Shown: positions 1 to 64,000 of the stretch, piece by piece
Numbering within the stretch: the first letter of the stretch is position 1
How the letters are laid out: each line of letters begins with the position of its first letter
Assembly (NCBI GenBank): GCA_021371795.1
Contig: JAJFVK010000013.1
Coordinates: forward strand, 62,001 to 126,000
Source of the DNA: Planctomycetaceae bacterium
GTDB lineage: Bacteria; Planctomycetota; Phycisphaerae; Sedimentisphaerales; UBA12454
Direction of reading: 5' to 3'
DNA: 64,000 bases
The notes under the pieces: model-generated
The model's database searches: none
Told to the model about the DNA's origin: nothing
The model's input: only the letters and a program-made list of their open reading frames with translations
Program-made: the position numbers and the translations under genes

Positions 1-393
1 AAGTTCGCTCTCGTCAGCATCCATCACCCTAAACGCAGGGTCGAGTCCGAGCCGATGAAAATGCTGCCCGATGATTCGCTTGCAGAACGAGTGAATCGTG
101 CTGATGTCTGCGCTGTCGAGCATTAAAAGCTGTTTGCGAAGATGAATATTTTTTGATTTTTGAGCCGCGTCTTTGAGATTCTGCGCGATTCGCTGCCTCA
201 TTTCGCCTGCCGCCGCGTCGGTAAATGTCAAAACAAGAATATCTGAAACATCCGGACACAACTCCTGCGCACCGAGTATGCGAACCGCCCGCTGCGAAAG
301 CACGGTCGTCTTGCCCGTACCTGCCGAAGCTGCGACGGTTATATCGCCGCTGCTCGACTCGATTGCCTGTTGTTGTCCTTTAGTCCAGTTCAT
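1..393 (-). CDS. addA: AddA helicase-nuclease subunit, N-terminal part (cut by window edge)
   Basis: This is the first 131 codons of a UvrD/Rep-type helicase. They include Walker A (ASAGTGKTT, near residue 23), motif Ia (LTFTDAAAGEMRQRI) and an ISTIHSFC motif, all typical of AddA. AddA is the 3'-5' helicase and nuclease subunit of the AddAB complex, which resects double-strand DNA ends for RecA-dependent repair. The ATG overlaps the TGA of addB (ATGA), so translation is probably coupled. The rest of the gene lies outside the left edge. Confidence 0.93.
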   Translation of the reverse strand, partial: MNWTKGQQQAIESSSGDITVAASAGTGKTTVLSQRAVRILGAQELCPDVSDILVLTFTDAAAGEMRQRIAQNLKDAAQKSKNIHLRKQLLMLDSADISTIHSFCKRIIGQHFHRLGLDPAFRVMDADESEL

Positions 394-3300
394 TTCGATG
401 TCTCAAAAAATTCTGTCTTGGAAATTTTCGTTATCTGCGAATAACCGTTAATCTGCCAGTCGAATCGGCAAAACGCTTTATATTTGCAATTCGCACAGGC
501 TGTGGTTTTGTCAAATTTATAAGGTTTAATTTCAATTTCGCCGGAAAGTATTCGACTGCCAAGCTGCTTGAGTTTATTTTCCGCAAAATTCAGCACCGCA
601 TCGAAATGTTCATCCCGCAAAAGCGAACTTGATTCGTAATAGCCGAACTGCCCGTCTTTTTGCGTAATTCCGAAACTATAATACGGACTGCGCCCGCCGG
701 CTGTTTGCGAATCTATACAATTAAAATACTCGCCGTTGAAAATACCTTTCGGCTTTCTCTTTATTTTACCTGCGTTTGTTTCAATATCATCGATGTCTGC
801 CGAATCGGCAGTCGATTGAATCTTAAAATAAAATGCGCCGAGTGGAATCAGATTTTTATATTTTTCAATAGTTTGATTTTTTATGGCAAGCAGATAAATC
901 GGAAGCTGCAAATCAAGCCCCGCTCCAAAAAGCGACCAGTTTATCGAGGTCTGCGAAGTTTTATAATCGACAACAAGGCAATAATTTTTGCCGTCTTCCG
1001 ACAATAAATCCACTCTGTCGATTTTGCCGTCGATATGAATTTTTTTGCCATCCGGCAAACTCAACTCAATCGCAGGCATCGCTGAATCGCGTCCAAATCC
1101 CGTTTCGGCGGCAATTTGATTAAATTTTCCAGCCGCGGCAATCTGCGAAAATTCCAACACCGCGTCTTTAATCATTTCCGATGCCGAAAGCACGATAAAA
1201 CTGTTGTGCTTTGTTCGCGCTTTGAAACTTTTCAGAAAATCATCTTCTAAAAGAAGTTTTTCTATTGCCGCGTCAGTTAATTTTGAAAGCACATCAGCCG
1301 GTGCGTTTGAAAAATTAAAATTTTGTTTTTTCAAATCGCCGAACAATATTTCGAGTACTTTATGATAAAAAAGGCCGAGACTAAAAGGCTCAAGCTCGAA
1401 AATACGCCGTTCCTTCAGTTTCATTATATGTTCACTAAAATATCTGAACGGACAGCTTGCGAACGATTTTAAACGTGTCGCGCTCGTTGCCAGAACATCC
1501 TGCATCGGCGGATTTTCCAATGCCGCGGTGTTTGTATAATCAATCGCGGTTTTGATATTTTCAACGTTTAGCCGTCGTCGGCACGACGACGCAAGTTCAT
1601 CCAGCAGCCACTTGCATTTTGCATCCGTATTGTCTGCCGGCGCAAAATTATCTTTTCCCAATCTGGCGGCAAGCAGTGCCGACAAATCAGAAGTGTTATA
1701 TAAATTATCAAACCCATCGCTGCCGTAATATTTTTCTTCGACAAGGTCGGTGAAAAGAGATTTCAACTGCTCGACAAGGAAACTCGGCTGAACATCCGTC
1801 CCTTTTTCATCAGCCAGCGGATAAGTAACATTCAGCAACTGCGAAGGCCTTGTAAAAGCGATATATGCCAGATACCTGCGTTCCATAAGCTGCGACGAAC
1901 CCCTGCACGCAAGTTCAAAACCTGCGTCGGCACTTACCTTGCGGTCGTTATCATTCAAAATATTATCATAATATATCGGTATCGGAAATTGCTTTTGCGT
2001 TCCGCCAATTAAAAATACCGCCTTCAAATCCGGATGCCTGCTTCGCTCTATCGAACCGACAAGCACCTGATCGAGCGCAGGCGGAATCAACGCAACCGTT
2101 ATCTGACTGAACATCGAGCAGATTAACGAAGCGTACTGACGCGTGGTGAGCGAACTGTCTTTGAAGATGAAAAGAAAATCGTCCATCAACTGCGTAAACT
2201 GTGAAAAAAATTGCTGATGAAGTTGCGCTTCGTCGAGCCTGCCTTCTTTAAATGCCGCATTCGTCCAGTCCGCAAGTTTCTGCCGAACGTTGAGACTATC
2301 GAGAAAAACTAAAACCGTCTGATAGAACCATTCGGCCGAGAGTCTTTCCTCCCGCTGCATTAACGCCCGTAACTGCAAAAGCTCTTCCGTAGCTCTGACC
2401 CTGATTTTATTGATAATGTCATTATCGAATTCGTCTTTTTTCTGCGCGAAGTGCCATTTCTCACTGCTCAACCAATCTTTGGCCTCGATACCGAACGCAA
2501 GACAATAATTTTCGAGCAAATCAACTTCCGCCCTGCTGACAGAAGCAAGGTCGCTCTTCAAATAATTTATCACATCGTTCGTTGAGAATCTGTCGGTCGC
2601 GATTTTCAAAGCACTGGTAATAAGTTCAACTGCCGGATACTGCTGCAAACATCTTCGCCTGTCAATAAAGAACGGAATATTAAAATCGCCGAAAATCGCC
2701 TGAATGAAATGATGATACTGGTCAATGTCGGACGCAATAACCGCTATATCTCGCCAGCGGTAATTTTTCTCGCGCACAAGCTCGCAAATCTGTCGTGCAA
2801 CATAATCGACTTCCAGCCGTGTTTTCGCACAGGCTGTAATCTTTATTTCACCATTGCAGGCCATCGGCCCAACTTCGTCAAAACTGAAAATATTTTTCTC
2901 AAGATGTCCAAGCGCTTTTGAATTCGCAAAACGATTCGCCTTGTCAAGTACAACAGGTTTTTCAATTTGCAGTTTTAATGATTTAACTACTTCAAGCAAA
3001 CCGCCGTAGGTTTTCGCAGTCGGCTCGAAAATTCCGGTATAATCGTTTTCCAATGCCGCGGGGTCAAGACACATCGCTATTTTCGCCGTGGAACAAACTT
3101 TCAATAATTCCGCCAGCATCATCGTTTCGGAAGTTGTAAAGCCCGCAAAGCCATCGACCCACAGCGAACAGTCTTTCAAAAATTCGCTTTTGGATACTGA
3201 TTCTTTGGCGAGATTAAGCTGATTATCGCTGTTTAGAAAATTGCCTTCGACAAAGGCAAGATACTGTTTATAAATCAGGTTTATATCTGTAAGTTTTCCC

Positions 3301-3758
3301 GCGGTTAATTCCGATTTGCCGCCAAGCTGTTTTATAAGCGTTTCAACGTCATCTGGACTCTTGCCATATTTTTGCAGCTCGGAAATCGTCTGCGCGATAG
3401 AAGAGGCCGTGCCCTGCCGTTGCGCCGCCGATGAAAAAATTGATAATTTACCTGCGTTTTCACAAAGCAATCGGTGAACTATCATATCCCTTGCCTGCGA
3501 AGTCAAAGGCCGGGCGGCGAGATTTTTACCGAAAATCATATAACAGAGTCGCTGAAATGAAAGCACGTGCAGTCGGCTGTAACCTTTTATTCGTGAATCG
3601 GAAAGAATCGCCCGTTCAGCCTGATATGTAGCCTGCTCCGGCACAAGAAAAACGAGATTCTGCTGGCTTTTACCATTCAACAGACTTTCTATAATCTGCT
3701 TTATGCAAAGCGTCGTCTTTCCTGTCCCGCTTCTTCCTAATATAAATTGAACAGCCAT
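390..3758 (-). CDS. addB: AddB helicase-nuclease subunit
   Basis: A 1122-residue protein that starts with Walker A GRSGTGKT at residues 8-15. It ends in a PD-(D/E)XK nuclease module (IDGKIDRVD followed by VVDYKT). Four cysteines fit the AddB iron-sulfur staple: one in ASCPFRYF near residue 769 and three in CANCKYKAFC about 25 residues from the end. It pairs with AddA in the DNA end-resection complex, and its stop overlaps the addA start. No clear Shine-Dalgarno precedes the ATG. A dispersed repeat copy (3764-3789) begins six bases upstream of the start, and part of the addB head is duplicated at 4029-4100. Confidence 0.93.
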   Translation of the reverse strand: MAVQFILGRSGTGKTTLCIKQIIESLLNGKSQQNLVFLVPEQATYQAERAILSDSRIKGYSRLHVLSFQRLCYMIFGKNLAARPLTSQARDMIVHRLLCENAGKLSIFSSAAQRQGTASSIAQTISELQKYGKSPDDVETLIKQLGGKSELTAGKLTDINLIYKQYLAFVEGNFLNSDNQLNLAKESVSKSEFLKDCSLWVDGFAGFTTSETMMLAELLKVCSTAKIAMCLDPAALENDYTGIFEPTAKTYGGLLEVVKSLKLQIEKPVVLDKANRFANSKALGHLEKNIFSFDEVGPMACNGEIKITACAKTRLEVDYVARQICELVREKNYRWRDIAVIASDIDQYHHFIQAIFGDFNIPFFIDRRRCLQQYPAVELITSALKIATDRFSTNDVINYLKSDLASVSRAEVDLLENYCLAFGIEAKDWLSSEKWHFAQKKDEFDNDIINKIRVRATEELLQLRALMQREERLSAEWFYQTVLVFLDSLNVRQKLADWTNAAFKEGRLDEAQLHQQFFSQFTQLMDDFLFIFKDSSLTTRQYASLICSMFSQITVALIPPALDQVLVGSIERSRHPDLKAVFLIGGTQKQFPIPIYYDNILNDNDRKVSADAGFELACRGSSQLMERRYLAYIAFTRPSQLLNVTYPLADEKGTDVQPSFLVEQLKSLFTDLVEEKYYGSDGFDNLYNTSDLSALLAARLGKDNFAPADNTDAKCKWLLDELASSCRRRLNVENIKTAIDYTNTAALENPPMQDVLATSATRLKSFASCPFRYFSEHIMKLKERRIFELEPFSLGLFYHKVLEILFGDLKKQNFNFSNAPADVLSKLTDAAIEKLLLEDDFLKSFKARTKHNSFIVLSASEMIKDAVLEFSQIAAAGKFNQIAAETGFGRDSAMPAIELSLPDGKKIHIDGKIDRVDLLSEDGKNYCLVVDYKTSQTSINWSLFGAGLDLQLPIYLLAIKNQTIEKYKNLIPLGAFYFKIQSTADSADIDDIETNAGKIKRKPKGIFNGEYFNCIDSQTAGGRSPYYSFGITQKDGQFGYYESSSLLRDEHFDAVLNFAENKLKQLGSRILSGEIEIKPYKFDKTTACANCKYKAFCRFDWQINGYSQITKISKTEFFETSK

Positions 3759-3763
3759 TAATT

Positions 3764-3789
3764 AACCACGAATTAACACGAATAAACAC
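3764..3789 (+). repeat. Dispersed repeat family A, copy 1
   Basis: A 26-base element with consensus AACCACGAATTAACACGAAT followed by NNACAC. Other copies are at 4106-4131, 4485-4510 (inverted), 27805-27830 (inverted) and 55784-55809. This copy sits immediately upstream of the addB start codon, where the promoter and ribosome-binding region would be expected. Confidence 0.85.
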
Positions 3790-3853
3790 AATTTTTTAAC
3801 CGCGGATTACGCGGATTTAACTGAAAAAATTAAATATAAAAACTATATTTCAA

Positions 3854-4054
3854 GTGGGGTACAAATTGTACCCACCTTCCAGATAACCATAACGATGTCA
3901 TTCCTGCGAAAGCGGAAATCCATATTCTTCCAATGCAGTTGTCGGCAAAATGTCGACAACTCAAATATTAACGTAGGAGGGTGGCAACTTGCCCCCACCC
4001 CTCACTAATCTATATTACCATACAAATCTTAAATTTCCTCATATTGTATGGTAA
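3854..4054. repeat. Cluster of five hairpin-forming palindromes upstream of addB
   Basis: The 410-base spacer 3759-4168 has no intact gene. It holds inverted repeats in series: 3854-3875 (GTGGGGTAC / TTGTACCCAC), 3899-3918 (a CATTCC..GGAAT element like the one at 7192), 3938-3960 (GTTGTCG / CGACAAC), 3977-4003 (GAGGGTGGCAA / TTGCCCCCACCCCTC) and 4015-4054 (TTACCATACAA / TTGTATGGTAA, 11 perfect pairs). They resemble REP-like or palindromic mobile-element remnants. None has the T-tract of a terminator. Confidence 0.7.
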
Positions 4055-4100
4055 CCACTTTTTCCGTCCCGCTTCTTCCTAATATAAATTCAACTGACAT
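4029..4100 (-). pseudogene. Broken copy of the addB 5' end
   Basis: Bases 4067-4139 repeat 3725-3797 (addB codons 1-11 plus upstream DNA) with few changes. The copy reads MSVEFILGRSGT where addB reads MAVQFILGRSGTGKT. It then leaves the addB frame inside Walker A and stops after 23 codons. It is a partial duplication of the gene start and its upstream region, not a functional gene. Confidence 0.75.
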
Positions 4101-4105
4101 TTATT

Positions 4106-4131
4106 AACCACGAATTAACACGAATTTACAC
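4106..4131 (+). repeat. Dispersed repeat family A, copy 2 (left arm around the DUF1871-like gene)
   Basis: It matches the inverted copy at 4485-4510 at 25 of 26 positions, so the two form a near-perfect inverted repeat with the small gene 4169-4459 between them. It is also part of the duplicated addB upstream region. Confidence 0.85.
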
Positions 4132-4168
4132 TAATTTTTAAACACTGATTACACAGATTTCACTTATT

Positions 4169-4459
4169 TTATGAACGCTCATCTATTATTTTTTTATATG
4201 TCTTCAATATCACCACTACCTTATCACACATTTTGATATTCGCTGTCAACCCCATCTTATCATTTATAATATCGTGAAGATATTTTGAAATTGTCTCTGA
4301 TTCTTTATCAGCTTTTATCATCCCAAATATTTTTGGCACATACGATTCATATTCATTCCTCGCATAAGGCTCTCCCGCAACACCAATTGGATCCCAAAGA
4401 TAGTGTATGACTTCGTCCACTCGCCTATATAATTCTTTGTCCTTTCGTTCTATTTTCAT
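4169..4459 (-). CDS. Small DUF1871-like protein
   Basis: A 96-residue soluble protein with a central WDPIG.....NEYESY motif followed by a helical half. This resembles the WDP(I/L)G...DEY signature of DUF1871-type small proteins, whose function is not established. There is no signal peptide or membrane segment. The gene lies alone between two arms of a 26-bp inverted repeat (4106-4131 and 4485-4510), which suggests that it travels as a cassette. The family assignment is from motif memory and is moderate. Expression is plausible but no strong Shine-Dalgarno is visible. Confidence 0.6.
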   Translation of the reverse strand: MKIERKDKELYRRVDEVIHYLWDPIGVAGEPYARNEYESYVPKIFGMIKADKESETISKYLHDIINDKMGLTANIKMCDKVVVILKTYKKIIDERS

Positions 4460-4484
4460 TTTTAATCAGCAATTAAATTATTTC

Positions 4485-4510
4485 GTGTCAATTCGTGTTA
4501 ATTCGTGGTT
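4485..4510 (-). repeat. Dispersed repeat family A, copy 3 (right arm around the DUF1871-like gene)
   Basis: This is an inverted copy of the family A element. It is followed at 4535-4550 by a CTCTGTGTCCTCTGTG fragment of a second family (family B, CACAGAG-type), which recurs around the GxxExxY gene near 41 kb. Confidence 0.85.
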
Positions 4511-4594
4511 ATTTTTATTTTCAACATTTATTTTCTCTGTGTCCTCTGTGCTCTTGAGCCGCAGCGAAACCCCTTTGGGGTCTGTGGCTAACTT

Positions 4595-5347
4595 TTATTT
4601 TTTTGGTACCGGCAAACCCAATTCCGCCATAACGGATTTCATATCTTCCCACACCTTTCGGCGGTTATCGTCGGAATAATTTCGCAGCAGATATGCGGGA
4701 TGGAACGTCGGCATAAGTTTTATCGGCGGCGAAGATTCATCGAAATAAAAATCCTGAAACTGGCCGCGAAGCTGACCTATCGGTTTGTTCGTATTAAGAA
4801 GCGTTCTTGTCGATGGCGCACCAAGCGAAACAATTACCTTCGGCCTAATTAAGCCAAGTTGTCTTTTCAAAAACGGCAGACAACTGATAATTTCCTCCGG
4901 CCGCGGTTCGCGATTCTCCGGCGGTCTGCACTTTACGATATTACAGATATAAACATCGCTTCGCTTTAAGCCCATCGCGTTTGTGATAATCTTCTCCAAA
5001 AGCTGACCCGACCTGCCGACAAACGGCCTGCCCTGCGCATCTTCATCCGCTCCGGGTCCTTCGCCAACAAAAACCAACTGGGCATTGGGATTTCCTTCGC
5101 CGGGAACAGGATTCAACCGTGTCGAGCCAAGCACGCACTTTTGGCACGCCGCGATTTCTTTGGCCAACTGCGCAAGCTCGCCGGCAACATCCGATTTTGG
5201 AGATTTGACCGGTTGAGATTCCGCTTCTTTCGTTTTAGCTGATGCAGCACGTTTACTGGATTTGGATTTCATAGAAAAGCCCGTAAAATAATCCTCCAGC
5301 TTGACATGCTGGTCAAAAACTTTGCGTAGATTCGTTTTTTCCTTCAT
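4595..5347 (-). CDS. udg: Family 4 uracil-DNA glycosylase (4Fe-4S)
   Basis: A 250-residue protein with the family-4 UDG core. The uracil-binding motif GEGPGADEDAQGRPFVGRSG lies at 95-114 and the C-terminal FHPAYLLRN loop near 215. Cysteines 68, 71, 140 and 156 have the C-x2-C...C-x15-C spacing of the iron-sulfur ligands. It removes uracil from DNA at the start of base-excision repair. The first 55 or so residues are a charged, low-complexity extension (Lys/Ser/Ala-rich) absent from the shortest family members. The neighbouring addAB genes are also DNA repair. Confidence 0.9.
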   Translation of the reverse strand: MKEKTNLRKVFDQHVKLEDYFTGFSMKSKSSKRAASAKTKEAESQPVKSPKSDVAGELAQLAKEIAACQKCVLGSTRLNPVPGEGNPNAQLVFVGEGPGADEDAQGRPFVGRSGQLLEKIITNAMGLKRSDVYICNIVKCRPPENREPRPEEIISCLPFLKRQLGLIRPKVIVSLGAPSTRTLLNTNKPIGQLRGQFQDFYFDESSPPIKLMPTFHPAYLLRNYSDDNRRKVWEDMKSVMAELGLPVPKK

Positions 5348-5533
5348 AGGCTGAAAATTGTAATAATAATCCCGTTTTTAGGCAATAAAAAAGCCCGCCG
5401 TCTGTGGGTACATTTAAATCTAAATTTTGTTTAAGAAATGAAAAAACGCCATATGTCCCTGTGAACAACATCCCTCATCCAAAGTCAGGGGCTAATATTC
5501 TGTAAGAGGAGCAGTTAAACCGTTATCGGCAAA

Positions 5534-6943
5534 CTAATTTATGCTCTCAAGCCAAAATTCAACAAAAACTGCTAAATCATGAATATCAATCACGTTATTC
5601 GCAGGCTGTGCTACATCACAGATTGCATTCCAGTTGCTATCCCCATCGCTACTTTGCCAGGCATTTGACAGGATTGCAAAATCTACCATACCAATCGCGC
5701 CATTCATTGAGAAATCCACAGGGAATGTTTGAGTTGAGCTTTCCACATTTGACCAACTGCTTTCTTCTGCTCCACTGGGATTGGTATAATCAACTGCCCA
5801 GCTATACAACATTGGCGTATAACCAGATAAAGTAGTCGCAAGATTGGCCCTAATTTTTATCTGTTGAGCCGTTAACCCTGAAAGATTAGCACCCGACTGA
5901 ACATTATTGATTAAAATTGAATCGCTACCATCAAGCACATCTACAATCAAACTTGTCCCATAAGGCGTATATGGGCTAAAGTATATATTCCCCCAATTCC
6001 CTCCTGTTGGAAGATTAATCGATGTTGATTTGATATTCCCAGATAGCTTAAAACCTTGCTCACCCGAAGTCGTATACCGTTGATACCACTCATAGCTATG
6101 GCCCTCATTGCTAATACTGGATGGGGCAGGATAACTATATGAACCAGCACCAATTTTAGTGCCCCAACTTACCGGCCCACTACCTCCACTGCTAAAATAA
6201 GGGGTTGTATAAATAAAATAACTTCTTGAAACTCCAATACCATAATACTTCCCAGCCGTCAGCGACCTGGATATCGAACCAGAACTAAACCATTTTGTAC
6301 CTGTACCCGAACTCAATGTGTTTTTATGCACGCGAGAGTAAGTACCATTTTGTGAACTGGACTCATATACCACAAACTCCAAAGTTACCGACTGTGTAAT
6401 ATTTAAATACGCCGAAATGCTCGTCAAAGTGCAGCTTTGGGTACATTGAAAAAAGTTAACATTCAGCCATTCGGCCCCATACTGATCTGAATAAGTTGTT
6501 CCTCCTAACGTATCAGAATTACTAACAATGTTTTTTGCCAAAATAACGTTACCTGGTAAAGTATAGACATCAACACTGGTTTGTACATCACTGGCAAAAT
6601 CACTACTGTTGGTCTGCAGCCAAGTTTCCAAATCCGGCAGACTCCGAGCCTTCGCTCTATACCAATATTTCTGCCCTAAAGTCAGGTCGCAAAATTCGTA
6701 ATCCGTATCTATGACCCAACCACTACTCTCAAGAATACTGTTAAAAGACGAATCTTCCGCACACTCTGCAAGATACTCATCTGCACCGCCAACATTACCC
6801 CAATTCACTTGATTGCATGTGCCTCTGGTCAAATTAGGTTCTGTTTGTAAAGCAGGTGTGGTGAGTCCATAAACTACCGAAAGACTAATTAACGCAAAGC
6901 ATAAAACATGTGTCCAAACGAGGTGATACATTCTTTTCATCAT
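5534..6943 (-). CDS. Secreted protein with fibronectin-like and dockerin type I regions
   Basis: About 469 residues from an ATG preceded by an AGGAGG Shine-Dalgarno (near 6950-6955). An in-frame start ten codons earlier lacks one. It has a Sec signal peptide (hydrophobic segment ending VVYG), then a fibronectin-like region with W and Y spacing typical of FN3. A Gly/Ser/Thr-rich beta region with cysteines follows. The C-terminal pair of calcium-loop repeats (VDFSMNGAIGMVDFAILSNA and IDIHDLAVFVEFWL) is dockerin-like. Such proteins are common in Phycisphaerae. The ligand is unknown and the tail may bind a cohesin partner. Confidence 0.75.
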   Translation of the reverse strand: MMKRMYHLVWTHVLCFALISLSVVYGLTTPALQTEPNLTRGTCNQVNWGNVGGADEYLAECAEDSSFNSILESSGWVIDTDYEFCDLTLGQKYWYRAKARSLPDLETWLQTNSSDFASDVQTSVDVYTLPGNVILAKNIVSNSDTLGGTTYSDQYGAEWLNVNFFQCTQSCTLTSISAYLNITQSVTLEFVVYESSSQNGTYSRVHKNTLSSGTGTKWFSSGSISRSLTAGKYYGIGVSRSYFIYTTPYFSSGGSGPVSWGTKIGAGSYSYPAPSSISNEGHSYEWYQRYTTSGEQGFKLSGNIKSTSINLPTGGNWGNIYFSPYTPYGTSLIVDVLDGSDSILINNVQSGANLSGLTAQQIKIRANLATTLSGYTPMLYSWAVDYTNPSGAEESSWSNVESSTQTFPVDFSMNGAIGMVDFAILSNAWQSSDGDSNWNAICDVAQPANNVIDIHDLAVFVEFWLESIN

Positions 6944-7092
6944 CGACTTCCTCCTGCCAAAAAGATTTATCAAATATAGAAGTTTATATATATAGTATAA
7001 AATCCACTATCTATATCGCCAAAACTGTGAGTGTACAAACTTTTATCTAAAAATCAATATTTTTCCTTTCCCTTCAACTATATCAGCATTTA

Positions 7093-7131
7093 TAAACAAA
7101 AAAGGGCATTTCCATAAAGGAAAAGCCCTTT
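7093..7131 (-). terminator. Intrinsic terminator of gdhA
   Basis: On the minus strand AAAGGGC-TTTTCC pairs with GGAAAT-GCCC across a five-base loop and is followed by TTTTTT. It lies 150 bases past the gdhA stop. Confidence 0.75.
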
Positions 7132-7191
7132 CGAATTTAGAAAATCTTGAAACTTAATAATATTTTAGCCAAGTGTTCAAACACCACTTGT

Positions 7192-7214
7192 CATTCCCGC
7201 GCAGGCGGGAATCC
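7192..7214. repeat. Dispersed palindromic repeat family C (CATTCCCGC...GCGGGAATCC)
   Basis: CATTCCCGC-GCAG-GCGGGAATCC forms a perfect hairpin. Degenerate copies are at 3899-3921 and 22236-22258. This type of element is common between genes of many bacteria. The rest of the 338-base spacer 6944-7281 is AT-rich and shows no gene. Confidence 0.75.
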
Positions 7215-7281
7215 AGCGTAAAAAAGCCGTTGCCGAAGGCAACTTTCCGCTTTTCTACATTCGACTAAAATGTTACGAAAC

Positions 7282-8661
<1,380 letters not shown>

Positions 8662-8768
8662 CTATTTCAATAAAATATGTTAATAATGCTCTTCACTGAA
8701 ATTTGGCAAAAACAAGCTGTTTAAGCTGATTTTAGGCCTAAAAAACTGAAAAATCCAATTTTAAATGA

Positions 8769-8797
8769 TTATATCTTGTATAAGTACAGCTTATAAT
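8769..8797 (+). promoter_or_regulatory. Possible sigma70 promoter of the KaiC-like/PPDK gene
   Basis: A perfect -10 (TATAAT, 8792-8797) lies 17 bases after a weak -35 (TTATAT, 8769-8774). This is in the 215-base divergent spacer between gdhA and the plus-strand gene. Confidence 0.4.
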
Positions 8798-8840
8798 AGG
8801 CACAAAAACAGGCGATATTAACCCTTACATTGAGGAAAAA

Positions 8841-11450
8841 ATGAAGCCGAATGAAAGATTAAGCACAGGTTTGCCGGGATTCGACAAGATAATCAAACAG
8901 GTACTGCCGGGCGACAACATTGTTTGGCAGGTTGACAGCATCGAGGATTTTTTGCCGTTCGTCAAAGCATATTGCAAAAACGCGCTCGGCAGCGGATGGG
9001 AACTTGTATATTTTCGCTTCGGCAGCCACGCCCCTTTCGTAACCGCCGAGGAAGGTGCAAATGTAATTGAGCTTGACCCGAATCTCGGATTTGAGACGTT
9101 CACATCGAAAGTACACACCGTAATAAATCAGTTCGGCAAGGGACATTATTATCTTTTCGATTGCCTAAGCGAACTGACGTCAGCATGGTGCAACGACAGA
9201 ATGCTGGGCAATTTCTTTATGCAGGTCTGTCCTTATCTTTATTATGCGCAAACCGTAACAACATTTACCCTGCTCCGCGATTATCATTCCTATCACGCGA
9301 CAAGGCCTATCGTCGAAACCGCACAGGTGGTCATTAACACTTACAACTATAAAAATAAAAAGTATGTACATCCGTTAAAAGTTGACGGCAGATATTCGAC
9401 GACGATGAATATGATTCACGTCTGGCAGGACGATGATTTCCTCCCCGTCCGCGACAGCGGCACAATAACGGAAATACTGTCGAACGTTAGGGGTTTGGAA
9501 CTTGACGTCGCCAACGAAAGGCTGGGCTTCTGGGCAAAAACTTTCCAGGATGCCGAACGTTTGCTCAAAGATTTCGAGAATTATGAATGTACGCGAGAAG
9601 ACATTGACAAAAAATTTGAGCAGATAGTCCGGATGGCAGTTTCGCGAGACGACCGCATTTTAAAAATCGCGCGTCGGTATATGACGATGGCCGACGTTTT
9701 GCGTATAAGACGCAGAATGATAGGAACCGGCCTCATCGGCGGCAAAAGCGTCGGTATGCTGCTGGCAAGAGCGATACTCGAAAAGACAGACCCGCGATAC
9801 AAAAATTTGCTCGAACCGCACGATTCATTTTTCATCGGTTCCGATGTGTTTTATACATATCTCGTAAGAAACAAAGTCTGGTGGATACGCCAGAAGCAGC
9901 GAACAAGCACTAATTTTCTCGACGGCGCCGCCGAGGGCAGACAAAGAATCCTGCAGGGCGACTTCCCGGAATACATTATGAAGCAATTCAGCGATTTACT
10001 CGACTACTTCGGCCAAAGCCCGATTATTGTCCGTTCAAGTTCACTGCTCGAGGACAATTACGGCAATGCGTTCGCCGGAAAATACGAAAGCTTTTTCTGC
10101 ACGAATCAGGGAACAAGACAGCAGAGACTCAAAGAGTTCACCGACGCGATACGAAAAATTTACGCCAGCAGTATGAGCGAAGATGCGCTGATGTACAGGG
10201 ACAAATGGGGACTGCTCGAAAAAGACGAGCCGATGGGCATTCTGGTGCAGCGTGTTTCAGGCGCACCGCACGGCAGATATTTTTATCCGCAGGCGGCAGG
10301 CGTTTCGCTTTCGTTTAATCCGTATGTCTGGAACGAGGAAATAGACCCCAAAGCCGGCATGACAAGGCTTGTCTTCGGACTTGGCACGCGCGCCGTTGAC
10401 CGCAACGACGACGATTACGCAAGAATCGTCGCACTGAACGCACCGGCAAGAACGCCCCAGTCCGGCGAAGACGCAAGAAGATTCACGCAGCAGAAAGTTG
10501 ACTGCATCGACCTGGAGGCAAGAGAGTTCGCTACAAAACAATATCAGGAAATCGCCGCCGCCGCGACGGATGATGCGATTCTGTTCGATTTGTTCGCTTC
10601 TCGCGACAGGGAAATGGAACAAAGAGCCGCGCAGCTTGGCCGAAAGGATATTTTCAGTTGGTCGCTGACTTTTGAAAAACTGCTGACCAAAACTGATTTC
10701 GCAAAAGAGATGCGTGAAATACTCAAGACAATTCAGGATGTTTACGGCGCGCCGGTCGATGTGGAGTTCACCGTTAATTTCCTGAATGAAAATGAATTTA
10801 AAATCAACATTCTGCAATGCAGGCCTTTAGAGCAAAAAGGCGGCGGAGCGTTAGCAGTCCCGAAGGAGCCTAAAAATTCAAAAGATTTGATTATCGACGC
10901 GACCGGCCCCGTCATCGGACAGGCACGACACATCGCCATCGACAGGCTGATATATGTATCGCCGGAACAGTATGCTAATTTAAAAATTTCAGAACGATAT
11001 GAGCTTGCCCGACAGATTGGCAAACTAACTCACCTCGAAAACGAAATAGAGAAAACGGTAATGCTGATTGGCCCCGGCCGATGGGGCACAAGCACGCCTT
11101 CGCTTGGCGTTCCGGTTTCATATCAGGAAATTAACACCATCAGCGTTCTTGTCGAGATTGCCATTTTGAACAAGGATATGTCGTCGGATGTTTCGCTCGG
11201 CACACATTTCTTCAACGACCTGATTGAAAGCGAAACGCTGTATCTTGGCCTGCTGCCGTACAGAAAAAGCAATATATTGAGAGCGGATTTCTTTAATAAC
11301 TCGCCTAACGAGCTTTTAAATATTTATCCGCAGGCACAGAACTGGACGGACACCATTAAAGTTATAGACCCGCCCAAGGCGATTCCCGGCAGAACTCTCA
11401 ATCTTTACGCCAATGCGGTCGAGCAGCGATTTATTCTTTACTGTAAATGA
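8841..11450 (+). CDS. KaiC-like (P-loop-less) domain fused to a PPDK/PEP-synthase ATP-binding domain
   Basis: An 869-residue protein. Residues 1-220 look like a RecA/KaiC-type domain (STGLPGFDKIIKQVLPGDN) but the Walker A lysine is missing: GDNIVW replaces GxxGxGKT. Residues 290-650 carry the PPDK_N ATP-grasp fold (GTGLIGGKSVGMLLARAIL and PIIVRSSSLLEDNYGNAFAGKY), as in PEP synthase and PPDK. The phosphohistidine and PEP-utilising C-terminal domains are absent, and the tail (GPGRWGTSTPSLGVP) is unrelated to them. The biochemical role is unknown. A role in phosphoryl transfer or sensing is possible. GAGG lies seven bases before the ATG. Confidence 0.8.
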   Translation: MKPNERLSTGLPGFDKIIKQVLPGDNIVWQVDSIEDFLPFVKAYCKNALGSGWELVYFRFGSHAPFVTAEEGANVIELDPNLGFETFTSKVHTVINQFGKGHYYLFDCLSELTSAWCNDRMLGNFFMQVCPYLYYAQTVTTFTLLRDYHSYHATRPIVETAQVVINTYNYKNKKYVHPLKVDGRYSTTMNMIHVWQDDDFLPVRDSGTITEILSNVRGLELDVANERLGFWAKTFQDAERLLKDFENYECTREDIDKKFEQIVRMAVSRDDRILKIARRYMTMADVLRIRRRMIGTGLIGGKSVGMLLARAILEKTDPRYKNLLEPHDSFFIGSDVFYTYLVRNKVWWIRQKQRTSTNFLDGAAEGRQRILQGDFPEYIMKQFSDLLDYFGQSPIIVRSSSLLEDNYGNAFAGKYESFFCTNQGTRQQRLKEFTDAIRKIYASSMSEDALMYRDKWGLLEKDEPMGILVQRVSGAPHGRYFYPQAAGVSLSFNPYVWNEEIDPKAGMTRLVFGLGTRAVDRNDDDYARIVALNAPARTPQSGEDARRFTQQKVDCIDLEAREFATKQYQEIAAAATDDAILFDLFASRDREMEQRAAQLGRKDIFSWSLTFEKLLTKTDFAKEMREILKTIQDVYGAPVDVEFTVNFLNENEFKINILQCRPLEQKGGGALAVPKEPKNSKDLIIDATGPVIGQARHIAIDRLIYVSPEQYANLKISERYELARQIGKLTHLENEIEKTVMLIGPGRWGTSTPSLGVPVSYQEINTISVLVEIAILNKDMSSDVSLGTHFFNDLIESETLYLGLLPYRKSNILRADFFNNSPNELLNIYPQAQNWTDTIKVIDPPKAIPGRTLNLYANAVEQRFILYCK

Positions 11451-11501
11451 CTCAATCTTATCTAAAAAAAACAATAGTTATGAAAAAAGTTTTAAATAAA
11501 A

Positions 11502-11586
11502 CAGTTTCGGCCGGTTGGCCGTATCCGCAATTTTGATTTTTTATTTTTGATTTTTAATTTTCAAACCTGACCATCGGTCAGTTTGA
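11502..11586 (-). repeat. Dispersed repeat family D, copy 1
   Basis: A composite element. The palindrome CAAACCTGACC/GGTCAGTTTG is joined by about 40 bases of A/T-only tract to a TATCCG..GGCCGGTTGGCCG end. The same order of parts occurs at 47533-47611 and, without the palindrome, at 47032-47090. It lies directly in front of the LysR-type gene. Confidence 0.75.
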
Positions 11587-11595
11587 GTAAATGAT

Positions 11596-12471
11596 ATGCA
11601 AATTGAAACGCTCCAGATTTTCTGCGATTTAGCGGAGTTAAAAAGTTTTTCAGGCGCCGCCCAGAAGAATATGATTAGCCAGTCGGCCGTCTCGCAGCAG
11701 CTCGCGCAGCTTGAAAAAGCGTTTAATACTGCGCTCATCGACCGCAACAGAAAATCTTTCGGCCTGACTGCCGCCGGAGAGCTATTTTACAACACGTGCA
11801 AAGACATTATCAGCAGATACGAGAATTTTCACAGCGGCCTTAATTTCCTGAAAAATTCCTCGAAGAGCAAAATCAGCATAGCCGCCATATACAGCATTGG
11901 AATCCACAGTCTGCAAAATTACATTAAAAAGTTTATCGAGCTTCATCCGCAGGTGCATCTCGACATTGAATATCTAAGCGACACAGACATTTACAATCGG
12001 CTGCTGCTTGGCAAAATAGATGTCGGCTTCGTCGCAGCGCCGAGGAATCATCCGGATATACAGATTTTCGATTTCGTTGACGAGCCGTTGGTATTGGTTT
12101 GCGGCCCGCAGCACCCGTTCGCAAAAAAAACTTCAATTGATATTTATATGGTTCAGTACCAGCCTTTCGTAGCTTTCGCAGGAAATCTGCCGACGCGTAA
12201 CTGGATTGACCAGCTTCTTTTGAAATACAATGTCGTGGTTAAACCCGCGATGGAGTTTGACAACGTGGAAATCATCAAGCGTGTCGTTGAAATGAACAAC
12301 GTGATAAGCATTATGCCCGTGACCACGATACAGCACGAGCTGGCAAGCGGAACTTTGAAAGCCATTCCGTTTGACAACGGAAAATTCACCCGCCCGACCG
12401 GCATGATAATCCACAAAAACCGCATTATGAACAAAAACCTCAAGGCGTTTATCGAACTGCTCGGCAAATAA
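11596..12471 (+). CDS. LysR-family transcriptional regulator
   Basis: A 291-residue protein with the canonical N-terminal winged HTH (residues 1-60, including FSGAAQKNMISQSAVSQQLA and TAAGELFY). The periplasmic-binding-like effector domain runs from about 88 to 291. It resembles the CysL/CbbR branch. The target genes are not obvious. The co-directional HAD, LolA-like and MBL genes follow, but no divergent target sits next to it. The start region lies just after a family D repeat and has no strong Shine-Dalgarno. Confidence 0.92.
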   Translation: MQIETLQIFCDLAELKSFSGAAQKNMISQSAVSQQLAQLEKAFNTALIDRNRKSFGLTAAGELFYNTCKDIISRYENFHSGLNFLKNSSKSKISIAAIYSIGIHSLQNYIKKFIELHPQVHLDIEYLSDTDIYNRLLLGKIDVGFVAAPRNHPDIQIFDFVDEPLVLVCGPQHPFAKKTSIDIYMVQYQPFVAFAGNLPTRNWIDQLLLKYNVVVKPAMEFDNVEIIKRVVEMNNVISIMPVTTIQHELASGTLKAIPFDNGKFTRPTGMIIHKNRIMNKNLKAFIELLGK

Positions 12472-12524
12472 GCAATGGAGATTTTAATGTATAATTTCCC
12501 ATTAATTTGGTAAATTATATACAA

Positions 12525-13112
12525 ATGAAAAAAATTAAAGCGGTAATATTCGATTTAGACGGCACAATAACCGAGCCATACCTGAATTTCGATGAAATAC
12601 GGGAAGAAATCGGCCTTGCGCCGAATGCCGGCCCGCTGCTGGAAGAAATGGAAAAGATGACTCCCGCTCAAAGAGAAAAAGCGGATGCAATTCTTTACAA
12701 ATACGAACAGGCCTCAATAGAACATTCAACGCTGAACAAAGGCGCAGCAGAAACTTTTAAAAAACTTGTCGAAATGAAAATTCCCATCGGCATCCTGACT
12801 CGAAATACCCGCTCGAACGCCTCGGCAGTCGCCCAAAAACACAATCTGATATTTGACGCTGTCGTTGACCGCGAAGACAAGCCGGTAAAGCCGCATCCTT
12901 ACGGCGTGGAAAAACTTTGCAGACACTTCAATGTCGAGCCGGCCGAAACGCTGGTTATTGGCGATTATTTATTTGACCTGCAATCAGCAAAAGCCGCCGG
13001 TGCGATAGCGGTACTGATGAAGAATTCTGAAAAGTCCGAACAATTCGCCTCTTTCGCCGATTTCACCATTGACAGCCTGACGGAAATAATAGATATAATA
13101 AATAGAACATAG
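12525..13112 (+). CDS. HAD-superfamily hydrolase (phosphoglycolate phosphatase-like)
   Basis: About 195 residues. HAD motif I is VIFDLDGTITEP at the N-terminus, motif II is ILTRN, and the motif III/IV region is KPHPYGVE...VIGDYLFDLQSAKAAGA. It probably dephosphorylates a small phosphometabolite in the cytosol. The start chosen is the ATG (MKKIKAVIFDLD), six codons after another in-frame start. A TATAAT-like sequence lies at 12490-12495. It is followed after 13 bases by the LolA-like gene. Confidence 0.85.
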   Translation: MKKIKAVIFDLDGTITEPYLNFDEIREEIGLAPNAGPLLEEMEKMTPAQREKADAILYKYEQASIEHSTLNKGAAETFKKLVEMKIPIGILTRNTRSNASAVAQKHNLIFDAVVDREDKPVKPHPYGVEKLCRHFNVEPAETLVIGDYLFDLQSAKAAGAIAVLMKNSEKSEQFASFADFTIDSLTEIIDIINRT

Positions 13113-13125
13113 AACCGGGAATAAA

Positions 13126-13824
13126 ATGAAAAAAAGTATTTTAATATTTGTTTCGCTCGTATTCGCAAGCACTTGTTTTGCCGGTGATGCCAATGACGTT
13201 ACAAAAATAATTGAAAAATTGAATCAGTCTGCTGCGAATCTGAAAAATCTCACTGCCGAAGTCGAATACACTCACTCGCAGCCGCTATTCGAAACACAAA
13301 CAATCAGAACAGGTGAAATATTCTATCAAAAAGACGCGAACAGTTCGGCGTTGAGAATTAATTTTAAAACGTTAAAGCAGGACGAGTCAAAAGAGCAGAA
13401 ATACAGAGAAGAATATATTTTCGACGGCATAAAACTGACGCGAATCGACTACCAGAGCAAATCGGTCGTTACAGAGCTGTACGCAAAGGATAATAACAGT
13501 ATTGAGCCGTTAGAGCTTGTGCAGGATTATTTCCCGATAATAGGTTTGGCAAAACCGCAGGAAATCGCACAGGATTTCAATACCATTTCAATTGGCAATG
13601 TTCTAAATCTGATTCCGAAAGAAAATTCCAGATATTTCAAAACTTACAAACAGGTTAATATTACTATCGATTCCAAACTCAACATCCCTGTCATCTTCAC
13701 CGCGTCAACAACCGACAGCGAAGAGATAACAATAAAGCTGAACAAAGTTGAAATTTCAAAACCTGTAAAAAGGGAAGTTTTTGATTTTCAAATTCCCTCG
13801 GATTTTGTTCAGACACAAAAGTAA
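13126..13824 (+). CDS. LolA-like periplasmic protein
   Basis: A 232-residue protein with a Sec signal peptide (KKSILIFVSLVFASTCFA|GD). The beta-rich body matches the LolA/LolB-like half-barrel pattern: an initial helix ending NLTAEVEYT, then GEIFYQ and alternating strands such as EEYIFDGIKLTRIDY. Family members carry lipoproteins or bind lipid in the periplasm. No lolB or Lol transporter gene is present in the window. It lies in tandem with the HAD gene before and the MBL gene after. Confidence 0.7.
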   Translation: MKKSILIFVSLVFASTCFAGDANDVTKIIEKLNQSAANLKNLTAEVEYTHSQPLFETQTIRTGEIFYQKDANSSALRINFKTLKQDESKEQKYREEYIFDGIKLTRIDYQSKSVVTELYAKDNNSIEPLELVQDYFPIIGLAKPQEIAQDFNTISIGNVLNLIPKENSRYFKTYKQVNITIDSKLNIPVIFTASTTDSEEITIKLNKVEISKPVKREVFDFQIPSDFVQTQK

Positions 13825-13836
13825 AGGCAACTTCTG

Positions 13837-14478
13837 ATGCAGATAAACACATTAGTATTAGGCGCGTATGAAAACAATTGTTACATCCTCCGCAAAGACA
13901 ATTCAGCGGACTGTCTGATTATAGACACCGGCTTAGACAACGACCCGCTGCTTGAATATCTTGAGCAGAACAATCTTAACCCGCTGGCGTTAGTTCTCAC
14001 CCACGGCCACGGCGATCACATCGCTGGCGTTGAATTCTTGCGCGAAGCATACAAGAACATTAAGGTTTATATCCACAAAGCGGACGCCGAAATGCTCGCC
14101 AGTGCAGTAAAAAATTGTTCCGCTATGGTAGGCGAAAGAATTGAAAGCAAACCGGCCGACATTCTCATTGAAAAAGAAGGCCGGATGGATTTCGCGGGTT
14201 TCAAATTTGATGTTCTCCACACGCCCGGCCACACACCAGGCGGAATTTGCCTTTACAGTAGCGAGAACAAAACAATATTCACAGGCGACACATTATTTGC
14301 CAATTCCGTCGGCAGAACTGACTTTCCCAGCTATGATGCGCATAAATGCATGCAGCAGTTGATTGAAAACATCCAAAAAAAGATTCTCGTACTGCCGGAC
14401 GACACAAAAGTCCTCCCCGGCCACGGCCCGGCCTCCATAATCAGGATGGAGAAAAAGCACAATCCGTATCTGAATTAA
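13837..14478 (+). CDS. MBL-fold hydrolase (glyoxalase II-like)
   Basis: A 213-residue metallo-beta-lactamase-fold hydrolase with all metal motifs: THGHGDHIAG, HTPGHTPGG, FTGDTLFANSVGRTDFP and LPGHGP. It resembles the YcbL/glyoxalase-II-like thioesterases. The substrate is not determined by sequence. It starts 12 bases after the LolA-like gene, so the two are probably cotranscribed. Confidence 0.9.
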   Translation: MQINTLVLGAYENNCYILRKDNSADCLIIDTGLDNDPLLEYLEQNNLNPLALVLTHGHGDHIAGVEFLREAYKNIKVYIHKADAEMLASAVKNCSAMVGERIESKPADILIEKEGRMDFAGFKFDVLHTPGHTPGGICLYSSENKTIFTGDTLFANSVGRTDFPSYDAHKCMQQLIENIQKKILVLPDDTKVLPGHGPASIIRMEKKHNPYLN

Positions 14479-14563
14479 AAACGATAAAAAGACTTGTCAA
14501 AATAAGAAAAATCCCTATAATACCCCGAAATTGAGTTTTAAATTTTAATTGCCTGGAGGCAAA

Positions 14564-14701
14564 ATGGAAAATCATCGTATAAGTAAGGTTAAAAAGAAGC
14601 GAAAAAGCGGGTTTTTGGCAAAAATGAGAACCCCCGGTGGACGCAAAGTCCTCAAGAGAAGACGCCGCATAGGCAGATCTTTAAAACTGCGCAACGTATA
14701 A
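14564..14701 (+). CDS. rpmH: 50S ribosomal protein L34
   Basis: A 45-codon gene. The protein contains the L34 core KRKSGFLAKMRTPGGRKVLK followed by an Arg-rich stretch, with a long lead (MENHRISKVKK) and a short tail after GRS. GGAGG lies four bases before the ATG. L34 is a small basic protein of the large ribosomal subunit. The gene is normally followed by rnpA near dnaA, but here neither is present. Its last 21 bases overlap the 3' end of the convergent HAD gene. Confidence 0.93.
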   Translation: MENHRISKVKKKRKSGFLAKMRTPGGRKVLKRRRRIGRSLKLRNV

Positions 14702-15331
14702 GATTTTCGCAGCCTCTTTAAAATTATCACATACTTTTGCGCCTGTCGTGATTAGTCTTTTCCTGGACTGATGGCCGGCAGGCAGCAGCATACAATCGGC
14801 ACCTAGTTCGCACGCCACTTCATAATCGTGGGTCGTATCGCCAATTAGAAGTATATCTTGGCCGCTGGCCGACAGATTTTTCAGCAGTTTTTTGCCTGCA
14901 TCGACTTTCCCGTGCGCGTAATAGTCGTCCAATCCGCAGATATTTTCAAATAAGTCTTTTAATTTATAATGTTCAATCGCTGTCAGCAGCGAGGACTGCT
15001 GCGATGCCGACAAAACAGATTGAGACAGCCCCGCCTTTTTGAGTTTCGTTATAAAATCCAGAACTCCGCTGCGCAGGGAACATTTTTGATATTGAGCCTG
15101 ATAAGCGGAAATATATTCACGTGCGACTGCATCGTATTCTTCCTTTGAGAAATCGAACCCGAGTTTCAGGTAATAATTGAGAACCGGAAAATCGAAATCG
15201 TTTTGATATTGCGGAAGGGTCGTCGTTTTCATTCCCCTGCCGGCGAGCATTGAATTGAGTACTTCCACACAAAGCCGGGCGTCGTCGAGCAGCGTGCCGT
15301 TCCAGTCCCAGATAATATGTTTGTATTTCAT
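14681..15331 (-). CDS. HAD-superfamily hydrolase, DWNGT type
   Basis: A 216-residue HAD protein. Motif I is IIWDWNGTLLDD, in which the usual second aspartate of DxD is asparagine. Motif II includes VLSASQQ and motif IV is LLIGDTTHDYEVACELGA. The cap is helical. It is probably a small-molecule phosphatase of the Gph-like group. It starts two bases after the HEAT-repeat gene and ends the minus-strand envelope operon. Its 3' end overlaps rpmH. Confidence 0.82.
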   Translation of the reverse strand: MKYKHIIWDWNGTLLDDARLCVEVLNSMLAGRGMKTTTLPQYQNDFDFPVLNYYLKLGFDFSKEEYDAVAREYISAYQAQYQKCSLRSGVLDFITKLKKAGLSQSVLSASQQSSLLTAIEHYKLKDLFENICGLDDYYAHGKVDAGKKLLKNLSASGQDILLIGDTTHDYEVACELGADCMLLPAGHQSRKRLITTGAKVCDNFKEAAKILYVAQF

Positions 15332-15333
15332 CG

Positions 15334-17595
15334 CTATTTTTGGGAATTACTGTCTGGAACAACGGCAGCCTTGTTCGGGGCAGCCGGCAGTTTCGGAGCA
15401 TTGGCCGACATAACTCGCCATCTGGCCATTTGATCTGTCCACAGCGGATATTGAGCGTTTTTAGGAAGTTCGATGGCCGCAAGCGTTCGCAGTAATTTCC
15501 CTGCAACGTCTTTCCCGCGATTTTCGGAAAAATACTTATTCAGTATTTCCGCGACTTTCCTGTCCGGCCCAATATCGCCGGCAAGAAGTGTATTGGTCAA
15601 AAGCTGCTTGACTGATTCGATTTGACCGCCGCGGATATTTACATCGACCAGTTGTGTCGTCAACTCTTCCTTTTCATTGGGATCGGACGTATTTTGCAGC
15701 AGTACTCCGTAATATTTCGCCGCCGGCACATACAATAAAGCATCGGCATACGAATCCGCCAGTTTTCGCTGCAGACGAGTCAGTGCATTGGCATCATGTT
15801 CTGCCTCGGCTTTTTTCTCTGCCGCCTCGAACAGCATTCTTGATTTAGTTTGCAGTATATCGTCTTTTTTCGTTTTTGCCTTAGCCGATAATTTTTGTCC
15901 CCACGTAATCAGAGCGTCTGTTGGGCAATATTGGAAGATATTCATCATTGCTTCTGACGCTTTTTGTCTTTCATCTTCTGTTTCGGCGGTATCGGCCAGT
16001 GTTTCGAGCCATTGAAGGTCTTGTGCAGTACCGATTTGCCCTGCGGCCGCAATCAGTTCTGCGCGTATTTTGCCGCTTGTGTGGCTTTCAAAATTTTTGC
16101 TTTTAAGCAGCGCAAAAGCGCCTGCCTGGTCTATTCTCAAAAGTCCGCTTACAGCAGGCTCTGCCACAAAGCTGTTTTTGTCGTCTATTGCCGACGCAAA
16201 TATATCTTTGAAAGCCTCGCCTGCGATTGCTTTGTAATAGCTGTCATTACCGCACAGCCGCTGCATTTCCTCAAGCAAACGGGTGCGAATCTGCTCATCT
16301 TGTGTTTTATGATAGTTTGCCGCTATATACTCGAAATACGGTTTCACTTCTGACTCTTCGAGTCCATTTTGCAGGAGCAGATTGCGGATTACTTCCGCCG
16401 ATTCCACCGGCTTGACATCATTGAAAAAATCAACCGCGGCATGCAACGTATCGATTCTGATTTGCGGATTTATCTGTGTTTGCGAACCGGGTGAAAGCGC
16501 AAAATTACATACATGACTAAGCGCAATTATAATTTCCGTCTTTACATCCGGAAAAACTTCTTTTTTAAGCTGTAACGCAAGCGCATCTGCCGAATTAATA
16601 TTCGTCAGCAATCCGAGCAGTTTTATCGCTGCGATTCGTATCTCCGGTTCGCTATCGGAAACTAATGCTACCAGCGGATTCTGCATCACATCGACTGGCA
16701 GAGGTTTGCCGCTTTTCTGCCACATATTTATTTTTTCGATTGCCCAGAGTTTGACCGATGGATGCTCGAACGCGAGATTTTCCGCTACGAATTTCGCACG
16801 AATGCTGTCATCTGTCGTTGCCAGGTAAATATTATCGAGTGAAGCGAGATACCTTTTCTGCCATTTAAGAACGTCTTCCTTAAGTGAACGAATTTTATCC
16901 TGGCCGGTCAGCAGACGTTCGCGAACAATATCCATTTTCCCGCGTTCGATATCGCCGCGTATTTTTTGCCATTTCTTTTTATCTGTCCCTATCGGCATCC
17001 ACTCGTCCAGCGCCTGCACCGCCGCAGAAGAGATTACAGGGTCGTCGCTGTCCAGCAGATCAATAAGCTGAAGCACCGCTTCCTTGTCTGGCCGAAGCTT
17101 CAGAGCATAAACCGCGTTTTTTCTGGTAGTATCCGGCAGTTCTGGTTTTCGAAAGATTGGGTCGATGTAATTTTTGATTTCCTTTAAACTGAAAATCAAC
17201 ATTGCCTGCGCCGCAAGCTTGCCGGTATCTGGATTTGCCCCTCGCAGGATATTCATCAGAGGCAGTATAAAATCCAATCGGTTGGGAATAAGAAAAGCCG
17301 AACTGCGATAGGTGCTTAAAGCTTGGCATACTGAACTGGGTGCGCCGACATTATCGGTTGAGTTAAGAGCTTCGAGCAGAATTTTTCTGGCATCAGGCGT
17401 TGGATCTACTATAAGCTCTTTTGCCGTATCTACTCGTATTTGTTCGTCTGTTGAGTTAAACAATGTCCACTGATTGATTTTTAACTGATTGTCTTCCTGA
17501 CCGAAACTGACGGCATTACAGCAGCACATCAGAATCGCTAACGCTGCCGTGAGTTTAATATTGTGTTTTTGTATGCAAATCAGATTCATAACCAT
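15334..17595 (-). CDS. Secreted HEAT-repeat protein
   Basis: A 753-residue protein with an N-terminal signal sequence (hydrophobic LTAALAILMCCCNAVSFG). It is almost wholly alpha-helical, with HEAT repeats at roughly 60-220 and 270-560 (for example DDPVISSAAVQALDEW and DSEPEIRIAAIKLLGLL) and a TPR-like tail after 600. Such solenoids bind other proteins, here in the periplasm. It sits 62 bases behind murG and two bases before the HAD gene. The start may be M1 or M3; M3 has a GGA about ten bases upstream. Confidence 0.75.
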   Translation of the reverse strand: MVMNLICIQKHNIKLTAALAILMCCCNAVSFGQEDNQLKINQWTLFNSTDEQIRVDTAKELIVDPTPDARKILLEALNSTDNVGAPSSVCQALSTYRSSAFLIPNRLDFILPLMNILRGANPDTGKLAAQAMLIFSLKEIKNYIDPIFRKPELPDTTRKNAVYALKLRPDKEAVLQLIDLLDSDDPVISSAAVQALDEWMPIGTDKKKWQKIRGDIERGKMDIVRERLLTGQDKIRSLKEDVLKWQKRYLASLDNIYLATTDDSIRAKFVAENLAFEHPSVKLWAIEKINMWQKSGKPLPVDVMQNPLVALVSDSEPEIRIAAIKLLGLLTNINSADALALQLKKEVFPDVKTEIIIALSHVCNFALSPGSQTQINPQIRIDTLHAAVDFFNDVKPVESAEVIRNLLLQNGLEESEVKPYFEYIAANYHKTQDEQIRTRLLEEMQRLCGNDSYYKAIAGEAFKDIFASAIDDKNSFVAEPAVSGLLRIDQAGAFALLKSKNFESHTSGKIRAELIAAAGQIGTAQDLQWLETLADTAETEDERQKASEAMMNIFQYCPTDALITWGQKLSAKAKTKKDDILQTKSRMLFEAAEKKAEAEHDANALTRLQRKLADSYADALLYVPAAKYYGVLLQNTSDPNEKEELTTQLVDVNIRGGQIESVKQLLTNTLLAGDIGPDRKVAEILNKYFSENRGKDVAGKLLRTLAAIELPKNAQYPLWTDQMARWRVMSANAPKLPAAPNKAAVVPDSNSQK

Positions 17596-17657
17596 TCCAT
17601 CTTTTCTATAGTTATAGTATTTTATAGCGTTTTAAGTTCAAAAAAAACCAAATATTT

Positions 17658-18764
17658 TTAATAACTTAAAATTTTCTTCACAATTACCGCCGCCGCGTCC
17701 GGAGCCGCGATAGCCTCGCATTTTTTACGCATATTTCCGCGTTTTTCATCATTGCTCATAATCTCGCAAAGCACCGGCCACAATTTAGCCGCAGTTTTTT
17801 CCGTATCGCACAAATCATCGACCACCACCGCGCAGCCGGCATCGACGAGAAATTGTGCGTTTTGCTTCTGGTGCATATCCTTATGATAGGGATAAGGCAG
17901 ACAAATCGCAGGCGTACACGACGCCGCGAATTCCGCAACGCTCATCGCCCCCGCCCGGCCGATTACAAGGTCGGCCGCCGCAAGCAAACTCGGCATATCA
18001 TCGCAATAATCCAGTATTTTATGGCTTATTTCGCAATTCCTGTAAAGCGACCGAACCGCGTCATAGTGCGAAATGCCCGCCAGATGGACAATTTGCCAAC
18101 TCGGCTCAAAAATCTCAAGCCTGTCCAAAAGATAGCCTATTGTGTTGTTAACATTAAGTGCACCGCCGGACGCTCCGGTAACAAGAAGAATTTTCTTTTT
18201 CTGGCTCAATCCCAACGATTCAACAATGCCGGCCACATCAAGCTTAAAAAATTCACGTCTTAATGGACAGCCGGTTATAGTTACTTTTTTATTATTTAAT
18301 CCGAAATAATTTTTCGTTTTTGGAAACTGAACAAAAATGTCTTTTGCGTATCGTGCCAGAAAGGTATTGGCTTTTCCCGGTATGGAATCTACATTGAGCA
18401 TTGCCACCGGAATATTCAGACTTTTCGCAGCCAGAACAGGAGCGGTTGAAACAAATCCGCCGACACTGAAGACCATTTTTTCTTCGCTGTTATCTTCGAG
18501 CATTATTTTTCTAACGATTTTTTTCGCCGTGATTACGGATTTGATAAACATTAGAAATTTAATGGGATTAGGCGAAAATCCGCTCACCGGCAGAGGTATG
18601 AATCGATAGCCTGTCGTACCAAGAACGCGAGTGTCTATTGGCCTTTGACTGCAAAAGAATGTGATTTTGCAGTCCGGTTCAACTCTTAAAAGTTCCTGCG
18701 CCACCGCAAGAGCAGGATAAATATGACCGCCGGTGCCGCCGCCGGCAAAATAAATATGCTTCAT
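17658..18764 (-). CDS. murG: MurG, lipid II synthase
   Basis: A 368-residue GT28 glycosyltransferase with the MurG N-terminal loop FAGGGTGGHIYPALAVAQEL and the second Gly-rich loop (VTGASGGALNVNN). The donor-binding GRAGAMSVAEFAA lies near residue 275. It adds GlcNAc to lipid I at the inner face of the cytoplasmic membrane. It lies 87 bases downstream of ftsW, so the organism makes peptidoglycan. The spacer holds an AT-rich intergenic repeat. Confidence 0.96.
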   Translation of the reverse strand: MKHIYFAGGGTGGHIYPALAVAQELLRVEPDCKITFFCSQRPIDTRVLGTTGYRFIPLPVSGFSPNPIKFLMFIKSVITAKKIVRKIMLEDNSEEKMVFSVGGFVSTAPVLAAKSLNIPVAMLNVDSIPGKANTFLARYAKDIFVQFPKTKNYFGLNNKKVTITGCPLRREFFKLDVAGIVESLGLSQKKKILLVTGASGGALNVNNTIGYLLDRLEIFEPSWQIVHLAGISHYDAVRSLYRNCEISHKILDYCDDMPSLLAAADLVIGRAGAMSVAEFAASCTPAICLPYPYHKDMHQKQNAQFLVDAGCAVVVDDLCDTEKTAAKLWPVLCEIMSNDEKRGNMRKKCEAIAAPDAAAVIVKKILSY

Positions 18765-18851
18765 AAAATTACATTTCTAAAAATATAAAATAAAAATTAA
18801 ATTTAATGGGATGTATTCAAATCCTCAATATTAAATCTTCAATTTTAAATA

Positions 18852-20063
18852 TTAAATTGTTTTGTCGCTGTGTCTTGCGACCGCCGCCAGAAATCCCGCT
18901 GCCGTTGCCGTAAGCAAAAGGTGCGTTCCACCCGCGCTGATAAACGGCAGAGCGATACCTTTTGTCGGCAAAAGCTGCGTAACAACTCCGAGATTCACCG
19001 CCGCCTGAAGACAAATCGCCATTGTTATACCAAACGCAAGAAGTTTTCCCAAATCGTCGGGACATCTTTGAATTATTATTATGCCGAGTACCGCAAACGT
19101 CATAAACAGCAGAATAATGATACACGCCCCGACAAATCCGAGTTCTTCTGTTATTATCGCGAAGATAAAATCTGTCGTATCTTCCGGCAAATGTCCGTAC
19201 TTACTGATTCCGCCGCCAAGTCCCTTGCCCAATATCCCGCCGGTTGACACTGCGATTAGTGATTGGCGAATTTGATAACCGCTGGTTTGCGCGGTGTCTT
19301 CACTCGGTTGCGTAAATGATTTCAATCGTTCCATTCGTTCAGGAGAACTGATAATCGCAAACGCGAATACTGCAACAAGCAGAGGTGCAGGAGTTATGAA
19401 ATGCCACCATTTCGCACCGGCTATAAATAAAATCGAAACACTCAACGTCGCTACAAACAAAGCGGTACCGAAATCTTCCTTTAATATAAGAAGAGTAATA
19501 AATCCGACAAGACTCAACAGTGGTACAAACCCCTTGAAGAAACTTTTCAGTTTGTCTCCCATCATCACCACCACACCGGGCAAAAACAATATCAGCGACC
19601 ATTTTGCCAATTCGGATGGCTGGAAGTTCAGCGTTATAGGACCTGCCCCCACCCTCAACCAGCGTCGTGCATTATTCACCTCAATGCCGATTCCCGGAAT
19701 CAATACAGCAATAAGCATCAGAATACTGGCCATTACGAGATAAAATGACGGATTTTTCAGCCAGTCGGACAATCGCCCCTTCCCAAACGACAGTTTGTGA
19801 TAATCAATCAGGCTTACTAATACTGTTACGAAAATCGCCGCGACGAAGAACATCGCCTGCCTGAATTCCGGATAATTGTAAAATTTGCGGAAGTCATAGT
19901 CGGTATCGATACGGGCGCTTGCACTGAAGACAAAAACCGCCCCTATCGCCATCAGCGTTACCGTCAGGCTGACCATCATATTGGCGATGGTACTATTTTC
20001 AATTGTTTTGGTTATATTTTTCTTCACGACAGAAGTTTTATCGGCATTAGCCTTAATAATCAA
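18852..20063 (-). CDS. ftsW: FtsW, SEDS-family peptidoglycan polymerase
   Basis: A 403-residue multi-pass membrane protein of the FtsW/RodA/SpoVE family. It has about ten membrane segments and the conserved C-terminal stretches ITEELGFVGA and GIALPFISAGGTHLL. It polymerises glycan strands at the septum with a partner transpeptidase. The start used is TTG, directly abutting the TGA of the upstream phosphoesterase-PHP gene. No Shine-Dalgarno is clear, and an ATG at residue 29 (19979) would also keep all membrane segments. Adjacency to murG favours FtsW over RodA. Confidence 0.9.
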   Translation of the reverse strand: MIIKANADKTSVVKKNITKTIENSTIANMMVSLTVTLMAIGAVFVFSASARIDTDYDFRKFYNYPEFRQAMFFVAAIFVTVLVSLIDYHKLSFGKGRLSDWLKNPSFYLVMASILMLIAVLIPGIGIEVNNARRWLRVGAGPITLNFQPSELAKWSLILFLPGVVVMMGDKLKSFFKGFVPLLSLVGFITLLILKEDFGTALFVATLSVSILFIAGAKWWHFITPAPLLVAVFAFAIISSPERMERLKSFTQPSEDTAQTSGYQIRQSLIAVSTGGILGKGLGGGISKYGHLPEDTTDFIFAIITEELGFVGACIIILLFMTFAVLGIIIIQRCPDDLGKLLAFGITMAICLQAAVNLGVVTQLLPTKGIALPFISAGGTHLLLTATAAGFLAAVARHSDKTI

Positions 20064-21512
20064 TCACAAAACTACTTTGTTAAAATCCTGTTTTGAAACC
20101 CCCGCTTTTTCGAGCATTTTCAAGTGCGGCCAAAGTTCCCCGAGTTCGTACATATTGTGACAGTCGCTCGAAAGCGAAAGTCTAACGCCTGATTCAACAC
20201 AAAGTTTCGCAAACTCAAATTCCGCTTCCTGACTGTGAAAATTCACTTCCGCAGCGGTGTTATATTGTTTCAATAATTTTATAACCTTCTCATACAAATC
20301 CACCGGCAGCCGGCTGCCATTACGGTGAAACATTCTAAACGGATGCGCAAGAACACTTACGCCACTTTTGAGAATCTCTTCCGTTCTGAACAAATATTCC
20401 TGCTTCACCGCTCCCCAGTCGATTGTCTCTTTCCACATCTCCGCAAGTTTGTGAATCGAGCCTATCAGAAAGCCGACTCTTTGCCTGTCTTCGGGTTTTA
20501 TCATTGCCCTGCCGGCATAATCGAAATCAACTTCAAGCCCGATTGATTTTTTCGGAACGTTATTTTGCTTCATCAAATCAAAATATTGTTCCATCCGGTT
20601 ATGTTTTTTATTTAGCCCGGCAAGACCATTTTTATAACATTCCCCCGTCCAAAAAGGATTATCTTCGAAATAAAGCTGTCCGCTGTGTTCGGTGAAGACA
20701 ACACCTGCCAGCCCCAAATCTTTATATAAATTAAGAATCCGCGCAGCGTCCATATTCTCCGAGCAGTACGCAAGTTGCGTATGCACGTGCCTGTCAACAA
20801 GCCCCAACTCCGACGGCAAACGCATATCATCCGTCGTTACAGAAACCTTATCACCCTCAATTTCCACAATCATATATTTAAACGGCGATACGCTCACCGC
20901 AGGCATCGTAATAAAATTTATTCCATCGGATTGAATATGCCCAAGCCCCTTGTGATAATGACCGGACACAGACATAAAAATCTTGTACTTTTTCATCACG
21001 GCGATGATTTGCTCTGAATTGGTATAAACGTACGGACATTCGCTCATCCCCGGCGGAACTATCGGCACATGCTGAACGCTGACAATCGGCCCGCTGAAAT
21101 TTGCCCGCGCGTTTTTGAACCTCTCAATTTGTTCGTTTGGCCTGCTTGCGCAAAACATCGGCTCTTCTTTATCGTCGAAGACTAAAAACCGAACGCCGGC
21201 CACATCAAGCTGGTCTTTGCATTCAAAAACTTTGTAAAAGTACTCCGTCGAAGGGTCGTGATTGCCGCGAACCGCGATATAAGGACAAGTTAGCTTGCCA
21301 AGAATTTGCTGAAGTTTGACCAGCCAGAGTTTAGCGATTTCGCTGTCGTTCCCATCGACAAAATCTCCGCAGATTATGGCTAAATCGGGTTTTATCCATC
21401 GATTGAACCTGTTAATCGCTCGCAGAAGCAGTATTTCCGCCATATCGCCGCGAATGTCTGGATTATCTGCCTTGCACGGTGCGTGAATATCAGATATTAT
21501 TGTAATTTTCAT
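20064..21512 (-). CDS. Metallophosphoesterase fused to a PHP-domain hydrolase
   Basis: A 482-residue two-domain protein. Residues 1-235 are a calcineurin-like phosphoesterase (SDIHAP, CGDFVDGND, GNHD and SGHYHKG metal motifs). Residues 238-482 are a PHP domain (DRHVHTQLAYCSEN, EHSG, LEVDF, LAHPFR and SDCHN). Both sets of metal ligands look intact. PHP domains include phosphoesterases such as histidinol-phosphate and trinucleotide phosphatases. The substrate here is unknown. It is the first gene of the ftsW-murG operon and abuts ftsW without a gap. Confidence 0.82.
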   Translation of the reverse strand: MKITIISDIHAPCKADNPDIRGDMAEILLLRAINRFNRWIKPDLAIICGDFVDGNDSEIAKLWLVKLQQILGKLTCPYIAVRGNHDPSTEYFYKVFECKDQLDVAGVRFLVFDDKEEPMFCASRPNEQIERFKNARANFSGPIVSVQHVPIVPPGMSECPYVYTNSEQIIAVMKKYKIFMSVSGHYHKGLGHIQSDGINFITMPAVSVSPFKYMIVEIEGDKVSVTTDDMRLPSELGLVDRHVHTQLAYCSENMDAARILNLYKDLGLAGVVFTEHSGQLYFEDNPFWTGECYKNGLAGLNKKHNRMEQYFDLMKQNNVPKKSIGLEVDFDYAGRAMIKPEDRQRVGFLIGSIHKLAEMWKETIDWGAVKQEYLFRTEEILKSGVSVLAHPFRMFHRNGSRLPVDLYEKVIKLLKQYNTAAEVNFHSQEAEFEFAKLCVESGVRLSLSSDCHNMYELGELWPHLKMLEKAGVSKQDFNKVVL

Positions 21513-21629
21513 TTTTATATCTATAATGCCCGAACTTATTTAAATTTAAAACTGTATTATAAAATAGTCTCGACTGAAAGTCGAATCCTGAATTTTGAAT
21601 TTTAATTTTTGATTTTTAATTTTTTGTTA

Positions 21630-22127
21630 ATGCCAATAACTCCTTATCATTTTGGACCATCCGGACTAATCGGCTATGTCTTTCGCAAGTGGCTCGACTT
21701 TCCGGTCTTTGTACTCGCCAACGTCGTTGTTGACCTTGAGGTTTTGCTCATTGGATATTTCCACCTCGGCTGGCCATACCATCGTTATGCGCATACTCTG
21801 CTCGGCGGCGCGGTGGTCGGACTGTTATGGGGAGTCGTTGCGTATTTTATTCAGCCGATTTTGAAATGGGGTATGCACATTATCAGGATAAATTACACGC
21901 CGACATTTAAAAGGATGTTAATCTCCGGCGTGCTTGGCGTTTGGCTGCACGTTTTGGTGGACGCGATTTATCATTATGACGTGAAAATCTTTTGGCCGTT
22001 CCCGAAAAATATCCTTTGGCGGATAATCTATCAGGAGCAGGTTAAAATGATTTGCCTGATATGCCTCGGCGTTTTCGCCGTGCTTTATATGTTGCCGACG
22101 TTCAAACAATTCTTAAAAAAACGATAA
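21630..22127 (+). CDS. Membrane protein, YdjM-like putative metal-dependent hydrolase
   Basis: About 165 residues from the ATG of MPITPYHFGPSGLIG. It has four or five membrane segments with conserved histidines in PYHFGP and HRYAHTLLGG, and an LHVLVDAIYHYD motif. This pattern resembles membrane-bound metal-dependent hydrolases of the YdjM type. The function is unknown. The start is preceded by an A/T-only repeat tract (21595-21629) with no Shine-Dalgarno. An in-frame TTG lies seven codons upstream. Confidence 0.6.
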   Translation: MPITPYHFGPSGLIGYVFRKWLDFPVFVLANVVVDLEVLLIGYFHLGWPYHRYAHTLLGGAVVGLLWGVVAYFIQPILKWGMHIIRINYTPTFKRMLISGVLGVWLHVLVDAIYHYDVKIFWPFPKNILWRIIYQEQVKMICLICLGVFAVLYMLPTFKQFLKKR

Positions 22128-22153
22128 AAAAACTTTGAAAACTCAATATCTTG

Positions 22154-22195
22154 TAGGGTGGGCTTTGGCGAAGCCATCCTGTGGACAGCCCACGC
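22154..22195. repeat. Intergenic hairpin GTAGGGTGGGCT...AGCCCACGC
   Basis: TGTAGGGTGGGCT and AGCCCACG pair around an inner TTGGCGAAGCC stem. Elements of this type are dispersed in many bacterial genomes. The rest of the spacer 22128-22372 holds an AT-rich repeat and a degenerate family C palindrome near 22236-22258. Confidence 0.6.
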
Positions 22196-22337
22196 AGTAG
22201 TGTTAGTTAATATATCAAATATTAAAAATCAAAGCTTGTCCTCGCGCAGGCGGGGATTGTGGAAGGCCTTCGACCAACTATTTAATTTTTACATTGTCAT
22301 TTTGCATTTTGATATTTGATATTTGATTTAATTATCA

Positions 22338-22362
22338 AATCTTCAATCTACAATCTTCAATT
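22338..22362. repeat. 25-bp direct repeat, copy 1 (downstream of the zinc-ribbon gene)
   Basis: A 25-base sequence beginning AATCTTCAATCTACAATCTT occurs identically at 23159-23183. The two copies flank the zinc-ribbon gene 22373-23086 as direct repeats. Confidence 0.8.
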
Positions 22363-22372
22363 TTAAATTTTT

Positions 22373-23086
22373 CTACTTCTCCACCGGCGTCAAAACAACC
22401 TTCACCGTCTCGTCTTTATATACAACTTCTTTTTCGCCGTCGTATTCTACCGTTTTCACAAAAACCTTGGTTTTATCTTCGCCAGGAATAGTGATGTTGA
22501 AATTATAGAGTTCCTCGCCGCCATCTTCGCCGGTAAATTCCCATTTTACGATTACCGGTTTTCCGATTGGTGATGGGCATTCTATTTGGCCTGTTATTTC
22601 ATTATCATCATGAAGCTGTTCTTTAACAAACAGCGGCAGTGTGCAATTATTATTCGGGTCACCGTCAACATAAACAACCTGTACAACTCCTGCGATTTCA
22701 GGCAGTTTGCTTTCTTCCTGCATTTTCAATTTCTTATGAATTGAAACGGTTGAAGCCGAATTGAAAATCAAAAGTACGCCGACAAGCGTTAAAAGTATCG
22801 CCAGTCCAGTCGAAGACACCGCGATACCCGCAATAGCGAAACCTTTGCCCTTGAGTTGTCCGCCGGATTTGTTGATCCTGTTCAGCGCGATAAGTCCGAA
22901 CACAAGTCCGAGTATCCAGACGATTCCAAAAACCCCGAGAAACGGAAAGCAGCTTACGCTCAATATCATTGAGGTAATCGCCATACCGCTGGTCTTGATT
23001 GGCTTACTATATACAAACACTCCGCCGCAGCTTTGGCATATCCCTGCGTTTTCAAGATTATCTGCACCGCATTTTTGACAATACAT
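22373..23086 (-). CDS. Zinc-ribbon membrane protein with DUF4190-like region
   Basis: About 237 residues from the ATG after GGAGG (the start MYCQKCGADN). A four-cysteine zinc ribbon (CQKC...CQSC) occupies residues 2-24. Two membrane segments around 40-70 and 80-115 follow, with the Gly-rich LVFGLIALNRI...GKGFAIAGI pattern of DUF4190. A 120-residue extracytoplasmic beta domain ends the protein. The function is unknown. It lies alone, flanked by identical 25-bp direct repeats. Confidence 0.7.
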   Translation of the reverse strand: MYCQKCGADNLENAGICQSCGGVFVYSKPIKTSGMAITSMILSVSCFPFLGVFGIVWILGLVFGLIALNRINKSGGQLKGKGFAIAGIAVSSTGLAILLTLVGVLLIFNSASTVSIHKKLKMQEESKLPEIAGVVQVVYVDGDPNNNCTLPLFVKEQLHDDNEITGQIECPSPIGKPVIVKWEFTGEDGGEELYNFNITIPGEDKTKVFVKTVEYDGEKEVVYKDETVKVVLTPVEK

Positions 23087-23158
23087 AATGACCTCCATTT
23101 AAGAATGAAGATTAAAGAATTGAAGATTGTGATAAATCTCCCATTGAAGTTATTTTTC

Positions 23159-23183
23159 AATCTTCAATCTACAATCTTCAATT
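23159..23183. repeat. 25-bp direct repeat, copy 2 (upstream of the zinc-ribbon gene)
   Basis: Identical to 22338-22362. An inverted 14-base piece (GAATTGAAGATTGT) lies at 23117-23130, so the spacer can also form a stem. Confidence 0.8.
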
Positions 23184-23210
23184 ATAAACCCAAACCCTTT
23201 TTATTCAACC

Positions 23211-25853
23211 TTATTGTTTTTTGAGAAATTCCCTGATTTCCGTCAGCAAATTAATCGCCTGAATCGGCGTGAGATTATTTACATCAAGGCTCTTGATTCT
23301 TTCGAGTACATCTTTCTCTTTCTGGTCGAAAAGCATACCCTCTTGCGGTTCTTTTGTCCGCTGTTTTGTTAGTTTTTCGCCGCCGGCCTCTTTTTGGAAG
23401 GTATTTTCGAGTTCTGCCAGAATTTCCTTACTGCGTTCGAGGATAGTTTTCGGAATACCCGCAAGTTTCGCCACGTGAATACCGTAGCTCTTATCAGTTC
23501 CGCCTGCGACAATTTTGTGCAGGAACACAACTTCGTCCATCCATTCACGAACGGCTACGTTGCAGTTTTTGACATTGACCAAAAGTTCCGCAAGAGCCGT
23601 CAATTCGTGATAATGCGTCGCGAACAGCGTCCTGCATTTGAGATGATTTGCGATATGTTCGGTGATCGCCCAGGCAAGTGAAAGCCCGTCATATGTGCTC
23701 GTGCCTCTGCCAACCTCATCGAGAATGACTAATGATTTATCCGTCGCATTATTTACGATATTGGCTGTTTCAGTCATCTCAACCATAAACGTCGATTGCC
23801 CGCGCACGATTTCATCCGAAGCGCCGACACGTGTAAATATCCTGTCAGCCAAACCGATTACCGCCTGCTTTGCCGGAATAAAACTTCCCGTCTGCGCAAG
23901 CAAAACAAGTAATGCGGTCTGCCGAATGAAAGTGCTTTTACCGCTCATATTCGGGCCGGTGATAATCATAACATCGCCTGTGGTGAGCGAAGTCGAACCA
24001 TCTTTATTACCACTTCCAAGTTCTACGTCATTCGGCACAAACTCGCTGCCAAGAATATCCGCAAGCACCGGATGCTTACCGTCAACGATAACCAGCTCTT
24101 TGCCGTTTGTCATTTTAGGCCGCGTATAACCGTGAGAAACCGCCAGATGCGAAAAGGCTGAAATACAGTCGATAGTCGCGACAATTTCCGCCAATGCCAT
24201 AATCTTCTGAATAAATCCGCAGCACTGCACGCGAAGCTGCTCGAAAATTTTCTGTTCTAACTCAAGACTTTTCTCGCCTGCGGTTAAAATTTTCTCTTCG
24301 TATTTTTTCAATTCATCGGTAATGTACCGCTCGGCGTTTTTGATTGTCTGTTTGCGAACATAATCGGCAGGCGCTTTATCGGAATTAGAATTTGATATTT
24401 CGATATAATATCCAAAAACGCTGTTGAACCCGACTTTGAGATTGGCAATGCCTGTGCGTTCAATTTCCCGCTGCTGATACTGCGCAAGAAACGACCTGGC
24501 ATCTTTTGAAATATTTTTAAGCTCGTCAAGTTCGGCGTTGAATCCTGCTTTTATAACGCCTCCGTCGCGCAAATGCGTCGGACACTCCGGCTCGATTGCG
24601 GATTCGAGTAACGCCGCAAACTCCTGCATCGTATCGCAGTTTTTCGCAAGCCGGATAAAAATATCGGAACTCAAACCCGCGATGTTTTGCTTTAATGGCT
24701 CTGCTTTTTTCAAACTCTGCGCAAGAGCGAGCATATCCCGCGGCCCTGCCCGCAGCGTACTGATTCGCGCGACGATTCTTTCGAGGTCTGCGAATTTTTT
24801 CAAAATCCCGCGTATTTCTTCGAGCGAACTTTTCTTATCGATTAATTCTTCAACGCCGTCCTGCCGCAGTTCGATTGCACCCAAATCGCACAAAGGCATA
24901 CAAATCCACTGCCGAAACATCCTGCCGCCCATTCCCGTCAGCGTCCGGTCAATCGTCTCGACAAGCGAGCCTTTTCCGCCGCGGATTGTTGAAAGCACCT
25001 CAAGACTCCGCAGCGTTACCTGGTCGATTTGCAGATATTTTTTCTGCTCGACTAATTTTATACCTGAAATATGCCCCAGCGCGGTCTTTTGCGTTTCTTT
25101 GAGATATTCGATAATCGCACCGGCAGGACTTATGATACTGCTGTCGTCTTTTATGCCGAAGCCTTCGAGCGTCCTTGTATTAAAATGTCCGGTGAGCCGT
25201 TTAAAAGCGTCGTAAGGCTCAAAATACCAGCTTGGCCGGTAAGTTATCGCGGTACTGCCGCAGCGTTCGATTTGCGAGGCGAGTTTTTTTATTTCTTCGC
25301 TGAAAAGTTCGCCGCGTGCATCCGGCAAAATACATTCCGCAGGCGCAATTCTTAAAATTTCATCTACTACCGCACTTTCCGGAATCGTCCGCGCGAAAAA
25401 TTGCCCTGTCGAAATATCAACCCAGCTTATTGCTGCGGTTTTGGAATTGAGTCCAACCGCGCAGAGAAAATTATTTTGCTTTTCCTCCAGCAGCATATCA
25501 TCGGTCAGCGTGCCGGGCGTAATGATTCGAATGACATCACGTTTTACAACACCCTGTGCAAATTTTGGATTTTCGATTTGTTCGCAGACGGCCACTTTGT
25601 AGCCTGCTTTAATCATTTTCTTCAGATAGCTGTCAACCGCGTGAAAAGGCATCCCCGCCAGCGGAACAGGATTTTCGCCTTTGCTTCTGCTGGTTAGTGT
25701 AAGCCCGCAGACCTGCGAACAGATTTGCGCGTCTTTATAGAATGTCTCATAGAAATCTCCCATCCTGAAAAACAAAATACAGTCGGGATACTTCTTCTTG
25801 AACGTATCGTATTGCCTCATCGCAGGCGTTAATTTTTCCGGTTGTTGTGTCAT
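23211..25853 (-). CDS. mutS: DNA mismatch repair protein MutS
   Basis: An 880-residue full-length MutS. The mismatch-recognition FYE motif is in RMGDFYETFYKDA near residue 34. The ATPase has Walker A TGPNMSGKSTFIRQ, Walker B LDEVGRGTSTYDGLSLAW and FATHYHEL. The connector, lever and clamp regions have normal length. It recognises mispairs and recruits MutL, which is not in this window. No operon partner is visible. Confidence 0.97.
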   Translation of the reverse strand: MTQQPEKLTPAMRQYDTFKKKYPDCILFFRMGDFYETFYKDAQICSQVCGLTLTSRSKGENPVPLAGMPFHAVDSYLKKMIKAGYKVAVCEQIENPKFAQGVVKRDVIRIITPGTLTDDMLLEEKQNNFLCAVGLNSKTAAISWVDISTGQFFARTIPESAVVDEILRIAPAECILPDARGELFSEEIKKLASQIERCGSTAITYRPSWYFEPYDAFKRLTGHFNTRTLEGFGIKDDSSIISPAGAIIEYLKETQKTALGHISGIKLVEQKKYLQIDQVTLRSLEVLSTIRGGKGSLVETIDRTLTGMGGRMFRQWICMPLCDLGAIELRQDGVEELIDKKSSLEEIRGILKKFADLERIVARISTLRAGPRDMLALAQSLKKAEPLKQNIAGLSSDIFIRLAKNCDTMQEFAALLESAIEPECPTHLRDGGVIKAGFNAELDELKNISKDARSFLAQYQQREIERTGIANLKVGFNSVFGYYIEISNSNSDKAPADYVRKQTIKNAERYITDELKKYEEKILTAGEKSLELEQKIFEQLRVQCCGFIQKIMALAEIVATIDCISAFSHLAVSHGYTRPKMTNGKELVIVDGKHPVLADILGSEFVPNDVELGSGNKDGSTSLTTGDVMIITGPNMSGKSTFIRQTALLVLLAQTGSFIPAKQAVIGLADRIFTRVGASDEIVRGQSTFMVEMTETANIVNNATDKSLVILDEVGRGTSTYDGLSLAWAITEHIANHLKCRTLFATHYHELTALAELLVNVKNCNVAVREWMDEVVFLHKIVAGGTDKSYGIHVAKLAGIPKTILERSKEILAELENTFQKEAGGEKLTKQRTKEPQEGMLFDQKEKDVLERIKSLDVNNLTPIQAINLLTEIREFLKKQ

Positions 25854-25897
25854 AGTCGGGTATTATACAAAAATACTGTCTTTTAACAATACCCAAC

Positions 25898-25925
25898 AAA
25901 AAAAGCCCTCATCACAAGGGCTTTT
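25898..25925 (-). terminator. Intrinsic terminator of the PEP-CTERM gene
   Basis: On the minus strand AGCCCT-TGTGATG-AGGGCT is followed by TTTTTTT. It lies about 30 bases after the PEP-CTERM gene and just upstream of mutS, separating the two units. Confidence 0.85.
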
Positions 25926-25951
25926 GATATTTTTGAATATTTGGAAAGGAA

Positions 25952-26554
25952 TTACATTCTTTTTCTTCGCAGCAAAGCAGCACCCATACCAATCAAGCAA
26001 ATTGTTGCTGGTTCCGGTATAACCTCACAGCCATAACAAACTGCCTGTACCTGCGTTCCATCTTCAAGGACAACTCCACCGCGATAAGTATCTTCTTCCG
26101 CAAGCGAAATCGTGCAATCTTCTGACACTGTAAATGTACACAAAACACCGCTTGCCAGTGGAGCATTTTCGTCATCATAATACCCCGAACCAAATTCAAG
26201 CGTAATGCCATTTGTGCCTATACCGCCTGATGAGCCTGGATCCATAGGATCAGCCAAAGGATCACCAAAATCTATCACAGTTCCATCGGGACCAATATTT
26301 ATTGTTGCCGGATAAATCCCATATCCCGGATTCGATGCCGTAGATTCACCGGTATGATAATTACCAATTGCCAGAAAAACACCATCACTTGCATAAATAT
26401 TTAGCGCAAAAGCCCGAACAAGTGAAGATTCGCTTGATGCGTCGTAGCTTAACTGTACAATGTGATTTCCGAGATCCTGACAGGAAATGACTACCGTACC
26501 AAATGAAAATGATGCTGACAAAAAAATGACAAGTAAACAAAGTGCCTTCTTCAA
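25952..26554 (-). CDS. PEP-CTERM anchored secreted protein
   Basis: About 200 residues. A Sec signal peptide (KKALCLLVIFLSASFSFG) and a beta-rich body are followed by the C-terminal sorting signal VIPEPATICLIGMGAALLRR. This signal is recognised by exosortase, which is not in this window. I chose a TTG start at 26554 because GGAAGAG stands just before it and the protein then begins directly with its signal peptide. Another TTG six codons upstream would lie in the Shine-Dalgarno. The body (GTVVISCQDLGNHIVQLSYDA) resembles surface proteins common in this class. Confidence 0.8.
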   Translation of the reverse strand: MKKALCLLVIFLSASFSFGTVVISCQDLGNHIVQLSYDASSESSLVRAFALNIYASDGVFLAIGNYHTGESTASNPGYGIYPATINIGPDGTVIDFGDPLADPMDPGSSGGIGTNGITLEFGSGYYDDENAPLASGVLCTFTVSEDCTISLAEEDTYRGGVVLEDGTQVQAVCYGCEVIPEPATICLIGMGAALLRRKRM

Positions 26555-26659
26555 TTTCTCTTCCTTTCCCAAAGTATCTAAAATTGTAAATAGTTAAGAT
26601 ATATTATACAAAATTCCACTCTTTTGTCAATAAATATACCTTTAAAAACCATAAGTACT

Positions 26660-27796
26660 TTATTTAAAAGAACTTTTGAGCAACGAGGCTATTAATTGTT
26701 TTATTCCCTCTTTATTTTCCGATACGGAGATTTGCTCAACTATTTTTACCTGCCTATCGGTAAAGCAGACGGTCTTTTTCAAGTCGAACTCTACAACACC
26801 AAGCGAGGTTTCAATTTCGTTTATAAGCTCTTTGATGCCGCTGCCGGTTTTCGCGCTGATTTTAAAACCATCCGCAAGAACATCCATCGCCAAATCGCAT
26901 TTATTAATACAAAATATTACTTTTTCCGCGAAATCCGTGTAATCTGCGATTAAACCGTTTCCGTCTTTAATATACAAAACCAAATCCGCATTTTTTACCA
27001 ACTCCGCCGTTCGTTTTTGCGATTCGGCATCGATTATATTTTTCTGACTCAACGCCGCGTCGAGACCTGCCGTATCGAAAATTTCCGCTTGAATATTTTT
27101 CAATCTGATTTTCGCACTAAGCCAGTCTCTTGTCGTACCTGCAATATCAGCCACGATTGCTTTTTCTTTTCCGCACAGATAATTGAACAGCGTGCTTTTC
27201 CCGCTATTGGGCGGCCCTGCGAGCACAATTTTTGCACCATTAATAAAATACGATGCGATTTTACTATCGGCCAAAATCTGTTCCGCACCTGCTTTTATAT
27301 CCTCAAGACTCATCACATCAATATGTTTTGCAAACCATTCCGCCGTTTGTTTTAATCCCATTTTCGTTTGATGCTGAATTATTTTCGCACCGTCAAGCGT
27401 TGCCGCCTGTGCGATTGCAATTTCAGATTCGATTGCGATTGTGTTGCCGTCGTGTTTTTTGCACGCATGATACGCGATAATCTCCTGCGCATCGACGATT
27501 TTCGCACCGTGCTTTTTCAGCAGTTCTAAAATGTTCTCGACGATGATAGGATTGCCGTGGCAGTTAATGCTGAATGAATTTTCCCCTTCGCAGCCGATTA
27601 TTACTTCATCGATAATCTTATCGCCGTCACAGATATTGCCGTGCAGGACGCTGCCGATTTTGTACGCAGAAGCAGAACATTTGAAAATCTTATGAATTAC
27701 CTCATTCGCGCCTTCGCCCACAACCTGAACACCTGAAATCGCGGCAGCGCCCTTTGCCGTCATCACCCCCGCAAGTACAAAAGAATCTCTTTCCAT
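26660..27796 (-). CDS. Shortened MnmE/TrmE-like GTPase
   Basis: A 378-residue protein with a TrmE-type N-terminal domain (INCHGNPIIVENILELLKKH) and helical linker. A complete G domain follows: G1 GPPNSGKST, G2 IAGTTRD, G3 DTAG and G4 NKCD. MnmE is usually about 450 residues and ends with a CIGKFC-type cysteine motif. Here the C-terminal helical part is about 55 residues and ends without any cysteine. It may be a divergent tRNA U34-modification GTPase or one with another role. It lies 32 bases downstream of coaX on the same strand, with a family A repeat in the gap. Confidence 0.78.
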   Translation of the reverse strand: MERDSFVLAGVMTAKGAAAISGVQVVGEGANEVIHKIFKCSASAYKIGSVLHGNICDGDKIIDEVIIGCEGENSFSINCHGNPIIVENILELLKKHGAKIVDAQEIIAYHACKKHDGNTIAIESEIAIAQAATLDGAKIIQHQTKMGLKQTAEWFAKHIDVMSLEDIKAGAEQILADSKIASYFINGAKIVLAGPPNSGKSTLFNYLCGKEKAIVADIAGTTRDWLSAKIRLKNIQAEIFDTAGLDAALSQKNIIDAESQKRTAELVKNADLVLYIKDGNGLIADYTDFAEKVIFCINKCDLAMDVLADGFKISAKTGSGIKELINEIETSLGVVEFDLKKTVCFTDRQVKIVEQISVSENKEGIKQLIASLLKSSFK

Positions 27797-27804
27797 TTTA
27801 ATTA

Positions 27805-27830
27805 GTGTCTATTCGTGTTCATTCGTGGTT
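27805..27830 (-). repeat. Dispersed repeat family A, copy 4
   Basis: An inverted 26-base copy (AACCACGAATGAACACGAAT on the minus strand) fills the gap between coaX and the MnmE-like gene and touches the coaX stop codon. Confidence 0.85.
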
Positions 27831-28629
27831 ACATCTTCTCGCCAATATATTTCTTGAACGACAGCACAATGCCTTTTACAACAAGGTCATCGACAAATGA
27901 ATCGACGAAATCGCATCCGCTCCGTATAATTTCCATATTTCCGCCGGTAACAACCGTCTGCGGCCATTTGCCAAGCTGTTCGGAATACAGCCTCGTAACA
28001 ACTTCAATCGCTCCAATCGCGGAATAATACAAACCGTTATTAATTGCCTCTTCGGTATTTCTGCCGTAAGGTTTTTGCGGAGCTTTAACTTTTTCAATCT
28101 TCGGAAGCTGCGCCGTGTGCCTGTTCAGCCCATCGGCAGCGATATCGAACCCCGGCAAAATCACACCGCCGAGAAAAATGCCTTTATCATTGACCGCGTC
28201 GATTGTTACCGCCGTACCGAAATCCGCAACAATAACCGAATCTTCGACAACACAATACGCCGCGAACGCCGCCATTACTCTGTCAACACCAACCGCTTCG
28301 GGCTTATCAACATCCAGCCCCATCGGCAGCGGAATATCTTTGCCCAGTCCGATTTCGAGCGCTTTTTCGTCTAACTTTTCCTGCGCGATTTGCTTAACAA
28401 CTTCAGTCCATTTCGGATTAACGCTTGCGATAACAATACGCGCATCACGTTTCTTATCCTTATCTTTTCCCGCCTTAACAAACGGCACGCGATTCCAGAA
28501 ATTCTCCAAAACCGCAGTCAGTTCTTCAGTTTTTTCGCCGCTGGTCTTTTCAATACCCGCTTCGATATCCTCCAGAAACAATGCCGCTGTTATATTTGTA
28601 TTACCAATGTCTATTGCAATAACGTTCAT
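27829..28629 (-). CDS. coaX: Type III pantothenate kinase
   Basis: A 266-residue ASKHA-fold kinase that phosphorylates pantothenate in the first step of CoA synthesis. It shows the N-terminal phosphate loop AIDIGNTNI, the pantothenate-site stretch VGVDRVMA, ADFGTAVTID, and GG(V/N) elements near the C-terminus (VVTGGNMEI). The length is normal. A 60-residue insert region (KAGKDKDKKRD) is more charged than usual. Confidence 0.94.
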   Translation of the reverse strand: MNVIAIDIGNTNITAALFLEDIEAGIEKTSGEKTEELTAVLENFWNRVPFVKAGKDKDKKRDARIVIASVNPKWTEVVKQIAQEKLDEKALEIGLGKDIPLPMGLDVDKPEAVGVDRVMAAFAAYCVVEDSVIVADFGTAVTIDAVNDKGIFLGGVILPGFDIAADGLNRHTAQLPKIEKVKAPQKPYGRNTEEAINNGLYYSAIGAIEVVTRLYSEQLGKWPQTVVTGGNMEIIRSGCDFVDSFVDDLVVKGIVLSFKKYIGEKM

Positions 28630-28813
28630 TTAACACCTTTTTTAACTATTAAATTTAATAATAAATGAGATGTTAACCGATTTCGCCTCACTTTTCACTA
28701 TTTTTTAATTTCATAAGCCACCGGACTCGTATCAGAGCCATGAGTGCTGAAGCAAAGCGGAAGCCCCCGATTCTTCAGGAATTTGTTTGCCTTGAAAAAC
28801 AAATTCAGAGGGG

Positions 28814-28901
28814 GTTAGCGAGCGGGTAGTTTCAGAGCCGCGACCGTTAGCGAGCGGGTAGTATCAGAGCCCCAAGCGTTAGCGCTGGGGTCAGCGATTG
28901 G
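28814..28901. repeat. 32-bp tandem repeat of the planctomycete TCAGAGCC/GTTAGCGAGCGG type
   Basis: Units at 28814-28845 and 28846-28877 start GTTAGCGAGCGGGTAGT and continue TCAGAGCC. A partial third starts at 28878, and a diverged piece lies at 28730. From memory, similar sequences are scattered in planctomycete genomes. The 552-base spacer 28630-29181 has no convincing gene. Confidence 0.7.
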
Positions 28902-29019
28902 TAATCGTCATGGTTTCTCAAATATTAAATTTTAAATTTCAAATTCGTTTCGCCCCGCTCTACATACCACAGAATCACATAATTCTTATCCCATCGGGGC
29001 AGCTTATTGAATCGTTTAG

Positions 29020-29041
29020 CCACGCCATCACTATGGCGTGG
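29020..29041. repeat. Perfect 9-bp stem hairpin in the island's left spacer
   Basis: CCACGCCAT-CACT-ATGGCGTGG forms a perfect stem with a four-base loop. It lies among other remnants (GCCCC/GGGGC pairs at 28950-29000) and has no T-tract, so it is not a terminator. It could be a mobile-element end. Confidence 0.6.
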
Positions 29042-29101
29042 TTCACCTCGTAGGGGACGGCGATGCGGCAATCTCGTTTTCTTAAATCTTAAATTCGTTT
29101 T

Positions 29102-29164
29102 GTCCAACCTGTCAGATATGTCAGATGCGTCCTACTCGTCCTACTTGTCCAACACGTCAGACAC
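29102..29164. repeat. 9-bp tandem array, seven units, consensus GTCnnAnnn
   Basis: Seven units in strict 9-base register: GTCCAACCT, GTCAGATAT, GTCAGATGC, GTCCTACTC, GTCCTACTT, GTCCAACAC and GTCAGACAC. It ends 18 bases before the 3' end of the large island gene. Confidence 0.8.
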
Positions 29165-29181
29165 ATCCGCCCCGCCGGTAG

Positions 29182-32157
29182 TTATCGATTAAAAAATTCA
29201 AGTAAATTAAAGTACATTGGCTTTGTTTGATAAATCCCAATGCGTCCGTAATTATCTAAAAGCTGGAGCATTAACTTCCAAATTTTCTTTCGTTCAGAAC
29301 AATCCGCTGGCAATAAATTTATCTTGTTAGCAAATTCAACAAATTTCCCATCCCAAGTTGTAGAATACATGCCTAATCGAGGATCATAACTGAATTTTAA
29401 CAGACATTTCAATGCTAACAATTCATTTCCATCTGCTTTTTCACATATTGCTTGAATAATGAATTCTGGTACACCAAATGAATCGTCTTTACAGACTTTT
29501 CCATCTGTAAAATTAAGTGTTCCCAGTAACAAAGATAATGTTTTTTTAGCATCCAACGGACTTTTTTTTACCCAGTTAGTAAGCCCTATAGCTTCCTCAA
29601 TTCTGTCAGGATGATCAAGGTTTTTCTTGAACCAATTATTTCTATATCGCCAATGTTCCTCTGCTTTTTGTTTATTAACATTGGTTGCATTTTCAAAGCC
29701 GGTTTTGAAAAAACTATTACTGCTATTTTTCGCTATTAACGAAGCATTATCATAATACAAATTTAATAGTTGTTTTGCCTTGAACCCCCAACCGTTAAAA
29801 TAAGCTATTACGATGTGTTTACCTAAAAATTCTGATACTTTTTCACTATCCTTGGAAACATTTACGTCGTCTTCATTTTGTTGCAGAATAGCTTTTTCAT
29901 AAATTCCTTTTTTGACAAGAAATTTATAAAGAGGGATATAAGGTCTTGCCCATTTCAAATATGTGTACCAAATAATTTGCCAATTCTTTTCGTTAATAAG
30001 CAAGTCTATATTCTTTTTAAACCATTTTTCGTTTGAATAAAATAGTTGTGTCATTCTATTTCCAAACACACTCAATCTGAATGGCTCGGAAGTTTCTAAC
30101 AAATAATCACATAGCTCGATATATCTGGGCAAATACATCAAATCATAATTATAATCTATTCTATTAATATTATCCGCTTCTGCTTTCAAGGGCTTTGTCT
30201 TGCCTTTTAGAAAAACTGCAAAATCTATAAGCGCCTCAAATGCCACACCTGTAACCCTGTTACAGCTTATTTGAACTAAATCGGAATCTGATTCTCCTGC
30301 ACAATCCCAACTTTTTACCAAGAACGCAATAATGCTTAATAATCTATTAATATTTTCACTATTAAATTCCATTGTCGTTTTTATTTGCCAAGCCTGTCCA
30401 ATTATATTGGCGATGGCCAAATATATCTCATAAGTATCATCATGAAGTTCTTTTGCAGAGGGTAATTTCTTGAAAGAATTTTCCGCAAGAGTAAAAAACT
30501 GTTGCCAGTCAAATACTTCATTTTCTGGAATTCCGGTATTGTCTCTTAAAGCATTAAAATAACTTCTTAGGAAATCTGAAGGTATTTTAAACAATTCATT
30601 CAGGTCGGCATGTAAATATTCCATCCGTTTTGCTTTTACAACCTTTTGAAAAGCCCCTCTCAATCCCTCTTTGGGTGTTTGCCACAAATGCCCCTTTGTC
30701 TTTTTTATATCGGAATAATTTTTTTCATCCTGCAGATATAAAAGCACTTCTTGTACGGACATATTACTTAATTCATTTGCGGTTTTAGGAGAATTCTCAT
30801 CTTCCGCCACATCTCTTACCTCCCCAAATTCTATGATAGGTCTTGGTTTAACGTTATCTTCTGTGGTGCCAGATTTGGTAAAAAAATCGTTATATGATTT
30901 TTGGAAGGCCGGCAAATCTTTCACTATGTACAATTTTCGTGCTTTTCGAGAGTTTTTTATTTTCTCAATTTCTTCTTCTAACTTTAGTTCAGATTTTTCC
31001 TTTTTCAACCATTCATCAATATTGGAAATTTCATCTTTATCGAGATTGTATGTATTTACCCAATCCAGAAAATGGTTAAAAACTTCAGGAGTATTTTTAA
31101 GCTCATCATATTTGTCCCTCAATAAATAAGCATACTCAAACTTAAAGTTCCTTTCTGTGAAATATTTCTCATCAGAGATAATCGTTTTAATTTCTTCTGT
31201 ATATTCAGTTCCCTTATAATATCTAAGAAGATATAATTTGAATCGCCGATAAATAACCACTTTGTGTTGCTCAAGATAGTTCATTATATCTTGAATATCC
31301 ACCTGACGTTTTTCACATAAATATTTTAAAGCCTCACATATACTTTTTATAAGAAAAATTACAGGACTATCTTTGTATTGTCGTATAGAACCATCTAAAT
31401 CATCTAATGAATAATTTATGGAAGTACTATAATCATTAGATTGCTCTTGCTGTCTTGATTTTAAATATTGTTCCAAAATATCAAACATTAAAATCAATGA
31501 TTGCTTAGGAGCAACCTGCCAAACTTCTCTAAAAGTTTTAAGAATTTCGATATAGTCATGTTTTTCGATTCTGGAATGTTCTCTTGTGTAAGAAGACTTA
31601 TCATCTTTTAATTCTACGACTTCAAGCAATATCTTGGCAATCTTTAACGCATCATCTACTTTTCCAAGTTTAGCCAACCGCAGCATTATATTTGCCGCAG
31701 GCTCACCAAGCCAAACCCATACAATCCATTGATGCATATTTAAATAATTACATACAGTTGACACGCAATCAGCCAAAATATCAGCCGGCAACTGTTTAAC
31801 TGCATCGAGGAAATTTGCTTGAATCAGCTGATCCTTGGGATTCAAACTTTTTATTATTTCCCAAGTTTCATATGGCCGTTCTGAAACCGTCCAGAGTAAA
31901 TATCTGGATTTAATTCTTTGTACGAATTGGATTTTTTTATCTGACTCATTTAAATCTTCGAATTGTCTATTTTCATACAAAACTTTTGCCCATGCTGAAG
32001 ACGGGTAAGGAATTTCAGGCGTTTGCATATTTGTATAAAAATATCTTTCGAATTCATTACCACTTTCTAATATTGTACGCAGCTCATTCCAGTCGTTTTG
32101 AGGCGAGTCCGAAAGTTTGAGTTTATCAATTTTTTTTGTAATACTATAAAAATTCAT
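29182..32157 (-). CDS. Large alpha-helical protein of unknown function (second gene of the DUF4062 module)
   Basis: A 991-residue soluble protein predicted to be helical throughout, with solenoid-like segments (for example LADCVSTVCNYLN and KLGKVDDALKIAKILLEVV). A charged coiled-coil-like stretch lies near 400-430. There is no Walker A, signal peptide or membrane segment. Its layout resembles the C-terminal sensor or repeat half of large STAND-type defence proteins, without their NTPase; I did not verify homology. The coding DNA is clearly more AT-rich than its neighbours, which suggests transfer. It follows the DUF4062-like gene by 17 bases in the same direction. Confidence 0.7.
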   Translation of the reverse strand: MNFYSITKKIDKLKLSDSPQNDWNELRTILESGNEFERYFYTNMQTPEIPYPSSAWAKVLYENRQFEDLNESDKKIQFVQRIKSRYLLWTVSERPYETWEIIKSLNPKDQLIQANFLDAVKQLPADILADCVSTVCNYLNMHQWIVWVWLGEPAANIMLRLAKLGKVDDALKIAKILLEVVELKDDKSSYTREHSRIEKHDYIEILKTFREVWQVAPKQSLILMFDILEQYLKSRQQEQSNDYSTSINYSLDDLDGSIRQYKDSPVIFLIKSICEALKYLCEKRQVDIQDIMNYLEQHKVVIYRRFKLYLLRYYKGTEYTEEIKTIISDEKYFTERNFKFEYAYLLRDKYDELKNTPEVFNHFLDWVNTYNLDKDEISNIDEWLKKEKSELKLEEEIEKIKNSRKARKLYIVKDLPAFQKSYNDFFTKSGTTEDNVKPRPIIEFGEVRDVAEDENSPKTANELSNMSVQEVLLYLQDEKNYSDIKKTKGHLWQTPKEGLRGAFQKVVKAKRMEYLHADLNELFKIPSDFLRSYFNALRDNTGIPENEVFDWQQFFTLAENSFKKLPSAKELHDDTYEIYLAIANIIGQAWQIKTTMEFNSENINRLLSIIAFLVKSWDCAGESDSDLVQISCNRVTGVAFEALIDFAVFLKGKTKPLKAEADNINRIDYNYDLMYLPRYIELCDYLLETSEPFRLSVFGNRMTQLFYSNEKWFKKNIDLLINEKNWQIIWYTYLKWARPYIPLYKFLVKKGIYEKAILQQNEDDVNVSKDSEKVSEFLGKHIVIAYFNGWGFKAKQLLNLYYDNASLIAKNSSNSFFKTGFENATNVNKQKAEEHWRYRNNWFKKNLDHPDRIEEAIGLTNWVKKSPLDAKKTLSLLLGTLNFTDGKVCKDDSFGVPEFIIQAICEKADGNELLALKCLLKFSYDPRLGMYSTTWDGKFVEFANKINLLPADCSERKKIWKLMLQLLDNYGRIGIYQTKPMYFNLLEFFNR

Positions 32158-32174
32158 TATTGTTGTTTTTCTAT

Positions 32175-32729
32175 TTAAAAAGTTTGAATATCACCAACAT
32201 TTTGAATCCCTGCTTGAGGATTGAGCCAGTCTATTAATTGATCCTGTATTTTAACTTCAAAACTATCAACGTTTACAAAATCTATATATTTGCATTCATC
32301 TTTTATGGACACTTTAAAGTCTAATACTTTTTTTAATTCAACACCAGGATCTTGCGTTAATTCTGACGGGATTTGTTTAAAGCACACAACGACACCTAAA
32401 AGTTTTTTTTGTGATAATAAAGAAATACTTCTTCTATATTCTCTAATAGTCGCGCTTTCAAAGTTGGGATCATCGTTGTGGCTACCTAGCGTTTTCCAGA
32501 ACACAAAAACAGCATAATCACATAAATCCAAATGCATGTTAATTTGGCCTTGTGGTTCACCATGCCCCCCTGAAGTATATTCCCATAATACGGGCAGAAA
32601 AACTTTTTTAGAATTGCAAATTCTTGAATTATACTTACAAACAGTATATTGAAACCTATTTCGTTCCTCTTTAAGGTCTTCTGACGGCGAACCTAAGAAA
32701 ATCCGCATACCTTTCAGGTCATTGATCAT
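32175..32729 (-). CDS. DUF4062/TIR-like domain protein (first gene of the module)
   Basis: A 184-residue protein that opens with MRIFLGSPSEDLKEERNRF after a seven-residue lead. This matches the IFVSS..DLKEER start of DUF4062. A later CDYAVFVFW...ESATIREYRRS stretch holds a conserved-looking Glu, and KKLLGVVVCFKQIP follows. DUF4062 is a TIR-related Rossmann fold found on the effector side of some antiviral STAND proteins. Here it is free-standing. GAGG lies nine bases before the ATG. The gene is AT-rich and the upstream 1.1 kb is gene-free. Confidence 0.72.
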   Translation of the reverse strand: MINDLKGMRIFLGSPSEDLKEERNRFQYTVCKYNSRICNSKKVFLPVLWEYTSGGHGEPQGQINMHLDLCDYAVFVFWKTLGSHNDDPNFESATIREYRRSISLLSQKKLLGVVVCFKQIPSELTQDPGVELKKVLDFKVSIKDECKYIDFVNVDSFEVKIQDQLIDWLNPQAGIQNVGDIQTF

Positions 32730-33138
32730 TTCTGAAGGCCTCTTGAAAAAAACACAAAATTTCTTTTTTTCTTTCTACTCTCATTGTTCGTTGATTATAT
32801 TACTTCCCTAACCAAACTCAACAATTTTCCTCTTTAAAACTTTGTTTATCTTTCCACATTCAATAAAAATCTATGCACAGTGAAATCCTTGAAACTTGTC
32901 CGCCGCAGGTTGGACCAGCGATTGAAAATTAAATTTTCTTCGTGTCTTAGTGCCTTTGTGGCTATAAAAAATCCTTGAAAATTAAATTCAGAGGGGATGG
33001 CTACGGCAAATTTACGCAGGTTTCACGAACCGCTATTTTCAATTTTTGTTATTTTTTATGATTTCGTTGACATTTTATATTAATTTATCTTATTCCAGTG
33101 CGTTCTGCTGTCGTTTTGTAATTTTTTTTGTTTGCGAA

Positions 33139-33497
33139 ACTTGCGCCTTGCGCAAATTTAAAGTGAAAACTCGCATTATCTATTGGCTACTGGCTACTGA
33201 CTACTATTAGTAGTATGTTTGAAATTTTGCGCAAGCGAAGACTTGCGCTGATTTTGCGAATTTTCAATAATTTCGATTTTTGAGAAGGATTTTAAGTATT
33301 TTTTTGATGTTTTGCCGATTACTTGCGCATTTTAAACACTGTTTTTGGCAAAAAACAGGAAAAATGAAAATTTTGATAATTGCTTTTGTGATATGAAGTT
33401 GTGTCAGATTTTTTATAAAACGTGCGTCTTCTTATTTTTCACTAAATCGGCCATAACTTCTTATTTTGTGTTGCTGGAATAATATTGGCACTTGCGC
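33139..33497. promoter_or_regulatory. Cluster of ACTTGCGC motifs
   Basis: ACTTGCGC occurs at 33139, 33241, 33321 and 33490, with CTTGCGC at 33147 and its complement GCGCAAG at 33229. Six copies of a 7-mer in about 360 AT-rich bases is far above chance. They could be binding sites of a regulator for one or both divergent units, or parts of a repeated RNA structure. Confidence 0.5.
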
Positions 33498-33558
33498 GTA
33501 ATAGTAATAGCTTATTAGACAGTTTTCCATAACAATTAAACATTTCAAACTGAAAAAT

Positions 33559-33639
33559 TTTTGCCTATTTTCGCCCTTTTCAATCTCAAACCCTCATTAT
33601 TAGAGGACTAATGCGGGTCCCGTGTTAAAATAGGCAAAA
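33559..33639. other. 13-bp inverted repeat with nested hairpin
   Basis: TTTTGCCTATTTT (33559-33571) pairs perfectly with AAAATAGGCAAAA (33627-33639). The loop holds CCTC-ATTATTA-GAGG (33592-33606) and the palindrome GGGTCCC. It lies 230 bases before the PEP-CTERM gene. It could be a structured leader RNA or a small mobile-element remnant. Confidence 0.55.
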
Positions 33640-33869
33640 TCAACTTGACTTTTCGGCTTATATTTGCTTTAATGATTTGAGCATCAGTTATCACTTGGGG
33701 TTAGAGAAAACAGCAAAATTGTATATTGGGTGTATGTATAGACCGAAGGCGTTGCGCCAATACACCTCCTTAGCATCTTGAATTTAAGTACATAGAGATA
33801 CTGCGCTTATGAAAAGGAAACAATTTTGAATAACTTGAAGTGTAATGTGACTATTTTTAGGGGTAAAAA

Positions 33870-34397
33870 ATGAGACTGAACTATGGGGGTTTTGTAAGTT
33901 CCTTGCTGTTATGCCTTTACAGCGTAACAATGGCACAGGGTAATTATTCTGTGCTTGTGCAGGAAAGTCCGGCCGGTGCGGGCGAAATGAGGCCGGGAAT
34001 TGGCGTTCATTCGTATGGCGTCAGTGAAACAGTTACCGTATCTACTGTTGCTAAAACAGGTTATAAATTTGTAACCTGGCTTGGCGATGTAAGCGACCCA
34101 TCTGCTAACAGGACGCAGTTGACGGTTGACGGCCCGAAGATTGTTATTGCTGTATTCGAGCGCGACCAGTATGCGTTTGCCGCAACGGATTACCCGCAGG
34201 TCAGTGTCGGCCCGGAATCTTTATATCCGAGAAGCGACACATATACTAATTCTGTAAGCACTATGGATGAACCGCCGGATACCCCGGATAATCCAGACGA
34301 CCCATATACGCCGGACGATCCTGTCCCGGAGCCATTAACAGTTACTTTGCTCGGATTGGGCGCAACGTATCTGTGGCGAAAGCGGTTATTTAATTAA
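33870..34397 (+). CDS. PEP-CTERM protein with an InlB B-repeat-like domain
   Basis: A 175-residue protein. A Sec signal peptide (GGFVSSLLLCLYSVTMAQG) leads to a single B-repeat-like domain at 25-97 with the GYKFVTWLGD pattern of bacterial surface proteins. An Asp/Pro-rich linker (PPDTPDNPDDPYTPDDP) follows, and the sorting signal VPEPLTVTLLGLGATYLWRK ends the protein. It is probably exported and processed by exosortase. AGGGG lies seven bases upstream of the ATG. A terminator follows at 34491. Confidence 0.82.
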   Translation: MRLNYGGFVSSLLLCLYSVTMAQGNYSVLVQESPAGAGEMRPGIGVHSYGVSETVTVSTVAKTGYKFVTWLGDVSDPSANRTQLTVDGPKIVIAVFERDQYAFAATDYPQVSVGPESLYPRSDTYTNSVSTMDEPPDTPDNPDDPYTPDDPVPEPLTVTLLGLGATYLWRKRLFN

Positions 34398-34490
34398 AGA
34401 TTACTCTTATTGAGATGCCCCGTGTTAAGCGCCAGGTCCCCGGATTGCTTAACGCGTTTAGCAGGAACACATTTGGAAGGTTGGAAGACA

Positions 34491-34525
34491 GCCGGCAGTT
34501 TTAAAAAGCTGCCGGCAATTTTTTT
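34491..34525 (+). terminator. Intrinsic terminator after the PEP-CTERM gene
   Basis: GCCGGCAG and CTGCCGGC form a perfect 8-bp GC-rich stem, followed by TTTTTTT. A weaker GTTAAGC/GCTTAAC hairpin lies at 34422-34455. Confidence 0.9.
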
Positions 34526-34610
34526 AAAAAAACTCATTAAAAATCTCATAATAGATTAAGTTTATCTGAAAAAATTACCGATATAAAAATATTCTATCTA
34601 TGAGAGAGTT

Positions 34611-35753
34611 ATGTTGGAAGAAAACAAAAACTCGGCAACTACTGATTTATTAAAGTATGACTCGTCTATGCTTAACATCATTCTCGAGAATCTGCCCTGC
34701 ATGGCGATGATTCTAAGGAGGGATGCACGCCAGATAGTATATTCCAATGCCGCCGCCAGACAAGCCGGCGCAATCCCCGGCGAAAAGTGTTACGAAACTT
34801 TCGCGCAGCGCCGCGAACCATGTCCGTTTTGCCTTGTCGCCGACGCTTTCAACTCCAATAATAGCAAAAAAAGCGAAATAGAACACGAGGGCAAATGGTA
34901 CGAATGCAGATGGATTCCGCTCACTAACGATTTATATTTGCATTACATATTCGACATTACCGACCACAAGAAAACTGAAGAAAATTTACGCAGAAGCAAT
35001 GAAGCGCTGATAATCAAAACCGAACAAACCACAGAATTAGCCCTCGAATCTCAAAAAGCTAATTCCATCAAAAATAACTTTCTGGCGGCTATGAGCCACG
35101 AATTGAGAACGCCGTTAAATTCCGTAATAGGCTTCAGCGAAATACTCATGCTGGAACTTGCCGACGAGCAAAAAATATATGCCGAGCTGATTTACAGCGG
35201 CGGGCAGCGCCTTTTGCTTTTAATCAGTGATATCCTCGACCTTTCCAGAATCGAATCTGAAAAAATAAATCTGAAAATCGAGCAGTGTTCTCTAAACAAA
35301 ATAATCGAACAGCTTGAATATATGATGAGGCCGTTTGCCGACGAAAAAAAACTCGAGTTCAAAATCAACATATCCGGCAAACTTCCTGAAAACATCTCAA
35401 CCGATTCAGACAGGTTGAAACAATGTGTCGCAAATGTTGTCAGCAACGCGATTAAATTCACCGAAAATGGACACGTCTTTGTAAACATCTCAACTATTGA
35501 ACGCGGCGAAAATATGTTTGTCGTTTTTGAAGTGGAAGACACAGGAATAGGTATCGCGTCTGAATTTCACGAACAAATATTCGAATCGTTTGTTCAGGAA
35601 GATGGAACCATGTCCAGAAGATATGGCGGAGTAGGTCTGGGCTTGACGATAAGCAAAAAGCTGGCAAAACTTCTCGGCGGAAACATTACATTAAAAAGTG
35701 AAAAACAAAAAGGCTCGACATTCAAAATCACACTGCCGATTAATATTGAATAA
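34611..35753 (+). CDS. Cytoplasmic PAS-domain sensor histidine kinase
   Basis: A 380-residue kinase. The PAS domain (about 18-120) has cysteines in a CYETFAQRREPCPFC cluster that could hold a metal or sense redox. A short coiled coil leads to HisKA with the H box SHELRTPLNSVIGFSEIL (His near 162). The HATPase_c domain has N box VSNAIKF and G boxes EDTGIGI and GGVGLGLTISKKL. No membrane segment is present, so it senses an internal signal. No response regulator is adjacent, so it is an orphan kinase here. Confidence 0.92.
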   Translation: MLEENKNSATTDLLKYDSSMLNIILENLPCMAMILRRDARQIVYSNAAARQAGAIPGEKCYETFAQRREPCPFCLVADAFNSNNSKKSEIEHEGKWYECRWIPLTNDLYLHYIFDITDHKKTEENLRRSNEALIIKTEQTTELALESQKANSIKNNFLAAMSHELRTPLNSVIGFSEILMLELADEQKIYAELIYSGGQRLLLLISDILDLSRIESEKINLKIEQCSLNKIIEQLEYMMRPFADEKKLEFKINISGKLPENISTDSDRLKQCVANVVSNAIKFTENGHVFVNISTIERGENMFVVFEVEDTGIGIASEFHEQIFESFVQEDGTMSRRYGGVGLGLTISKKLAKLLGGNITLKSEKQKGSTFKITLPINIE

Positions 35754-35797
35754 TCTTCGACAGCCGAACTTTGCAAAAGCGAAAATAACGCCGGCGT

Positions 35798-36127
35798 TTA
35801 GGACCGTCTGAAAACCGCCACGATACTTTCAACTTCAACAACAAACAATCTATTGTCCCCTTCGAAATCAACCGGTATCGCGCCTTTGGGATTAAACAAA
35901 ACTTTGTCGTATTGCTTGAGCGGTATCTCGGGCATATTTTCGACCTCCGCAGAAACTGCAACCACCCTGCCGGTTATCGTTGGAATCTCAATATTGTCCG
36001 GCAGCTTGATACCGCCTCTGGTTTCTTTTTTATCTTCGTCTTTGCGAATAAGAACTCGTTTACCAATAGGCTCTACGGTTTCAATCGGTTTTGAATCTGA
36101 ACTAATTGCTTCATTATCCAACGACAT
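35798..36127 (-). CDS. GroES-like co-chaperonin, orphan
   Basis: A 109-residue protein of the Cpn10 fold. PIGKRVLIRKDEDKK leads to a mobile loop (ETRGGIKLPDN) with the GGI(x)L element that contacts GroEL, then TGRVVAV and the closing VVEVESIVAVF. About 17 extra residues precede the domain. It is somewhat divergent from standard GroES and no groEL gene is next to it. It may be an additional GroES paralogue. Confidence 0.82.
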   Translation of the reverse strand: MSLDNEAISSDSKPIETVEPIGKRVLIRKDEDKKETRGGIKLPDNIEIPTITGRVVAVSAEVENMPEIPLKQYDKVLFNPKGAIPVDFEGDNRLFVVEVESIVAVFRRS

Positions 36128-36411
36128 CTGAATATCACCATTTTTAATTTAACAGCATTTTTGTTATTTGCATCTTTAAAACTGCTATCATTTCGGATAA
36201 AACGCTACCGAAATTTAACATTATTTCACAGCTATAACTTCTTTAATAATAGCACGATACAACTTTTCGTATTGTTTGTCCAGAGATAAATATCCCTGTT
36301 TAACACGAATTTTTGGACAAAAATATAAAATGCTTTCTTTTATCTTGAATTTGTTAATAATTTTCTAATGTAAAGTCGAACAAATCGCCGAATATAAAGT
36401 ATAAAATAATG

Positions 36412-36481
36412 AAATCTTCTTCTTCCTCCTCCTGCGAGCAGTTAGCGTTTCTTCACCGGGCGCGACTGCTCGTTTTTTTTT
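36412..36481 (+). ncRNA. Candidate small RNA or leader attenuator with an anti-Shine-Dalgarno tract
   Basis: A pyrimidine tract CTTCTTCTTCCTCCTCCTG (36415-36433) is followed by an intrinsic terminator: CGAGCAGT (36435-36442) pairs with ACTGCTCG (36465-36472), then nine T. A TATAAA-rich -10-like region lies near 36400. The transcript would be about 70 bases, either an independent small RNA with a CCUCCUCC seed or a terminated leader of the following gene. The rest of the 384-base spacer 36128-36511 shows no gene. Confidence 0.5.
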
Positions 36482-36511
36482 ATCACCTTATATAAAAAGA
36501 AAGTAGGTAAA

Positions 36512-37504
36512 ATGCACAAAATAGCTAAAACAAATTTCTATGTAATCGTAATTTTATCAATGTTCTGCTTGTTCGGTTGCGACACTCGCGAAAAATCCTC
36601 CCTAAAATCCGATTCTTTCACCATAGCTGTGCTGCCGGATACACAGATTTATTCGGAGAAATACCCTAATATTTTTCTTGCCCAGACTAACTGGATAGCA
36701 AAAAATGCAGTTGCATTAAAATTGTTATGTGTAGTTCAGGAAGGCGACATCGTTAATAATGACATTGAATACCAGTGGCAAAATGCTGACAAGGCCATAT
36801 CAGTTCTTGATAAGAATAAAATACCTTACTGCATAGCCATAGGAAACCACGACTGCGTAGATTACAAACACAACAAGAGAAATTCGGATAATTTTAATAA
36901 ATATTTCGGAACAAAAAGAATCGCAAACAAAAAATGGTATGGCGGCAGCCTGAACAATCAGTCTGAAAATTCATATTATTTTTTCGAATCTGCCGGCAAA
37001 AAAATAATGGTTCTGTGCCTTGAGTTCGGCCCGCGTGATGAAGTGCTCGACTGGGCGAACCAGCTTGCCGAAAAATACGCAGACAGGCATATAATAGTAG
37101 TTACACACGGATATATGAATAATGACGATACCAGGCTTAGTCCAGGCGATAACCATAACCCCCATGACTATCTGAAAGAAGCCAACGATGGTGAGGATAT
37201 GTGGGAAAAATTTGTTCGCAGACACAACAACATTTTCCTCGTTCTTAGCGGCCACGTTGTTGGCGACGGCAACGGAAAACTTACCAGCTATTCAGATGAC
37301 AAAACCAAAGTAACACAAATTCTGGCCAACTATCAGATGAAAGAAAACGGCGGAAATGGATGGCTTCGGCTAATGAAGTTTGTTCCTGCCGAAGATAAAA
37401 TTGCCGTGGAAACATATTCGCCATATCTAAAAGAATACAGCAAAGACCCAAATAACAGCTTTACGGTTGAAGATGTCGGACTGTTCAAAAAAGCGGCAAA
37501 CTAA
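36512..37504 (+). CDS. Lipoprotein metallophosphoesterase
   Basis: A 330-residue protein. The signal peptide ends in lipobox LFGC (Cys 23). The calcineurin-like core has LPDTQIYS, QEGDIVNN, AIGNHD, VTHGYMN and LSGHVVGDG as metal-binding motifs. It is probably an outer-surface or periplasmic phosphohydrolase. The substrate is unknown. It is preceded by a terminator-like hairpin that ends 30 bases before the ATG, so expression may depend on readthrough. Confidence 0.87.
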   Translation: MHKIAKTNFYVIVILSMFCLFGCDTREKSSLKSDSFTIAVLPDTQIYSEKYPNIFLAQTNWIAKNAVALKLLCVVQEGDIVNNDIEYQWQNADKAISVLDKNKIPYCIAIGNHDCVDYKHNKRNSDNFNKYFGTKRIANKKWYGGSLNNQSENSYYFFESAGKKIMVLCLEFGPRDEVLDWANQLAEKYADRHIIVVTHGYMNNDDTRLSPGDNHNPHDYLKEANDGEDMWEKFVRRHNNIFLVLSGHVVGDGNGKLTSYSDDKTKVTQILANYQMKENGGNGWLRLMKFVPAEDKIAVETYSPYLKEYSKDPNNSFTVEDVGLFKKAAN

Positions 37505-37540
37505 ACGCCTGCAATAAACGCAGAGTAATACAGGCAAGTA

Positions 37541-39958
37541 TTACTCTGCTGCTTCTTTTTTATCTTTGGTCGGTTTAGCGGTTTTCTTCGCGGCAGTTTT
37601 CTTTTCTCTGCCGAGCAGTTGGTCCGCTTGTTCGAGATTCTTCGGCGGCCATAGGCCTTTGGCCTGCAAATCTTTCAACTCGTCGATTTTTTTCATACTG
37701 ACAATCGTTCTGCACCGCGGGAATTTATTGCATCCCATAAACGGCCCCTTTTTGCTCTGACGTATCACAAGCTCGCCAGTCTGGCATTTATAGCATTTTA
37801 TGCCTGTCGGCTCGGCCGGTGGTGCCGGTGGAAGAACTGCGCCAGTCTTGTCAATCTTCATAATGGTTTTGCAATTCGGATAATCCGAACAGCCTAAGAA
37901 TGCGCCGAACCTGCCGTTTTTTTTAATCATTGGTTTGCCGCACTTATCGCATTTATGTTCTGTTACTTCATCGACAATCATCTTGCCGGCCTTATCACAA
38001 GGCGACGCAAACTTGCAATCAGGATAAGCCGAGCAACTCAAGAACTTACCGTTCTTGCCAAATCTGTAAACTAATTCTTTATCGCACTTGGGACACTTAT
38101 ATTCGCTCGGCGTAGTTTCGGCTTTTGCGTGAACCATTTCCTTGCCGGCGTTTTCGAGGTCTTTTTTGAACGGCCCGTAAAACTCGTTCAAAACATTTAT
38201 CCAGTTCAAATGCTGTTCTTCAATTTTGTCGAGCTGCTCTTCCATATAACGTGTGAACGCCATATCCATAATTTTCGGGAAGAACTCGCTCAATTTATCT
38301 GTAACAACTTCGCCGATGTCCGTCGGATGAAATTGTCTTTCAAGCTGTTCGACGTAGCCACGGTCCTGAATGGTGCTGATAATCGACGCATAAGTACTTG
38401 GTCTGCCGATGCCTTCCTTTTCGAGCGATTTAACAAGCGATGCTTCGTTATATCTGGCAGGCGGTTTTGTGAAATGCTGCTCCGCATTAATATCAAGCGC
38501 GGCAACCTTATCGCCCTGCTTCAACGGGGGCAATTGCTGTTCAGCCGAGCCTGTGTACCAGACTTTCGTAAAGCCGTCGAACACAAGCACGCGTCCCTGC
38601 GCCTTATAAGTGCATTTACCAACAGACGTATCGGCTGCAATCTCAAGCGTCGTCGTGTTCCATTGCGCCGCTGCCATTTGCGAAGCGATAAACCTTCGCC
38701 AAATCAGTTGATACAATTTAAACTGCTCTTCCGTGAGCAAATCTTTTATATCTTCGGGCACGATATCAACATCTGTCGGCCTGATAGCTTCGTGAGCCTG
38801 CTGGGCATTTTTGCCGGATGCGTAGATGTTCGGTTTTTCGGGCACATAACTCGCGCCGATATTATTACCGATATATTTTCTCGCCTCATTTACCGCGTCA
38901 GGCGAAAGATGCGTGCTGTCGGTACGCATATAAGTAATCAAACCCAAAGCACCCATCGAGCCGAGGTCTATACCTTCATATAACTGCTGGGCGATTCGCA
39001 TTGTTCGTTTGGCCGCGAAGCCCATACGATTCGACGCAGACTGCTGAAGCGTCGATGTAATAAACGGCGGCGACGGACGTGAACTCGAACTTTTCACCTG
39101 AATATCGCTGATGACAAAATTCGCGTTGCGCAAGGCCTCGTGAATTTTTTTAGACTGCTCGGCGTTATCCGCCGCATAAGGTTTTCCGTCAACGGTTGCC
39201 AGATCGGCTTTGAATGAACTGCGTTCTGCGAGCCATTCTTGCTGCTGGGCAAGCGTCGGGCCTTTATCTTTTTCGTCTTTGGCCTGTGTGAATTCCTGCC
39301 ATTGTTCGGAGTATTCTTTTTGTTTGGCAATCTGACTTGTGAACACAGCGGGTATGAGCCAATATTCGACCGGAACAAATGCGCGAATTTCGCGTTCACG
39401 GTCAACAATTATTTTCACGGCGACAGACTGCACGCGTCCTGCTGAAAGCCCTCGCGCAACTTTTTTCCAGAGCAGCGGACTAATCTGATAGCCCACGATT
39501 CGGTCGAGTATTCTTCGCGCCTGCTGGGCCATAACTTTATCGATATCGATTTTGCCTGGATTGGCGAACGCCTGTTCGATTGCCTTTTTTGTGATCTCGT
39601 TAAAAACCACACGATTTGTTTTTTCGTCATCGACGCCGAGCACCTGCGAAAGATGCCATGCGATGGCTTCTCCTTCGCGATCCAAGTCTGTCGCCAGATA
39701 TAACCGCTTGCAATGTTTGGCCTCGGCTTTCAAAGTCGCGACAAGTTTTTTTCTGCCCGCAGTGATTTCGTATGTAGGCTCGAAATTGTTCTCTATATCA
39801 ACGCTGATGCCCTTTGAAGGCAGGTCGCGGACGTGTCCCATCGACGCATGGACGATAAAATCGCTGCCAAGATATTTATTTATAGTTTTCGCCTTGGCCG
39901 GCGATTCAACAATAACAAGATTCTTTCCCGATGATTCTTTTGAAGTATTTTTTGCCAT
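37541..39958 (-). CDS. topA: DNA topoisomerase I
   Basis: About 805 residues of type IA topoisomerase. The Toprim domain has LVIVESPAKAKTINKYLG and ATDLDREGEAIAWHL. The catalytic tyrosine is in GLITYMRTDSTHLS. Three C-terminal four-cysteine zinc modules follow (CPKC..., CDKCGKP..., CYKCQTG...) and a Lys-rich tail. It relaxes negative supercoils. I chose the ATG of MAKNTSKESSGK. An in-frame start 25 codons upstream would add a hydrophobic stretch foreign to the family. Confidence 0.96.
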   Translation of the reverse strand: MAKNTSKESSGKNLVIVESPAKAKTINKYLGSDFIVHASMGHVRDLPSKGISVDIENNFEPTYEITAGRKKLVATLKAEAKHCKRLYLATDLDREGEAIAWHLSQVLGVDDEKTNRVVFNEITKKAIEQAFANPGKIDIDKVMAQQARRILDRIVGYQISPLLWKKVARGLSAGRVQSVAVKIIVDREREIRAFVPVEYWLIPAVFTSQIAKQKEYSEQWQEFTQAKDEKDKGPTLAQQQEWLAERSSFKADLATVDGKPYAADNAEQSKKIHEALRNANFVISDIQVKSSSSRPSPPFITSTLQQSASNRMGFAAKRTMRIAQQLYEGIDLGSMGALGLITYMRTDSTHLSPDAVNEARKYIGNNIGASYVPEKPNIYASGKNAQQAHEAIRPTDVDIVPEDIKDLLTEEQFKLYQLIWRRFIASQMAAAQWNTTTLEIAADTSVGKCTYKAQGRVLVFDGFTKVWYTGSAEQQLPPLKQGDKVAALDINAEQHFTKPPARYNEASLVKSLEKEGIGRPSTYASIISTIQDRGYVEQLERQFHPTDIGEVVTDKLSEFFPKIMDMAFTRYMEEQLDKIEEQHLNWINVLNEFYGPFKKDLENAGKEMVHAKAETTPSEYKCPKCDKELVYRFGKNGKFLSCSAYPDCKFASPCDKAGKMIVDEVTEHKCDKCGKPMIKKNGRFGAFLGCSDYPNCKTIMKIDKTGAVLPPAPPAEPTGIKCYKCQTGELVIRQSKKGPFMGCNKFPRCRTIVSMKKIDELKDLQAKGLWPPKNLEQADQLLGREKKTAAKKTAKPTKDKKEAAE

Positions 39959-40101
39959 AAGATATGGACAAATACAGATTAATGGCAATATTGTCAAGAA
40001 AAATGATTTTTTATCACCCCTTATTTTTTTCAAAAAAATGCTAATTTTGCAAACACACCCGAATTTTATTTCGTATATTTTTAATGAATGGGAGGTGTAA
40101 T

Positions 40102-40311
40102 ATGAATATGTTATTAAAAGAATGGGATGGCAAAATGCAAAGACACGAACACAGTATTCACAATTTATTTCACAATGAAGCGTTTTGGGCTGCTGCGATA
40201 ATCAGTTTTATACTGATTTCTATGGTACTTCTGGCGATTTTTGCACCTAATACGGGTCCGCATACTAATTTTCCAACACCATTTGGACCATACCCGTATT
40301 ACAATTGGTAA
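40102..40311 (+). CDS. Small single-pass membrane protein
   Basis: A 69-residue protein from the ATG following GGGAGG (40091-40096). A His-rich amphipathic N-terminus precedes one membrane helix (AAAIISFILISMVLLAIFA, about 32-50). A Pro/Tyr/Asn-rich tail (PFGPYPYYNW) follows. The function is unknown. A strong terminator follows within 30 bases, which supports expression as a monocistron. Confidence 0.75.
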   Translation: MNMLLKEWDGKMQRHEHSIHNLFHNEAFWAAAIISFILISMVLLAIFAPNTGPHTNFPTPFGPYPYYNW

Positions 40312-40339
40312 CCTTATTTTGAAAGGGTTTTTTTAGAAC

Positions 40340-40379
40340 AATGGCATTTCCCGCGCGAAGGGGAAATGCCATTTTTTTT
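40340..40379. terminator. Intrinsic terminator shared by the small membrane protein gene and rdgB
   Basis: AATGGCATTTCCC pairs with GGGAAATGCCATT over 13 bp, with an eight-base T-tract on the plus strand that overlaps the rdgB stop region. It clearly terminates plus-strand transcription. Confidence 0.92.
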
Positions 40380-41022
40380 ATAGTAATTTTTGAAGCAGAG
40401 GTTTTAGATTCTCTATGGCCTGACCACGATGTGAAATTTTATTTTTTTCATCTGAAGCAAGCTCCGCAACTGTCTTTTTCATATCCGGAACGTAAAAAAC
40501 CGGGTCATATCCAAAACCATTTGTGCCCTGCTCTTGTCGGATTATCACGCCTTCGATGGTACCGAAAGTTTCGATAAGCGATTTTTCAGGACTGGCAAGA
40601 CACAAATGACAAACAAATCTGGCGGTTCGTTTTTCATCCGGCACATCTTTGAGCATGTCCAAAAGTTTGGCCATATTTTTATGGTCGAGCAGTGTTCTGT
40701 TTTTATGTTCTGACCCCGCCAAAGTGTTGGCAGGGCTAACCACCGAACTGAATCTTGCGCTGTTTACGCCCGGTGCGCCATCGAGAGCGTCAACCATCAG
40801 CCCTGAATCATCCGCAAGCGTCCAAAGGCCGGTCTGCTTTGCGTATCCGAGGGCTTTTTTGCGCGCATTTTCAGCGAAAGTTTTGCCATCCTCTTCGACT
40901 TCTGTTACGCCCGGAAAATCCGCAAGACTTTGCCATTCAACATTAAAATCGAGCATCTCGGATAATTCCTTGAGCTTGCCTTGATTGGTTGTAGCGACCA
41001 AGATTTTTGAAGTTTTTCCCAT
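40378..41022 (-). CDS. rdgB: Non-canonical purine NTP pyrophosphatase (RdgB/HAM1)
   Basis: A 214-residue protein with the family signatures ILVATTNQGKLKEL, EEDGKTFAENARKKA, LADDSGLMVDALDGAPGVNS and the C-terminal SHRGQAIENLKPLL. It hydrolyses dITP, XTP and similar nucleotides to the monophosphate, keeping them out of DNA and RNA. A short acidic or Lys-rich insert (AGSEHKNRTLLDHKNMAK) is specific to this protein. The 60 bases upstream carry a family B repeat. Confidence 0.94.
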   Translation of the reverse strand: MGKTSKILVATTNQGKLKELSEMLDFNVEWQSLADFPGVTEVEEDGKTFAENARKKALGYAKQTGLWTLADDSGLMVDALDGAPGVNSARFSSVVSPANTLAGSEHKNRTLLDHKNMAKLLDMLKDVPDEKRTARFVCHLCLASPEKSLIETFGTIEGVIIRQEQGTNGFGYDPVFYVPDMKKTVAELASDEKNKISHRGQAIENLKPLLQKLL

Positions 41023-41054
41023 TTAAAGAACCAAGAGAATAATTTTTTATTTTT

Positions 41055-41081
41055 CACCACAGAGACGCAGAGGACACAGAG
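41055..41081 (+). repeat. Dispersed repeat family B, left arm around the GxxExxY gene
   Basis: CACCACAGAGACGCAGAGGA and the following CACAGAG match the inverted copy at 41472-41498 at 23 of 27 positions. The arm ends one base before the GxxExxY stop codon. Confidence 0.85.
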
Positions 41082-41082
41082 A

Positions 41083-41457
41083 TTATAAAATAAATCTTTT
41101 GATGCCTTCTTTTAAAAGCGGAACATTAAAATTTATTAAAAGGCCTGTGTGAATATCGGCCAACTTCATATATGTCAAAATTTGTGCTTCGTGTATTGGC
41201 ACAATCGTCTCAACAGATTTTAACTCGACAATCAACTTATCTTCGATTAACAAATCTATTCGATAATCGCAATCAAGAGGTATATTTTTATATTTTACAG
41301 GAAGCGCCTTTTGAGTTGTATGATGTATATTGTTAGCCAACAATTCAAATGAAAGGCACCTTTCATACGCAGATTCCAACAAACCCGGCCCAAGATTTCG
41401 ATGAACTTCTATCGCACAACCTATCACTTTGCCTGATAATTCATCATAATCTTTCAT
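41083..41457 (-). CDS. GxxExxY protein
   Basis: A 124-residue protein with the naming motif GPGLLESAYE at about 23-32. Further family features are LPVKYKNIPLDCDYRIDLLIEDKLIVELK and HEAQILTYMKL. The conserved D..L....VELK pattern resembles a PD-(D/E)XK nuclease core, but the function of the family is not established. The gene is isolated and enclosed by an imperfect 27-bp inverted repeat, which suggests a mobile cassette. Confidence 0.92.
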   Translation of the reverse strand: MKDYDELSGKVIGCAIEVHRNLGPGLLESAYERCLSFELLANNIHHTTQKALPVKYKNIPLDCDYRIDLLIEDKLIVELKSVETIVPIHEAQILTYMKLADIHTGLLINFNVPLLKEGIKRFIL

Positions 41458-41471
41458 TTTATATATATTAC

Positions 41472-41498
41472 CTCTGTGAACTCTGTGCCTCTGTGGTG
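41472..41498 (-). repeat. Dispersed repeat family B, right arm around the GxxExxY gene
   Basis: CTCTGTGAACTCTGTGCCTC and the following TGTGGTG form the inverted partner of 41055-41081. It lies between the GxxExxY start and the argF stop. Confidence 0.85.
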
Positions 41499-41521
41499 AG
41501 AGTAGTTCTCTACTATCTTTT

Positions 41522-42433
41522 TTAGCTCAAAAGTTTCTTTAAAAGCGCACGCTGGAAATGCAGGCGGTTTTCCGCTTCATCGAAAACAATCGAGTTCGGA
41601 CATTCCATCGCTTCATCAGAAATTTCCAGGCCGCGATACGCCGGCAGGCAGTGCATAATTTTCGCATCAGGAGCCAAAGACAAAAGCTTTGCGTCAACAG
41701 CAAAGCCCTGAAAATCAGCGATGCGTTTTTGCTTTTCATCTTCCTGCCCCATACTGACCCATGTGTCAGTATAAATCACCTGGGCATCTTTAACCGCTTG
41801 CGCGGGACTATTCATCTGCGTTGTTGTATCCGGAGTAATTTCATTTGTACGCACGACTGATTCGTTATCAAGCTCATAACCTTTCGGCGAAGCAATAACT
41901 AATTTCATTTTCAGCTTCGCGCAGACAAACGCCAGTGAACGCGCAACATTATTGCCGTCGCCGATATATGCGATTTTCACGCCTTCGAGTTTTCCAAAAT
42001 GTTCACGAACCGTCATAATATCCGCCATCGCCTGACACGGATGCGACCAGTCCGTCAGTGCGTTGATGACGGGAATATTGGCATAGTTAGCAAGCTCAAC
42101 AACAGTGTCGTGCGCGAAAGTGCGAGCCATAATGCCGTTGGCCATACGGTCGAGAACACGAGCCATATCTTTTATCGGTTCACGTTTGCCGATTCCGCCA
42201 ATGTCTTCGGGCTTGACATAAATCGGACTGCCGCCAAGCTGCGACATCGCAATCTGGAAACTCATCCGCGTCCGCAAGCTCGGCTTTTCAAAAAGCATAA
42301 CAAGACTCTTGCCGGCAAGACAGAGGTCCCGATTACCCTTCTTGTAAAACTTCTTGAGAGAGTCGCTCAACTCCAAAAGTTCAAGCAACTCTTCTGTTTG
42401 GCAACTGCTAATCGATAAAAAGTCTTTCATCAT
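41522..42433 (-). CDS. argF: Ornithine carbamoyltransferase
   Basis: A 303-residue enzyme with the carbamoyl-phosphate loop EKPSLRTRMSFQ, HPCQAMAD, and the ornithine-side HCLPAYRG. It makes citrulline from ornithine and carbamoyl phosphate. It is the third gene of argB-argD-argF. The 90-base gap to argD holds a family B repeat array. The next argF-side DNA is a repeat-bracketed cassette. Confidence 0.95.
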   Translation of the reverse strand: MMKDFLSISSCQTEELLELLELSDSLKKFYKKGNRDLCLAGKSLVMLFEKPSLRTRMSFQIAMSQLGGSPIYVKPEDIGGIGKREPIKDMARVLDRMANGIMARTFAHDTVVELANYANIPVINALTDWSHPCQAMADIMTVREHFGKLEGVKIAYIGDGNNVARSLAFVCAKLKMKLVIASPKGYELDNESVVRTNEITPDTTTQMNSPAQAVKDAQVIYTDTWVSMGQEDEKQKRIADFQGFAVDAKLLSLAPDAKIMHCLPAYRGLEISDEAMECPNSIVFDEAENRLHFQRALLKKLLS

Positions 42434-42439
42434 ACACCA

Positions 42440-42516
42440 TTAGCCACAGAGTAAACATTATTTTAGCCACAGAGTTCACATATCCGCAGGACGCCTTGCG
42501 GCGGAACACAGAGACT
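42440..42516. repeat. Family B repeat remnants in the argD-argF gap
   Basis: It has two AGCCACAGAGT units, a short CCGCAGG/CCTTGCGG hairpin and an AACACAGAGAC unit. It occupies nearly the whole argD-argF spacer without breaking the operon. Confidence 0.7.
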
Positions 42517-42523
42517 ATTATTT

Positions 42524-43708
42524 TTATTTTACGTTTTTCAGAACTTTATCCAGAATACTAATGGCCTTGTCGATTTCAGCAGCGGTAACATTCATAGCGG
42601 GCATAAAACGTAAAACAGTATCCTGCGTACAATTAATTCTCAAGCCCTTTTCAAGGCATTTCGCGACGATTTCCGCGCCCGGCGATTTGAGCTGAATGCC
42701 GATCATCAGGCCTTTGCCGCGGACGTGTTCGATTATATTACTGTATTTTCCCTTCAGGCCGTTAAGTTTTTCGACAGCGTGTTGTCCCATCTTCACGGAA
42801 TTTTCAATCATGCCTTCTTCGTCAATCGCCTCAACGGTCGCAATCGCAGCGGCGCAGGCAATGCAGTTTCCGCCGAAAGTCGAAGCGTGAGTACCCGGCA
42901 CAAGCGAAGCCGCCACTTCAGGCTTTGCCATCATCGCACCGATAGCAACGCCGCCGCCGAGTGTCTTGGACAGCGTCATAATATCCGGCACAACATCGAA
43001 ATGCTGATAGCCGAACCATTTGCCCGTGCGTCCCATTCCGGTCTGCACTTCGTCAAGAATCATTCTGGCGCCACTTTGATCGCAAAGCTCGCGAATGGCT
43101 CGCATATACTCTGCCGAAGCAACGTGCACGCCGCCCTCGCCCTGAATCGGCTCAATCATAATGCCGGCCACTTCATCATCGAACGCTTTTTTCAACGCGT
43201 CAACATCGTCGAATGGAACATAAACAAAGCCCGGCACAACAGGCTGGAAAGGCTCGAATTTTTTCGGTTGAGCCGTCGCAGTCATCGCGCCGAATGTTCT
43301 GCCGTGAAAACTGCCGAACGTTGTGATGTATTTATATTTTTTCTTTTCAGTTGAAATTCTCGCCAGCTTTAGAGCCGCTTCATTCGCTTCTGCGCCGCTG
43401 TTGCAGAAAAAGCATTTGCCGCCAAACGCACGGTCACTAAGCAGTTTCGCAAGATTGCCCTGCAACTCTGTGTAAAATGTGTTATCCATGTGCAGTAAAA
43501 GTTTTGCCTGCTGCTGAATGGCCTTTACAACCTTCGGATGACAATGGCCGATTCCGCTTACCGCCCAGCCGGGGAACAAATCGAGAATCTTCTTGCCCTC
43601 AAGGTCGTATATATAACTGCCTTTGCCCTTTGTAATAACTCGCGGCAAACGTGAATAATTACCAATAACATACTGATTAAACATTTCAATTACTTCTTGT
43701 GTTTCCAT
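42524..43708 (-). CDS. argD: Acetylornithine aminotransferase
   Basis: A 394-residue class III PLP aminotransferase. NSGAEANEAALKLAR and SFHGRTFGAMTAT are the cofactor loops. LDEVQTGMGRTG carries the PLP-pyridine Asp, and the Schiff-base lysine is in TLSKTLGGGVAIGAM. It converts N-acetylglutamate semialdehyde to N-acetylornithine. It lies 42 bases after argB. The gap contains a TTCTATA/TTCTAAG low-complexity run. Confidence 0.95.
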   Translation of the reverse strand: METQEVIEMFNQYVIGNYSRLPRVITKGKGSYIYDLEGKKILDLFPGWAVSGIGHCHPKVVKAIQQQAKLLLHMDNTFYTELQGNLAKLLSDRAFGGKCFFCNSGAEANEAALKLARISTEKKKYKYITTFGSFHGRTFGAMTATAQPKKFEPFQPVVPGFVYVPFDDVDALKKAFDDEVAGIMIEPIQGEGGVHVASAEYMRAIRELCDQSGARMILDEVQTGMGRTGKWFGYQHFDVVPDIMTLSKTLGGGVAIGAMMAKPEVAASLVPGTHASTFGGNCIACAAAIATVEAIDEEGMIENSVKMGQHAVEKLNGLKGKYSNIIEHVRGKGLMIGIQLKSPGAEIVAKCLEKGLRINCTQDTVLRFMPAMNVTAAEIDKAISILDKVLKNVK

Positions 43709-43750
43709 TTTATTTTTTTACCTTCTATATTCTAAGTTCTATGTTCTGGT

Positions 43751-44629
43751 TTATTTTACAATCTGCGTTCCAACGCCTTCTTCGGTATAAATTTCCAGCA
43801 GCAGCGAATGACGAATCTGACCGTCGATAATGTGAGCTTTTTTAACGCCGCCTTCAAGAGCAATTAAGCAGGCTTCGACCTTCGGCAGCATACCGCTGCT
43901 GATAACGCCGGTCTCAATCATCTTCTTGATCTCGGCTTCCGTTGCGCTGGAGATTCCGCTGTCTGAATCTTTGATATCTGTCAGGATGCCATTGGTATCG
44001 CTGACGGACACGAATTTTTCCGCTTCGACCGCCGCCGCGACTTTGCCTGCCGCACTGTCTGCGTTGACGTTTAATTTTCCGCCGCCTCTGTCGATAGCGA
44101 CCGGAGCGATAACAGGTATTATGCCGCTTGCGCAGATGGTTTTGAGCAATTGAGCGTTTACATTTTTCACATCGCCGACAAGGCCCAAATCAATTTTCCT
44201 GCCCTGCTCATCTGTGAACCGCAGCGGGTCTGCGAAAAGTACGCAACTGCTCAACGAGTGCATCGCCATCGCTTCGCAGCCCATGCCCTTTATCGTATTG
44301 CATATCGAAGCGTTAATATCGTGAACAAGCACATGCTCGGCGATTGCCATTGTGCGTTCGTCGGTGTATCGTCTGCCCTGAACCCATTGGGGTTCGAGTC
44401 CGGACTCGCTCATCGCCTTTGTGATGGCTTTTCCGCCGCCGTGAATGAGGATTGGCCGGATACCGACGGTCGCCATGAAGACAACGTCAGTTAACAGCCT
44501 TTTCTGCAAAACGGGGTCGTCCAGTACGCTTCCGCCGAGTTTGACAACGACGATTTTGCCGCGGAACAGACGGATATACTCCATCGCTTCGACGAGTGCC
44601 TTTGCCTTTTCTATAGCGCTTTTTACCAT
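43751..44629 (-). CDS. argB: Acetylglutamate kinase
   Basis: A 292-residue amino-acid kinase with VVVKLGGSVLDD, LIHGGGKAITKAM, the GLVGDVKNVN loop, LNVNADSAAGKVAAA and SGMLPKVEACL. It phosphorylates N-acetylglutamate. The N-terminal helix (residues 1-25, KAKALVEAMEYIRLFRG) is the kind seen in arginine-inhibited hexameric enzymes, which suggests feedback control. It is the first gene of the arg operon. GGAGAA lies six bases before the ATG. A terminator-like hairpin stands 42 bases upstream. Confidence 0.95.
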   Translation of the reverse strand: MVKSAIEKAKALVEAMEYIRLFRGKIVVVKLGGSVLDDPVLQKRLLTDVVFMATVGIRPILIHGGGKAITKAMSESGLEPQWVQGRRYTDERTMAIAEHVLVHDINASICNTIKGMGCEAMAMHSLSSCVLFADPLRFTDEQGRKIDLGLVGDVKNVNAQLLKTICASGIIPVIAPVAIDRGGGKLNVNADSAAGKVAAAVEAEKFVSVSDTNGILTDIKDSDSGISSATEAEIKKMIETGVISSGMLPKVEACLIALEGGVKKAHIIDGQIRHSLLLEIYTEEGVGTQIVK

Positions 44630-44646
44630 TCTTTCTCCATAAAGAG

Positions 44647-44690
44647 ACCCCTAAGGGTACTCCGTAAAGTAAAAAACCCCTTTTAAGGGG
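44647..44690 (-). terminator. Terminator-like hairpins before argB
   Basis: On the minus strand CCCCTT-AA-AAGGGG (44677-44690) is followed by TTTTTT, as in an intrinsic terminator. A second palindrome, ACCCCTAAGGGT, lies at 44647-44658. It may end the tRNA-Thr transcript that starts upstream, or attenuate the arg operon. Confidence 0.7.
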
Positions 44691-44806
44691 CAAAATTTCA
44701 AAATTCCGGAAACAAGCAATTATATATATGATAAACCGAGGGGGTCAAGAAAGATTTGCTTTTTTATTGAGTATTTATCGGGCTTTTTTAAGCCGGAAAT
44801 AAAAAA

Positions 44807-44878
44807 AGCCAACGATCGGATTCGAACCGATAACCCCCGGTTTACAAAACCGGAGCTCTACCGTTGAGCTACGTTGGC
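44807..44878 (-). tRNA. tRNA-Thr (anticodon TGT)
   Basis: 72 bases. The acceptor stem GCCAACG/CGTTGGC is followed by discriminator T. The D-arm contains AGCTCAACGGTAGAGCT. The anticodon loop TTTGTAA is closed by CCGGT/ACCGG, and the T-arm is GGTTCGAATCC. CCA is not encoded. Confidence 0.96.
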
Positions 44879-45008
44879 GTAAAGATTCGTAATTCTACTA
44901 CAAAAATCCCCTTTTTGCAAGTAAATTTACCCCCCGATTTTTCAGTTTTTTCTTCCTCGAAAAAAAACAGAGGGGGCAAGATTTGCGAAATTTTATTACG
45001 GTTTGGTA

Positions 45009-45710
45009 TTATTCGGTGATTTTAGGTTTGATGACGCCCAGTTCGACGAGGGCGTTAAATGCGGCTATTTGCTGCGATTCCTTTTTTGTGGTTCCCCATG
45101 CGCTTGGATAACGCTTTTTGTCTATGACGACCGCACTTTCAAAACATTTGTTGTGGTCGGGTCCCTTTTCATCCAATATTTCGTACATCACATTCGCATC
45201 AAGCTCCTGCTGCGAATACTGCTGAAGAAGAGATTTGTAATTTTCCTGATGCTCGGCCGCATCGGACTGCTCTATGAGCGGACCGAAAACACGAAGTATG
45301 AATTTCTTGGCAATATCGAAACCGCCGTCGATATATATAGCGGCGATAATCGATTCAAGCATTGCCGCGGCGATAGAACCCTTTAGGGCGTTGCTTTTCT
45401 GCATACCAGGGCCAATTTTAAACAGTTCCTCAATATCCAGCTCCGCGGTTATCATCGAGCAGGTCTTGCGGGAAACGAGTTTGCTTTTTATTTTGGTAAG
45501 GTCGCCTTCGCGGTAATCTGGAAATTTTTCAAATAACGCCTGGCAAATTACAAGCCCAAGAACTGAATCGCCGAGAAATTCGAGTCTTTCGTTGCTGGCT
45601 AATTTGGACTGCGCCGCCGATGCGTGCGTGAGCGATTGCTTTAAAAGTGCAAGGTCTGAAAAATGATAACCTAATGCTTTTTCTATTTGCTCAACTGACT
45701 GCTTGTTCAT
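45009..45710 (-). CDS. rnc: Ribonuclease III
   Basis: About 233 residues from the ATG; an in-frame TTG lies four codons upstream. The endonuclease domain has the signature NERLEFLGDSVLG near residues 39-51 and the second acidic cluster LESIIAAIYIDGG. A C-terminal double-stranded-RNA-binding domain (NYKSLLQQYSQQELDANVMY ... KKESQQIAAFNALVELG) follows. It processes rRNA precursors and structured RNAs. Confidence 0.96.
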   Translation of the reverse strand: MNKQSVEQIEKALGYHFSDLALLKQSLTHASAAQSKLASNERLEFLGDSVLGLVICQALFEKFPDYREGDLTKIKSKLVSRKTCSMITAELDIEELFKIGPGMQKSNALKGSIAAAMLESIIAAIYIDGGFDIAKKFILRVFGPLIEQSDAAEHQENYKSLLQQYSQQELDANVMYEILDEKGPDHNKCFESAVVIDKKRYPSAWGTTKKESQQIAAFNALVELGVIKPKITE

Positions 45711-45781
45711 CTTATTGTCCAATATGCTAAATTCATATTAAACGTGAATATTAGCAATTTATAATCACATTGTCAATCCGT

Positions 45782-46117
45782 TTAAGAGACTATTTGCATT
45801 CCTGCCAAAGCTGTAAACTTATCTTCCGCAAATTCGAAGACCTTGTCCAGACCTGTTACGCTGAAAATGCTCATAGTACGCTTGCTCATTCCGCAGGCTA
45901 TAAACTGCTGACCGTTGTCATCGAGCATTTTCTGGAGACGCAGAAGCTGCGCAAGACTCGAAGACGTCACGATATCGACTTCCGAAAAATCAATCACAAC
46001 GCGACAACCCTTGCGCTGACGAACCATATCGGTTATCGTTTTCAATTCATCGCACATATCCGGTTCCGGTGCGATTGTTACAAGCAATACCTTTTCCGAC
46101 CATTCCTGGATGCCCAT
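45782..46117 (-). CDS. STAS-domain protein (anti-sigma factor antagonist-like)
   Basis: A 111-residue single STAS domain. The phosphorylatable-serine region reads VDIVTSSSLAQLLRLQKML, and the C-terminal helix is VFSVTGLDKVFEF-like. Proteins of this type bind anti-sigma kinases in partner-switching control. No kinase or phosphatase gene lies nearby. AAGGAG precedes the ATG with good spacing. Confidence 0.9.
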   Translation of the reverse strand: MGIQEWSEKVLLVTIAPEPDMCDELKTITDMVRQRKGCRVVIDFSEVDIVTSSSLAQLLRLQKMLDDNGQQFIACGMSKRTMSIFSVTGLDKVFEFAEDKFTALAGMQIVS

Positions 46118-46451
46118 TTGAATAACTCCTTAATTATGGGTGTTATAGATATCTATTTTATCGGCGTATAATCGATAAGGGTTAAGAAAAACCCTGATAT
46201 TAATGTTTTTTTCATTTTTGAGGCGAAAATCAGTGTTTTATAGGGCGTTTTGGTACGATATAAATTAACAAGATTAAGATTGATTATGCACGGGGACAAA
46301 TTAGAATTCATAGCAGTAATATTTTATACCAATTGGTATTATTGCTCGCGCGTCGTGAGGTTCGTAACTTCGTTGCCCGCTTCGCTTTACCCGCGGATTC
46401 CGCAGCGGCGGAACAGCACGAGAAATTTTTAAAATCCGTATTAAGGCAAAA
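46118..46451. other. Gene-free spacer with a 14-bp palindrome
   Basis: ATACCAATTGGTAT (46326-46339) is a perfect palindrome 112 bases before the marC-like start and could be an operator. A small hairpin AGGGTT/AACCCT lies at 46178-46195. A GC-rich repeat piece with CCGCGGATTCCGC lies near 46391. No coding signal is seen. Confidence 0.5.
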
Positions 46452-47030
46452 ATGATAAAAAACTTTTTACTGGCTTTCATACCATTGTTCGTGGCTATCG
46501 ATGCGCTGGGGCTTATGCCTGTGTTCTTCGGCCTGACCGAAGGTATGAGCAAAAAACAGAAGAGCCGTATCATCGTCCAGTCAACATTGACGGCGGCAAC
46601 CGTCGCGGTGATTTTTATTCTTGTCGGTAAACTGCTTTTCAAATTCCTCGGAATAACGATGGAAGATTTTATGATTGCAGGCGGCGCGATTCTGTTCTGT
46701 ATTTCCATAACAGATTTAATAAATACCGAACGCACACGAAAATTATCAGCCGATAATCTCGGCTCGGTTCCGCTGGGTGTTCCGCTTCTGGTGGGGCCTG
46801 CGGTTCTGACAACGTCTTTGATTCTCGTATCTCAACACGGCATAACACCAACTATTCTGTCTGTTCTGGCGAACATTCTGATTGCCGCTGTTATTTTGAA
46901 GCAATCGCATCACTTAATAAAAATTTTCGGAAACGCAGGTTCCAAAACGATGTCAAAAGTTATGAGCCTGCTGCTTGCCGCTATCGCTGTTATGCTGATT
47001 CGCAAAGGCATACAAGGCTTTATTCATTAA
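46452..47030 (+). CDS. MarC-family (UPF0056) membrane protein
   Basis: A 192-residue protein with six membrane segments and the family features FVAIDALGLMPVFFGLTEG, AGGAILFCISI and PLLVGPAVLTT. Despite the name, MarC proteins have no proven role in drug resistance. It stands alone and is followed by a family D repeat. The start is preceded by AAGG. Confidence 0.9.
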   Translation: MIKNFLLAFIPLFVAIDALGLMPVFFGLTEGMSKKQKSRIIVQSTLTAATVAVIFILVGKLLFKFLGITMEDFMIAGGAILFCISITDLINTERTRKLSADNLGSVPLGVPLLVGPAVLTTSLILVSQHGITPTILSVLANILIAAVILKQSHHLIKIFGNAGSKTMSKVMSLLLAAIAVMLIRKGIQGFIH

Positions 47031-47031
47031 T

Positions 47032-47090
47032 ATATCAAAAATCAAAAATTAAATATCAAAATTGCAGATTCGGCCAAAAGGCCGAGGCTG
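47032..47090 (+). repeat. Dispersed repeat family D, copy 2 (left of the DUF486 gene)
   Basis: An A/T-only stretch of ATCAAAAATTAAATATC type followed by GATTCGGCC and GGCCGAGG. It has the same orientation as 47533-47611, so the two copies flank the DUF486 gene as direct repeats. Confidence 0.75.
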
Positions 47091-47198
47091 TTTATATATG
47101 GAAATATTTTTCACTAAATTAAATTTGTATAACAGTTACATCAAAGACAAAAGTTCTTTGTGTCGTAACAAGTAATTTATTTTCACATCGGAGCAAAT

Positions 47199-47531
47199 AT
47201 GAAAACAATCGTGCTTTTGACAATTTCAAATATCTTTATGACCTTCGCGTGGTATGGCCATTTAAAATTCAAAAGCAAGCCGATTATGATTGTCATACTT
47301 ATAAGCTGGCTAATCGCGTTTTTGGAATACTGCTTTCAGGTTCCTGCCAACAGAATCGGACACGACGCCGGCTACTCCGCTGCACAGCTAAAAACCATAC
47401 AGGAAGTAATAACGCTTGTCGTGTTTTCAGTTTTTTCCATTTTGTACCTGCGCGAGCCTTTTAAGTGGAATTATCTGGTTGGCTTCGCTTTAATCGTGAT
47501 GGCGGTTTTTGTGATTTTCAAAAAATGGTAA
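47199..47531 (+). CDS. DUF486-family small membrane protein
   Basis: A 110-residue protein with four membrane helices, typical of DUF486 (drug/metabolite-transporter-like). It has the ISNIFMTFAWYGHLKF start, the conserved FQVPANRIG motif and the C-terminal YLVGFALIVMAVFVIF. Its transport role is unproven. CGGAG lies four to eight bases before the ATG. Family D repeats lie on both sides. Confidence 0.9.
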   Translation: MKTIVLLTISNIFMTFAWYGHLKFKSKPIMIVILISWLIAFLEYCFQVPANRIGHDAGYSAAQLKTIQEVITLVVFSVFSILYLREPFKWNYLVGFALIVMAVFVIFKKW

Positions 47532-47532
47532 C

Positions 47533-47611
47533 AATTCAAACTGACCGAAGGTCAGGTTTGAAAATCAAAAATTAAACATTAAATATCAAAATTACGGATT
47601 CGGCCAGAACG
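47533..47611 (+). repeat. Dispersed repeat family D, copy 3 (right of the DUF486 gene)
   Basis: The palindrome CAAACTGACC/GGTCAGGTTTG (47537-47560) leads into an A/T-only tract and ATTACGGATTCGGCC. The same modular element lies in reverse at 11502-11586. Confidence 0.8.
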
Positions 47612-47625
47612 AATAATTACAGTCT

Positions 47626-48444
47626 TTACTTTACGATTAAATTTCGAGCTTTGGGGAAAGTAAAAGTTTCTTTGTTTTCTGACAGTGCCAATCCAAGTTT
47701 TAGCATTTCATCGTTGCCGATTTTGGAAATTTCGAGCGGCTGAATTATCATATTCGCTATCACGCCAATAATACACCCCATAATTCCCATTTCATCTTCC
47801 ATTGTTCCCACAGCATCAACTTTAATATCCATTCGGGGAACGTCTCCGTCTTTTGTGAAAATAAGCGTGTTTACCCTGGCGACTTTCATACCATATCTGT
47901 TTTCATATAAGTATTTGCCATTATTTGGCTCTACACTGTACAAGCCGGCATATACGGGGCTTTTGGCTTCGCCTACATTAAAATGCACTTCAACCCGCGT
48001 TACAGTTCTTACTTTGTTTGAGATGGTGCCCCAGACATCTATTCTGCCCATACCTTCGCCGTTAAATTTAATGTAATCCAGAATATTTCTTATCGGCTTG
48101 CCGTTTTTGACATTTTTTTCATTTCGTGCAATCATCGCCTTTTTGTCAAAATTATTAATATTATACCCCTGACCTTCCATTTTGAACTCGCAGGAAACAG
48201 TGAAGGAGTCTGCGTTAATCTGTCTTTGATATGAAGTTACGTAACCAACTTGCTTATTGTCTTCGCTTCTTTGATTCGTAACCTCTACCGGCGAAATCAA
48301 CGGAACAAAATACATAAACTCATTCAGCGGATTTGGTTTATTGCAGACAAGAGACACCGTCGGCCCGAACTGGTTGGGTTCATCCTGTGCCAAAACTATA
48401 CAACTAAACAAAAGCAGTGCCGCAAATATTATCCTATTGCTCAT
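47626..48444 (-). CDS. Secreted protein of unknown function
   Basis: About 272 residues from the ATG of MSNRIIFAALLLFSCIVLAQ, a clean signal peptide. An in-frame start 18 codons upstream lacks one. The body is beta-rich with two or three cysteines and no recognised domain. Near the C-terminus a short Ile/Gly-rich stretch (MGIMGCIIGVIANMII) could be a membrane or buried segment. It is divergent from mtfA. Confidence 0.65.
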   Translation of the reverse strand: MSNRIIFAALLLFSCIVLAQDEPNQFGPTVSLVCNKPNPLNEFMYFVPLISPVEVTNQRSEDNKQVGYVTSYQRQINADSFTVSCEFKMEGQGYNINNFDKKAMIARNEKNVKNGKPIRNILDYIKFNGEGMGRIDVWGTISNKVRTVTRVEVHFNVGEAKSPVYAGLYSVEPNNGKYLYENRYGMKVARVNTLIFTKDGDVPRMDIKVDAVGTMEDEMGIMGCIIGVIANMIIQPLEISKIGNDEMLKLGLALSENKETFTFPKARNLIVK

Positions 48445-48516
48445 TATTCCATTATCTTTCAAATTAGTGTTTGCCCATAAGATATATATTTTGTGCAATT
48501 TGTAAAGAAAATCCTG

Positions 48517-48522
48517 TATAAT
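48517..48522 (+). promoter_or_regulatory. Possible -10 element of mtfA
   Basis: A perfect TATAAT stands 24 bases before the chosen mtfA ATG. The matching -35 is poor (TGCAAT at the 17-base spacing). Confidence 0.35.
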
Positions 48523-48545
48523 GCGGATTCTATGAAAGGTTGAAA

Positions 48546-49310
48546 ATGGGCTGGTTCAAAAATCGGAGACGCAATAAAATTGCCGCTCGTCCATTTCCGG
48601 ACGAATGGCTGAACGTCCTTCAGGACGATGTTCCGATTTACAACCGGCTTAATGACGCCGACAGGATGGAACTCCGAAGGCATATACAGATATTCATGGC
48701 GGAGAAAGAGTTCGAAGGCTGCAACGGTTTCAAAATCACCGATTGGACAAGAGTCATAATCGCCGCTTATGCGTGCGTGCTTTTGCTCCATCGGCGGACA
48801 GATTATTATCCCGGCCTTTACACAATTTTGGTTTATCCCGATGCGTTCATTGCGCCTAACAAAGAATATCTGCCGGGCGGTATTGTCGTTGAAGGGCCTG
48901 AAGTTCTAAGCGGGCAATCATGGCACAGGGGGACGGTCATTCTATCCTGGGCAGATATCCAACTCGACATCGCAGATATGCGGGACGGCAGAAACGTTAT
49001 CTTTCACGAATTCGCACATCAAATCGACACATCCGGAGGCGCAGGCGATAACAGTGCCGTACTTAAAAGCAATGCCAGTTTCGCGGCATGGGCGGAAGTT
49101 CTGCACGAGCATTATTTAGAGCTAAAAGATGCGGCTGAATTTTATCTGCCCTGCCTTCTGGACGAATACGGTGCGGAAAGTCCGGCAGAGTTTTTTGCGG
49201 TCGCAACGGAATTTTTCTTCGAAAAACCTATAGAAATGAAGAGTGTACATCCAGAACTATACGATGAATTAATGCGGTTTTACAACCAAGACCCCAGTGA
49301 ATTGATATAA
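48546..49310 (+). CDS. mtfA: MtfA-family zinc peptidase
   Basis: A 254-residue protein. The zinc-peptidase motif HEFAHQID lies near residue 153 and a second acidic motif (SPAEFFAVATEFFFEKP) near 215. FPDEWLNVLQDDVPIYNRL at the start is typical of MtfA. In enteric bacteria MtfA binds Mlc and controls glucose PTS expression. There is no Mlc or PTS here, so only the peptidase fold can be assigned. An ATG was chosen over a TTG two codons upstream. Confidence 0.9.
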   Translation: MGWFKNRRRNKIAARPFPDEWLNVLQDDVPIYNRLNDADRMELRRHIQIFMAEKEFEGCNGFKITDWTRVIIAAYACVLLLHRRTDYYPGLYTILVYPDAFIAPNKEYLPGGIVVEGPEVLSGQSWHRGTVILSWADIQLDIADMRDGRNVIFHEFAHQIDTSGGAGDNSAVLKSNASFAAWAEVLHEHYLELKDAAEFYLPCLLDEYGAESPAEFFAVATEFFFEKPIEMKSVHPELYDELMRFYNQDPSELI

Positions 49311-49341
49311 ATAATTAGTTTTAAAAATTTCTGTTTTTGTG

Positions 49342-49347
49342 TATAAT
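49342..49347 (+). promoter_or_regulatory. Possible -10 element of the YejM-like gene
   Basis: A perfect TATAAT lies ten bases before the ATG at 49357. Transcription would then begin at or beside the start codon, giving a leaderless mRNA. The -35 is weak (TTTTAA). Confidence 0.4.
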
Positions 49348-49356
49348 TCCCGCCAT

Positions 49357-51252
49357 ATGGAAAAAAGCAAAAAATCTTCAATACTGTCGCAATATTTTGT
49401 AATTTCGTACTTACTGCTTCTGATTAACGCTTCTGTTTTTCTCAAACAGATTCATTACATAAATTTCGCCACGTTCGCATTCGCGGCAATCGTTTTTATA
49501 AGCTATTGCTGTTTGTATCTGCTTCCGGTTTTCCTGATACTGAATACCCTGCGGCAGATTCTGCGGAAATTTAATGTGCCGTTATTTTTCAAATCGCCCT
49601 GGTTCACCGGCGTTTTAGCGGTGATTGCGACAACATTCGTTCAGCTTCTAATTTATACAGACAGTTTTATTTTCAAAATGTTCGGCTTCCACTTTAACGG
49701 TTTTGTGTGGAATCTGATTTCCACCAAAGGCGGCGTCGAATCAATGGGCAGCAGTCAGTCAACTACAAATAGTTTCATTCTGATAGTGCTGTTTTTCCTT
49801 ATAACACAAACGGCGATTTTGGTTCTTTTGATAAAAGCCAAAAAAATAGAAAATTTCCTCGCAACAAAACTTACACGCCCAAGATTAAAATTAGCGTTAG
49901 GCCTGATGGTAATTCTATTTCTTTTCCAGAGCTTTACATTTGGCATGGCGTCTTTTTACACTTATCGGCCAATCATAACCGTCACCAAGGCATTTCCTTT
50001 CTATATGCCGATTACATTCCGGCGACTGGCTAAATCCTTCGGTATTGAGCCGCCGAAAAATTCGGCATTCAACATGAAGTTCAGAGAAATCAATCTGCAA
50101 TACCCGCTTGAACCAATCAAACAGAAAGCCGACAATAAAAAATATAACATCGTTTTCCTGATGGCAGAATCGCTTCGTGCTGATATGCTGAACCCGAAGG
50201 TTATGCCGCAAACTTGGGCGTTTTCGCAAAAGGCAATCCGTTGTAATCAGCATTACAGCGGCGGCAACGGTACGAGAATGGGAATGTTCGCGTCGTTTTA
50301 CGGACTTTACGGCAATTACTGGTTCAAATTCCTCGATGAACACAAAGGCCCTGTGCTGATGGATTTGCTCGTCAAAGACAATTATCAAATAAATGTATAC
50401 AGCAGCGCGAAATTCTCTTATCCGGAATTTGACAAGACTATTTTCGCCTCGCTTTCGCCATCGCAACTGCACGATTCTTCTGAAATTGAAAATGGATTTG
50501 CAGGATGGAAATTAGACAGGCTTAATGTCGATAAAATGCTTAAATTTATATCTGACACTGACAAATCCAAACCGTTTATGACGTTTATGTTCTTCGAATC
50601 GCCGCACGCGCTTTATTATTTCCCGCCGGAAAATGAAATCGCCACGCCGTATCTCGAAGAATTTAATTACGCCGAGGTTGACCTGAAAAAGGATATGCCG
50701 TTAATAAAGAATCGCTACATAAATTCCTGCAACCACCTCGACAGCCAATACGGCAAAGTTATAAAATATCTCGAAGATAATAACCTGTTGGATTCGACGA
50801 TTGTTATTCTCACCGGCGACCACGGCGAAGAATTTATGGAAAAGGGACGATGGGGACATAACTCCACTTTCAGCGAGGAACAAACCAGAACGCCTTTGGT
50901 TCTGTGGGCACCCGACCAATCGCCGCGAGAGGTGAACAGCATAACAAGTCATCTTGACATTCCGGCAACACTGATGGCACAGCTTGGCGTTACTAATCCT
51001 GCACAGGATTATTCCGATGGAATCGACCTGTTGGCCGCAGGTACGGAACGAACATATACTGTTGTCAGCGGTTGGGATACCATCGCGTACGTTGATAATG
51101 AAGACAAAGCAATTTTCCCAATGAACGTTCTGGGCGACCAGCTTGTTACAACAAAAGCTGACGCGGAAGTCAAAGACCCATCCACTTTTTATCAAAAACA
51201 TCAGCCGGTTTTGATTCAGGTTATGAAAGATATGTCGCAATTCAGTAATTGA
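49357..51252 (+). CDS. Inner-membrane sulfatase-fold protein (YejM/LtaS-like)
   Basis: About 631 residues. Five N-terminal membrane helices (to about 195) are followed by a sulfatase/alkaline-phosphatase domain. Its features are [16 protein letters not shown] with a metal Asp/Glu start, [13 protein letters not shown] at the nucleophile position (Thr), [14 protein letters not shown] and a histidine in [15 protein letters not shown]. It resembles YejM/PbgA and LtaS-like envelope proteins. The presence of the metal and nucleophile residues suggests an active hydrolase or transferase. No Shine-Dalgarno is visible. Confidence 0.85.
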
Positions 51253-51454
51253 CAACCATCGGCACATCTCAAATAACGGTTGTAAACATTTCCAACTATA
51301 TTATTGCAAATTTAGTTTTGCAATTTTGAAAAATGTACCGAATGTACCGGACATTATTTCACCCCCGTCAGGGACAACTTTAAATCTTGTTATAACAAAG
51401 AATTATGCTAAAATAATATACCCCACGGAAATTATAAGATTTATAGAGGCAAAA

Positions 51455-52486
51455 ATGAGCAAGACGAAAATAATCTGTACATTGGGACCTTCCAGCAGCA
51501 AAGTCGCTGTCTTAAAAAAAATGATTCTATCCGGCATGAATGTGGCAAGGCTTAATTTCTCTCACGGCACCCACAAAACCCTTAAGCAAAGTATAGATAT
51601 TATCAGGCGGTTAAATAAAACCCACAGAAACAAAATAAAAATCCTACAGGATCTTGAAGGCTACAGGATAAGAGTCGGTCTATTCAAAGGCCCAAGGAAA
51701 ATGGTGGAGCTTGTAAAGGGCAGTATTGTAACTCTGATTAACAAACTTGAAACGGATAAAAAGGATGTTATCCCGTTTGACTACAATGGTTCCCTATACG
51801 ATATAAAAATCGGCTGCAACATTTTTATAGATGACGGTAACATCGCCATGAATGTTAAAAGCCGTGACAGGAACGGCATAAAGGCTGAAGTTATTGTTCC
51901 CGGTATCTTAAAGGAACACAAAGGCATTAACATTCCGGACATTAATTTGAAATTTGAAGGCTTAACCGAAAAAGACAAAGATAACCTTTTGTTCGGCATA
52001 GCAAACAAGGTTGATTTTATTGCCCAGTCATTTGTACGAAACAAAAATGACATTCTTAGTGTTAGAGAATTTATTAATCAGCATAAATTCAATTGTCCTT
52101 TGATTGCCAAGATTGAAAATCGTCAGGGGATCGAAAATCTCGACAGCATATTAGATGTTTGCGATGGTATTATGGTTGCACGGGGTGATATGGGGGTGTC
52201 TTTGCCAATTTATGAAGTGCCGATAATGCAAAAGATGATTATCAGAAAATGCAATGAACGCAAAAAATTCGTAATTACCGCTACGCAAATGCTTGAGAGT
52301 ATGACCGAACATATCAGGCCGACAAGAGCAGAGGTAAGCGATGTAGCAAACGCGATATTGGACGGGACTGGTTATGTGATGCTTTCTGGAGAAACAGCCG
52401 TTGGGCAGCATCCGGTTGAGACAGTGCAAATGATGAGCAACATCATCATATTTACTGAAAAGTCGCAGAAGCTCAGGAATAAATAA
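51455..52486 (+). CDS. pyk: Short pyruvate kinase lacking the C-terminal domain
   Basis: 343 residues from the ATG after AGAGG; an in-frame start 43 codons upstream is not family-like. It has [21 protein letters not shown], the catalytic lysine in [26 protein letters not shown] and TATQMLESM. It stops just after [18 protein letters not shown]. Typical enzymes run to about 470 residues with a C-terminal allosteric domain, absent here. The usual DxKGPEIR loop is [12 protein letters not shown]. It is probably an unregulated or specialised enzyme. Confidence 0.88.
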
Positions 52487-52563
52487 CTTCCCTGCCCCTT
52501 AATTTTAAACAGCTAACAATGGAATAGTTTTCTGATTACTGCGAATAATCACAACATCAATAA

Positions 52564-53250
52564 CTATTTTTTACTGCCGAATAAACCTTTTTTGACGACG
52601 ACTCTTGACGGCATATCTTTGCAGATTTTCTTCACAATTTCTTCTGCCGCTTTTGCCTGTTCAGGCGTCAACATATTTCCAAGTACGCCGCCGGCAACGC
52701 CGCCAATGACACCGCCGACAATCTTGCCGCTATTGCTGCTTCCGCCTAATAGTACGCCGCCGCCGGCACCTGCCGCTGCACCAAGGATTGTACCCATCAA
52801 TTTGCTATGCGAACCTGAACCGGAGCCGACCCATAAAATGCTGCCGTCCTGGACGTCGAGCATTTTAATGGACATACTAATCTCATCGCCAAATTCCGTA
52901 ACATTAGCAATAATAACGGTCGGAACATTCATAATTTTGCCGGCGTTCACAGCCTGCTGTTCTGGAGTTGAATTCTGGTCGCGCTGAAATTTTTGTTCGT
53001 TGAGAATTGTAACAACCTGCGCTCTTTCTATCGGAGCGTAACCTTTTTGCAGAAGCTGCATCGAAATAATATCGGCAAGCTGATTTTTTGCGCCTTCGTT
53101 TCCGAGCGGGCCCAGAACATCGACAACCGCGATTTTATAAACCTGTGAAAAATTATAATCCATTCTTGCAGTGCTCGAACCGGAAGCACAACCGCCAACG
53201 AATAAAGCACAAGCAACCAACAAAACTATCAACATTAAACATTTTTTCAT
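52564..53250 (-). CDS. CsgG-like lipoprotein with glycine zipper
   Basis: A 228-residue lipoprotein with a signal peptide ending GGCAS. The central part (VYKIAVVDVLGPLGNEGAKN ... LLQKGYAPIERAQVVTILNE) matches the CsgG/TolB-N-like nucleotide-free fold of curli-assembly and related proteins. A glycine zipper (GAAAGAGGGVLLGG and GGVIGGVAGGVLGN) at about 155-192 may insert into the outer membrane. No curli operon is present. Confidence 0.75.
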   Translation of the reverse strand: MKKCLMLIVLLVACALFVGGCASGSSTARMDYNFSQVYKIAVVDVLGPLGNEGAKNQLADIISMQLLQKGYAPIERAQVVTILNEQKFQRDQNSTPEQQAVNAGKIMNVPTVIIANVTEFGDEISMSIKMLDVQDGSILWVGSGSGSHSKLMGTILGAAAGAGGGVLLGGSSNSGKIVGGVIGGVAGGVLGNMLTPEQAKAAEEIVKKICKDMPSRVVVKKGLFGSKK

Positions 53251-53331
53251 AATCGTATCCTTCCGATAATGACTGTGGAAAATTCTTTAGAGTGGTAACA
53301 GATTAAATTTGCGGATTTGATATGTCAATAG

Positions 53332-53547
53332 AAAAAGGCTGTCCCGTTGAAAGGCCAGCCGCTGTGATTTGCCCCCAAATCGGATACTTACACCCACATT
53401 CCTATGGCACACGAGCACAGTCCCGGTAACCCCCGGTACAGCAACAAGGCAAGCCTAATCAATCTCAAGCCTCGTAAGCAACGGTAATGTCATCCAAACC
53501 GGCACCCGTCGCTGCTCCCTTGCTACCCTGGCAGCATAGAAACCAGT
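53332..53547 (-). ncRNA. Structured ncRNA with an SRP RNA-like segment
   Basis: About 216 bases between a textbook promoter and a terminator (GGCTGGCC/GGGACAGCC stem at 53337-53360, then TTTTT). The 5' part contains CAGGGTAGCAAGGGAGCAGC (53510-53530 region), which aligns without gaps to the SRP domain IV consensus CAGGTCCGGAAGGAAGCAGC at 15 of 20 positions and is followed by GGGTGCCGG, as in many SRP RNAs. The apical tetraloop stem is not conserved. It may be the 4.5S/SRP RNA (ffs) with a long 3' part, or a different RNA. Confidence 0.6.
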
Positions 53548-53552
53548 CGTTG

Positions 53553-53581
53553 TGTATATACCCATTTGGGAATATTGTCAA
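53553..53581 (-). promoter_or_regulatory. Sigma70 promoter of the structured ncRNA
   Basis: TTGACA (minus strand, 53576-53581), a 17-base spacer and TATACA (53553-53558) form a near-consensus promoter. The start is predicted near 53547. Confidence 0.9.
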
Positions 53582-53609
53582 ACCTAATTATTCTCACTTT
53601 TTGCACAAT

Positions 53610-53894
53610 TTATTGTGCGTCGTTCTGATTTTTGCAGTATTTGGCCGTCATCTCATTGACCGCCTCGACTCCTTTATTATACGCGGATTTTAACTCTTCT
53701 TTGTCTATTTGCGAATACTTTTCAGACACCCTGCTGTATATCTTGCTGCTGTAATAGTTTATAGCATTTACAATCCTTACCGCCTTGTCGTTGGCAGGAC
53801 TGTTTTCGTCGCCATGAGCGACGTAATAAACCGCTGAAAAGAACCCGGCACAGTAAATTACTATCAGGAAAAAAAACTTGCTTCTCCAGCCCAT
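53610..53894 (-). CDS. Small membrane-anchored protein
   Basis: 94 residues from an ATG after GGGGG; an earlier ATG four codons upstream is weaker. One N-terminal helix (FFFLIVIYCAGFFSAVYYVA) is followed by a charged helical tail with a coiled-coil-like KEELKSAYNKGVEAVNEM. No family is recognised. It is the next gene on the minus strand upstream of the structured ncRNA. Confidence 0.65.
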   Translation of the reverse strand: MGWRSKFFFLIVIYCAGFFSAVYYVAHGDENSPANDKAVRIVNAINYYSSKIYSRVSEKYSQIDKEELKSAYNKGVEAVNEMTAKYCKNQNDAQ

Positions 53895-54036
53895 ATGAAC
53901 CCCCATTCTGAACCATTATAAGGCATCCCTAACCTTCTGTCTTACACTCCACTGAAACAATACAAAACAACCGGAAGATATGCAAATATGGTATGAAAAT
54001 ACTGGTTTGGCGATTTTTATGAGACTTTTTCCAAAA

Positions 54037-54107
54037 CTGGGGAACAAGGATTCGAACCTTGACTAAATGGTTCAGAGCCACTCGTGCTACCGTTACACTA
54101 TTCCCCA
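54037..54107 (-). tRNA. tRNA-Gln (anticodon CTG)
   Basis: 71 bases. The acceptor stem TGGGGAA/TTCCCCA is followed by discriminator G. The D-arm contains GTGTAACGGTAGCAC. The anticodon loop CTCTGAA is closed by AGTGG/CCATT, and the T-arm contains GGTTCGAATCC. CCA is not encoded. Confidence 0.94.
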
Positions 54108-54218
54108 ATCGGGTAAAAGTTGATTATATTACCTATTAATCGGCAAAAATCAATATATTTGTTGCGGCGGATTAAAATTATGGCAATATACTGACTATTT
54201 TGAACGTCTGATAACACA

Positions 54219-55775
54219 ATGAGAAAGAATACTGCAATATTCGTGTTAATTTCCCTGACAACCGTCATTTCCTATGGGATTAAACAGCCTTTTGAAACGG
54301 GTATTGATACCGCCTCAAAAAATAAAATCGACAGCTTCGTTGCACAGGTCTTAAACAAATATAATATCCCCCCTGCCAACCTTTGCTCTGATGAAGTTTT
54401 TATCCGCAGAGTTTATCTCGATGTAATCGGTACGCTGCCGGAAACTCAAGAAGTGGTTTCTTTCCTCAAAGACATAAATCCCAACAAACGCGCCTTGCTG
54501 ATTGACAGACTTCTTGAGCGGGACGAGTTCGCCGATTACTGGGCGTTAAAATGGTGCGACCTGCTGCGCGTGAAAGCGGAATTTCCAATCAATCTCTGGC
54601 CGAACGCTGTGCAGGCATATCATCACTGGATTCGCACCTCGATACAAAATAATATGCCTTACGACAAATTTGTATATGAATTACTCACCTCCAGCGGAAG
54701 CAATTTTCGCGTTCCGCAGGTAAATTTCTATCGCGCGATTCAGGGCAAACAGCCGAGCGGAATCGCAAATGCAGTTGCGCTGAATTTTATGGGCGTGCGG
54801 TTAGAAAAATGGCCTGAAGAAAAACAAAAAAATATCGAAACGTTCTTTTCGCGAATCTCATACAAATGCACGGCCGAGTGGAAAGAAGAAATAGTATTTT
54901 TAAATCCCGCCGAGACTGAACCATTAAAAGCCGTGCTGCCCAACGGCAGTCAAATCGAAATTCCAATAACAAAAGACCCGCGCGAAGTTTTTGCTAAATG
55001 GCTCATCAGTGCGGACAATCCATATTTCGCAAAAAACATCGTCAACCGCGTCTGGTACTGGCTTATGGGCAGAGGAATTATTCATGAGCCTGACGATATT
55101 CGGCCTGACAATCCTGCTGCTAATCCACAGTTGCTGGTTTATCTTGAAAAAGAACTCATTCAATCAAAATATAATCTCAAACAGATTTACCGGCTCATTC
55201 TAAATTCGCGCACATACCAGCAATCATCAATTCCGCAAAGCGATAATCCAAAAGCGGAACAACTTTTCGCATATTATCCGGTTCGCAGACTCGACGCCGA
55301 AGTATTAAGCGATGCAATCTGCAAAATCACAGGCACAACGGAAAAATATTCAAGCCCGATTCCCGAACCGTTTACATTCATACCTGAAGACAGCCCGTCA
55401 ATTGATTTAGCCGACGGCAGTACGACGAGCCAGTTTCTCGAAATGTTCGGCAGGCCGGCTCGCGATAGCGGCCTTGAAAGCGAACGCATAAATCAGATTT
55501 CAGATTCGCAATCGCTGCATCTGCTGAACTCCAGCCATATTCAGAAAAAAATCGAAAACGGGCCGACACTTAACAACCTGAAAAGAAACTACCGCAACAA
55601 CGGTGAACAACTAATTAGAACGCTGTATTTGCATATTCTGTCGCGGTATCCAACGCAGGCCGAATCGGAGACTATCGCGAGATATTTTCAAACCGAAGGC
55701 ATTGACAAAAGAGAAGCTGTGAATGATTTGATTTGGGCGATGATAAACTCAAAGGAATTTTTGTACAGGCATTAA
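54219..55775 (+). CDS. DUF1549/DUF1553 protein (planctomycete type)
   Basis: A 518-residue protein with a short signal-like N-terminus (TAIFVLISLTTVISYG). The DUF1549 region (about 28-200) has RRVYLDVIGTLPE, ERDEFADYWALKWCDLLRV and FVYELLTSSGSN. The DUF1553 region (about 250-515) has FAKNIVNRVWYWLMGRGI, HEPDDIRPDNPA and the closing LIWAMINSKEFLYRH. These large families are nearly diagnostic of Planctomycetes. Their biochemistry is unproven. It heads a tandem set with DUF1501 and PPC genes. Confidence 0.93.
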   Translation: MRKNTAIFVLISLTTVISYGIKQPFETGIDTASKNKIDSFVAQVLNKYNIPPANLCSDEVFIRRVYLDVIGTLPETQEVVSFLKDINPNKRALLIDRLLERDEFADYWALKWCDLLRVKAEFPINLWPNAVQAYHHWIRTSIQNNMPYDKFVYELLTSSGSNFRVPQVNFYRAIQGKQPSGIANAVALNFMGVRLEKWPEEKQKNIETFFSRISYKCTAEWKEEIVFLNPAETEPLKAVLPNGSQIEIPITKDPREVFAKWLISADNPYFAKNIVNRVWYWLMGRGIIHEPDDIRPDNPAANPQLLVYLEKELIQSKYNLKQIYRLILNSRTYQQSSIPQSDNPKAEQLFAYYPVRRLDAEVLSDAICKITGTTEKYSSPIPEPFTFIPEDSPSIDLADGSTTSQFLEMFGRPARDSGLESERINQISDSQSLHLLNSSHIQKKIENGPTLNNLKRNYRNNGEQLIRTLYLHILSRYPTQAESETIARYFQTEGIDKREAVNDLIWAMINSKEFLYRH

Positions 55776-55783
55776 CCAAAGGA

Positions 55784-55809
55784 AACCACGAATTGACACG
55801 AATAAACAC
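55784..55809 (+). repeat. Dispersed repeat family A, copy 5
   Basis: AACCACGAATTGACACGAAT continuing into AAACAC lies inside the 54-base gap between the DUF1549/1553 and DUF1501 genes, 20 bases before the latter's ATG. Confidence 0.85.
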
Positions 55810-55829
55810 AAAAATTTAAGATTGAAGAT

Positions 55830-57149
55830 ATGAATATGAATTTTATAAATCGACGCGATGCGATAAAACTGGGTCTGGCGGGAACGGCCGGGCTGATGTT
55901 CGCAAATCCGCTTGACCTTATCGCTCAAACCGCACCAGCTGCTTTACGAACAGGCAAAGCAAAAGCTGTTATACAAGTCTGGCTATGGGGCGGGGCGTGT
56001 CATCTCGATACTTTCGACCCAAAACCAAACGCAGGATATGATTATTGCGGGCCGCTTAATAAAACCATCGCGACCAACGTTGACGGAATACAAATCAACT
56101 CGACACTGCCGCTGCTTGCCCAACAGGCCGACAAGTATTCGCTCATTCGCAGTATGACACACGGCAACAACTCGCACGAAACGGCGGCGTACATCGTGCA
56201 AACCGGCCACACACCCGACAGGCTTGTTTATCCGAGTGCCGGCGCAGTCGTATCGCTGTTCAAAGGTTATGACCACGGCTATAAAAATCTTGTTCCGCCA
56301 TATATCGTACTGGAAGAGCTTCAGGGACGTTTTTCCGAATCCGGTTTTCTCGGCACAAAATACAAACCGTTCGCAACCGGCGGCGACCCTGCCAAAACTC
56401 CTTTCGCAGTCGAAGGAATCATCGCAGAGGGCATCAGCGATAAACGGCAAATCAGCAGACGCGAACTTATGCAATCGCTCGATTCACTCGGCAAGGCAAT
56501 GCCCGGCAACCCACAGTTTCAGAAATTCGACAAGTGCGAAGAAAACGCCTACGGTATGATTTTCGGCGATATGAAAAAACTTTTCGACCTAACTTCCGAA
56601 AAAGATGAAACAAGGGAAAGTTACGGACGCAACACATTTGGGCAATCGTGTCTTATGGCGCGGCGGCTGGTAGAGACGGGCGTTCCTTACATTACGATAA
56701 ATTATAAAGGCTGGGATACGCACAAGCAGCATTTTCAAATTATGAATCAAAAACTGCCGGAACTCGATAAGGGACTGGCGACTCTGCTGACCGAACTCAA
56801 CGAACGCGGACTGCTGGACAGTACTATTATATGGTGCTGCGGAGAATTTGGACGCACACCGAAAGTTCAGTGGGAACCGCCGTGGAATGGCGGACGCGGA
56901 CATTTCGGCAACTGCTTTTCCGCACTTGTCGCAGGCGGCGGATTCAAAGGCGGGAAAGTCGTCGGCGAGACAGACGCGACAGGCGAAAATGTCGCCAAAA
57001 GGCCGATCAAACCGGAGGCACTAATCGCCAGTATGTACGAACTGCTCGGAATAGACTCGCAGAGCGAAATGCCAAATTCGGCAGGAATCAAAACGCAAGT
57101 CATGCCGGTATCACAAGACAGCGGCGGACTCTTGACAGAAATTATGTAA
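55830..57149 (+). CDS. DUF1501 protein with Tat signal
   Basis: A 439-residue protein. A twin-arginine signal (NRRDAIKLGLAGTAGLMF) implies export folded. The body is of the alkaline-phosphatase/sulfatase-like superfamily: VWLWGGACHLDTFDPKPNA, SMTHGNNSHETAAYIVQTGH, INYKGWDTHKQHF and CCGEFGRTPKVQ are the DUF1501 signatures. It is partnered with the preceding DUF1549/1553 protein in most planctomycetes. Its stop overlaps the next start by one base (TAATG), so translation is coupled. Confidence 0.93.
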   Translation: MNMNFINRRDAIKLGLAGTAGLMFANPLDLIAQTAPAALRTGKAKAVIQVWLWGGACHLDTFDPKPNAGYDYCGPLNKTIATNVDGIQINSTLPLLAQQADKYSLIRSMTHGNNSHETAAYIVQTGHTPDRLVYPSAGAVVSLFKGYDHGYKNLVPPYIVLEELQGRFSESGFLGTKYKPFATGGDPAKTPFAVEGIIAEGISDKRQISRRELMQSLDSLGKAMPGNPQFQKFDKCEENAYGMIFGDMKKLFDLTSEKDETRESYGRNTFGQSCLMARRLVETGVPYITINYKGWDTHKQHFQIMNQKLPELDKGLATLLTELNERGLLDSTIIWCCGEFGRTPKVQWEPPWNGGRGHFGNCFSALVAGGGFKGGKVVGETDATGENVAKRPIKPEALIASMYELLGIDSQSEMPNSAGIKTQVMPVSQDSGGLLTEIM

Positions 57150-59524
57150 TGAAAAAAATAAAAACAAAATATATTTTATTTGTTTTGCTTGCCTGTGTTT
57201 CAATTACACAGAGTCAGACAAATACCAACAAGCCGGAAATAGGCTACTTATATCCTGCCGGCGGACAGACTGGAACAACCGTTCAAATTATAGCCGGCGG
57301 ACAATTCCTTGGCGGAGCAAGTGAAGTCTATATCTCCGGCGGCGTGAAAGCTTCGGTCGTTAGGCATTACAGGTCAACCATTAACATCAACAAAGATGAG
57401 CGGGAAGAATTAGGAACACGTTTGGCTTCAGTATGGAACAAACGTATGGCCGAGCTGGGAATTACCAATCCTCCTCCGCTGTTAGGTCAAGGCAATTTCG
57501 GCAGAAGAAACGCCAAAGCAGCCGATGCCAACGACCCCAATAAAAAGGCCATCAGGCCGGTTGACCATCCTTTATTATATGATCTTGAAAATAAAAGCGT
57601 CAGAGAACTGTTGAACATTCGGGAAATGCTCTTCTTCCCCAGAGAAATGAGACAGCAGAACAGACAGCTTGCCGAATCAGTACTCATAAAAATAACCATC
57701 GATGCCAACGCAACGCCCGGCAATCGCGAACTTAGAATTGCGACAAAGCAGGGTACGACAAATCCTGTTGTTTTTCAGGTCGGCGTGCTGCCGGAAATTA
57801 ACGGCCTTGAAACAGGCAATCAAAAATTTCTGTTGAGATTTCCTGAACTTGCCCAGGCAATAAAAGAAAAACCTTTAGAATTGCCGGTGCTTATCAACAG
57901 TCAAATAATGCCGGGCGATATCGATAAATTCCGCTTCCGCGCACAGGCTGGACAAAAGCTTGTGATTGAAACGCACGCAAGAAGTTTGAACCCATATCTT
58001 GCCGATGCAGTTCCGGGCTGGTTTCAGGCGGTAACGACGCTCTACGACGCAAACGGCAGAGAAATAGCGTTCGACGACGATTACCGATTCAATCCCGACC
58101 CTGTAATGTTCTGCAAAATTCCGGCGACCGGCGAATACGAACTTGAGATTCACGATTCGCTATACCGCGGCCGTGAGGATTTCGTTTATCGCATCGCAAT
58201 CGGTCAAACGCCTTTCGTTACACAAATATTTCCTCTGGGCGGAAGTGAAGGCGTAAAAACAATCGCATCCATCGACGGCTGGAACATCAACAGAGGCCGA
58301 TTAATGCTTGACACAACGGCAGGCGGTGAAAACATCCGGCACACATCCTGTCCGCAAACAAAATATCCCTCCAACATCATTACTTATGCCGTTGACAATC
58401 TGCCGGAGTGCAACGAAACGGAATCAAACAATATAATTAAAAACGCACAACAGATTGCTTTGCCTGTGATAATTAACGGCAGAATCAACAAGCCCGGCGA
58501 TATCGATACTTACATTTTCAAAGGCACTGCGGGACAAAAAATCGTCGCTGAAGTTTCCGCACGCCGGCTGAACTCCCCTGTCGATTCGCTGCTTCGGCTG
58601 ACGGACGAATCCGGGGAAATTCTCAAATGGAACGACGACTTTTCCGAAGTCGGAGAAAATTATCTGTACAAAGACATAACCGGCCTGATGACACATCACG
58701 CAGATTCATACCTTACCGCCGAACTGCCCGCGGATGGAAATTACTATATTCAAATCTCGGACGCTCAAAACCAGGGCGGCAAGGCTTACGCGTATCGACT
58801 GCGCATAAGCAATCCGCAATCTGATTTTGCAATTCGTATGACGCCGTCAACATTGAATATTCGACCCGGCGCAAGCGCAGCTTTCAATATTTATGCAATG
58901 CGGCAGGATGGTTTCGACGGTGAAATAAAAATATCGCTCAAAGACGCACCTGAAGGCTTTGTATTATCAGGCAGCACTATCCCATCCGGTCGGGACAATA
59001 TTCAAATGACAATTAAAATGCCGAGAGATATAGCTGACAAGCCGGCGAGTTTACAGTTTTTCGCATCGGCGAACATCAATGGCAAAGAAATATCGCACAA
59101 GGTTATTCCCTGCGAAGATATGATGCAGGCGTTTTTGTACCGGCATCTTGTGCCGTCGCAGCAGCTTATCGTTGCGCCGATGAATGTTCGATGGCCTGCG
59201 CCGCCGTTTGAATACACCGGCAGTTCTTCACTAAAAATTACGCCCGGCAAAACAACACAGTTGATTTACAAAATAGCGAACCGCCCTGTTTACAAACAGA
59301 TGAAATTAGAGTTGAGCCGGCCGCCGGAAGGGCTGACTTTGCAGGATGTCAATGTTACTGCCGACAACTTAATATTAACGCTCAAAGCAGAAGAAAATAT
59401 CAAACGGCCGCTGACAGACAATCTGGTCGTCGAAATATCAACAGAAGTAACGAATAAACAAAACAAAAAGACACAAGCAGTATCTATGGGGGTATTGCCC
59501 GCGATTCGGTTTACTATTGAATGA
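57149..59524 (+). CDS. Secreted PPC-domain protein
   Basis: 791 residues, starting at the ATG overlapping the DUF1501 stop. A Sec signal (TKYILFVLLACVSITQSQ) is followed by an IPT/TIG-like segment (GYLYPAGGQTGTTVQIIAGG). Two prepeptidase C-terminal (PPC) beta domains lie near 240-360 and 420-545, with PGDIDKFRFRAQAGQ and KPGDIDTYIFKGTAGQ. A long beta-rich tail ends the protein. It is the third member of the planctomycete operon. It probably acts in the periplasm or on the surface. Confidence 0.88.
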   Translation: MKKIKTKYILFVLLACVSITQSQTNTNKPEIGYLYPAGGQTGTTVQIIAGGQFLGGASEVYISGGVKASVVRHYRSTININKDEREELGTRLASVWNKRMAELGITNPPPLLGQGNFGRRNAKAADANDPNKKAIRPVDHPLLYDLENKSVRELLNIREMLFFPREMRQQNRQLAESVLIKITIDANATPGNRELRIATKQGTTNPVVFQVGVLPEINGLETGNQKFLLRFPELAQAIKEKPLELPVLINSQIMPGDIDKFRFRAQAGQKLVIETHARSLNPYLADAVPGWFQAVTTLYDANGREIAFDDDYRFNPDPVMFCKIPATGEYELEIHDSLYRGREDFVYRIAIGQTPFVTQIFPLGGSEGVKTIASIDGWNINRGRLMLDTTAGGENIRHTSCPQTKYPSNIITYAVDNLPECNETESNNIIKNAQQIALPVIINGRINKPGDIDTYIFKGTAGQKIVAEVSARRLNSPVDSLLRLTDESGEILKWNDDFSEVGENYLYKDITGLMTHHADSYLTAELPADGNYYIQISDAQNQGGKAYAYRLRISNPQSDFAIRMTPSTLNIRPGASAAFNIYAMRQDGFDGEIKISLKDAPEGFVLSGSTIPSGRDNIQMTIKMPRDIADKPASLQFFASANINGKEISHKVIPCEDMMQAFLYRHLVPSQQLIVAPMNVRWPAPPFEYTGSSSLKITPGKTTQLIYKIANRPVYKQMKLELSRPPEGLTLQDVNVTADNLILTLKAEENIKRPLTDNLVVEISTEVTNKQNKKTQAVSMGVLPAIRFTIE

Positions 59525-59533
59525 AAGCAAAAA

Positions 59534-60616
59534 ATGAAAACATTGTTTGAGACGCTCGACGTTCGTTTCCTCGAAAGGAAAAATCATACAGAATGCTGGA
59601 TAACCGCATCGGAAAACTGCACAGCGACTGTTACCGTAATGCAAAACGCGATGGATTATCTCGATTCACACGTTTTTCAAATTATCTCTATGCGTATGTT
59701 CGCGAATCGCGCGGCTGTTGAGCAGGCCTGCGCATTTCTCAAAGCCAAATACCCGCAAGTTGCCTGTATGCCGGTTTCGATTTTGCAGGATGATTCGATA
59801 CAAACATTCAATCTTCAGATTCACGCGGTTGCGGGCAAACAAACGAACGAGATTTATTTCGAGGACGAGTTCGCCGGCTGCCGGTTTGAAGATGACGACG
59901 CGAATTATTATATGCTGAAAGTTCTGCCGGACAATATCAAGACAAGTCAGTTCGACCAGGCTCAAAATATTTTTGAAAAATCTCAAAAAATTCTCCGCGC
60001 ACTCGGCTGCGATTTTTCGAATACTATTCGCACGTGGCTTTTCGCGGACGGTATTCTTTCGTGGTACGGCGATTTGAACAAGGCAAGGAATCATTTCTTC
60101 GAGCAGCACGATATTTATAACAAACTCGTGCCTGCCAGCACAGGCATCGGCGTTGCGAACCTTTACGGCAGCGCAATGGCCGTTCAGGTTCTGGCAGTTA
60201 AACCGAAAACCGACAAGGCCGCGGCAAGGGTTGTAAATTCTCCGCTTCAGTGCCCCGCTTTGAATTACAAAAGCTCTTTCAGCCGGGCGGTAAAATTCAG
60301 CACAGCCGACCACAGCAGATTATACATTTCCGGAACGGCAAGTATCGATATAGCCGGCAAAACAGTTTTCCTGAACGATACAAAGGCACAGCTCGAGTTT
60401 ACGATGCAGGTTGTCGGCGCAATACTGAACGAAGCCGGTATGAACTGGACAAATACCGTAAGCTCAATGGCGTACTTCAAATACAAAGAAGATTTCGGCT
60501 TATTCGACAATTATTGCCGAACGCAGAATCTAAAACTGCCGCACATCAAGGTAAACGCCGATGTCTGCCGGGACGATTTGCTGTTTGAACTGGAGCTTGA
60601 GGCTGTATTGAAATAG
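59534..60616 (+). CDS. RidA-family protein, chorismatase-like (FkbO/Hyg5 type)
   Basis: A 360-residue protein made of two RidA-like halves. The C-terminal half has YISGTASIDIAGKTVFLNDT, LEFTMQVVGAILNEAGMNW and the closing HIKVNADVCRDDLLFELEL, and its pattern resembles FkbO/Hyg5 chorismatases and large YjgF proteins. Whether it cleaves chorismate cannot be decided from sequence. It follows the DUF1501/PPC operon by nine bases and may be part of it. Confidence 0.72.
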   Translation: MKTLFETLDVRFLERKNHTECWITASENCTATVTVMQNAMDYLDSHVFQIISMRMFANRAAVEQACAFLKAKYPQVACMPVSILQDDSIQTFNLQIHAVAGKQTNEIYFEDEFAGCRFEDDDANYYMLKVLPDNIKTSQFDQAQNIFEKSQKILRALGCDFSNTIRTWLFADGILSWYGDLNKARNHFFEQHDIYNKLVPASTGIGVANLYGSAMAVQVLAVKPKTDKAAARVVNSPLQCPALNYKSSFSRAVKFSTADHSRLYISGTASIDIAGKTVFLNDTKAQLEFTMQVVGAILNEAGMNWTNTVSSMAYFKYKEDFGLFDNYCRTQNLKLPHIKVNADVCRDDLLFELELEAVLK

Positions 60617-60715
60617 CGTTTAATTCACTGCACAAACGCCTGTACTTTTCCTTGCTATTATTTTAAAATATGCTACGATTTTCCTTATTATCAATTGTTG
60701 AGAAAGGAATTAATT

Positions 60716-61636
60716 GTGTCATCCAAATCAATCGTAGTAATCGGAAGCAGCAATATCGACCTCGTCGCAAAATCGCACAAAATTCCAATCGTTGGTGAAA
60801 CTCTAACCGGCTCTGACTTCTTTATGACGCCAGGCGGAAAAGGCGCTAATCAGGCTGTCGCGGCGGCAAAGCTCGGCGCAAATGTTATCTTTGTCGCAAG
60901 GCTCGGCAAAGATGTCTTCGCGGAAAAATCGCTCGAAAATTTCAAATCAGTCAACATCAACACAAAACACATCGTTCAGCTTGATGGCGTTCCTTCAGGT
61001 GTGGCGATTATTGCGATAGACGACAACGGCAAAAATATTATTATCGTCGTTCCCGGCGCTAACGGGAAATTATTCCCCGCTGACGCTGAAAAAGCATCGG
61101 CTGATATCGCAGCTGCAGGCGTTGTTGTATGCCAGCTTGAAATACCAATTGAAACAGTTGAAAAAGCCGCCGAAATCGCAGTGAAAAATAAAGTGCCGTT
61201 CATTCTCGACCCGGCACCGGCAAGACCTTTAAGCGACAAATTATTAAGTATGGTCGATGTAATCAAGCCGAATGAAACCGAAGCGCAGACAATCACAGGC
61301 ATAAAAGTTACCGATATCGAATCGGCATCAAAAGCGGCAGACTGGCTTTTGGGCAAGGGTGTAAAAAATGTAATCATCACACTCGGCGACAAAGGCGCAC
61401 TGCTTGCGAACAAGGCCGGCAAAGAAACAATCGAACGCATTAATGTCAAAGCAGTTGACAGCACAGCGGCCGGCGACGCATTCACAGGCGCACTGGCTTA
61501 CGGCCTTGCGAATGGTAACTCACTAAAAGACGCAGCCAAGTACGCAAATGCAGTAGCAGCAATCAGCGTAACACGGCTCGGCGCACAGGCCTCTATGCCT
61601 ACAAAACAGGAAGTTGACGCGTTTATCGCAAAATAA
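60716..61636 (+). CDS. rbsK: Ribokinase
   Basis: About 306 residues of the PfkB family from a GTG start after GAAAGGAAT. It has VVIGSSNIDLVA, GGKGANQAVAAAKLGA, NETEAQTITG and the catalytic DSTAAGDAFTGALAYGLANG (base Asp in AAGD). It phosphorylates ribose or a related sugar. The sugar-transporter gene follows 24 bases later, suggesting a small uptake and phosphorylation pair. Confidence 0.93.
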   Translation: MSSKSIVVIGSSNIDLVAKSHKIPIVGETLTGSDFFMTPGGKGANQAVAAAKLGANVIFVARLGKDVFAEKSLENFKSVNINTKHIVQLDGVPSGVAIIAIDDNGKNIIIVVPGANGKLFPADAEKASADIAAAGVVVCQLEIPIETVEKAAEIAVKNKVPFILDPAPARPLSDKLLSMVDVIKPNETEAQTITGIKVTDIESASKAADWLLGKGVKNVIITLGDKGALLANKAGKETIERINVKAVDSTAAGDAFTGALAYGLANGNSLKDAAKYANAVAAISVTRLGAQASMPTKQEVDAFIAK

Positions 61637-61660
61637 TACTATTTTTAAAAGGAATTTAAA

Positions 61661-62650
61661 ATGGTTGTACTCGAATCTTATCCAATTGCGGTGTTGATGT
61701 GTGTGATTTGTATGCTCTGCTGGGGGTCGTGGGCGAATACGCAGAAGCTGGCAAGCAAAGACTGGAAGTTCCAGTTGTTCTATTGGGATTATGCCATCGG
61801 CGTTTTGGTTCTCTCGCTGATTATGGCGTTCACGATGGGGTCGCACGGAACAAAAGGCGCAAACTTCTTGAGCAATGTCGCACAGGCAACTTCAAAAACC
61901 ATAATGCTCGCGCTAATCGGCGGTATTGTATTTAACATTTCAAATATTCTGCTCGTTCGCGCAATTGACGTTGCGGGACTTGCGGTTGCATTTCCGGTCG
62001 GCGTAGGTTTGGCGCTGGTGATCGGCGTAATAAATAATTATATAACAAATCCGGTCGGCAACGCAGCGATGCTCTTTATAGGTGTTGCAGGCGTAGTAGC
62101 TGCAATCATTATCGACGGCCTTGCATATAAAAAGCTTTCCAGCACAGGCCAAAAAACAGCGACAAAAGGAATCGTGCTTTCTGTTCTTGCCGGCGTTTTG
62201 ATGGGCTGGTTCTTCTGGTTTGTGGCACAATCGATGTCGAGTAACTTCGTAACAATTGAACCGGGCAAATTCACGCCATACAGCGCAGTTGTTTTCTTCT
62301 CAATCGGTGTGCTCGTATCAAATTTCATCTGGAACACAAAACCGTTCACAGGCAGTTCTATTCAAATGGCTGATTATTTCAAAGGCTCAATGAAACTGCA
62401 TTTAATCGGCATACTCGGCGGCATAATCTGGAATACCGGTATGTCGTTCAGTATTATCGCTTCAGGCCAGGCTGGTTTCGCTATTTCTTACGGTCTTGGA
62501 CAGGGCGCTACATTAGTCGCGGCGTTTTGGGGCGTGTTCATCTGGAAGGAATTCAAGAACGCACCAAAAGGCGTTAATCCGATGCTCGCATTGATGTTCC
62601 TGCTTTACATCGTCGGCCTTACGATGATTATCGTTGCAAGACTGGCATAA
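61661..62650 (+). CDS. GRP-type sugar transporter (glucose/ribose uptake family)
   Basis: A 329-residue protein with ten membrane helices in the drug/metabolite-transporter style. LCWGSWANTQKL near the N-terminus and paired helical repeats fit the glucose/ribose porter (GlcU/RbsU-like) family or the related ureide/rhamnose permeases. It probably imports a sugar for the upstream ribokinase. AAAGGA precedes the ATG. A strong terminator lies 17 bases past the stop. Confidence 0.85.
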   Translation: MVVLESYPIAVLMCVICMLCWGSWANTQKLASKDWKFQLFYWDYAIGVLVLSLIMAFTMGSHGTKGANFLSNVAQATSKTIMLALIGGIVFNISNILLVRAIDVAGLAVAFPVGVGLALVIGVINNYITNPVGNAAMLFIGVAGVVAAIIIDGLAYKKLSSTGQKTATKGIVLSVLAGVLMGWFFWFVAQSMSSNFVTIEPGKFTPYSAVVFFSIGVLVSNFIWNTKPFTGSSIQMADYFKGSMKLHLIGILGGIIWNTGMSFSIIASGQAGFAISYGLGQGATLVAAFWGVFIWKEFKNAPKGVNPMLALMFLLYIVGLTMIIVARLA

Positions 62651-62666
62651 TATGCCTGAAAACACA

Positions 62667-62705
62667 AAAGGCTGTAATACCACTTCGTACTACAGCCTTT
62701 TTTTT
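62667..62705 (+). terminator. Intrinsic terminator of the rbsK-transporter unit
   Basis: AAAGGCTGTA pairs with TACAGCCTTT over 10 bp, followed by an extended T-tract. It lies between the convergent transporter and GH31 genes. Confidence 0.93.
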
Positions 62706-62723
62706 ATTACACAAAATTAATTT

Positions 62724-64000
62724 CTAATTAATTTGCAGCCATTCGAGATATGGCCTCCAGTCCTTTTTATCAGCGGACTTGCTTTCGATAATCTTAACAG
62801 CATTGGCATAATCGTTTTCAAAATTATTCACAATCTCCGCAGCCGAAGATGGATTGTACGTCATCTTCGTGCCGGCAAGCGACGTGCTTATAACAGGCTC
62901 AAACTCGTACATCGGCTCTGGTGCCCTGCCGACAAAATCGACAAACCTGTGCAGATGGTTCATTTTGCCTTTTACGCCTGAAAGCTTCGCAACATCCGCA
63001 TCGCTTTGCTCGACAGAAACCTGAACAGCTTCATTTGTGTTTTGTTTGCCGAGGCAGATTATTGTCGCGACTTCTTCGCCATCGTAGTGCCAACTATTTT
63101 CAGCAGGTTCCATGCAGTATACAATTTCTTCGCCGTTCACTGAAACTGATTTCGGCGGGAACGTATTTACAAGTTTTATCTCATAACCGCGAGATGTCAG
63201 CATATTATCATAACCGCCTTTGGCCGGGCTTATTGTAATATCTGTTTTGCCGCCGCTGCGTGTAAAGCTTACATCCGTGAAAGCGAATTTATCATTTTTA
63301 TATCCCTGGTCGTTGCCGGCGTCTTCATAAACGCTGAAAAATCCTTTATCGCCTGGGTAAATCGCTAAAATCATCGGGTCGAGCGGTTTTTCATCCACGC
63401 GCTTCATCTTCGGCATCATCGGAATAATCGCACCGGCCTTTACATACATCGGAATCTCATCGAGAGCGAACGGCCTTTCAATTACAGCATTGCCATCGAA
63501 AACTTTTCCGGTTTCATATTCAATCCACCGACCTTCCGGCAGCCAGGTTTTCTGCATTACATATTTTTTACCCTTGGCCATCGGCGACACTACCGGATTT
63601 ACCAATATATTATCGCCGAACATATATTCATTTTTAAATTCGTAAGCTTCCTGATTTCTCGGCCAATCATAATACAACGGCCTGCAAAGCGAAACGCCCG
63701 TATCGTAAGCCTGCCGTGCGGAAGTATAAACATAAGGCACAATCGCATAGCGTAAATCATAGCATTTGCGCATCGCCTGGAAATTTTCCATCGGATACGC
63801 CCATGGTCGGCGCTCTATTTCACTGCTGGCAGTCGCGTGCGTTCTGAAAATCGGGCTCAACACGCCCCACTGAATCCAGCGTGTATAAAGTTCCGGATTA
63901 TTAGGTTCGCCCACCAAACCGTACCTGCCATAACGCCCACCATAATGCCCGCCGATATCGTGGCTCCAGAAACCAAAACCGACGTTCGCCGCGTTCGTTG
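62724..64000 (-). CDS. Family 31 glycoside hydrolase, C-terminal part (cut by window edge)
   Basis: It is open at the right edge. The visible part begins with GFGFWSHDIGGHYG, whose Asp is the GH31 acid/base. EPNNPELYTRWIQWGVLSPIFRTH and RRPWAYP follow, then DPMILAIYPG and a C-terminal beta domain. GH31 includes alpha-glucosidases, alpha-xylosidases and transglycosylases. The nucleophile Asp lies in the missing N-terminal part, so the specificity is undetermined. It is convergent with the sugar transporter. Confidence 0.93.
   Translation of the reverse strand, partial: TNAANVGFGFWSHDIGGHYGGRYGRYGLVGEPNNPELYTRWIQWGVLSPIFRTHATASSEIERRPWAYPMENFQAMRKCYDLRYAIVPYVYTSARQAYDTGVSLCRPLYYDWPRNQEAYEFKNEYMFGDNILVNPVVSPMAKGKKYVMQKTWLPEGRWIEYETGKVFDGNAVIERPFALDEIPMYVKAGAIIPMMPKMKRVDEKPLDPMILAIYPGDKGFFSVYEDAGNDQGYKNDKFAFTDVSFTRSGGKTDITISPAKGGYDNMLTSRGYEIKLVNTFPPKSVSVNGEEIVYCMEPAENSWHYDGEEVATIICLGKQNTNEAVQVSVEQSDADVAKLSGVKGKMNHLHRFVDFVGRAPEPMYEFEPVISTSLAGTKMTYNPSSAAEIVNNFENDYANAVKIIESKSADKKDWRPYLEWLQIN

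Follow-up and report, generated by a model that had tools for sequence, protein, structure and literature searches.

In the 64,000-nucleotide stretch of DNA analyzed here (the window), the DUF1871-like locus is a genuine insertion in the form of a cassette with a single gene. It is a member of a widespread family of mini-elements in which the cargo identified most often is a GxxExxY PD-(D/E)XK nuclease. We predict that the cassette is a GxxExxY-type mini-element in passenger form, moved by a nuclease that matches the short words repeated at its ends, and we assign this explanation a probability of about one half. It draws on orthologous junctions (udg-addB and argF) that are empty or otherwise filled in relatives, on pairs of repeats that face only inward and enclose varied cargo, and on the flanks of GxxExxY genes, both in the order and in a set that spans phyla. 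It also draws on word classes that track the nuclease tree, two element copies bounded at an array, invariant catalytic-type residues, a bias toward operon direction, and words that match better than spacers between the two arms of an element.

The cassette at the udg-addB junction

The cassette lies between two genes on the minus strand, both named from sequence, which encode an AddB/RexB-like helicase-nuclease of 1122 aa (390..3758) and a member of the uracil-DNA glycosylase family (4595..5347). The initial annotation described inverted 26-mers that agree at 25 of 26 positions around one 96-codon gene, and this description is correct. The 26-mers at 4106-4131 (plus strand, AACCACGAATTAACACGAATTTACAC) and 4485-4510 (minus strand, AACCACGAATTAACACGAATTGACAC) have opposite orientations and differ at one position, and the enclosed ORF (4169-4459, minus strand) is co-directional with the flanking operon genes. 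The inverted arms reach 30 nt at 93% identity; the downstream arm (4105-4134, plus) is an inward-reading array of CACGAAT words that contains the first 26-mer, and the upstream arm (4482-4511, minus) is its inverted partner. A second array with another word, CACTGATTACACAGATT, is nested inside the arm at 4143-4159 (plus), and a lone array of CACAGAG words lies external to the cassette at 4533-4550 (minus). The three additional sites that had been noticed are also present, with 1-2 mismatches, at 3764-3789 (plus), 27805-27830 (minus) and 55784-55809 (plus); the latter two are lone CACGAAT arrays at operon junctions. Dinucleotide shuffles of the window gave no match to the 26-mer.

The first of these sites is part of a direct duplication (85% identity), with a reference copy at 3718-3822 that holds the addB start codons and two arrays (CACGAAT at 3764-3789 and CGCGGATT at 3801-3817). 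The second, decayed copy (4060-4164) overlaps the arm at 4105-4134. The copies are 342 bp apart, and each combines ~40 bp from the start of the addB-like gene with two arrays; the copy at 4060-4164 is a decayed addB start. The 237 bp separating the copies contain a hairpin (TTACCATACAA...TTGTATGGTAA) and a stretch that resembles a dispersed repeat (GTCATTCCTGCGAAAGC).

The flanking udg and addB-like genes are also neighbors in relatives, and the contents of the gap between them differ. The gap is 840 bp in this genome and 58-59 bp, free of repeats, in G003 and G004 of the same genus. Arrays without a gene occupy it in G012, G010 and G007 of the same family, and three different small genes, all in operon direction, are found there in G001, G002 and G006 of the same genus. 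The junction as a whole has layered arrays of several words. The suggestion that the locus is a non-autonomous mobile cassette is largely right, in that the insertion is absent from same-genus relatives. We also looked for the target duplication that is typical of transposons, a check proposed with the initial annotation, and found none. The expectation that different small genes would lie inside was borne out, both at this junction in relatives and within inward pairs of arrays in this genome.

A second junction behaves in a similar way. The argF and NTPase-like genes abut directly in G003, G004 and G010, have a GxxExxY cassette between them in this genome and in G009, and are separated by arrays only in G012, G005 and G001. 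Cassette genes match the direction of their co-directional neighbors in 34 of 40 and 21 of 24 cases; this retention bias toward operon direction may be due to selection or to the mechanism. GxxExxY cassettes were also observed between gatA-like and gatB-like genes at two loci (L027 and L224) from two families of the order, a placement that reflects either an old insertion common to both or a hot spot.

Pfam gave no hit at E<=1 for the 96-aa protein of the cassette itself. An AF2 model made from six sequences (pLDDT 90.6) is all-helical and has 1u84 as its best PDB match (TM 0.69/0.80, Foldseek E 0.24). The same structure, 1u84, is the hit of a profile built from six homologues (E 0.035), and one of the six matches DUF1871 (PF08958; E 0.059). 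These model and profile matches support the DUF1871-like label without proving membership. Homologues are present in seven of 392 genomes of the phylum, including this one (E<=1e-6), plus one in the order. No clear arrays were seen near them, one locus being viewed by eye and the others by an unscored boundary check. We therefore rejected the DUF1871-like gene as the mobile principle; it is not a habitual cargo and is best seen as a passenger.

The arrays and the genes that they enclose

Aligned copies of the 26-mer give the consensus AACCACGAAT NN ACACGAAT NN ACACTAAT. The repeat is an array of three 7-bp words (CACGAAT or CACTAAT) with a 10-bp period and free NN spacers; the information content is near its maximum at the words, dips at the spacers and fades beyond the array. 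A pattern search of this genome with an 18-base core and up to two mismatches gave 51 sites, which were examined as stretches, and the reversed control pattern gave none in the same genome. Relatives have from 0 to 57 sites each. The sites are mostly intergenic, chiefly between co-directional genes and in either orientation, and a start or stop codon is often no more than 20 bp away.

Single arrays outnumber pairs. Among the sites found by pattern search in this genome, pairs less than 1.5 kb apart comprise six that face inward, none that face outward and two in the same direction. The prospect that the 26-mers might occur at random orientation around all kinds of genes thus describes the single arrays, but not the pairs. 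Of the six inward CACGAAT pairs, one encloses the DUF1871-like gene, one a GxxExxY gene on C17 and one the gene for a 359-aa subtilase on C19 (PF00082, E 5.5e-15); the other three measure 61-134 bp and are empty of genes. The subtilase gene (L030 1501-2613; G000:C19:26222-27334) has inward arrays abutting both of its ends and a pheS-like gene adjoining. At another locus (L003, G000:C4, near position 1500), a CACGAAT array is within an inward C[AG]C[AGT]GATT pair, an apparent nesting of repeats.

The GxxExxY gene on C17 (PF13366; CACGAAT arrays around it at C17:52641-53091) is relevant to the earlier assumption that the mover enzyme is absent. That assumption is not supported, as this gene is a candidate for the cognate enzyme. 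A sister GxxExxY cassette with CACAGAG ends is even located within the window at 41054-41499. It consists of a terminal array of CACAGAG words (41054-41081, plus), the gene itself (41083-41457, minus; TIGR04256 E 2e-44 and PF13366 PD-(D/E)XK E 4.7e-43) and the inverted partner array (41471-41499, minus).

GxxExxY cassettes across phyla and their words

We scored inverted flanks as the best local match of the upstream flank with the reverse complement of the downstream flank, with a cut-off of 13 that was picked by eye; neighbor-gene controls, few in number, reached 13 in 0-2 cases per set of 12-26. In this genome and pieces of G003, 11 of 850 ORFs (eight distinct) scored at least 13. The top five were the DUF1871-like gene (26.0), an IVP gene (22.5), a 241-aa zinc-ribbon/membrane-like ORF (21.0) and two GxxExxY genes (20.5 and 18.5). 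Across the order, 53 of 85 GxxExxY genes reached the cut-off, compared to two of 26 neighbor genes (p=5e-6). The same was true of 35 of 62 GxxExxY genes and 0 of 22 controls (Fisher p=5e-7) in a set from Planctomycetota, Proteobacteria, Bacteroidota, Cyanobacteria, Chloroflexota, Ignavibacteria and others, which represents mainly one subfamily due to the narrower-alignment profile search. IVP genes (PF05635) display a similar pattern with other words of ~7-8 bp, in that 19 of 27 have inverted arrays, versus 0 of 12 controls.

One four-helix IVP gene (L189, G000:C13:285633-285989) lies between inverted arrays of the ATTTAAA type; the gene gap that holds it measures 453 bp here and 55 bp in G003. 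Neighboring 165- and 241-aa genes (G000:C13:81979-85098) have AT-rich inverted flanks (TTTGAATTTTAATTTTTGAT; TTATCAAATCTTCAATCT) and gaps that are much shorter in G003, and they are possible cassettes with other words. At L261, L327, L194 and L163 the GxxExxY gene has a ~110-140-bp unit on either side, the two copies being near-identical and in direct orientation. The unit is itself an inward array pair, and the arrangement resembles two flanking MITE copies.

The GxxExxY residues D68, E78-x-K80 and Q92 are invariant and of catalytic type. Placed on a tree of 78 GxxExxY proteins, a tree with few columns and many weak forks, the words sorted into five classes require seven changes, versus 31.6 when shuffled, and none of 200 shuffles was as low. 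Irrespective of phylum, proteins of the RAG class (CACGAAG, CACAGAG) fall on one side of a branch. Three of six proteins of the AAT class cluster together, and the nuclease on C17 was put with this class as its representative because its arrays are CACGAAT. Plain co-inheritance of word and protein would yield the same clustering. However, the words persist even where GxxExxY proteins have diverged to ~35-65% identity, while the spacer letters drift.

Two AAT-type GxxExxY copies in G004, 92% identical over 424 bp, have different gene surroundings, and their match starts exactly at TTAACCACGAAT, the outer edge of the array. The left boundary is common to both copies, but the 3' boundaries are ragged and the right arms are not clean, which we count against our explanation. 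We also count against it that 2-5-bp target-site repeats at 88 GxxExxY elements were not above shuffled expectation, and that genomes with a matching nuclease had no significant surplus of CACGAAT arrays (p=0.13). GxxExxY genes on plasmids were found in eight records, all predicted to be non-mobilizable.

How the cassettes might move, and what they resemble

If the passenger explanation is correct, a GxxExxY protein whose word class matches would recognize the words at both ends and would move any gene between the arrays, the DUF1871-like gene being a passenger. Insertions would be kept mainly at within-operon junctions and in operon direction, where they would be harmless, and gene-less pairs and single arrays would be derivatives of cassettes. 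The cassette resembles GxxExxY-type mini-elements in its inward inverted arrays, in which ~7-bp words recur every 8-11 bp, and its end word is the same as that around the C17 member and around members across the order. It differs in that it encodes a DUF1871-like protein and no nuclease, and so it is a passenger form at best.

The closest described element is the 23S rRNA intervening sequence (IVS) with its S23/IVP four-helix-bundle ORF. The Coxiella IVS has 428 nt, 28-bp terminal inverted repeats and one ORF and is a suspected remnant of transposition (PMC4990558). This likeness raises an alternative that we consider unlikely, namely that the cassette is an RNA-level element of this type, in which the arms pair in the transcript, RNase III cuts the stem, spread occurs via RNA or another route, and the words matter only as stem. 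A ~400-bp unit with one small ORF in ~28-bp terminal inverted repeats fits this alternative, as do the inverted arrays around the PF05635 genes of the order themselves, the operon direction of the cassette genes and the lack of target duplication. However, the words of the two arms within an element match at 94% and the spacer letters at 58%, and comparison of different elements from one class gives 80% and 46%, whereas a stem would constrain both. This difference favors a protein that reads fixed-spaced words over a plain RNA stem. The spacer length is equal in the two arms in 85 of 103 elements, an agreement that local alignment partly favors, and in 35% of comparisons between elements of one class. 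In addition, the loci that we examined closely are all outside of rRNA genes, judging by their flanking ORFs. The cassette itself lies between the udg and addB-like genes rather than in a 23S rRNA gene, its ORF has no PF05635 match (no Pfam hit at E<=1), the end word depends on lineage, and the cargo is DUF1871-like or GxxExxY.

We consider it equally improbable that the arrays are independent dispersed repeats at gene junctions and that genes became enclosed via homologous recombination between copies, with no dedicated enzyme. Most arrays are indeed single, in both orientations and beside unrelated genes; the udg-addB junction combines layered arrays of several words with a 105-bp duplication, and array number is uncorrelated with nuclease presence. 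However, such an origin is hard to reconcile with six inward and no outward pairs, with spacer lengths common to both arms, with a word that is specific to the lineage of the enclosed nuclease across phyla, and with inverted flanks that concentrate on two gene families. The remaining alternative, that the arrays are regulator or nucleoid-protein sites beside an ordinary accessory gene, accounts for the helical 10-bp phasing, conserved words and free spacers, but it is very improbable given that the arrays are mostly within operons rather than at divergent promoters, differ in presence among close relatives and have a word of their own for each cassette type.

Returning to the passenger explanation, the cassette shares features with several other known systems. 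As in MITEs and non-autonomous insertion sequences, it has terminal inverted repeats (25 of 26; 30 nt at 93%), a passenger gene and gene-less copies of 61-134 bp. Unlike MITEs and DDE-type insertion sequences, the ends are internally direct-repeat arrays with no excess of target-site duplications, and no known transposase was identified within the elements. The ~50 intergenic copies of a ~30-bp array are reminiscent of REP/BIME and other short dispersed repeats, but single arrays are direct repeats rather than palindromes, and the pairs bracket genes and have lineage-specific words. Integron gene cassettes have a single attC and an integrase, unlike the two inverted arrays that serve as ends here. 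Rpn (PF04754) is a PD-(D/E)XK-type nuclease. Rpn recombination-promoting nucleases have been tied to RecA-independent gene transfer in E. coli K-12, but they are a family different from GxxExxY and the excerpted text of that report describes no terminal arrays for them (PMC5350276). In the open-licence literature that we searched, we found no account of GxxExxY as mobile, and searches of it by repeat strings or family names found no description of these array-ended elements. They are possibly a categorically new class of element.

More generally, and somewhat more tentatively than for the cassette itself, we suggest that there are self-mobile elements of less than 500 bp across phyla in which a GxxExxY protein (or, in a sister class, IVP) recognizes lineage-specific word arrays at both ends. 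They would move without a recognized transposase or target duplication, would target operon junctions and could carry captured genes. If this is true, it would provide a function and a mechanism for two abundant and poorly understood families, GxxExxY and 23S-IVP, and the link between word and nuclease lineage renders recognition directly testable. It would also account for many dispersed repeats in environmental genomes that have been puzzling (CACAGAG, CACGAAG, CACGAAT and so on) and would reveal one way in which single small genes can join an operon and leave it intact.
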